From: Parvularculaceae bacterium
GTDB lineage: Bacteria > Pseudomonadota > Alphaproteobacteria > Caulobacterales > Parvularculaceae
DNA: 32,381 bases
Direction: 5' to 3'
Assembly (NCBI GenBank): GCA_020446725.1
Contig: JAGRED010000270.1
Location: forward strand, 1-32,381
Shown: positions 1 through 32,381 of the stretch, one piece after another
Layout: each line of letters begins with the position of its first letter
How positions within the stretch are numbered: position 1 is the first letter of the stretch
Notes under the pieces: generated by a model
Database searches by the model: none
What the model saw: the letters and a program-made list of their open reading frames with translations, nothing else
What the model was told of the DNA's origin: nothing
Made by a program: the position numbers and the translations under genes

Positions 1-357
1 GATCATGAAATGGAAGACCTGCTTGCCGCCGCAAAAGACGCAGGCGCCGGCTGGGCCGGCTACACGGTCATACGCCTGCCGTTTGAGATCGCCGACCTAT
101 TCCGGGAGTGGCTGGAATCGGAGCGCCCGGATCGTGCAAGCCGCGTGATGCGACACATCCGCGATATGAATGGCGGGCGCGAATATGATGTTGAATGGTC
201 GCGCGCAAAATCGCCGCGCAGTGTTGTTGCAAAACTGCTTCGGGAAAGGTTTGAAAAGGCTATAAGGCGCCTGGATCTGGCGAACGAGCCGCCCCGGTTT
301 GACACGTCTTCGTTTCGTCGTCCCGGCGAGAAGTCGACGCAGCTTTCCTTGTTCTAG
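1..357 (+). CDS. PA0069-family radical SAM protein, C-terminal fragment
   Basis: Only the last 118 codons or so are present; the frame is open from base 1, so the gene begins outside the window. The segment reads HEMEDLLAAAKDAGA, then GYTVIRLPFEIADLF, then an Arg-rich stretch ending in QLSLF. This resembles the C-terminal region of PA0069-family (spore-photoproduct-lyase-like) radical SAM proteins, which contain a section on moving between positions of the barrel (LNDHEM) and a leucine-rich helix (RLP...LF..W). The CxxxCxxC cluster that would prove radical SAM chemistry lies upstream and cannot be seen. The family's substrate is unknown. The next gene starts 45 bases downstream on the same strand. 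Confidence 0.75.
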   Translation, partial: DHEMEDLLAAAKDAGAGWAGYTVIRLPFEIADLFREWLESERPDRASRVMRHIRDMNGGREYDVEWSRAKSPRSVVAKLLRERFEKAIRRLDLANEPPRFDTSSFRRPGEKSTQLSLF

Positions 358-402
358 ATCATCGGTTTATGCTCGGCGGCGATTGACGCGAAGAGATTGG
401 CG

Positions 403-711
403 ATGGTGATAAACGACGACAAAGTGAGAACCGAAATTGAGGCGGCGGCGTTCCGACGGCTGGTCTCGCATTTTCGCAAAAGGACTGATGTCCAGAATAT
501 CGACCTTATGATTCTCGCCGGTTTCTGCCGCAACTGCCTTGCTGATTGGACCAAGGAGGCGGCGGATGACCACGGCCTGGCTCTTTCAAAAGACGAGGCG
601 CGCGAATTCATCTACGGCATGCCTTACGGCGAGTGGAAAGAAAAACACCACAAGGAGGCGACGCCCGAGCAAATCGACGCCTTTGAAAAGACGCGCAAGG
701 CGGCGCACTGA
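403..711 (+). CDS. DUF1244 domain protein
   Basis: A 102-residue soluble protein that matches the DUF1244 (SMc04008-like) family along its whole length. The marks are a conserved Cys pair in AGFCRNCLADW and the motif FIYGMPYGEWKEKH near the C-terminus. The family is widespread in proteobacteria and has no assigned biochemical function; the two close cysteines could bind metal, which is speculation. I chose the ATG at 403 because AAGAG at 391-395 sits seven bases before it. A TTG at 397 in the same frame would give two extra residues but has no properly spaced ribosome binding site. Confidence 0.85.
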   Translation: MVINDDKVRTEIEAAAFRRLVSHFRKRTDVQNIDLMILAGFCRNCLADWTKEAADDHGLALSKDEAREFIYGMPYGEWKEKHHKEATPEQIDAFEKTRKAAH

Positions 712-755
712 CTGCATCGGCGGCGTTTAACCCGGCGCCGAATCGCAGGCTTATT

Positions 756-778
756 GTTTCTCCTTAGAAACGGTTTCT
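756..778. repeat. Alternating inverted repeat before rnhB
   Basis: The sequence is GTTTCT, CCTT, AGAAAC, G, GTTTCT. The central AGAAAC can pair with either flanking GTTTCT, giving two mutually exclusive hairpins, or a 13-base operator-like dyad at 766-778. It ends six bases before the rnhB ATG, where a Shine-Dalgarno sequence would be expected and none is seen. Confidence 0.35.
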
Positions 779-784
779 TTTTCC

Positions 785-1420
785 ATGGTCGAATCGCCGA
801 CATTCGAGATCGAGGATGAGTTTTCCGGCATTGTCGCGGGCGTCGATGAGGCGGGCCGCGGCCCGTGGGCCGGACCGGTTGTCGCGGCCGCTGTCATCCT
901 TGATCGCACAGCGACGCCTGAAGGATTGCGCGATTCGAAGACGCTGTCGGAAAAGCGTCGACGCACTCTAGCCGCCGCACTGTGGAAGTCGGCGCGTATC
1001 GGCGTCGGCGTCGCAAGCGTCGATGAGATCGATTCGATGAATATCCTGCGCGCGTCCCTGCTCGCAATGTCGCGCGCCGTCGCCAACCTTCCCATCGCGC
1101 CGGACATTGCGATTGTCGACGGCCACATCAAACCGAAACTCACTTGCCCCGCTTACACGGTGATCAAGGGAGATGCGAAGTCGATGTCGATCGCAGCCGC
1201 GTCCATCATCGCAAAGACGACGCGCGACAGAATGATGCTCGAACTCGCGCGCGATTATCCGAATTATCAGTGGCATTCGAACAAGGGCTATGCGGCCCCG
1301 GCGCATCGCGCGGCGCTCGCTGAGTTCGGCGTCACACCACATCACCGACGCACTTTCTCACCGATCCACAACATGTTGTATGAAGAGTCGTCCAAGACTC
1401 TTCTGTCAACCAATCGGTAA
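785..1420 (+). CDS. rnhB: Ribonuclease HII
   Basis: A 211-residue enzyme that cleaves the RNA strand of RNA-DNA hybrids and single ribonucleotides built into DNA. The signature GVDEAGRGPWAGPVV lies at residues 19-33. The four metal-binding acidic residues can be placed at Asp21, Glu22, Asp112 (IVDGH) and Asp130 (KGDAKSMSIAAASIIAK), matching the DEDD set of the family. Length is normal for RNase HII. The start at 785 has no purine-rich ribosome binding site and is preceded by a small alternating inverted repeat, so the mRNA may be leaderless or structured. The ccrM gene follows 90 bases downstream, an order also known in Caulobacter. Confidence 0.97.
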   Translation: MVESPTFEIEDEFSGIVAGVDEAGRGPWAGPVVAAAVILDRTATPEGLRDSKTLSEKRRRTLAAALWKSARIGVGVASVDEIDSMNILRASLLAMSRAVANLPIAPDIAIVDGHIKPKLTCPAYTVIKGDAKSMSIAAASIIAKTTRDRMMLELARDYPNYQWHSNKGYAAPAHRAALAEFGVTPHHRRTFSPIHNMLYEESSKTLLSTNR

Positions 1421-1478
1421 CCTTCGTTAAGATATTGACTCATAAGGTTTTTTGTTGACGGCGAGTCTTCGCTGACTC
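1385..1478 (+). promoter_or_regulatory. ccrM control region with five GANTC sites
   Basis: GANTC occurs at 1385-1389, 1396-1400, 1437-1441, 1463-1467 and 1474-1478. By chance one would be expected about every 256 bases. A candidate promoter is TTGACGG at 1455-1461 followed nine bases later by GCTGACTC at 1471-1478; this resembles the Caulobacter housekeeping pattern TTGACGS...GCTANAWC with two mismatches in the second half and a spacer one base shorter than usual. Its second half contains a GANTC site, so CcrM methylation could affect its own promoter. In Caulobacter, GANTC sites in the ccrM leader affect its transcription. The promoter call itself is inference. Confidence 0.55.
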
Positions 1479-1495
1479 ATTCTCCGCGTCCTTGA

Positions 1496-2683
<1,188 letters not shown>

Positions 2684-2779
2684 GCGTTGTCAACAACCGT
2701 CCTCTTTCGTTGTAAAGTCTCGCCCGAGCCCTTGCCGCCCGCCTTCGCGCCGGCGGCATCGGAACGAAGGGGTGATGCG

Positions 2780-3403
2780 ATGATCGAGCTTTTTGCAGCC
2801 GTGCAGGCGATGCAGGCAAGCCCGGAACTGTCGGATCTGCATAAAGTCGCGCCCGACATCGTCATCGACATGCGTTACGCAGGCGAGAACAATTTTGTCG
2901 GCGAGCGCATTGATGGATACGATCGCGCCAAATGCCTTTTGACCGAACCGGCGGCGAATGCGCTTGCGAGCGCGCAACGCGAGCTTTCATCCATGGCGCT
3001 CTCCCTCAAGGTTCACGACTGCTTCCGCCCGCAGCGTGCTGTGGACCATTTTATCCGCTGGTCTCAAAACGGCGATACGACCAAGAAAGCCGAATATTAT
3101 CCAAATGTGGAAAAGGGCAATTTGTTCGACCTCGGATACATCGCCGAAAAGTCCGGCCACTCACGCGGGTCAACCATCGACATAACGATCCAGGGGCTGG
3201 ACATGGGATCGCCCTATGACCTTTTCGATCCCTTGTCGCATACGGACAATGAACGCGTGCCGGCGCAAGCTCGCGCCAACCGCCTTCTTCTCAAACTCGT
3301 CATGGAAAAGAACGGCTTCAGGAACTATGAGAAAGAATGGTGGCATTATACGCTTGATGATGAACCGTATAAGGATCAGTATTTCGATACGCCTATAGAA
3401 TAG
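2780..3403 (+). CDS. VanX/DdpX-like D-alanyl-D-alanine dipeptidase (M15D)
   Basis: A 207-residue zinc dipeptidase of the M15D family, which hydrolyses D-Ala-D-Ala. The zinc ligands are visible as His127 and Asp134 in SGHSRGSTID and His189 in EWWHY, with the catalytic base Glu186 three residues before the last ligand, as in VanX. Arg83 in the CFRPQ motif matches the substrate-stabilising arginine. The open frame extends upstream to a TTG at 2687, but GAAGGGG at 2766-2772 lies seven bases before the ATG at 2780, and the extra residues are not a signal peptide. Without a signal the enzyme should be cytoplasmic, fitting recycling of cell-wall D-Ala-D-Ala rather than periplasmic trimming. No vanH/vanA or ddp transport genes are nearby, so resistance is not implied. 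Confidence 0.88.
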   Translation: MIELFAAVQAMQASPELSDLHKVAPDIVIDMRYAGENNFVGERIDGYDRAKCLLTEPAANALASAQRELSSMALSLKVHDCFRPQRAVDHFIRWSQNGDTTKKAEYYPNVEKGNLFDLGYIAEKSGHSRGSTIDITIQGLDMGSPYDLFDPLSHTDNERVPAQARANRLLLKLVMEKNGFRNYEKEWWHYTLDDEPYKDQYFDTPIE

Positions 3404-3412
3404 GAGCGATCC

Positions 3413-4018
3413 ATGCGGCCGTCGGCGTTCGATTTCATCGGCAATCTCGACACGTTGCTCGCCGTCGTGATCGGCGCCATGCTGGCGACTTTAGGCGGGC
3501 TTATCGGCGAGCATTACGAGGACCTGATTGAAAGGCGGCGGCGCCAGCGCGATGCGGCGCGGTTTTTCGGCGAAATCCTTGGCTCCATCGACGCCCTAGT
3601 CGACAGAGCGCTTCATTCGCAGAAATTCGGCGATCCCTGGGGCCCGGTGACAATGAGGCTTTTCCGGACCGCGATGCGGGAAGCCGAAGTCTATGACCGC
3701 AACCGGGAGCGTCTGTTTGACATTCAGGATGTCGAATTGAGATCAAGAATCCACGTTCATGTCATCAGCGAAATTTTCCCGCTCGAAGCGATCATCGAGG
3801 GAAGCGAACACATCGCCTCCCTGACCGAGGCTCTCGATGATCGCGGATCGCTTTCCTCCGAACGGCGTCAAAAACTCGAAGACCGGCTCGGCGTATGGCT
3901 CAATTCACGTCGCACCGCCATCGAGTTCATCCTCGATGAGCGCGCAAAAACGCCGGAGCTGTGCACCAAGCTGGAAAAACTCGCGCAGATCGACTTTCCA
4001 ATTATCGAGCGCCCCTGA
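3413..4018 (+). CDS. Unknown protein with one N-terminal membrane segment
   Basis: I do not recognise a family for this 201-residue protein. One hydrophobic stretch at about residues 14-32 (TLLAVVIGAMLATLGGLIG) is followed by a highly charged segment ERRRRQRD, which should place the rest in the cytoplasm. The remainder looks all-helical, with many heptad-like charged repeats. AGGAG at 3402-3406 before the ATG supports the start. It lies nine bases after the dipeptidase gene, so the two are probably co-transcribed. A hairpin shared with the convergent ligase gene spans its stop codon. An N-terminal anchor plus a helical cytoplasmic domain is also seen in the unknown protein at 30013-30519, but I see no clear sequence similarity between them. 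Confidence 0.75.
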   Translation: MRPSAFDFIGNLDTLLAVVIGAMLATLGGLIGEHYEDLIERRRRQRDAARFFGEILGSIDALVDRALHSQKFGDPWGPVTMRLFRTAMREAEVYDRNRERLFDIQDVELRSRIHVHVISEIFPLEAIIEGSEHIASLTEALDDRGSLSSERRQKLEDRLGVWLNSRRTAIEFILDERAKTPELCTKLEKLAQIDFPIIERP

Positions 4019-4047
4019 CGAACGTCGCCCGGAGGCGCGCCGTCAGG
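4014..4047. terminator. Shared hairpin across two convergent stop codons
   Basis: CCTGACG (4014-4020) pairs with CGTCAGG (4041-4047), with an inner CGCC/GGCG stem at 4026-4037. The structure covers the stop codons of both convergent genes. There is no T-tract on either side, so intrinsic termination is uncertain. Confidence 0.35.
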
Positions 4048-5659
4048 CCGGCAGTACGTATCCTTTGAATTTCTTCCTTAGTTCCGTCTTCAGCACTTTG
4101 CCCGTCGCGCCGAGCGGCAATTCGGGCACGAACTCGACAGCGTCCGGCCAGGCGATCTTGTCGAGCTTTCCTTTCAGGAATTCCTTGATCTCTTCCGGCG
4201 AAGGGTCACGACCGTCGCGCTTGACGACGATGAGGAGGGGACGCTCCTGCCACTTTGGATGCGTGACGCCAATGACTGCGGCATTGGAAACATCCGGATG
4301 CAGAAGGGCGGCATTCTCGATATCGATCGAAGACACCCACTCGCCGCCGGTTTTGATGACGTCTTTCGCACGATCAGTGATCTGCAAGAAGCCGTCCTCA
4401 TCAATGATGGCGACATCGCCGGTGTCGAACCAGCCGTCCGCCGTCAATATCGGCGCTTCCACCTTGAAATAAGCGCTGACGATAGAGGGGCCGCGCACCT
4501 GCAAGCGGCCATCTGATTCACCGTCACGCGGCAATTCCCGGCCGTCCTCGGAGACAATGCGCATATCGACAAAGGGAAGCGACCGTCCCGCCTTCAGTTG
4601 ATATTGGATACGCTCATCCTGCGGCAGCGACATGATCGATGGCGGCAGCACGTTCACCGTGCCGATCGGACTCATTTCAGTCATGCCCCAACCCTGCTGC
4701 AGCTCAATTCCGTGTTTTTCAAATCCGCGAATGAGCGCTTCGGGCAAGGCCGACCCGCCGCAAAGCCCTTTCTTCAAATGCGGCAAGGTTTTGCCGGCCT
4801 TTTCCATATATTGGAGCAACCCGAGCCAGACAGTCGGAACGCCAAGTGAGTAATTTACTTTTTCGGCGTCGAGAAGTTCGTAGAGACTTTCTCCGTCAAG
4901 CTTTGGACCGGGGAAAACCTGTTTGGCGCCGACCATCAGCGCCGAATAGGGCGTGTTCCAGGCGTTGACGTGAAACATCGGCACAACCGGCAGCAAAGCA
5001 TCGCCTTCCCGACAGCCGAGCGCTGTCGGCAGGCAACTGCCGAATGTTTGAATGACGCAGGAACGGTGCGAATAAACGACGCCCTTCGGGTCGCCCGTCG
5101 TTCCGGACGTGTAGCACATTGCGACCGCCGTATTTTCATCGAATTCAGGCCAGTCGAATTCGTCGGCTTCCCCGGCGATCAGACTCTCGTAGGAATCATC
5201 TCCGGTGCCCGCTTCGCGCGCATGAACGTCATCGGTCAGCAACACGAACTTCCTCACGGTTTTCAACTTGCCGCGCAAGGCGGATATCAGCGGCGCAAAC
5301 GTAATATCGTAAAAAAGAAAGTCGTCCTCGGCGTGATTGATGACGAAGGCCGCGTTATCAGGCCCCAATCGCGGATTGACCGTATGCAATACCGCGCCTA
5401 TCCCGCCGACGGCGTAATACATCTCGAACTGGCGATAGGTGTTCCATCCAATGACGCCGACCCGGTCGCCGTATTTTACGCCAAGCCGTTTCAGCGCGTT
5501 GGCGAGACGACAGATCCGGTCATATGAGTCGGCTACCGTATAACGATGGATCGGGCCTTCGACCGTGCGAGTGACAATTTCCGTTTTTCGGAAATTTCGC
5601 GCCGCATGCTTGAGGATCTCCGTCGTTAAGAGCGGACGGTCCATCATTAGCCCCTTCAT
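4043..5659 (-). CDS. Acyl-CoA synthetase (AMP-forming, FadD/DmdB-like)
   Basis: A 538-residue member of the ANL (AMP-binding) superfamily. It would activate a carboxylic acid with ATP and join it to coenzyme A. The phosphate-binding loop YTSGTTGDPKGV is at residues 182-193, the adenine/aspartate motif at QGWGMTEMSP, the hinge motif at GWFDTGDVA, and the catalytic lysine region near the C-terminus in LPLGATGKVLKTELRKK. Length and motifs fit medium/long-chain fatty acid or 3-methylthiopropionate-type ligases; the substrate cannot be read from sequence. GGGAG lies upstream of the first ATG; a second ATG (MDRPLLTT) a few codons in is also possible. It is divergent from a CoA-transferase gene, 111 bases apart, suggesting shared acyl-CoA metabolism. 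Confidence 0.9.
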   Translation of the reverse strand: MKGLMMDRPLLTTEILKHAARNFRKTEIVTRTVEGPIHRYTVADSYDRICRLANALKRLGVKYGDRVGVIGWNTYRQFEMYYAVGGIGAVLHTVNPRLGPDNAAFVINHAEDDFLFYDITFAPLISALRGKLKTVRKFVLLTDDVHAREAGTGDDSYESLIAGEADEFDWPEFDENTAVAMCYTSGTTGDPKGVVYSHRSCVIQTFGSCLPTALGCREGDALLPVVPMFHVNAWNTPYSALMVGAKQVFPGPKLDGESLYELLDAEKVNYSLGVPTVWLGLLQYMEKAGKTLPHLKKGLCGGSALPEALIRGFEKHGIELQQGWGMTEMSPIGTVNVLPPSIMSLPQDERIQYQLKAGRSLPFVDMRIVSEDGRELPRDGESDGRLQVRGPSIVSAYFKVEAPILTADGWFDTGDVAIIDEDGFLQITDRAKDVIKTGGEWVSSIDIENAALLHPDVSNAAVIGVTHPKWQERPLLIVVKRDGRDPSPEEIKEFLKGKLDKIAWPDAVEFVPELPLGATGKVLKTELRKKFKGYVLPA

Positions 5660-5770
5660 AGCGTCTCCCTTGGTCCCTGATCGTTGTTCGTTATGGCAAA
5701 ACTATCGGGTTTTCTCCGCCCGCGGTCAAACGGTCCGCGCCGCCATCTTGAAAGGCCGCGAGGCGGCCCT

Positions 5771-7015
5771 ATGGTCACGGCCATGACAGAAACAGGTTCA
5801 AAAACCGCCCTCGAAGGCGTTCGCGTTCTGGATCTTTCCCGCGTCCTCGCCGGCCCCTGGGCGAGCCAGCTGCTCGGTGATCTTGGCGCTGAGGTGATCA
5901 AGGTCGAACGGCCGGGCGCCGGCGACGATACGCGCGGTTGGGGGCCGCCCTTTCTGCATGACAGCGACGGCCGAACGACCGACGCCGCCTATTTTCTCTC
6001 AGCCAATCGGAACAAGAAATCGGTCGCGATCGACATCGCCGATCCCGACGGCGCCGCGCTTGTTCGCCGCATCGCAGCGAAAAGTCATGTCGTGCTTGAG
6101 AACTTCAAGGTCGGCGGGTTGAAGAAATACGGCCTCGACTATGAAAGCCTCGCCAAGATAAACCCTGCGCTCGTCTATTGTTCCATTACCGGTTTCGGAC
6201 AAACCGGTCCTTACGCCCCGCGCGCCGGTTACGACTACATGATCCAGGCGATGGGCGGCTTGATGTCGATCACCGGCCAGCCTGACGGCGAGGCTGGCGC
6301 CGAACCGATGAAAGTCGGCGTCGCCGTCGCAGACTTGTTCTCCGGCATGTATGCGGCGACAGGCATCCTGGCGGCGTTGCGTCATGCCGAACGCACCGGC
6401 GAAGGGCAGCATGTCGATGTCGCGCTTCTCGACTGTCAGGTCGCAATGCTGGCGAACCAGGCGACTAATTTCCTCGTATCCGGAAAAGCGCCGGGCCGGC
6501 TTGGCAATGCGCATCCGAATATCGCGCCGTATCAGGTATTCAGGACAGGCGACGGCCATATCGTCATCGCCGTCGGCAATGACAGCCAGTTTGCAGCTTT
6601 CGCGGACGCAGTCGGCGCGGGTGCGCTTGCCGGCGATGAGCGCTATCGCACCAATCGCGCGCGCGTCGCCAATCGCGAAAGCCTCGTTCAGACACTATCG
6701 CCCAAAATGCTGTTGAGAACGACAGCCGAGTGGCTCTCCGTCATGGAGGCCGCAACGGTTCCCGCCGGACCGATCAACGCCATCGATGCGGTATTCGCCG
6801 ATGAACAGGTGAATGCGCGCGCCATGACGGCGACGCTCGACCGGTCCGACGCTACTGATGAACGTATGGTCCTTCATCCCGTCAAATATTCGCAAACGCC
6901 GGCGCGCGCAGAATTAAGCCCGCCTCCGCTCGGATCGCATACGGATGAAGTGCTCGCCGAATTCGCGGAACAAAACGAAATCGCCGCGCTCAAGGAACGC
7001 GGCGTTATCGGGTGA
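5771..7015 (+). CDS. CaiB/BaiF (family III) CoA-transferase
   Basis: A 414-residue family III CoA-transferase, which moves CoA between carboxylic acids through enzyme-bound anhydrides. The N-terminal signature LEGVRVLDLSRVLAGPWASQ and GAEVIKVE are typical. Asp188 in VAVADLFSGMYAA aligns with the catalytic Asp169 of formyl-CoA transferase, and GYDYMIQAMGGLMS precedes it. The frame opens at 5684, but residues before the ATG at 5771 are basic and not family-like; GCGAGG seven bases before 5771 supports this start, and an ATG at 5783 is the alternative. The divergent acyl-CoA ligase suggests the pair activates the same class of acid. The acid is unknown. Confidence 0.9.
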   Translation: MVTAMTETGSKTALEGVRVLDLSRVLAGPWASQLLGDLGAEVIKVERPGAGDDTRGWGPPFLHDSDGRTTDAAYFLSANRNKKSVAIDIADPDGAALVRRIAAKSHVVLENFKVGGLKKYGLDYESLAKINPALVYCSITGFGQTGPYAPRAGYDYMIQAMGGLMSITGQPDGEAGAEPMKVGVAVADLFSGMYAATGILAALRHAERTGEGQHVDVALLDCQVAMLANQATNFLVSGKAPGRLGNAHPNIAPYQVFRTGDGHIVIAVGNDSQFAAFADAVGAGALAGDERYRTNRARVANRESLVQTLSPKMLLRTTAEWLSVMEAATVPAGPINAIDAVFADEQVNARAMTATLDRSDATDERMVLHPVKYSQTPARAELSPPPLGSHTDEVLAEFAEQNEIAALKERGVIG

Positions 7016-7528
7016 AGCCGCAAGGATGCAAGCCATCCGTTCCCGCTTGTTGTGTCACACGCTCTGAAGTCTGACGCGGCGGCGCATCCTGCTTGACGCT
7101 TTCCCCTGTCACGTGAATCCCCGCGCGCAACATTCCCCAAAAAAGGGGCTTGATCGAAAACGCATCCTGCCCTTGGATCGATCCCGTCGGCGGCGCTCCC
7201 CGGAGCGGCGCCGATTTTTGTTGTGGGCGCGTCGTTTCGTTCGGCGCGCCGGCTCTTTGACAAGTGAACCCTTGCGTCTTGCGCGGCTTCTGGCTGCCCC
7301 GGCGTGAAACCGCAGCCACGCGCTGGCGAACCGTCCGCGCGCGAGGCGCTTTCGCGTCCTCGTTAATGTGGCGCCCCCTCGAAAAATAAGTGGGCGCCGT
7401 TCGCGGCTGGACCCCGCGGAAAGACTGAAAAAAACACGGAAACCGGAACGCGGAAATGCGCCATGCAGGCGCCGCATTCAGGAAAGCCGACGAACAAGGA
7501 ATTGAAGCGCCGCGGCGACGGCCCGCTT
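7016..7528. other. 513-base convergent gap without a recognised gene
   Basis: This lies between the 3' ends of the CoA-transferase (plus) and the response regulator (minus). Open frames here are basic, Arg-rich and resemble no family. It holds CCCC-A6-GGGG at 7135-7148, a ten-base direct repeat CGCATCCTGC at 7083 and 7161, the palindrome GGATCGATCC at 7175-7184, a terminator-like hairpin at 7188-7219, a boxA-like GCTCTTTGACAA at 7252-7263, and GGCGCCC/GGGCGCC arms at 7370-7398. A non-coding RNA is possible, but I cannot name one; it shows no tmRNA, RNase P or SRP RNA signature that I recognise. Confidence 0.4.
7188..7219 (+). terminator. Rho-independent terminator candidate
   Basis: CGGCGGCGCTCC pairs with GGAGCGGCGCCG, a 12-base stem with one G-G mismatch and a two-base gap that would open to a small loop, followed by ATTTTT. 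It reads on the plus strand, 170 bases after the CoA-transferase stop, so it may end that transcript or a separate small RNA. Confidence 0.55.
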
Positions 7529-7951
7529 CTATTGTCTGTCGATCCGGGCCGACTGCACGGGCCGGGGCTCCGGCAAGGCGCCGGCGTCGATAAGGCCGAT
7601 TTCAGAAAATTTGGCCGAGAGCGTCTCCCGGTCGAACGGCTTCAACACGTAATGCGCGGCGCCGGCGGCTTTGGCGAGTGTGAATTGCTGCGGATCATTC
7701 TCCGTCGCGCAAAGAATGATCGTCGGACGCTCTTCTAGCGGCAATTCCGAAATGCCGCGCAAGAAATCAAGCGCGCCGAAAGACGGCAGGTCCCAATCAA
7801 GCAAAACGGCGTCGGGCTTGGAGGCGCGGCACTGTTCGAGCGCGAGCGCCGCCGATTCCGCTTCCTTCGCCTCAATCTTGAGGTCGGTCAGAATGCGAAG
7901 CGCGATTTCGCGAATAAGGCTTGAGTCCTCGACGATAAGACAGGTTTTCAT
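7529..7951 (-). CDS. Single-domain CheY-like response regulator
   Basis: A 140-residue receiver domain with no output domain. The acidic pocket is Glu8-Asp9, the phosphoacceptor Asp52 lies in LLDWDLP, Thr83 is in the switch position (ILCATEND), and Lys104 lies in LKPFD. The last 20 or so residues are a Pro/Arg-rich tail. It follows chpT by 48 bases on the same strand, so it may receive phosphate from ChpT or belong to the same phosphorelay; this is inferred from position. It is not CpdR or DivK by its N-terminal sequence as far as I can judge. A TTAG-N7-TTAAC sequence at 8000-8015, one mismatch from a CtrA box, lies about 50 bases before its start. Confidence 0.9.
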   Translation of the reverse strand: MKTCLIVEDSSLIREIALRILTDLKIEAKEAESAALALEQCRASKPDAVLLDWDLPSFGALDFLRGISELPLEERPTIILCATENDPQQFTLAKAAGAAHYVLKPFDRETLSAKFSEIGLIDAGALPEPRPVQSARIDRQ

Positions 7952-7999
7952 GATCGGCGGCCGGTCCGTTGCAATCGGCCGTACTGTCCTATTTTTGGG

Positions 8000-8677
8000 T
8001 TAGCCCGCCGTTAACGCCGCCGGAGCGGATTGCGCTGAATCAGCCAAAAATCGCAGCGAAAAAGTGACGCTTCCCTCCTCCCGAGCGACCTCCACGCCGC
8101 CGCCTGTTTGGCGGGCGGCGAGCGCAGAAAGATAATGAGGCGTAAATTTCGGCTTCAGTTCCGTCGCGTCGCGGGATAGGGCGCGCAGCATGTCTTCCTG
8201 GACGATGACGCGTTGCCCGGTCACCTTGATCTGGTAAGCGCCCCTTACCCCTTCAACCACAATCTCCCCGCCTCGCGGCGCACAATCCCCGGCTGCGGCA
8301 ACCAGAACCAGAAGGGCCTTCACCTCATCTTTCGGCGCATAGCCCGGCGCAATACGCCAATCGAGCGTCGCTTTCTGCCACACGAATAGCCCTTCGAGGA
8401 CATGGCGCGCCTCCTCAAAAGGGAGCTCGGCGCCGAGGCCGCCCGACGCCCCATAGGCGAGGCGCGCATATTTCAGGACCGCGACCGATTTTTCCGCGCT
8501 TGATTTGATGAGGTCGAGCGCCGCCTCTTTCATCCCTGCGTCCATGGATGGGTCCGCAAGCACTTCAAGGCCCGACGCCAGCGCCCCGACCGGATTCACC
8601 AGATCATGGCAGATGCGGGAAGAGATGAGCGCCGAAAGACTGACGGCGTCGAGATCAGGCTCTTGGGGAGACGACAT
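8000..8677 (-). CDS. chpT: Histidine phosphotransferase ChpT
   Basis: A 225-residue homodimeric phosphotransferase. In Caulobacter it passes phosphate from the CckA kinase to the regulators CtrA and CpdR and so controls the cell cycle. The phospho-accepting His24 sits in SSRICHDLVNPVGAL, the diagnostic ChpT helix, followed by LEVL and a second helix ending in KYARLAYGASGG. The C-terminal part has the degenerate HATPase-like fold of the family (RDATELKPKFTPHYLSALAA) without ATP-binding boxes. Length is normal. Its ribosome binding site (GAAGG) lies in the 3' arm of a hairpin, and two GANTC sites lie just upstream. The presence of ccrM in the same window fits a CtrA/GcrA/CcrM-type organism. Confidence 0.9.
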   Translation of the reverse strand: MSSPQEPDLDAVSLSALISSRICHDLVNPVGALASGLEVLADPSMDAGMKEAALDLIKSSAEKSVAVLKYARLAYGASGGLGAELPFEEARHVLEGLFVWQKATLDWRIAPGYAPKDEVKALLVLVAAAGDCAPRGGEIVVEGVRGAYQIKVTGQRVIVQEDMLRALSRDATELKPKFTPHYLSALAARQTGGGVEVAREEGSVTFSLRFLADSAQSAPAALTAG

Positions 8678-8680
8678 GAA

Positions 8681-8711
8681 AACGGGACCTTCTCATTCGA
8701 AAGGCCCCGTT
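8681..8711 (-). promoter_or_regulatory. Hairpin over the chpT ribosome binding site
   Basis: On the minus strand AACGGGGCCTT pairs with AAGGTCCCGTT (11 base pairs, one G-T), with a nine-base loop, followed by TTTTC only three bases before the chpT ATG. It could terminate the ydbH-ynbE-ydbL transcript, or hide the chpT ribosome binding site, since AAGG is in the 3' arm. Confidence 0.5.
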
Positions 8712-8716
8712 ATGGA

Positions 8717-8751
8717 TGATTCGCGCCGGCCTGTCGGTTCCAGCTCGATTC
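8717..8751 (-). promoter_or_regulatory. Two GANTC sites upstream of chpT
   Basis: GATTC occurs at 8718-8722 and 8747-8751, in the 89 bases between ydbL and chpT. The first has the flanks T and G and so fits the yGAKTCG pattern reported for GcrA-activated promoters. No clear -35/-10 pair could be assigned. A methylation-sensitive promoter is inference. Confidence 0.35.
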
Positions 8752-8766
8752 CGGCAGGATTTTAAC

Positions 8767-9117
8767 TCAGGGCTGCCTCGCCCAGCTTCCGTCCGGCAAT
8801 TGCACGCATTCGCCGGAATCAGCATTTTCGACCAGCTTCTTGCCGGTCAGCGCCGCCGTATCCTCAATGGTCACGCCGTTTTTCGCCGCAAGATTCGCAT
8901 AAGCGGCTTTTCGCTGCTGGTTTGTTGATCGCACTTCGCGCCGAACGCCTTCGCTGGCGACAGCGCCGTCGACAACGCCGAGATAGCCGTCCGACTGCTC
9001 GCCGACGATGCAATCGGCTTTCGCATCTTCAATTGCAGCCGAAGCCGCGCCGGCGCCGGTGGATGCCGTAGCTGCAACGAATGTCGCAACCGATGCGGCG
9101 ATAACATTCTTCTTCAT
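8767..9117 (-). CDS. ydbL: YdbL-family (DUF1318) periplasmic protein
   Basis: A 116-residue protein with a clear signal peptide (MKKN, then a hydrophobic Ala/Val-rich stretch ending near GAASA at residue 26). The mature part carries the family pattern: an early GEQSDGYLGVV, a helix with VNQQRKAAYANLA-like spacing (here TNQQRKAAYANLA) and a C-terminal DGSWAR. It is the last gene of the ydbH-ynbE-ydbL set. In Escherichia coli, YdbH and YnbE form a bridge between the membranes that helps maintain lipid balance, and YdbL is a periplasmic accessory thought to affect their assembly. The gene starts 24 bases after ynbE, so co-transcription is likely. Confidence 0.88.
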   Translation of the reverse strand: MKKNVIAASVATFVAATASTGAGAASAAIEDAKADCIVGEQSDGYLGVVDGAVASEGVRREVRSTNQQRKAAYANLAAKNGVTIEDTAALTGKKLVENADSGECVQLPDGSWARQP

Positions 9118-9141
9118 GGACCCTGTCCCTTCTGGAAAGCC

Positions 9142-9333
9142 CTAGAAAATATCCGGGTTGTTAGCGATCAGATCTTCAATCTCTTTGTCCATCTTGATCA
9201 GCACTTCCTGCTTGATGTTCACATTGAGATTGATTTCGATCGGCTTATCCGGCGCTTCGACCTTAACAGTCGCACAGGCCGCGGCAGTGATAAACAGCAC
9301 TGCGACCTGCGCAAAGCCGGCGCCGCGCCGCAT
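9142..9333 (-). CDS. ynbE: YnbE-family outer-membrane lipoprotein
   Basis: A 63-residue lipoprotein. It opens with MRRG and a hydrophobic signal ending in FITAAAC, so Cys20 would be the lipidated residue; the lipobox has Ala rather than Leu at -3, which is slightly atypical. The mature part matches the YnbE core PIEINLNVNIKQEVLIKMDKE and ends in NNPDIF. In the family it sits in the outer membrane and its short beta strand stacks onto the C-terminal end of YdbH. The frame is open up to 9399, but GCGAGG six bases before the ATG at 9333 and the signal peptide geometry support the shorter form. Confidence 0.9.
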   Translation of the reverse strand: MRRGAGFAQVAVLFITAAACATVKVEAPDKPIEINLNVNIKQEVLIKMDKEIEDLIANNPDIF

Positions 9334-9456
9334 ATCGGTCCTCGCTTCAAGCATTCCCGCCCTCGCTTTCAAGAGAATCATCACCTTCGAATGTATCATA
9401 GGCCGGCGGCATGTCGAAATAGGGGCGCTGAACGCATCGACCGCCGCAAATTTTCC

Positions 9457-12273
9457 TCAATTTCGCCCTTCGATCGCTTCCGTCTCCCCTTGCCGCGCGC
9501 GCTCGATCTGAAGCTTTACGTCCGTTGACAGGATCGCCTGTTCGATGAGGCTCAAAAGCGGCGCATTGATGGTGATGCGGTACTTGACCGGGCTGTCCAC
9601 CCTTTGCGTCGCCTTGCCGGTTCTGACGGGGATATCGCTCCGCCCCTCAAACAGGATATTGAAGCCGATCGTGCCGTCGAGCGGACCGTCGAGGGTGGCG
9701 GACAGCTTGTCAAATCTCAATTCCCGGAGAACCTCGAAAGCAAGCGCGCTTTGCTCGTTGGATTGCGCCGCGGCGTTTGTCGCCTTGCCCTGATAGCGGA
9801 TGACGCCAGGCCCCTTGGACGAGACAATTCCATTGTTGATGCGCGCTTTGCCATCCTCGAAAGTCAGCGGCAAAACGCCTTCTATCGTTCCGTCGCCCGA
9901 CAGGCCTTCGACATTGATGTAGGCGAGCAGCCCGGAAAGGTCGACATTGTCAATCTGCATCGTCGTCTCCGACTGCCCGGCGATCGACATGCTGGAATCA
10001 TAGGCGCCGATCGTGCCGCCGAACCAAGGGAATTCGGCTTCGACAATCTGCAACGTATTGTCGCCCGGCAAGCTGAAACGCATGGCGCCGTTCTCAAGTT
10101 TCAACGCATCCAGGTCGATCTTTGCAATCGAAAGCGTCTGCTCTCCTGCGGTGGAAACCGGCGACAGGGAAGAAAAGACGAGATCGCCGGAGACGCCCTC
10201 GGTCCTCGTCACGGCGACGCCGGGCCCGCGAAACGACACGTTGTCGAGCTTGATCGCCGCGGCCGTTTCCAGATTGTTCGGCGACCAGGAGAATGTCGCC
10301 TTGCCTTCCGTTGACCCTGATGCGCCGGAAACAACCCCTTTGAGCGCCGGGATTAGGCGATCAGGCTGCAACCCGAAAGCGAACTCTATCAGGCCCGAAT
10401 CGAATACAGCCTCTCCAACTCCGGTCGCCGTATTGTGCGCGCCTTCGCCCCTTCCAAGCCGCGCGCCCCTCGGCGTTGACACGTTAAAATCAAATGTCGC
10501 CGCCTCACTGGCAAGTTGGGCGACGCCAGAGACCGAAACCGGCGCGACCATTTCGAGATCAGCGTTTTGTGCGACCTTCATGCTCGAAAGCGCCGCATTC
10601 GCACTCAGCCGTTCGCCAACAATATCAGCCGAAAATCTTCCCTTCGTTTCGGAGAGAACAAACGCGCTATTGAGAATGGCCCGTCCATCGGAGAGATCGC
10701 CGGCGATATGAGTCGTTTGCAGCGCCGGTTTGTAGGTCAGCTGAAAATCGACATGCGGCGGCGCGCCTTCGAAGACTGTCCGGCCAAGGCGGTAGAAAGC
10801 GCTTTTTGCGTCAAGCGCGCCCTCAATTTTGGTCAGCGGTTCTTCGTCCCAACTGATCGACACAAGCGGCGCATCTTCAGGACAGAATGACGCCGTCCGG
10901 ACGCTGGCCTGCATATCCTGGCCATCCATCAGGATTGAAGCGCGTTCAACGTGCGCGCAGACGCCTTCTTTCGGCGTCGCCGTCAATAATTTCTCGTTCA
11001 TATCAATTGTCAGAGAAAGCGCGCTTGCGGCGGGAGCGTCGCTAATGCGCAACCGACCTATCTGGGCGCCCGCCAGATAGGATACCGCATCGGCTTCCCC
11101 CACGAAGCGTCCCTTGTCATAGGCGCCTTCAAATTTGCCTTCGACGCCTTCAATCTTGGCGCCGGCCGCTTCGAGCCGTTCAAAAGACGCATTTCCATTG
11201 ATCAGCCAGGGGCCGCCGTCTTCCGACGATGCAGCGAACGTGCTTTCGCCTTTCGCTGCGCGAGCGTCAAAAAAGGCTGTGAAAGACGTTTCCTGCACGC
11301 CGCTCTTTCGTTGATATAAGGAAGCGCCGCTTTGTCTGAGGATCAACAGATCGCCTTGGTCCGCTTTCAACGCCAGCTCGTTGCCGACGAGGGACAGCGA
11401 AAAGGCGCCGCCTGAAAATTCAGCCCGAAACGAGCCGCCGACGTCAATTTGACCGATGCCGGCGCTCCCGGAGGCGAGCGGCGCCAAGGCCGGCGCCGCC
11501 GCCGTCTCGATCGTCGACGAGCGGAGAACAACTTCGACGGCGCCGCTGAGTTCGCGCACGCCCTCGCCCAGAAATGATCGCCAGGACGCAAGACTTCCCG
11601 AAACATCCGATGCGAGATCATCGATCGCGCCAATGGGCGTTGCGACGCTTCCCTTGACGGCGCCGCCCAATTCGATAGCGCCGTCGGGCTTGAGCTGAAA
11701 ATTCAGAACGCCGCTCGCATCATGCAGCGACGCTGTCGAAAAGCCTGCGCTGTCAGAGGTGAATGACAGATCGAAACCGCCCCCTCGGGCGGCATCAAAT
11801 TCACCCGACAAATCGAACAATGCAGGGCCTTTCGGCGTCAGCGTCACGATATCAAGCTGCGTTATGACGATGTGTGCGAAAGGGAGCGGCCCAGAACTAG
11901 CGTCCGGGTCACGGTTCCATCCCGCAATTTCTACGGTCCCGTCTTCATTTGCCGAAATGCTGACGCGCCCGTGTTCAATCGCAACCGAGGTGAATTTCCC
12001 ATGCAGAATGAGCGCGACCGGATCATACTCAAGAGTGACGCCTTCAAGCGCGAGGTCGGTCCGAGACGCATCGCCGCCCGCCCTCAATTCGCCAAGCGTC
12101 AGGCGCGATAATCCGACATCAACGACTTTTACGCTGGGGCGATCAAGGCGTTGGCGGACCAAAACCTGCTCGACGGCGGCTTCGGCTATCGGTTTGCGCA
12201 ATACATAAAGCGCCGCTCCAGTCAGAATGAGCACGACCGCAACGCCGATGATCAAGCGGGCGACAATCCGCAT
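9457..12273 (-). CDS. ydbH: YdbH-family AsmA-like intermembrane lipid transport protein
   Basis: A 938-residue protein anchored by one N-terminal membrane segment (MRIVARLIIGVAVVLILTG) with a long beta-rich periplasmic part. The C-terminal third has the YdbH-type pattern GEQTLSIAKIDLDALKLENG, FPWFGGTIGAYD and INVEGLSGDGTIEGVLPLTF. With YnbE it is thought to form a hydrophobic channel that carries phospholipids to the outer membrane, in partial redundancy with TamB and YhdP. It is slightly longer than E. coli YdbH (879). TAGGAG seven bases before the ATG at 12273 fixes the start, although the frame is open to 12306. The ynbE start lies 123 bases downstream, which is wide for this operon. Confidence 0.88.
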   Translation of the reverse strand: MRIVARLIIGVAVVLILTGAALYVLRKPIAEAAVEQVLVRQRLDRPSVKVVDVGLSRLTLGELRAGGDASRTDLALEGVTLEYDPVALILHGKFTSVAIEHGRVSISANEDGTVEIAGWNRDPDASSGPLPFAHIVITQLDIVTLTPKGPALFDLSGEFDAARGGGFDLSFTSDSAGFSTASLHDASGVLNFQLKPDGAIELGGAVKGSVATPIGAIDDLASDVSGSLASWRSFLGEGVRELSGAVEVVLRSSTIETAAAPALAPLASGSAGIGQIDVGGSFRAEFSGGAFSLSLVGNELALKADQGDLLILRQSGASLYQRKSGVQETSFTAFFDARAAKGESTFAASSEDGGPWLINGNASFERLEAAGAKIEGVEGKFEGAYDKGRFVGEADAVSYLAGAQIGRLRISDAPAASALSLTIDMNEKLLTATPKEGVCAHVERASILMDGQDMQASVRTASFCPEDAPLVSISWDEEPLTKIEGALDAKSAFYRLGRTVFEGAPPHVDFQLTYKPALQTTHIAGDLSDGRAILNSAFVLSETKGRFSADIVGERLSANAALSSMKVAQNADLEMVAPVSVSGVAQLASEAATFDFNVSTPRGARLGRGEGAHNTATGVGEAVFDSGLIEFAFGLQPDRLIPALKGVVSGASGSTEGKATFSWSPNNLETAAAIKLDNVSFRGPGVAVTRTEGVSGDLVFSSLSPVSTAGEQTLSIAKIDLDALKLENGAMRFSLPGDNTLQIVEAEFPWFGGTIGAYDSSMSIAGQSETTMQIDNVDLSGLLAYINVEGLSGDGTIEGVLPLTFEDGKARINNGIVSSKGPGVIRYQGKATNAAAQSNEQSALAFEVLRELRFDKLSATLDGPLDGTIGFNILFEGRSDIPVRTGKATQRVDSPVKYRITINAPLLSLIEQAILSTDVKLQIERARQGETEAIEGRN

Positions 12274-12456
12274 CCGGCAGCTCCTACGCGAAACAACGAT
12301 CCCCATGGGCTCGCTCCCGCCCCGGCCGCGACGCCCGACGCCTTATGAAACCCCTTATAGAATGGCGAAAATTGCCTGAAAAAGCGAGGCTTGGACTTAA
12401 AACCGCCCGCCGATATTGCGAATGGGGTCAAACCATTGACTTCGCGCCCAGCGCAA

Positions 12457-14190
12457 ATGAGAGATACGCGGCCTAGAATGCGCCAATTGCACGACAATCG
12501 CCGAGTCGCCGGCGCGCCGACCGAAGGTGCGGCGCAGCGTGCGCCGCTTGCCGCGGCCGCGGCGCTCGGCGTTCTCGCCGGCGGCGCAGCGTTTCTCGCC
12601 TACGCCATGAGCCGGCCGACCGACACGCCGACGGCGAGCCGCGCCGCGCCGATCGTCATCGCCTCGCCTGCGCCGGAGAAAAAGCTTGATCAGCCTGCGC
12701 GCATATCGAAACCGATTGCGCCTGCCGCCGCCCCGGCAGTCGAGCCGCCTGATGAAATGCAAACGACTCCGGCATCAGGCGATGAGCTCGCCGCCTTCGG
12801 CGGTCCCTTGCGCATCAAGCCTTCACGAGACGTCGCAACGGGCGAAATGTCAGCGCCTCCGACCGCAGTCATGACCCTCGCCTCCCCCTTCATTGCTCAG
12901 GTTGAGGATCGTCCGGCGCCTTTCTATTTCGAAGCTGACCTCAGAAACGACAATTCACAGGGGTCGTACGCCGAAACAATCTCCGACGGAGATTTGCCTG
13001 ATGCTCCTCACGAGCGGCTTATCGCGCTCGCAAAAGGCGAAACATTCGTCGATGCCCTGGCGCGCGCCGGCATTCGCGCAGAAGACAGAAACGCCGCCGC
13101 ATACGCGCTCGGCAAGCTCTTCAATATGCGCCGCCTTCGTCCCTCTCATGAGTTCATTTTGACGCTCGTCCAGCCTCATCAAACCTTTTTTCAGTCCGTT
13201 TCGTCAGCGGATACGCCAGCATCCTACCTGTTGTCGCTCGAATTTCGCGTTGACGCCGAAAATCGCATCACGCTTACGCGCACGACCGACGGAAGTTATT
13301 CTGCGGATGCTTCCGTAGCGCCGCTGACGACACGCATTGCGGCAATTCAGGGCAGGATCGACGGCAGCCTTTATCTTTCGGCCAAGCGGCAGGGCGCGCC
13401 TGATGAGGTCATTGCCGGGCTGGCGCAGATATTCGCCTATGATGTCGATTTCCAGCGCGAGATATTCGGCGGTGATGAGTTCGAAGCGATCTTCGAGGTC
13501 CGCTATGACGACGCCGGAAATCTGGTCGGCGGAGGCGACATTCTTTTCGGTCGCCTGAAATGGCGAGGCCGCCAGAAAGAAAAAGGATATTATCGCTTCG
13601 AAACCGCAGAGGGCCGCGCCGCGCCAGACTATTTCGATGAAAAAGGCGAAAGCGCAAGGCGGCTGCTGATGAAGACGCCTATTGACGGGGCGCGTCTTTC
13701 GTCCGGTTTCGGCACGCGTAAACATCCGATTCTCGGCTATGCGAAAGCTCACAAGGGCGTTGATTTCGCCGCCGCGCGCGGAACGCCGATTATGGCCGCC
13801 GGCGACGGCGTGATCGAACGCGCCGGGCCATACGGATCATTCGGCAATTATGTCCGCATTCGGCACGCACAGGGCTACAAGACAGCCTATGCGCATATGA
13901 ACGCCATAAAAAAAGGCGTGCGCACAGGCGTGCGCGTTCGCCAGGGCGATGTCATTGGTTATGTCGGCACAACCGGACGATCGACAGGTCCCCATCTCCA
14001 TTACGAGGTTCACCTGCGGGACAAACCCGTCAATCCGCAGAGCCTGAAAATCGCTACAGGCTATGAGCTGCAGGGCGCTGATCTGACACGATTTCGCAGC
14101 AAACGGGATGAAATTGACATGCTCAGACAAGGCGTAAATGCAGAGCATGCGCGATTGCTGGCCGACAAGAGCGAGAATGACTCGCTCTGA
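12457..14190 (+). CDS. Membrane-anchored M23 peptidase (MepM/Csd3-like)
   Basis: A 577-residue protein with one membrane segment at about residues 29-50, a Pro/Ala-rich linker, an OapA/Csd3-type domain (HERLIALAKGETFVDALARAG; about residues 185-280), a second barrel domain, and a C-terminal LytM/M23 zinc domain. The zinc ligands are His432 and Asp436 in HKGVDF, and His515 in HLHYEV, with His513 as catalytic residue. All are present, so it should be an active peptidoglycan endopeptidase, cutting cross-links in the periplasm. The frame is open from a TTG at 12391; ATG at 12457 or 12478 is more plausible because the membrane segment follows, but no strong ribosome binding site decides. It is divergent from ydbH. 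Confidence 0.9.
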   Translation: MRDTRPRMRQLHDNRRVAGAPTEGAAQRAPLAAAAALGVLAGGAAFLAYAMSRPTDTPTASRAAPIVIASPAPEKKLDQPARISKPIAPAAAPAVEPPDEMQTTPASGDELAAFGGPLRIKPSRDVATGEMSAPPTAVMTLASPFIAQVEDRPAPFYFEADLRNDNSQGSYAETISDGDLPDAPHERLIALAKGETFVDALARAGIRAEDRNAAAYALGKLFNMRRLRPSHEFILTLVQPHQTFFQSVSSADTPASYLLSLEFRVDAENRITLTRTTDGSYSADASVAPLTTRIAAIQGRIDGSLYLSAKRQGAPDEVIAGLAQIFAYDVDFQREIFGGDEFEAIFEVRYDDAGNLVGGGDILFGRLKWRGRQKEKGYYRFETAEGRAAPDYFDEKGESARRLLMKTPIDGARLSSGFGTRKHPILGYAKAHKGVDFAAARGTPIMAAGDGVIERAGPYGSFGNYVRIRHAQGYKTAYAHMNAIKKGVRTGVRVRQGDVIGYVGTTGRSTGPHLHYEVHLRDKPVNPQSLKIATGYELQGADLTRFRSKRDEIDMLRQGVNAEHARLLADKSENDSL

Positions 14191-14223
14191 TCAGGGCAGA
14201 AGCGGCGGCGCTGTCGGAGAGCT

Positions 14224-16266
14224 TTACGCCGCGTTCCCCGATGAGGCGCCGTCAACCGAGATTTTGCGGCGCAGATCCTGTGCGAACAGCGTGCGCGTGA
14301 AACGCCCAAGGCCCTGGGGGTGCTCCCCAAACGTCGCAATGCGCGACAAAATAAGCGACCGGGTCGTCGGATCCACCGCCGTCGGGAATGACTGTTTCGA
14401 CGCCAGACGATAGTCCGCAAGCGGACGCGCGAAGTCGTCCTTGCGCCATGACGCGATATCATATTGCGACCACCACTCCGGCGTCTCGTCAACCGACTGC
14501 GCGAAAGGCACATGAAGCATGATCGAGCGGTAATAGTCGATAACGGCAGCAAGCATGTCATTGGCGCCGGGGTGCGCATCATCGTCAATCAGCGACTCAA
14601 TCGTCGATTGCAGAAAATCGAGCGCTTCATGCAGGATAATGAAGCGGCCGATCATCGAATATTTGCTGAGCAGGTTGCCGCCGAGCTCACCCTTGACGAG
14701 CAGGTCATAATTCTTGACCGCCCAGGCGACGCATTCATCACGCGTCGAAAACAGCTCCGCTTCATTCTCAGCGACATAGTCCGCTATCGCCTTCTGGAAC
14801 GGCGCAGGCGCTTCCTTCAGCCGCTTCTGCATGCGCTCGATGACCTGAAATGGCCTGAATCCCAATTCCCGCGCGAGACGGAAAGCCTCGCCGAAATTGT
14901 CTTCATAATAATAGATCGTCAGCAGCAGGTGGAAGACGCGCGTTTCCAGATATTCATCGAACGTAAAGTCAGGCGTCTCGACAACCATTTCTTCGGTCTC
15001 AATGACGCTTTCATCCGCATACTCGCCGATGCAACGCGCGACGATACGATGGCGGGTCTTGAAGCCGAACTTTGCACGCTGGTCGGGGTCTGACAGCGGC
15101 GCGCCGTGAAGCAGCATCAGCTGGTGCGCCGAAATGCGGCTTACGCCGGTCTCGATAAGGCGGTCGACCGCCTCCATGAATGACAGCTTCGTTTCGCCAG
15201 GCATGCAAAGGATGAGTTCGCCGTAAGACTGCATGCCCTGACGATGCAGCTCTTCCTGAATCTCCGCGTAGGTGTCGAGACTGATATTCTGCCGCTGAAT
15301 ATTCTTGAGGACTGTCGGGTTCAAGGACTGCACCGCAGACGTCATCGGAAGCCGGCCGCGGGCCTTTTTCATGACGCGGATGATACGTTCGCCCTTGTTC
15401 TTGCCCGTTGTCGTCCGGATGTATTTCGGCCAATCATGCTTGTCCATCAAATGGCCAAGATAATCGGCGACTTCTTCGTCCTCTTCATACATGCCGAAAT
15501 TGTCGTCAGCGAAACAAAGCGGTCCCTCCGGCTGAATCCGCGCGACGATATAGTCAAGATCCGCTTTGATGTTTTCGAATGAGTGGCGAAACGCTTTTGA
15601 ATTCGAACGCGGAGACGAATTGCAGAACTGGCATGTAAAAGGGCACCCGCGCGCAATCTGCATCAGCGCGAAATAGCCAGTGTTGAAGAACTTATCCATC
15701 AACCCGGTCGTATAGGGAGATGGAATCTCATCGAGGTCGCGTATGCGCTGCACTTCCGCGCCGATGACAAACTCGCCTGATTTCGGATCGATCCACTGAT
15801 TTCCGTCGACAGGTTCGGTCAGCAATCCCTCAGTCGATCCGCCGACATCGGCGTAACGCTGAATGAGATTGAGGAAAGCGATTTCGCTTTCATAGGTCGG
15901 CCCGCGCACATGCGCATCGATTTCCGGCATCGTGCGCATCCATTCTTCCTGCTCGCCGCGCGTCAGCGGAAAATTCGGGCCGCCCATCAACGTCAACGAC
16001 TGCGGCCGCCGACGTTTCAAATATCGCGCAAATGCAAGAGCCAGACGGTGGTTCCAGGAATAGCTCGACAGGCCGAGGACATCCGGCGCCGCCTTATCGA
16101 TTGCTTCTTTCAGTTCCTGAGGTTCGCGGAATATCTCGAACTGCAAAGGCGATTTTGATGTCGCATTCGCCTTGGCGTATGCGGCGAGATTCGCCACGCC
16201 GAGCGGATAAACATCCGACGTCTTCGTAATTAGGTTATGACCAAGGTCCGCTAGATAAACGCGCAC
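14224..16266 (-). CDS. B12-binding-domain radical SAM protein, function unknown
   Basis: A 680-residue protein. The N-terminal 120 residues form a cobalamin-binding-like fold (VLGLSSYSWNHRLALAFARYL, MGGPNFP) and lack an obvious DxHxxG motif. The radical SAM cluster CPFTCQFC follows with Cys208, Cys212 and Cys215, then a barrel with RTTTGKNKG and GELILCMPGET. The last 250 residues are helical and unlike common families. The overall type resembles class B radical SAM enzymes that methylate or rearrange unreactive carbons, but the substrate is unknown. It starts with GTG at 16266, with GAGGGG four bases before it. It is the last of a same-strand run from clpB, 118 bases after the M14-like gene, and has a CtrA-type box close upstream, so it probably has its own promoter. 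Confidence 0.85.
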   Translation of the reverse strand: MRVYLADLGHNLITKTSDVYPLGVANLAAYAKANATSKSPLQFEIFREPQELKEAIDKAAPDVLGLSSYSWNHRLALAFARYLKRRRPQSLTLMGGPNFPLTRGEQEEWMRTMPEIDAHVRGPTYESEIAFLNLIQRYADVGGSTEGLLTEPVDGNQWIDPKSGEFVIGAEVQRIRDLDEIPSPYTTGLMDKFFNTGYFALMQIARGCPFTCQFCNSSPRSNSKAFRHSFENIKADLDYIVARIQPEGPLCFADDNFGMYEEDEEVADYLGHLMDKHDWPKYIRTTTGKNKGERIIRVMKKARGRLPMTSAVQSLNPTVLKNIQRQNISLDTYAEIQEELHRQGMQSYGELILCMPGETKLSFMEAVDRLIETGVSRISAHQLMLLHGAPLSDPDQRAKFGFKTRHRIVARCIGEYADESVIETEEMVVETPDFTFDEYLETRVFHLLLTIYYYEDNFGEAFRLARELGFRPFQVIERMQKRLKEAPAPFQKAIADYVAENEAELFSTRDECVAWAVKNYDLLVKGELGGNLLSKYSMIGRFIILHEALDFLQSTIESLIDDDAHPGANDMLAAVIDYYRSIMLHVPFAQSVDETPEWWSQYDIASWRKDDFARPLADYRLASKQSFPTAVDPTTRSLILSRIATFGEHPQGLGRFTRTLFAQDLRRKISVDGASSGNAA

Positions 16267-16280
16267 GATCCCCTCGCAAT

Positions 16281-16295
16281 TTAATGAGACATTAA
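16281..16295 (-). promoter_or_regulatory. CtrA-type box (TTAA-N7-TTAA)
   Basis: TTAATGAGACATTAA matches the full CtrA consensus and, in my reading, is the only perfect copy in the window. It lies 15 bases before the GTG start of the B12 radical SAM gene. Nearby are two GAACGT copies at 16301 and 16315. Position that close to a start would suit repression or a very short leader. Binding is inference. Confidence 0.45.
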
Positions 16296-16384
16296 ACCAT
16301 GAACGTCGTTAACAGAACGTTCCTATGCCGGCTCGCGCTTGCATTTGGCGGCGTCGTCCCCTGCCCGCAGCCGTTTTGCGCCGA

Positions 16385-17413
16385 TCAACCCTCAGCGCCG
16401 AGGGTGATTCCTTCCATGAGATAGCCAAGGCAGTCAAGCCGCGCATTATCGCGGTCCGTCGACAGCATCGACGGCGTCGCCGGCGCGATGAGACGGGTCT
16501 CGCCGGCCTCCTGACGGAAGAACTTATCCGTCATATCCGAGCCGTCCTCGCCGATCACCCGAAGCGGCGACTTGCGCTTGCCTGACCGCGCCCATACAGC
16601 CTCGGTTCCGATTGGCCGGAAATTCCAGGTCTCAATCCCCGGCTCGATCATGATGTCAGCATCAGCGCCGTCAAAACTGAACGTCGACCCGTCCTCCAGC
16701 ATAATCCGGCCGAGCGTGTGATAGAGTTTTAGGGCGCGCACGGCCTGAAAGTCCTGCCTCAACGCATCAATCCGCAACGACTTCTCGACCAGTTCGAGCG
16801 CAGTCTCATAGCCCGCCGGGTCTCCGGAACGACCGCATTCGACCGCAATTGACGGCGAAAACGCTGAACAGGCGACCGAAAGCGCGCTCGGGGGATTGGT
16901 GTAATAGACGGCGAGGTCTGTAAAAATCGATGCAAGATGAAGGTGCTGCGGCTCCAGCCGGCTGACGCAACTATATAAAGGATTGCGCCCGGTATTGTTG
17001 TGGATGTCGATTACGGCGAATGGCCCAACGGAACGAAATATGCTCAACGTCTCGGCTGCAAGCGCATGTATCGGCTGATCGCCGCCCGACCAGATCCGGT
17101 TAAAGTCCGGCTGGCCGGGAAGATAGCGTTTCCCAGCCGCTGACGCCGGGATGTTCCCGACAAAAAGCATGATCGCCCGCTCAAGCGGCCGTCCGCGCGC
17201 CCTTGCAATTAGCGCACGCGCGACATCCCAGCTTGTTGTTTCATTACCGTGCAGCAGAACGGAGACGACGAGCGGCGGCGTTTGCTCACCGCGAAGATGT
17301 ATCAGCGACGGCCCATCCAGGATTGTCCCAAGATTTATCGCTGAAACATCTTCCAGACCGTATGGCGGCGTATCGAATATCGAAAGGCGCATGACGTTAG
17401 ACGGTCCACTCAT
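16385..17413 (-). CDS. M14/AstE-like zinc hydrolase (succinylglutamate desuccinylase/aspartoacylase family)
   Basis: A 342-residue zinc-dependent hydrolase that would cut an amide bond on a small acylated amino acid or peptide. The zinc ligands are His55 and Glu58 in LLHGNETT and His138 in DIHNNTGRN; Glu192 in AVECGRSG is the likely catalytic base. The FNRIW motif at residues 104-108 matches the substrate-binding Asn-Arg region. A small C-terminal beta domain follows, as in AstE. The start overlaps the end of the GCS2 ligase gene by 17 bases, so the two are translationally coupled; an ATG seven codons in would remove the overlap. A ligase and a hydrolase for similar amide bonds side by side suggest one pathway. 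The arginine-degradation ast genes are absent nearby. Confidence 0.8.
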   Translation of the reverse strand: MSGPSNVMRLSIFDTPPYGLEDVSAINLGTILDGPSLIHLRGEQTPPLVVSVLLHGNETTSWDVARALIARARGRPLERAIMLFVGNIPASAAGKRYLPGQPDFNRIWSGGDQPIHALAAETLSIFRSVGPFAVIDIHNNTGRNPLYSCVSRLEPQHLHLASIFTDLAVYYTNPPSALSVACSAFSPSIAVECGRSGDPAGYETALELVEKSLRIDALRQDFQAVRALKLYHTLGRIMLEDGSTFSFDGADADIMIEPGIETWNFRPIGTEAVWARSGKRKSPLRVIGEDGSDMTDKFFRQEAGETRLIAPATPSMLSTDRDNARLDCLGYLMEGITLGAEG

Positions 17414-18836
17414 GCACCGGCATTCCGGACTCCTGAAGCTCAGCGTAGCGCATCGTCATCGCCTGAAAATCAGCGCCATGCGTGTTGATAAAGCCGCGCT
17501 GCCAGGCGGCGCCCCCGCGCCCCGACATAAGCCGTCCTCGCAAAACGCCGTCGATCCGTTCTGAAATCTCCTCTTTTGTCAGACCCGCCGATATTAAACC
17601 TTCACGAGCTTCATCCAGCAGGCGATCCAACAACAACGCTTGCGCATCATGAATACGCCCGTCCGTCCACATTAGGCGGCTTTTCAAACCGTATCTCGCT
17701 GCGGCGTAGAAATTCTCACGTGCCGCCTCGAAGGCAATGAGCGTTTCCGGCGGCGTTTCCATGCGCGCATAGTAAAGCGCCAGACCAAGATAGAGAGCCA
17801 TATTGGCGACCATGTCGGCAATCGTCGGCCCCGCCGCCGTCGCGCGATGTTCAATCCTCAAATGCGGCGCGCCGTCTTCGTTGAACCCGATAATTGGGCG
17901 ATTCCAACGCCAAATGGTCCCGTTCTGCAATCTCAAATGCGCGAGCTTTTCAGCCGGTTTATCTGCAAGCGCCGGCAAAAGAGACGGATAGCCTTCATGA
18001 TTTTCCAGAAACAGCTCGAGAAATGACCGTCTGACATAACCGGCGCCGAAGGTGACCCGGCCGCAAGGCCTTCCCGCAATGTCTCGAAACGCCGCAACGG
18101 ACACCGCCTGTTCGAAGGTTGGAATGCGTGTTTCAGCCCACAATGACTTCCCATAAAGGAATGGCGAGTTGGAACTTGCCGCAACAATCGGGGCGGAGAT
18201 GATTTGGGATGCGTTCCAGAAGCGCGCCGCTTCTTCCTGGTTGATCTGAAGGTGAGTCTGGATCGATGTGCACGCCGCTTCCATCATCACGTGGTCGCAC
18301 CGCATTTCAAGGCTTTCTTCACCCTCGATACGGATATGCAGCGGGGCGCCTGATCGAAGACGGAAAACTTCCTCATTGAGCGATTTGTAGCGCTCGGCCG
18401 GCGACATCCAGTCGAGCTGAAGCATCTCATCGCGCACAGTAGGCAAAATGCCGATAAGGATCGGGGTCAAGTTGAGCGATTCAGCCGTACCGCGACAGGT
18501 TGCCCAGGTGCGCGCCAACTCTCGCTCAACAGCACGCAGAAATCCTGGGCGCAACCTCTCCGGCGCGGTATTGATTTCAAAATTGAACTGAGAAAGCTCG
18601 GCGACAATCAGTGGATCATCCGCCGCCGCCAAGAATTCGACATTTCGCGGCGCCGGCAGCGCATTTTCATCGGTCAGCCAAGCTTCGACTTCAAGGCCGC
18701 CCGTAAACCCGTCATCATAGGCGAACATGCGTTTGTCGAACCAGGATTTGAGGATTTTGGTCTCTTCGCGAAGACGCGCGCCGAATTCAGCGCGCACTTC
18801 GTCGCTGAACCTTCCGGACGCAATCTCCTGCCCCAT
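17397..18836 (-). CDS. GCS2-family glutamate-cysteine ligase-like amide ligase
   Basis: A 479-residue ATP-dependent carboxylate-amine ligase of the GCS2 type. GLEVEAWL at residues 47-54 and FNFEINTAPE at 84-93 carry the metal-binding glutamates, and ACTSIQTHLQI at 188-198 and RIEHRATAAGPT are further family marks. The true glutathione enzyme is one possible identity, but in this family many members join glutamate to other amines. The neighbourhood here (M14-like hydrolase overlapping downstream, Anbu 83 bases upstream) favours a specialised role. GGGAG eight bases before the ATG supports the start. Length is longer than YbdK (about 370) and close to longer alphaproteobacterial forms. Confidence 0.85.
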   Translation of the reverse strand: MGQEIASGRFSDEVRAEFGARLREETKILKSWFDKRMFAYDDGFTGGLEVEAWLTDENALPAPRNVEFLAAADDPLIVAELSQFNFEINTAPERLRPGFLRAVERELARTWATCRGTAESLNLTPILIGILPTVRDEMLQLDWMSPAERYKSLNEEVFRLRSGAPLHIRIEGEESLEMRCDHVMMEAACTSIQTHLQINQEEAARFWNASQIISAPIVAASSNSPFLYGKSLWAETRIPTFEQAVSVAAFRDIAGRPCGRVTFGAGYVRRSFLELFLENHEGYPSLLPALADKPAEKLAHLRLQNGTIWRWNRPIIGFNEDGAPHLRIEHRATAAGPTIADMVANMALYLGLALYYARMETPPETLIAFEAARENFYAAARYGLKSRLMWTDGRIHDAQALLLDRLLDEAREGLISAGLTKEEISERIDGVLRGRLMSGRGGAAWQRGFINTHGADFQAMTMRYAELQESGMPVHEWTV

Positions 18837-18919
18837 ATATCGCGCTCCCGCAGCCTGGAACAGCGCCCATCCGACCCTATCCCGAACTTGCGGTCAATGA
18901 AGGCAATCACTGAGCTGGC

Positions 18920-19654
18920 TCAGATTGCGTCGTAATCCGGCAAAGCATCGAAAGCGCGCTTCAGCGCCTCACCCCAACCGTCGGAGATCACGCGAAAATA
19001 GGGATCGTCCGGCGGCACCCGGCGGGAATGACCTATCCGCAACGCGTCTCTTTCGATGATCTGCAGATCGAGCGGCGCGCCCACGGACAGATTCGCCTTT
19101 ATAGTCGAATCGAAAGACACGAGCAGCAATTTGATGGCGTCAGCGAACGACATTTCCGGATCGTACGCCCTGACTAGGATCGGTCGTCCGTATTTCGTCT
19201 CGCCTGCCTGAAAAAATGGCGTTTCCGCACTCGCCTCTATGAAATTCCCTTCCGGGTAAATTAGAAACAGCCGAGGCGGCATCCCTTTGATCTGGCCGCC
19301 AAGGATAAGCGTCGCGGCGAATTGCGATTCAGCAGTCTGACCTTTGTCGACCGTCGTGCGGATCGTCTCCTTCAACAGGTCGCCGACAATGCGCGCGACT
19401 TGAAACATTGTCGGCGCTTCAAGAATGGATGGGCGTCGCTCGGCTGGCGCTTTGGTGCGTTCGTCGAGAAGGCTGATCACCGCCTGCGTCGTCGCGAGAT
19501 TTCCGACGGTCAAAAGCGTGATGACACGCTCGCCGGGCTCTTCCCACGTAAACATCTTTCGGTACATCGAAATATTGTCGACGCCGGAATTCGTGCGCGT
19601 GTCTGACATAAAAAGAACGCCGCGATCGAGCAGCATTCCAACGCAATAAGTCAT
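18920..19654 (-). CDS. Anbu proteasome-like peptidase
   Basis: A 244-residue Ntn-hydrolase related to HslV and proteasome beta subunits. The first residues are MTYCVGMLLDRG; removal of Met leaves Thr1 as nucleophile. Asp18 in SDTRTNSG and Lys33 in YRKMF (precursor numbering) match the catalytic Asp17 and Lys of the proteasome. Later TVGNLATTQAV and LLVSFDSTIKANLSVG are typical of Anbu. Length is normal (about 240-250). The frame is open upstream to 19768, but the extra residues are basic and would block Thr1 exposure. Family members form open, helical rings without a known ATPase. It lies 31 bases after the transglutaminase gene, in the conserved cluster order. Confidence 0.92.
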   Translation of the reverse strand: MTYCVGMLLDRGVLFMSDTRTNSGVDNISMYRKMFTWEEPGERVITLLTVGNLATTQAVISLLDERTKAPAERRPSILEAPTMFQVARIVGDLLKETIRTTVDKGQTAESQFAATLILGGQIKGMPPRLFLIYPEGNFIEASAETPFFQAGETKYGRPILVRAYDPEMSFADAIKLLLVSFDSTIKANLSVGAPLDLQIIERDALRIGHSRRVPPDDPYFRVISDGWGEALKRAFDALPDYDAI

Positions 19655-19685
19655 ATCATACGCCCACTCTGAAGTCGCACTAATT

Positions 19686-20489
19686 CTATTGCTGAATCTG
19701 GACCGTGACAATCGGCGCCGATGCTCCGCCGCCGATGACAAGACCGCGCATAGGCGCCGCCTCAGCATAATCGAGTCCTACGGCGAGTCTAATATATCGT
19801 TCATCAGGACATTGACGATTGGCGGGATCAAATCCGACCCAGCCGAGCGCTTCAACATGAGCTTCAGCCCATGCATGGCTTGCTTCATGCTGCTCACCAT
19901 TGTCCAACGCAAGATAGCCACTGACATAACGGGCCGGGAATCCCATATTGCGCGCGCAGGCGACAAAGGCGTGCGCATGATCCTGGCAAACGCCGCAACC
20001 GGCCTTAAGCGCTTCCTCGGCGCTGGTGCCGACGTCGGTGCGACCAACTTCATACCGGATGGCTTCTGCGACCGCCTCGTTAAGGACATGCAGTCGATCG
20101 AGATCGTTTACTTCGTCTTTAAGACCCGCGACCAAATTCAACACACGCTCGCCCTGTTTCGTCAGCGCCGTGGAGCGCTGATAGAGCCAGATAGGCGCAA
20201 AGCCTCGATGCGGGCCGAACACGCCAGCACGTTCAATCGTTTCCACGACGCCCTCGCAGCGCAAGCGAATATGCGTTCCGGCGCCGGCGAGGCTGAACAG
20301 CATCGTTTCATTGCCATGCTGATCGGCAAAGACAGCCTCGATCGAACCGCCTTCAAGCGTCACATTCCATGCCGTCACATCTTGCACCGAACAGGATCGC
20401 GGCGTCAGCCGCACCTGCTGGATAATAAAGGACGAGGCATGATCAAGCTCATAGTCCGTTGTATGATTGACCGCTATTCGCATGCTCAT
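19686..20489 (-). CDS. Transglutaminase-like cysteine protease of the Anbu cluster
   Basis: A 267-residue protein with an N-terminal beta domain (residues 1-80, with the sequence TDYELDHASS typical of the bacterial transglutaminase N-terminal region) and a transglutaminase-like papain-fold core. The triad is Cys168 in CGVCQDHAHAF, His205 in ASHAWAEA and Asp221 in GFDPANR. Such enzymes cut or transfer amide bonds at glutamine or peptide substrates. The start codon overlaps the alpha-E stop codon (ATGA), so the two are translationally coupled. It is encoded between alpha-E and Anbu as in other genomes. The substrate is unknown. Confidence 0.92.
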   Translation of the reverse strand: MSMRIAVNHTTDYELDHASSFIIQQVRLTPRSCSVQDVTAWNVTLEGGSIEAVFADQHGNETMLFSLAGAGTHIRLRCEGVVETIERAGVFGPHRGFAPIWLYQRSTALTKQGERVLNLVAGLKDEVNDLDRLHVLNEAVAEAIRYEVGRTDVGTSAEEALKAGCGVCQDHAHAFVACARNMGFPARYVSGYLALDNGEQHEASHAWAEAHVEALGWVGFDPANRQCPDERYIRLAVGLDYAEAAPMRGLVIGGGASAPIVTVQIQQ

Positions 20490-21424
20490 TCGTAGAATCT
20501 GTAATCGTTTTCGATAGCGCTTGCGAGCGCGCCATTTTCGGCGATGAACCGTACCAGAAATTCGTGGAGGCCCTCGCTGAATACAGCCTCCATCGTCTCG
20601 GTGTTGAACTGCCGATCCGCTTCGACCGCAAGAGCTGTCGACGGCGCGGGAATGGCGTACTCGTTTTCAAGCCGGCGAAGATTTGTGACAAGGTCATCAT
20701 AACAGAACGCCAGTGAGCGCGGCATTCGACAGTCGAATATCAAGAATTCGGCGATGCCGAAGGAAGATACGTCTCCATTGAGCCAACGATATGACCGCTG
20801 CGCTGAGACCGCACGCAAGATCATGTCCCATTGCACATTATCAGCACGGGACCCGACGAGCGCCGGCGACGGCAGAAGAACATAGTATTTCACATCGAGG
20901 ATGCGCGCCGTATTGTCGGCGCGTTCAATCATGGCGCCCGCCTGACAGAAGGAATAAATATCATTTCTCAGCATGGTGCCGTAGAATGCGCCGCGAACCT
21001 GCGCCGCAAGATGGCGCACAAGAGAGAGCGTTTCAGGCAGATCGCTTCTCAATGTCGGCTCGGCAAGGGCGTCCTTGAGCAACAAATAAGCCTCATTCAT
21101 CGCCTCCCAAACCTCACGCGTCAGCGCGGTTCGAACGAGGCGCGCATTATCGCGCGCCGCTTTTATCGATGCATAAACGCTTGACGGATTGGACGGTTCG
21201 GCAAGCAGGTAATCGGTGACTCCGGAGCCGCTCATTTCGCCATGCATTGCGATGAAGGCGTCGAGGACGCCGGCTGTCGCAGCGATCGACCTCCATTCAT
21301 CCTCCGCTGCGCTGGCGCGTGTCAAAGCTATCCGATGTCCCGCATCGATAAGGCGCGCCGTGTTTTCCGCCCGCTCAAGGTAACGGAACATCCAAAATAG
21401 GCCTCCGGCGGTGCGTCCGAGCAT
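20486..21424 (-). CDS. Alpha-E domain protein
   Basis: A 312-residue all-helical protein with the alpha-E signature GRTAGGLFWMFRYLERAEN at residues 3-21, a repeated Arg/Glu-rich helix (GAMIERADNTARILD), and a C-terminal half rich in aromatic residues. The domain has no known catalytic activity and is often fused to or encoded beside circularly permuted ATP-grasp, perhaps presenting a carrier or substrate. It ends in Phe-Tyr-Glu, the hydrophobic-Tyr-X pattern used by proteasome activators. It follows the ATP-grasp gene by five bases; its ribosome binding site GGAGG lies in that gene's last codons. Confidence 0.92.
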   Translation of the reverse strand: MLGRTAGGLFWMFRYLERAENTARLIDAGHRIALTRASAAEDEWRSIAATAGVLDAFIAMHGEMSGSGVTDYLLAEPSNPSSVYASIKAARDNARLVRTALTREVWEAMNEAYLLLKDALAEPTLRSDLPETLSLVRHLAAQVRGAFYGTMLRNDIYSFCQAGAMIERADNTARILDVKYYVLLPSPALVGSRADNVQWDMILRAVSAQRSYRWLNGDVSSFGIAEFLIFDCRMPRSLAFCYDDLVTNLRRLENEYAIPAPSTALAVEADRQFNTETMEAVFSEGLHEFLVRFIAENGALASAIENDYRFYE

Positions 21425-21429
21425 CGCGG

Positions 21430-22875
21430 CTATTCCTCCAGCACCCAGGTGTCTTTGGTGCCGCCGCCCTGGCTTGAATTGACGACGAGCGAACCTTCCT
21501 TCATGGCGACACGAGTCAGCCCGCCCGGCGTGATATCAATGCGATCAGGAGAAACAAGCACGAACGGGCGGAGATCGACGTGGCGCGGCGCGAGGCCCGA
21601 TTTGGTGAATATCGGCACGGTGGACAAAGCCAGCGTCGGCTGGGCGATATAGTTGTCCGGGCGAGTTTTTAGTTTTTGTGCGAAATCCTCAATTTCGGCG
21701 GCGCTCGACGTTGGTCCGACGAGCATGCCGTATCCGCCCGATCCATGCACTTCCTTGACGACAAGCTCCGCGAGATTGTCGAGAACGTAAGCGAGCGCAT
21801 CCGGTTCTGCGCAGCGCCATGTCGGCACGTTTTTCAGGATCGCTTTTTCTCCGGTATAGAATTCGACGATCTCAGGCATATACGAATAGATCGCCTTATC
21901 ATCAGCAATGCCGGCGCCGGGCGCGTTTGCGATGGTGATGCCGCCGGCGCGATATATGTCCATGACGCCCGGCACGCCGAGCGTCGATTCCGGGCGAAAC
22001 GAAAGCGGGTCCAGGTAATCGTCATCAACGCGGCGATAAAGGACATCTATTGGCTTGAATCCTTGCGTTGTCCGCATTGCGACGCGGCCATCGGCGACCC
22101 TAAGGTCGCTTCCCTCGACAAGCTCGGCGCCCATCTGGTCGGCCAGGAACGCATGTTCGAAATATGCCGAATTGAAAATGCCGGGGGTCAACACTGCAAC
22201 GACTGCGCGATGATGAGCAGACGCCGGCGCGCAGGCTGATAATGAGCGGCGCAGATTGACCGGGTAGTCTCCGACTTCCCTCACCCGTACGCGGGCGAAG
22301 AGTTCCGGGAACATCTGCAGCATCGTTTCCCGGTTCTCCAGAACATAGGAGACGCCGGAAGGCGTTCTTGCGTTGTCTTCAAGAACATAGAAATCGTCCG
22401 GTCCCGTCCGAACAATATCGACGCCGACAATATGCGTGTAAACGCCGCCGGGCGGATCAACGCCAATCATAGTGGGCAAAAAGGCGTCGTTGGCGGCGAT
22501 CAGCCGCTTTGGAATGCGTCCCGCCCGCAAAATTTCCTGACGATGGTAGATGTCGTAGATGAATGCGTTGATCGCCCGCACGCGCTGTTCAATTCCGCGG
22601 GTGAGGCGACGCCATTCAGAAGCGGCGATGATCCGCGGAATGATGTCGAACGGGATCAGCCTCTCGGCGGCTTCGGTTTGTCCATATACGTTGAAAGTTA
22701 TGCCGGTGCGGCGAAAAAACCGTTCGCAATCGGCTGCTTTTTGCTCCAGCAAGGCTTGGTCTACCGCATCGAACCAGCGGCTGTATTCCTCGTATGGCGG
22801 CGTCGGAGCCGAGGGGGCAGCCGCAGCGTCCCTCTGTCCCAGCATTTCATCGAAACTGCGTGCGCTGACCGCCAT
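21430..22875 (-). CDS. Circularly permuted ATP-grasp ligase
   Basis: A 481-residue circularly permuted type 2 ATP-grasp protein. The visible motifs are DFYVLEDNARTPSG at residues 161-174, DDKAIYSYMP at 325-334, VVKEVHGSGGYGM at 372-384 and RHVDLRPF at 431-438; these give the ATP and metal sites in an order differing from classic ATP-grasp. The expected reaction is ATP-dependent joining of a carboxylate to an amine, as in peptide-like ligation. The substrate is unknown. AAAGG before the ATG lies in the arm of a hairpin. It starts the conserved ATP-grasp/alpha-E/transglutaminase/Anbu set, which comparative genomics has described as a possible peptide-synthesis and degradation system. Confidence 0.92.
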   Translation of the reverse strand: MAVSARSFDEMLGQRDAAAAPSAPTPPYEEYSRWFDAVDQALLEQKAADCERFFRRTGITFNVYGQTEAAERLIPFDIIPRIIAASEWRRLTRGIEQRVRAINAFIYDIYHRQEILRAGRIPKRLIAANDAFLPTMIGVDPPGGVYTHIVGVDIVRTGPDDFYVLEDNARTPSGVSYVLENRETMLQMFPELFARVRVREVGDYPVNLRRSLSACAPASAHHRAVVAVLTPGIFNSAYFEHAFLADQMGAELVEGSDLRVADGRVAMRTTQGFKPIDVLYRRVDDDYLDPLSFRPESTLGVPGVMDIYRAGGITIANAPGAGIADDKAIYSYMPEIVEFYTGEKAILKNVPTWRCAEPDALAYVLDNLAELVVKEVHGSGGYGMLVGPTSSAAEIEDFAQKLKTRPDNYIAQPTLALSTVPIFTKSGLAPRHVDLRPFVLVSPDRIDITPGGLTRVAMKEGSLVVNSSQGGGTKDTWVLEE

Positions 22876-22878
22876 TGC

Positions 22879-22917
22879 CGCCTTTCATGCTGCGCCGCAA
22901 CATTCGCATGAAAAGCG
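22879..22917 (-). promoter_or_regulatory. Hairpin over the ATP-grasp ribosome binding site
   Basis: On the minus strand CGCTTTTCATGC pairs with GCATGAAAGGCG (12 base pairs, one G-T), loop 15 bases. It ends three bases before the ATG and includes the AAAGG ribosome binding site. No T-tract follows, so it is more likely a translation control than a terminator. Whether it acts as a thermometer or a protein site is open. Confidence 0.45.
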
Positions 22918-22937
22918 CCGAGGCTCAATGGCGAAAA

Positions 22938-23138
22938 TTACCGCCCCTTTCGGTCTTGGAGAACTTTCGCAATATAGGCGTCAACGTCGAGATCGCCCGT
23001 CGCCTGACCGCGAATGCGTTCTTTGACCTTGTGCGGAATATCATCGGGCGCGATCGCCCCGGCGTTATCGACCGTCTGGCGAATGAGCTTCTTCAATGCC
23101 TCTTCCTTCGCCTTGTCGCTTATCGTCGCCCGGGCCAT
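22938..23138 (-). CDS. Small charged helical protein downstream of clpB
   Basis: A 66-residue protein of unknown family: mostly helical, rich in Lys, Asp and Ala, without membrane or signal segment (MARATISDKAKEEALKKL at the start, DAYIAKVLQDRKGR at the end). GGGAG seven bases before the ATG at 23138 overlaps the clpB stop region, so translation with clpB is likely. The next gene is the ATP-grasp, 62 bases further. I see no close relative I can name; a chaperone accessory or a substrate of the nearby ligase is possible but unproven. Confidence 0.7.
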   Translation of the reverse strand: MARATISDKAKEEALKKLIRQTVDNAGAIAPDDIPHKVKERIRGQATGDLDVDAYIAKVLQDRKGR

Positions 23139-23149
23139 CGCCAAACTCC

Positions 23150-25786
<2,637 letters not shown>

Positions 25787-25852
25787 TTCCTGACCTTCTG
25801 GCGAGCGTCAAAGAGACGGGGCGCCCCCGCAGGCGGCGACCCTCAGCCCTTG

Positions 25853-25880
25853 AGATAGGCGTCGATCTGCGTCGAACAAG
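25853..25880 (-). promoter_or_regulatory. RpoH (heat-shock) promoter of clpB
   Basis: CTTG at 25880-25877, then 17 bases, then CCTATCT at 25859-25853. This matches the alphaproteobacterial heat-shock pattern CTTG-N17/18-CYTATnT; only the outlying last G differs. The leader to the clpB ATG would be about 60 bases. Confidence 0.65.
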
Positions 25881-25892
25881 GCCCCCAGAAAC

Positions 25893-25923
25893 AAAAGACC
25901 CGGCGCGACGACGGGTCTTTTTT
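25893..25923 (-). terminator. Terminator after the EF-hand gene
   Basis: AAAAGACCCG pairs perfectly with CGGGTCTTTT over ten base pairs, nine-base loop. The minus-strand RNA ends in TTTTGTTTC; the plus-strand side has six Ts. It sits 13 bases after the EF-hand stop and just before the clpB promoter. Confidence 0.75.
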
Positions 25924-25935
25924 GAAGAGGCGGGT

Positions 25936-26289
25936 CTAATGGTGTCCTTCAGAATGCTCACCGGCGTCTGGCTTTTCATCGACCGCGCCATCGGCGGGCT
26001 TCTTCATCATCGCCTCATGCTTGGCCTGATGGTGCGCTTTCATTTCGTCATAGCTGACGAGGCCGTCATCGCCCGCCATGGCGGCGAATTCTCTCTTCGC
26101 CTTGGCCGTGACGAAATCGACAAGTTCCTGCTCGCTGATCTGTCCGTCGGCGTTTGAATCAACCTCTTTGAAATGGGCATCCATCTTGGCCGCCATCGCC
26201 GCGTCGTCCGGTTTTTTTTCATGATGGGCGGCGCGCGCGCCCGTGACGGAGACGGCAACGACGGCTGCAAGAGCGACAACATAATTCAT
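25936..26289 (-). CDS. Secreted EF-hand protein
   Basis: A 117-residue protein with a signal peptide (MNYVVALAAVVAVSVTGARA) and one canonical EF-hand calcium loop, DSNADGQISEQE, at about residues 42-53. A second, degenerate loop (GDDGLVSYDE) follows. The C-terminus is His/Lys/Glu-rich. It should be a periplasmic calcium-binding protein of unknown role. The frame is open to 26388, but GGGAGGA seven bases before the ATG at 26289 and the signal peptide fix the start. Confidence 0.85.
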   Translation of the reverse strand: MNYVVALAAVVAVSVTGARAAHHEKKPDDAAMAAKMDAHFKEVDSNADGQISEQELVDFVTAKAKREFAAMAGDDGLVSYDEMKAHHQAKHEAMMKKPADGAVDEKPDAGEHSEGHH

Positions 26290-26384
26290 ACTGCATTCCT
26301 CCCATAACTGTATTGAGCGCCCCAAGATAAGTGCGCCTACGGGCTGGCGTAAGTCCGTCGATTCCGCATTTCCTGGAATTAAGG

Positions 26385-27179
26385 TCAAAGCGCGCCGAGG
26401 CTCACCATAGCGCCGCCGTCAATGACAATCTGCTGCCCGGTCATCCAGCGACCGGCCGGCGAAGACAGAAAGACGGCGCCACCGGCGATATCATCCGGCT
26501 CCCCGAAGCGACGAAGCGGCAGCGTCTTGGAAATCATCGCTTCGATTTTCGGATCCTTCCACAACGCCTCGGCGAAATAGGTTTTTACAATTCCCGGACA
26601 GATGCAGTTGGCGCGGATACCAAGCGGACCGTATTCGACTGCGAGATTGCGCGCTAGCTGAAGATCAGCCGCCTTTGAAATATTATACGCGCCAATCGCA
26701 TTACTGCCGACGAAAGCGCCAATCGACGAAATGATGATAATTGATCCATCCTTACGGGCCTTCATCTGCGGCAGCACAAGTTGCGACAGCCAATGCGTAG
26801 CTTTGACATTGGCTGTCATGATCTTGTCGAACTGCTCATCCGTGATGGCCTCGGAAGAGCCGAAATAGGGGTTTACCGCCGCGTTCGATACCAGAATGTC
26901 GACCTTGCCCAGCACAGCATCTGCGAATTCGACAAGCGCCTTAAGATCATCCTTGCGCGCAATATTGCAGGCTGCCGCGTGCGCGGCCTTTCGTCCAAGC
27001 GACTCATTTATTGACGCAGAAAATTCCTCGCAGGCGTCGATCTTGCGGCTCGAAACGACAACGTTCGCCCCGTGCTCCGCGAGACGCCTGGCGATCGCCG
27101 CTCCGATGCCGCGAGAGGCGCCGGTGACGACCGCCGATTTGCCGGTAAGGTCGAATAGGGAAGTTACATAAGCGGCCAT
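26385..27179 (-). CDS. Short-chain dehydrogenase/reductase
   Basis: A 264-residue classical SDR. The NAD(P)-binding motif TGASRGIG lies at residues 19-26, SNAAV around 98-102, catalytic Ser152, Tyr165 and Lys169 (YNISK), and a C-terminal GQQIVIDGGAM. The Arg after the glycine motif and SSRK at 43-46 suggest NADP preference. The substrate is unknown; the sequence resembles SDRs of fatty-acid or sterol/alcohol oxidation. GGAGGA seven bases before the ATG at 27179 gives the start. The EF-hand gene follows about 95 bases downstream. Confidence 0.92.
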   Translation of the reverse strand: MAAYVTSLFDLTGKSAVVTGASRGIGAAIARRLAEHGANVVVSSRKIDACEEFSASINESLGRKAAHAAACNIARKDDLKALVEFADAVLGKVDILVSNAAVNPYFGSSEAITDEQFDKIMTANVKATHWLSQLVLPQMKARKDGSIIIISSIGAFVGSNAIGAYNISKAADLQLARNLAVEYGPLGIRANCICPGIVKTYFAEALWKDPKIEAMISKTLPLRRFGEPDDIAGGAVFLSSPAGRWMTGQQIVIDGGAMVSLGAL

Positions 27180-27253
27180 ACCTGAGTCCTCCACGGGAGC
27201 ATCAGACTATTTCCGCAGCAATCGTCGCTTGCAACGCCCAGTCGCAGCAGGCG

Positions 27254-27814
27254 TTAGCCGGCGGTGACGGGCTCGGCCTCGTCCGCAGCGTCAGTCGGCG
27301 CCGCATCGTCACGCGGTCGGCGCGGCCGGCGGCGACGCCGGCGGCCGTCATTCTCGTTGCTCTCGGCCCGCTTGTCTGGCGCGCTTGGTTCGTCGCCGAC
27401 ATTCTCTTCGGCATCATGGGGCTGAGTTTCCGTGGCCGCTTCCTCCCGGCCCGCATCCGAATCGTCCGAATCAACGGCTTGCTGCCCCTGACGCTGATCG
27501 CGCATGTCGCCGATTACCGGCTGATCCGAATCCGCATCGATATCGCCGGCGGTATGATCTTGCGGCAGAGCTTGCGGACCCTGGATCGACCGAAGAAGGC
27601 GGAAATAGTGTTCTGCGTGCTGAAGGTAGTTCTCGGCCTTCACCCTGTCTCCGCTTGAAGTCGCATCGCGCGCGAGGGCTTGATATTTGTCATAGATTTG
27701 CTGCGCTGTGCCGCGAATACGCACATCGGGCCCGTTTGAATCGAGCGCCCTGTTAGGATTGACGCCCTGGCGGCGCCGCTGATTGCGACCACGCTTATTG
27801 AAATGACCGTTCAT
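27254..27814 (-). CDS. DUF4167 protein
   Basis: A 186-residue protein. The first 75 residues are the conserved DUF4167 domain (NPNRALDSNGPDVRIRGT, then ARDATSSGDRVKAENYLQH). The rest is low-complexity and acidic, with a final Arg-rich patch GRRRRRRPRRPRD. The domain is found in alphaproteobacteria beside prmC/prfA and clpB, and the basic tail suggests RNA or nucleic acid binding. Function is not known. The start has only a weak AGCAGG close to the ATG. Confidence 0.9.
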   Translation of the reverse strand: MNGHFNKRGRNQRRRQGVNPNRALDSNGPDVRIRGTAQQIYDKYQALARDATSSGDRVKAENYLQHAEHYFRLLRSIQGPQALPQDHTAGDIDADSDQPVIGDMRDQRQGQQAVDSDDSDAGREEAATETQPHDAEENVGDEPSAPDKRAESNENDGRRRRRRPRRPRDDAAPTDAADEAEPVTAG

Positions 27815-28077
27815 GCCTGCTTTTTTCAGCCCGTATCAGATTTCGCGGCTTAACCGCCGCAGATTTGCAATAGCGATCGCCTGCGGAACATCCCGCTGGT
27901 GACACAAATTGCGCTCTAGCTATTCAGTTCGCACCCCGCAGCGCAGCCTGCTGCTTATCGTCCGTCTTCTATTGAAACAGCCGTCTCTTTGGATTTTCCG
28001 GGGCTGCCCGCCGCGCATTTCACCAGCGCCAACCTCCGCGGAGCGCAGTCTAGCGACCAACGCTCATAATTCAATAT

Positions 28078-28950
28078 CTAATCGCGCGTCTCCAAAAGGT
28101 CAATCACGACCGCGCGGGGGCGACCGGAAAGGTCCTTTTCAATTGCAGTTTTTACACCAGGAAACGCGCCTTCAGCCATATGCTTAACGTTTTCGGCCTG
28201 GCCTTCGCCAAATTCTGCGACAACAAGTCCGCCCGGGGCGAGGCACGGCGGCGCGGCGGCCAGAATCCGCCTATAGGCGTCAAGCCCGTCGGGCCCAGCG
28301 AATAACGCAATCGGGTTTTCATACTCGGCGACTTCGCACGCGAGCACGCTGCGATCGACAGTGCGGATATAGGGCGGATTCGACACGATGATGTCGAATG
28401 CGCCCGACACCTCGGCAAACCAGTCGCTTTGAAGCGCCTGCGCTCTTCCCTCAAATCCAAGGCGCGCAAGGTTTCGTGACGTAAGCGCCACAGCTTCAGG
28501 GTCAATATCGACCGCAAGACCGCGAGCATTGGGGAATTCCGCCAGCAAGGCGCTAAGGAGCGCGCCGGACCCGCAACCGAGATCAAGAATGCGATGCGGC
28601 AATGCGTGCGCGCGCCGTGCGAGAACTGCTTCAACCAGCGTTTCGCTGTCTGCGCGCGGCACAAGAATGCCAGGCGACAATTCAAGATCAAGCGACCAGA
28701 ATTCCCGTCGCCCGACAATATACGCGACGGGCTCGGCGCGGACGCGACGCTCCACCAAGCGCCGGAAATATTGTGCGGCCTCTTCATCGACGGCGCGGTC
28801 ACCCTGCGCGATCAAACTGACGTCGTCGAGATTAAAAGCGAATTTTGCGAGAACACGCGCATCCAGAAGCGGCGTTGTGGAATTTGTGAATTCCTTCGCC
28901 GCCCACCGGACCAGCGCATCAACTCGCAACAAGTGCGGCGCATTAGGCAT
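28078..28950 (-). CDS. prmC: Release factor glutamine methyltransferase PrmC
   Basis: A 290-residue AdoMet-dependent enzyme that methylates the glutamine of the GGQ motif in release factors. AdoMet motif DLGCGSGA is at residues 123-130 and the catalytic NPPY at 191-194, preceded by [13 protein letters not shown]. The frame is open upstream to 29040, but residues before [10 protein letters not shown] overlap prfA and are unlike the family. The ATG at 28950 overlaps the prfA stop by eight bases, with GGAGG close before it, so it is coupled to its substrate gene. Confidence 0.95.
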
Positions 28951-30016
28951 TCGCCTCCAACGCCGCAAGACGATCGGCTTGATCCTGCGTGATGAGCGCA
29001 TCGACAATCTGGTCGAGCGCATCGCCACGGATAACTTCATCGAGGTTGTAAAGCGTCAGATTGATGCGGTGATCGGTAACGCGGCTTTGGGGGAAATTAT
29101 AGGTGCGTATGCGCTCGGATCTGTCGCCGGAACCCACCATGCCCTTACGTTGCGCAGCGCGTTCCGCATCCGCGCGAGCGCGCTCGGCATCGTAAAGCCG
29201 GGCGCGCAGGATCATCATCGCCTTCGCCCGATTTTTGTGTTGTGATTTTTCATCTTGCTGGCTAACGACGACGCCGGTCGGAATGTGCGTGATGCGCACC
29301 GCGGAATCGGTCGTATTGACGGACTGGCCGCCCGGGCCCGAGGCGCGAAAAACGTCTATTCGCAGGTCCGATTCCTTGATTTCAATATCGACATCTTCTG
29401 GTTCGGGCAGCACCGCGACTGTCGCCGCAGAGGTGTGCACCCGGCCTTGCGCCTCCGTTGCAGGCACACGCTGCACGCGGTGGACGCCAGCCTCGAACTT
29501 CATCCGCGCGTAGACGCCATCGCCTTTGACGGACGCCTGAATTTCTTTGTAGCCGCCCTTCTCAGCGTCGGAAGCCGACAAAACCTCGATCCGCCAGCCG
29601 TTGAGCGAAGCGTATCGCTGGTACATTTTGAAAAGGTCCCCTGCGAATAGCGCCGCCTCTTCACCGCCCGTGCCCGCGCGGACCTCGAGGATGACGGACG
29701 AATCGTCAGCCTTGTCCTTTGGCAAAAGCATCAACTGAAGCTCACGCTCAACCGCCGGCGTCCTCTCTTTCAGGTCCTGCAATTCCTCATAGGCCATTTC
29801 GGCCATTTCCTTGTCGGCGCCGCCGGAGAGCTCTTCGAGTTCGATCAGTTGTTGGCGGACCGAAGAAAGCTCGCGCGCTTTATCGGCGATCGGCTTGAGC
29901 TCACCGTGCTCTTTCGAGAGGCGGACGATCTCGTCGCCCTTCGTCGCCGACGACATCGCCGCTTCGACTTTTTCGAATTTGGCGATCAGCGCGTCAATTT
30001 TGGACTGGGGGATCAA
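28943..30016 (-). CDS. prfA: Peptide chain release factor 1
   Basis: A 357-residue release factor that reads UAA and UAG. GGQ is at residues 229-231 in [12 protein letters not shown]; the codon-reading motif PAT at 185-187 marks RF1 rather than RF2. Length is normal. The start codon is TTG at 30016 (TTGA overlap with the stop of the previous gene); no ATG gives a complete N-terminus, since the first ATG is about 20 codons in and would cut the first helix. The N-terminal sequence [17 protein letters not shown] fits the family. The gene is probably translated by coupling with the upstream membrane protein. Confidence 0.95.
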
Positions 30017-30519
30017 GCAGTTTCATCCTGTGTTTGGCGCTTCGTCTCTGCTGCTTCAAACTCATCGGACATCTTGTCGATGATTGATCTGAAGACCGGG
30101 TCGTAGCCGTAATCCCGCCTTTGCCTCCACCATTTTCTGACGCGCCGGCTCTGGAAATAGAGCCGCATCAGACCTCCCGTCCGATCATAGCCCGCAGGCT
30201 CGATGAGACCACGCTGGAGGAGCATATAGGCGCCCTCGTGCATTCCGAGCGCGTAACCCATCAGATTCGCGAAACGGAGCTTTTCCGCATCGCTGAGCTT
30301 TTCCGCGCCGAAGAGCGCACGCTGCATGAAGTCGGCCTTTTCGGGCGATTCCATCAACGAGTAATTCGCTTCTCCCGCCTGCACCCACAGGCTTAGTGTA
30401 AGTTGCGCGCGCGCGATCTTATTTGTCTGATAGCCTTGATAGAGAAGCGCAAACAGCGTCGCGACGATGACGACGACCGCACCTGTCTGGCCGATGTAAT
30501 ATATGTTTTCGAGCGTCAT
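30013..30519 (-). CDS. Unknown membrane-anchored protein upstream of prfA
   Basis: A 168-residue protein with one membrane segment at residues 9-29 ([21 protein letters not shown]) and a helical, charged C-terminal part; [14 protein letters not shown] is a recognisable stretch. It resembles small alphaproteobacterial membrane proteins with no known role. GAGG nine bases before the ATG supports the start. Its stop overlaps the TTG start of prfA. Confidence 0.75.
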
Positions 30520-30568
30520 GGTCTGTCGCCTCGTCTGCGATTATTATGCGACGCAACCCTACAAACAA

Positions 30569-30597
30569 AAAGCGCGCGAAGTCGCTTCGCGCGCTTT
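30569..30597 (-). terminator. Terminator after ispG
   Basis: AAAGCGCGCGAAG pairs with CTTCGCGCGCTTT over 13 base pairs with a TCG loop. On the minus strand it runs into TTTTTGTTTG, 20 bases after the ispG stop. This is a strong intrinsic terminator. Confidence 0.8.
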
Positions 30598-30616
30598 CAT
30601 ATCCAATCTCGCGTCG

Positions 30617-31747
30617 CTATTCCGCCGCGACGCTTTCCTGTTCTTCGCGCGCCTTGATTTCCGCGGCGCGCTTTTCCACGAGATCAACTAGATGGTCGAG
30701 GATTTGGTCGTTGTCGAGCCGATGATCGGGCGAGCCGTTGAGATAGACTTGGCCGAAATCCTTGCCGGCGCCGCCTCCCGTGAAGCCGATATCGGTTTCG
30801 CGCGCCTCACCCGGCCCGTTGACGACGCATCCGATAACCGAAAGCGACATTGGGGTCGTTATATGAGCGAGGCGTTTTTCAAGCTTTTCAACCGTTTCGA
30901 TGACGTTGAAACCTTGCCGCGCGCAAGAAGGGCATGAGATGACGTTAACGCCGCGGTGGCGAAGACCGAGCGACTTTAAGATGTCATAGCCGACTTTGAT
31001 TTCCTCGACCGGATCGGCGGAAAGCGACACGCGGATCGTATCGCCGATGCCGGCCCAGAGAAGATTGCCGAGACCGATCGCTGATTTGACCGAGCCGATG
31101 CGCAACCCTCCCGCTTCAGTGACGCCAAGATGCAAAGGGCAATCGATCGCATCGGCCAACGCATGATAAGCCGCGACGGTCAGAAAAACGTCGGACGCCT
31201 TCACCGAGATCTTGAACTCGTGGAAATCATTGTCCTGCAAAATCTTCGCGTGGTCGAGCGCGCTCTCCACCATCGCCTCTGGGCAGGGCTCCCCGTATTT
31301 TTCCAAAAGATCCTTCTCAAGGCTGCCGCCATTGACGCCAATGCGCATCGAGCAGCCGTGATCCTTCGCTGCCTTGATGACTTCACGCACGCGTTCTTCC
31401 GACCCGATATTGCCCGGATTTATTCTAAGGCATGCCGCGCCGGCGACGGCCGCCTCAATGCCGCGTTTATAGTGAAAATGGATGTCGGCGACGATCGGCA
31501 CCGGAACATTCTTGCAGATTTCTTTCAGCGCAGCCGTCGATTCAATATCCGGACAGGAAACGCGAACGATATCCGCGCCGGCCTCCGCGATCTCATTCAC
31601 CTGGCGGATCGTCGCTTGCGCATCCGAAGTCAATGTGTTCGTCATCGATTGCACGGAAATCGGCGCATCGCCGCCCACCGGCACTTTGCCGACCATGATC
31701 TGCCGGGATTTGCGGCGTTCGATATCGCGCCAGGGTCGAACGGACAT
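30617..31747 (-). CDS. ispG: 4-hydroxy-3-methylbut-2-enyl diphosphate synthase IspG
   Basis: A 376-residue iron-sulfur enzyme of the MEP isoprenoid pathway. The [4Fe-4S] ligands are Cys272 and Cys275 (SCPSCARQG), Cys307 ([12 protein letters not shown]) and Glu314. The N-terminal TIM-barrel region has [20 protein letters not shown] and [10 protein letters not shown]. Length is normal for the bacterial short form. GGAAGT before the ATG supports the start. The flavodoxin partner is not in the window. Confidence 0.96.
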
Positions 31748-31925
31748 GATGACTTCCTAAAAGTTCCGACTTCGTGTTTTTAACGCCGGATCGCGTCGCC
31801 GATAAGGCGTTAAAGCGGGGTTGCAGGCGTTTCCGGCCCGCTTTTGCGAAATTGCAGGCGAAAAAGCAACGCAATTGACCCTTTCCGCCTTCCTTGCCCA
31901 GTTGGCGGCGGCCAGCGCCCTTCCC

Positions 31926-32381
31926 CTAGGACGGGCGGTCGAAGCGGAAACTCGCCCGCTGCTCGAAAGCAGGTCTCGGCTCGCCGTCGATCGTGCGCGG
32001 CGAAAATCGCCAGCGCTTGATCGCATTCAGCGCCGCCCTATCAAAGCAAGCGTTTGTGGCGTCGGCCACGCGTTCGCTGACAACAGCCCCGTCCGGCGTA
32101 ACGGTGAAGACGATATCGACAGTTTCAATTTCCGCCGCAGTCGCCTCACAACCTGGCGGATAGACAGGCTCCACCCGTTCGATCGTTGCCGCCTCGATAA
32201 TGACGGGCAGCGGCGGGATCGAAGCGGGCCGGAAATCAGCCTCCTCAGACGCCGCCGCGTCGGGAGTCACAGAAAGCGCCGGCGCATCATCGACAACAAC
32301 CCGCCCTTCAACAACGGGCGCAATCGGCGCGCCCGTAAGTTTCAGTGGCGTCTTAATGGCGTCAGCGCTTGGATGCGTAAC
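31926..32381 (-). CDS. TonB-family protein, C-terminal part
   Basis: The frame is open to the right edge, so the start lies outside the window. The visible 151 residues end in a TonB C-terminal domain: VEPVYPPGCEATAAEIETVD, FTVTPDGAVVSERVADATN and IKRWRFSPRTIDGEPRP. The family links inner-membrane proton force to outer-membrane receptors; in alphaproteobacteria many paralogues have other roles. The N-terminal anchor cannot be seen. Confidence 0.8.
   Translation of the reverse strand, partial: VTHPSADAIKTPLKLTGAPIAPVVEGRVVVDDAPALSVTPDAAASEEADFRPASIPPLPVIIEAATIERVEPVYPPGCEATAAEIETVDIVFTVTPDGAVVSERVADATNACFDRAALNAIKRWRFSPRTIDGEPRPAFEQRASFRFDRPS

Follow-up and report, generated by a model that had tools for sequence, protein, structure and literature searches.

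Among the described enzymes closest to the gene pair reported here, aspartoacylase and aminoacylase 3 release free amino acids from N-acyl forms. CphZ, the cyanophycin beta-Asp-Arg hydrolase, has the AstE fold and carries out side-chain (iso)peptide hydrolysis; PDB entry 8eip is titled as its complex with beta-Asp-Arg, and background on cyanophycin is given in the available section of PMC10206079. On the side of amide formation, YbdK and plant-type GshA belong to the Pfam family GCS2, whose GhExE motif contributes to the metal and ATP site according to the available portion of PMC2588565. The same portion places PafA and Dop in the GCS2 superfamily, and our pair resembles them in its ligase/hydrolase logic and in a fold match (Z 15-20). 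PafA and Dop are homologous to each other, as stated in the accessible text of PMC7947786, whereas the ligase and the hydrolase described here have unrelated folds. For the Anbu operon, the available parts of PMC6376114 and PMC5666114 give a gene order and treat the physiological role as open. Titles and abstract openings of the open-licence literature, among the matches listed, contained no paper on a GCS2-AstE pair.

The window, that is the whole stretch of DNA that was analysed, comprises 32,381 nucleotides of contig JAGRED010000270.1 from a Parvularculaceae bacterium and contains the following features.

14119..22971: seven-gene block of about 8.85 kb, flanked by an M23 gene and clpB
21430..22875, minus strand: circularly permuted ATP-grasp protein of the Anbu operon (PF14403, 542.7 bits)
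20486..21424, minus strand: Alpha-E protein of the Anbu operon (PF04168, 273.8 bits)
19686..20489, minus strand: transglutaminase-like protein of the Anbu operon (PF01841, 81.9 bits; PF08379, 47.7 bits)
18920..19654, minus strand: Anbu, proteasome-like (PF00227, 25.8 bits; Thr1, Asp17 and Lys32 present)
17397..18836, minus strand: GCS2-fold carboxylate-amine ligase, 479 aa (PF04107, 26.3 bits; GhExE at residues 47-51)
17397..17413, minus strand: 17-base overlap of the ligase and hydrolase ORFs (from the ORF coordinates)
16385..17413, minus strand: AstE/aspartoacylase-fold amidohydrolase, 342 aa (PF24827, 37.9 bits; HGNE at 55-58, DIHNNTGxNPxY from 136, E192)
14224..16266, minus strand: B12-binding radical SAM protein, the last gene of the same-strand block (PF04055, 42.2 bits; PF02310, 38.8 bits)

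On the minus strand the order of transcription is ATP-grasp, Alpha-E, transglutaminase, Anbu, GCS2, AstE and radical SAM. All four genes of the Anbu operon were present upstream of the pair in the published order, while the GCS2, AstE and radical SAM genes are additional in the window. The name Anbu rests on the proteasome-family match, on the operon order and on the residues Thr1, Asp17 and Lys32, which are the catalytic ones given in the accessible text of PMC6376114; no Anbu model in the libraries named the protein. Its start was set at the Met preceding Thr1 (19654), and 83 bases separate the Anbu and GCS2 genes. The radical SAM protein scored 196.3 bits against the KedN5-like NCBIfam model NF033712, below the cut-off of 700, and a role for it together with the pair is unproven. 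The base composition of the seven-gene block showed a GC content slightly below that of most of the window, and promoter- or terminator-like sites occurred in about the same number as in shuffled sequence.

The ligase passed the Pfam GCS2 cut-off of 21 bits narrowly. Its GhExE motif reads GLEVE, with G47, E49 and E51 invariant in all 81 ligase sequences, and 18 of the 19 positions checked were invariant in 81/81, including E80, N85, E87, Q193, H195, R327, E329 and R331; S191 was kept in 79 of the 81, and a QNGTxWRWNRP stretch was also conserved. Structure neighbours of both enzymes were collected by a Foldseek search followed by VIA-align. The AlphaFold2 model of the ligase (mean pLDDT 95.9, from an alignment of 49 sequences) returned Z values of 37.5 to the YbdK-type protein 1tt4, 37.1 to YbdK 1r8g and 32.5 to the plant glutamate-cysteine ligase 2gwc. 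The RIExR region aligned with that of E. coli YbdK (hhalign E 2e-4, probability 45%), and in PDB sequence searches the ligase had no match but for one due to chance. The protein has in common with YbdK and plant-type GshA the fold, the GhExE motif, the Pfam family and, for YbdK, the RIExR region; it differs from them in an identity of 14-17% and in being followed by a hydrolase gene, and it exceeds E. coli YbdK in length by 107 residues. None of the NCBIfam GshA, YbdK and EgtA models was reached at cut-off by the window ligase: among the YbdK and EgtA models only PRK13515 matched (20.4 bits, cut-off 371), and the plant-type GshA model TIGR01436 gave no match at E 0.001. Across the 49 aligned ligases TIGR01436 matched one (E 4.5e-4), and up to 23 were matched weakly by models of GshA, YbdK or EgtA type (best E 7.6e-10). 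On sequence grounds, the ligase is a GCS2 member of an unnamed subfamily, with a predicted gamma-glutamyl amide-forming activity.

The hydrolase passed the cut-off of 25 bits of the Pfam family AstE_AspA_cat (PF24827), and it did not reach TIGR03242, the equivalog model of the arginine-catabolic AstE (24.4 bits against a cut-off of 305.65). H55, E58 and H138 were invariant in 72 of 73 sequences, with one gap, and E192 in 70 of 73, with three gaps; by likeness to aspartoacylase, we take the first three to be zinc ligands and E192 to be the general base. Among the other letters, N57 of HGNE was kept in 66/73, N140 and T141 of the DIHNNTG stretch in 62/73 and 54/73, and the remaining checked ones in 70-72 of 73. 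The description of the active sites as intact in the first-pass annotation was therefore borne out for both enzymes. In the AlphaFold2 model (pLDDT 94.7, 43 sequences) VIA-align gave Z values of 19.9-21.1 to AstE (21.1 to 1yw4), 18.7-19.6 to aspartoacylase and aminoacylase 3, 19.2 to EutE/DoeB and 16.9 to CphZ 8eip, the latter at 12% identity. The HGNE, DxH and E positions aligned with E. coli or Chromobacterium AstE (1yw6/1yw4). The hydrolase thus shares with AstE, aspartoacylase and aminoacylase 3 the fold (Z 18.7-21.1) and the HxxE...H and Glu residues aligned with AstE, whereas it differs from them in an identity of 12-18%, in the DIHNNTGxNPxY stretch and in the lack of ast genes among the scanned ORFs of the window. 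Over the catalytic part the model also resembled Csd4 (Z 17.1, 180 residues) and the M14 carboxypeptidases (Z 14-15), so a peptide substrate is possible. That neither glutathione synthetase nor ast genes lie nearby, as had been noted from the letters alone, holds for the 20 window ORFs scanned with Pfam. The curated GshA and AstE families do not include these enzymes, and neither protein reaches a curated NCBIfam subfamily.

The two ORFs, 16385-17413 and 17397-18836 on the minus strand, overlap by 17 bases, in agreement with the first reading of the sequence, and this overlap suggests translational coupling. A second ATG lies seven codons into the hydrolase ORF and would leave a short gap in place of the overlap, so the precise start of the hydrolase is unproven. 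A scan of named genomes with the ligase alone returned 154 relatives, of which the best 80 were retained, and an AstE homologue directly followed the ligase on the same strand in 72 of these best 80 loci. With a heuristic choice of starts, the ORFs overlapped in 50 of the 72 homologous pairs and were at most 50 bases apart in 65. The eight loci without an adjacent hydrolase (L042, L043, L059, L063, L070, L072, L094 and L096) all had at least 1.2 kb of downstream DNA, and the absence refers to adjacency only and not to the whole genome; L042 and L043 are the two most similar relatives of the ligase. As labelled in the records, many of them metagenome bins, the pair loci came from Pseudomonadota, Nitrospinota, Bdellovibrionota and, once, Planctomycetota. 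Kordiimonas marina, Parasphingopyxis lamellibrachiae and Hyphobacterium indicum are among the named carriers.

Separate searches of 398 Pseudomonadota genomes found the ligase in 19, the hydrolase in 19 and both in 18, and in all 18 the two genes were adjacent and on the same strand; G005 carried the ligase, as a CBS fusion, without the hydrolase, and G319 the hydrolase without the ligase. The order sample contained a ligase match in 14 of 299 genomes, namely ten with an adjoining hydrolase, two with a CBS fusion, one with an AstE fusion and one in which the match was weak and partial. In the class sample the ligase was matched in 9 of 385 genomes, with a hydrolase in the fetched flank of five and none within the 1.2-1.5 kb flank of the other four, which belong to two genera. 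Since the named, order, class and phylum samples overlap and some loci have identical sequences, these counts are not additive. Pairwise distances of the ligases and hydrolases were correlated (r = 0.722) in a set of 67 pairs, made up of the window pair and those of 66 of the 72 loci after six with cut or odd-length hydrolases had been set aside; none of 2000 permutations was as high, the maximum permuted value being 0.153. Genome G030 (locus L031) encodes a single ORF of 865 aa combining a GCS2 domain (302 bits, family profile) with an AstE_AspA domain (72 bits), and this one case adds to the signs that the two functions are linked; no other GCS2-AstE fusion was found in the 385 class genomes or on plasmids. 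Four plasmid records contained a ligase match, the four stretches fetched from them (L036-L039) held no AstE of the hydrolase's type, and plasmids gave no DNA-level match to the seven-gene block. The linkage between ligase and hydrolase is real and more than chance: the two genes are co-inherited and usually adjacent, and the pair is patchily distributed among bacteria.

On balance we favour, at somewhat better than even chances, the interpretation of the pair as one, probably translationally coupled, module of a gamma-glutamyl-type ligase and a hydrolase, located here beside an Anbu operon. Judging from its family, the ligase would bind Mg-ATP and convert the side-chain (gamma) carboxylate of glutamate, or of a close analogue, into an acyl phosphate, and the carboxylate activated in this way would then be joined to an amine. 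The hydrolase, by analogy with its own family, would employ one zinc held by H55, E58 and H138, together with E192 as general base, to cut an amide beside a free carboxylate. Our likeliest guess is a make-and-release cycle, in which the ligase forms a gamma-glutamyl-type amide and the hydrolase opens this amide or a modified version, and which might protect or store an amine or a thiol amino acid; CphZ provides a precedent for an isopeptide hydrolase with the AstE fold. However, eight of the best 80 loci and four of the nine class-sample loci have no adjacent hydrolase, G319 carries the hydrolase without the ligase, only one fused protein (G030) was found, and the bond cut by the hydrolase may not be the one formed by the ligase.

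The second guess is that the hydrolase frees an amino acid, which the ligase then conjugates. Put as an explanation in its own right, the hydrolase would first release the amino acid from an N-acyl form and the ligase would gamma-glutamylate it, in a salvage route and not a reversible cycle. The nearest structures of the hydrolase are indeed N-acyl-amino-acid hydrolases, and the gene order and coupling are compatible with either direction, but no third gene is conserved beside the pair across lineages, and we regard salvage as improbable.

At the 80 loci the recurrent neighbours were all lineage-bound. In Maricaulaceae-type loci gshB preceded the pair in the same orientation, with gaps of 55-62 bases (L023/L080 and L056), about 450 bases (L022) and about 1.1 kb (L025/L060). 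A MetX-family gene occurred in 7/80 loci (two of the seven scanned against families), a SelD-like fusion gene in 12/80 (one of the 12 scanned) and an NTP transferase in 9/80 (one or two scanned); the last, presumably MurU-like, lies near an APH-family kinase in some loci. A glutathione S-transferase-like gene was seen at three Parasphingopyxis loci and one other, and genes of flagellar appearance stand beside the pair in Kordiimonas and relatives. Because the neighbour genes differ between lineages, the context names no pathway. The lineage-bound neighbours lean towards thiol or sulfur amino-acid chemistry and are too narrow a set to decide.

These neighbours bear on a further explanation, in which the ligase would be the glutamate-cysteine ligase (GshA) of the organism and the hydrolase would act in thiol salvage or turnover. 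The MetX-family and SelD-like genes hint at sulfur or selenium chemistry, and the upstream gshB of the Maricaulaceae-type loci points the same way. In addition, the assembly of the window (465 contigs, 98.5% complete) contained a strong GshB and neither a plant-type GshA nor another GCS2 match, the search having covered plant-type GshA and GCS2. The separate gshA that the first-pass annotation had proposed to look for was thus missing from the organism's own assembly, but it was present in its relatives. Plant-type GshA was found in 288 of the 299 order-sample genomes; an ordinary GshA accompanied the ligase in 13/13 other order-sample genomes matching it, nine of which carry the pair (two of these, L027 and L030, with an interrupted ligase), and all eight congeners have one as well.

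The absence may be an assembly gap, because the closest contig in synteny starts about 2 kb away from the expected place of gshA. In the 19-kb gshA neighbourhood of the congener G089, the gshA side gave at most two short matches in the window's genome, and the other side matched contig C293 from base 84, about 2 kb from the expected gshA, together with pieces on C384 and C225. A contig break is suggested as the simplest reading, and loss of gshA from this genome is a less simple one. In a quick maximum-likelihood tree, which left out the rows of YbdK, haloarchaea, L145, L148, L151 and L152, a branch with an SH-aLRT of 100 separated the 6 GshA rows from the 23 rows of the ligase clade (the window together with 22 of the 80 loci), over a very long distance. 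The proposed phylogeny of this GCS2 branch thereby placed the ligase apart from the glutathione enzymes, within the reach of a quick method, and the window ligase reached no NCBIfam GshA model at cut-off. We therefore consider the GshA explanation unlikely; the ligase is probably not the ordinary glutathione enzyme, and it is distinct from GshA in sequence. That it is the genome's sole GshA was judged unlikely from synteny and from the GshA genes of the order and genus samples.

The position beside Anbu was examined in the congeners. The matches to the M23 and clpB flanks, which lie about 8.85 kb apart in the window with all seven genes between them, were separated by 158 bases in G094, 163 in G253, 547 in G089, 677 in G263 and 729 in G059. 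Of the other three congeners, G099 had the flanks 2.4 kb apart, G223 a rearranged order and G679 broken contigs. Anbu was found in none of the eight congeners, and the ligase in none of the seven that fall within the order sample. The block is missing at the corresponding congener site, so either this lineage acquired it or the relatives lost it, and we propose that the pair entered the window's genome, or persisted there, as part of a block beginning with the Anbu operon. Elsewhere, the Anbu, transglutaminase, Alpha-E and ATP-grasp genes occurred in the fetched DNA of 0/80 pair loci (the best 80 of 154), 54 of which were flanked by 5 kb or more in each direction. A general partnership of Anbu with the pair, or a regular membership of GCS2-AstE in Anbu operons, was accordingly rejected, as judged from the pair loci.

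The pair might still be part of the Anbu system in this organism, with GCS2 performing a glutamine-synthetase-type peptide ligation and the AstE-fold protein removing the tag. Seven same-strand genes that are absent at the congener site fit one insertion, and Anbu operons encode amide-forming enzymes; a tagging role is proposed in the available text of PMC6376114. According to the accessible portion of PMC2588565, the Pup ligase PafA has GCS2 as its best profile match, and another ligase of the PafA/GCS2 superfamily is fused to a transglutaminase-like domain. However, no Anbu-operon gene was found in the DNA fetched for the 80 pair loci, which for 54 of them reached 5 kb or further in each direction; the solved proteins that VIA-align places nearest to the hydrolase act on small carboxylates; and closeness after a single insertion event may be due to chance. 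We give this explanation little credence. In its widest form, the whole seven-gene block would be one system, in which a gamma-glutamyl-type tag or peptide, itself handled by Anbu, is attached by a new GCS2 subfamily and taken off by the coupled AstE-fold enzyme, with the product modified by the B12 radical SAM protein. We find this scenario highly improbable; if true, it would supply the conjugation and deconjugation enzymes that the Anbu operon lacks.

Our preferred reading remains the ligase/hydrolase module, and the proposal of a gamma-glutamyl or acyl-amino metabolite in the first-pass annotation is partly supported, in so far as the linkage is conserved, the ligase is distinct from GshA in sequence and the pair has no named pathway; the Anbu operon directly upstream had gone unmentioned. 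Roughly one in 20 of the Pseudomonadota genomes sampled (18/398) has the pair, which by record labels also occurs in three other phyla, nearly always as adjacent genes. Since it travels together through several phyla, it marks an uncharacterised piece of metabolism, and its spread is a sign of a genuine metabolite or protective conjugate; no name for it was found. Both the ligase and the hydrolase are easy to express and assay. As Anbu is a proteasome relative whose substrate is unexplained, the pair beside it may also give a handle on the Anbu question.

The same-strand block of seven window genes that holds the pair of GCS2-fold ligase and AstE-fold hydrolase genes also contains the following features:

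18920-22875, minus strand, complete Anbu operon, its Anbu carrying Thr1, Asp17 and Lys32
14224-16266, minus strand, B12-binding radical SAM protein, last gene of the block

The radical SAM protein showed distant kinship to the KedN5 C-methyltransferase group, and a search for Anbu in 8 sampled congeners of the window genome returned no match (0/8). Elsewhere in the window, positions 1511-2683 encode an N6/N4 DNA methylase carrying a RAMA domain, which we take to be CcrM-like.

Two neighbours of the pair recurred among the best 80 of 154 ligase relatives from named genomes. A MetX-family gene, so labelled by family scan on two of the 7 loci, overlapped or shortly followed the pair (a lone ligase in L096) in 7/80, and a SelD-like/oxidoreductase fusion, scanned on one of the 12 loci, was convergent and downstream in 12/80; L102, L107, L111 and L112 exemplify loci with either neighbour. 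In the separate order sample, three ligase relatives were fused or extended:

L031:7660-10254 (genome G030), GCS2-type ligase and AstE-type domains in a single 865-aa ORF
L028:7153-9111, GCS2 ligase relative with C-terminal CBS domains
L029:7654-9579, GCS2 ligase relative with C-terminal CBS domains

No AstE of the pair's type was found around the CBS-bearing ligases (17 kb fetched). Finally, the ligase gene was broken by one TGA in locus L027 and split into several pieces in L030, with the AstE gene still open in both; these interruptions may reflect sequencing error or else decay of the ligase.
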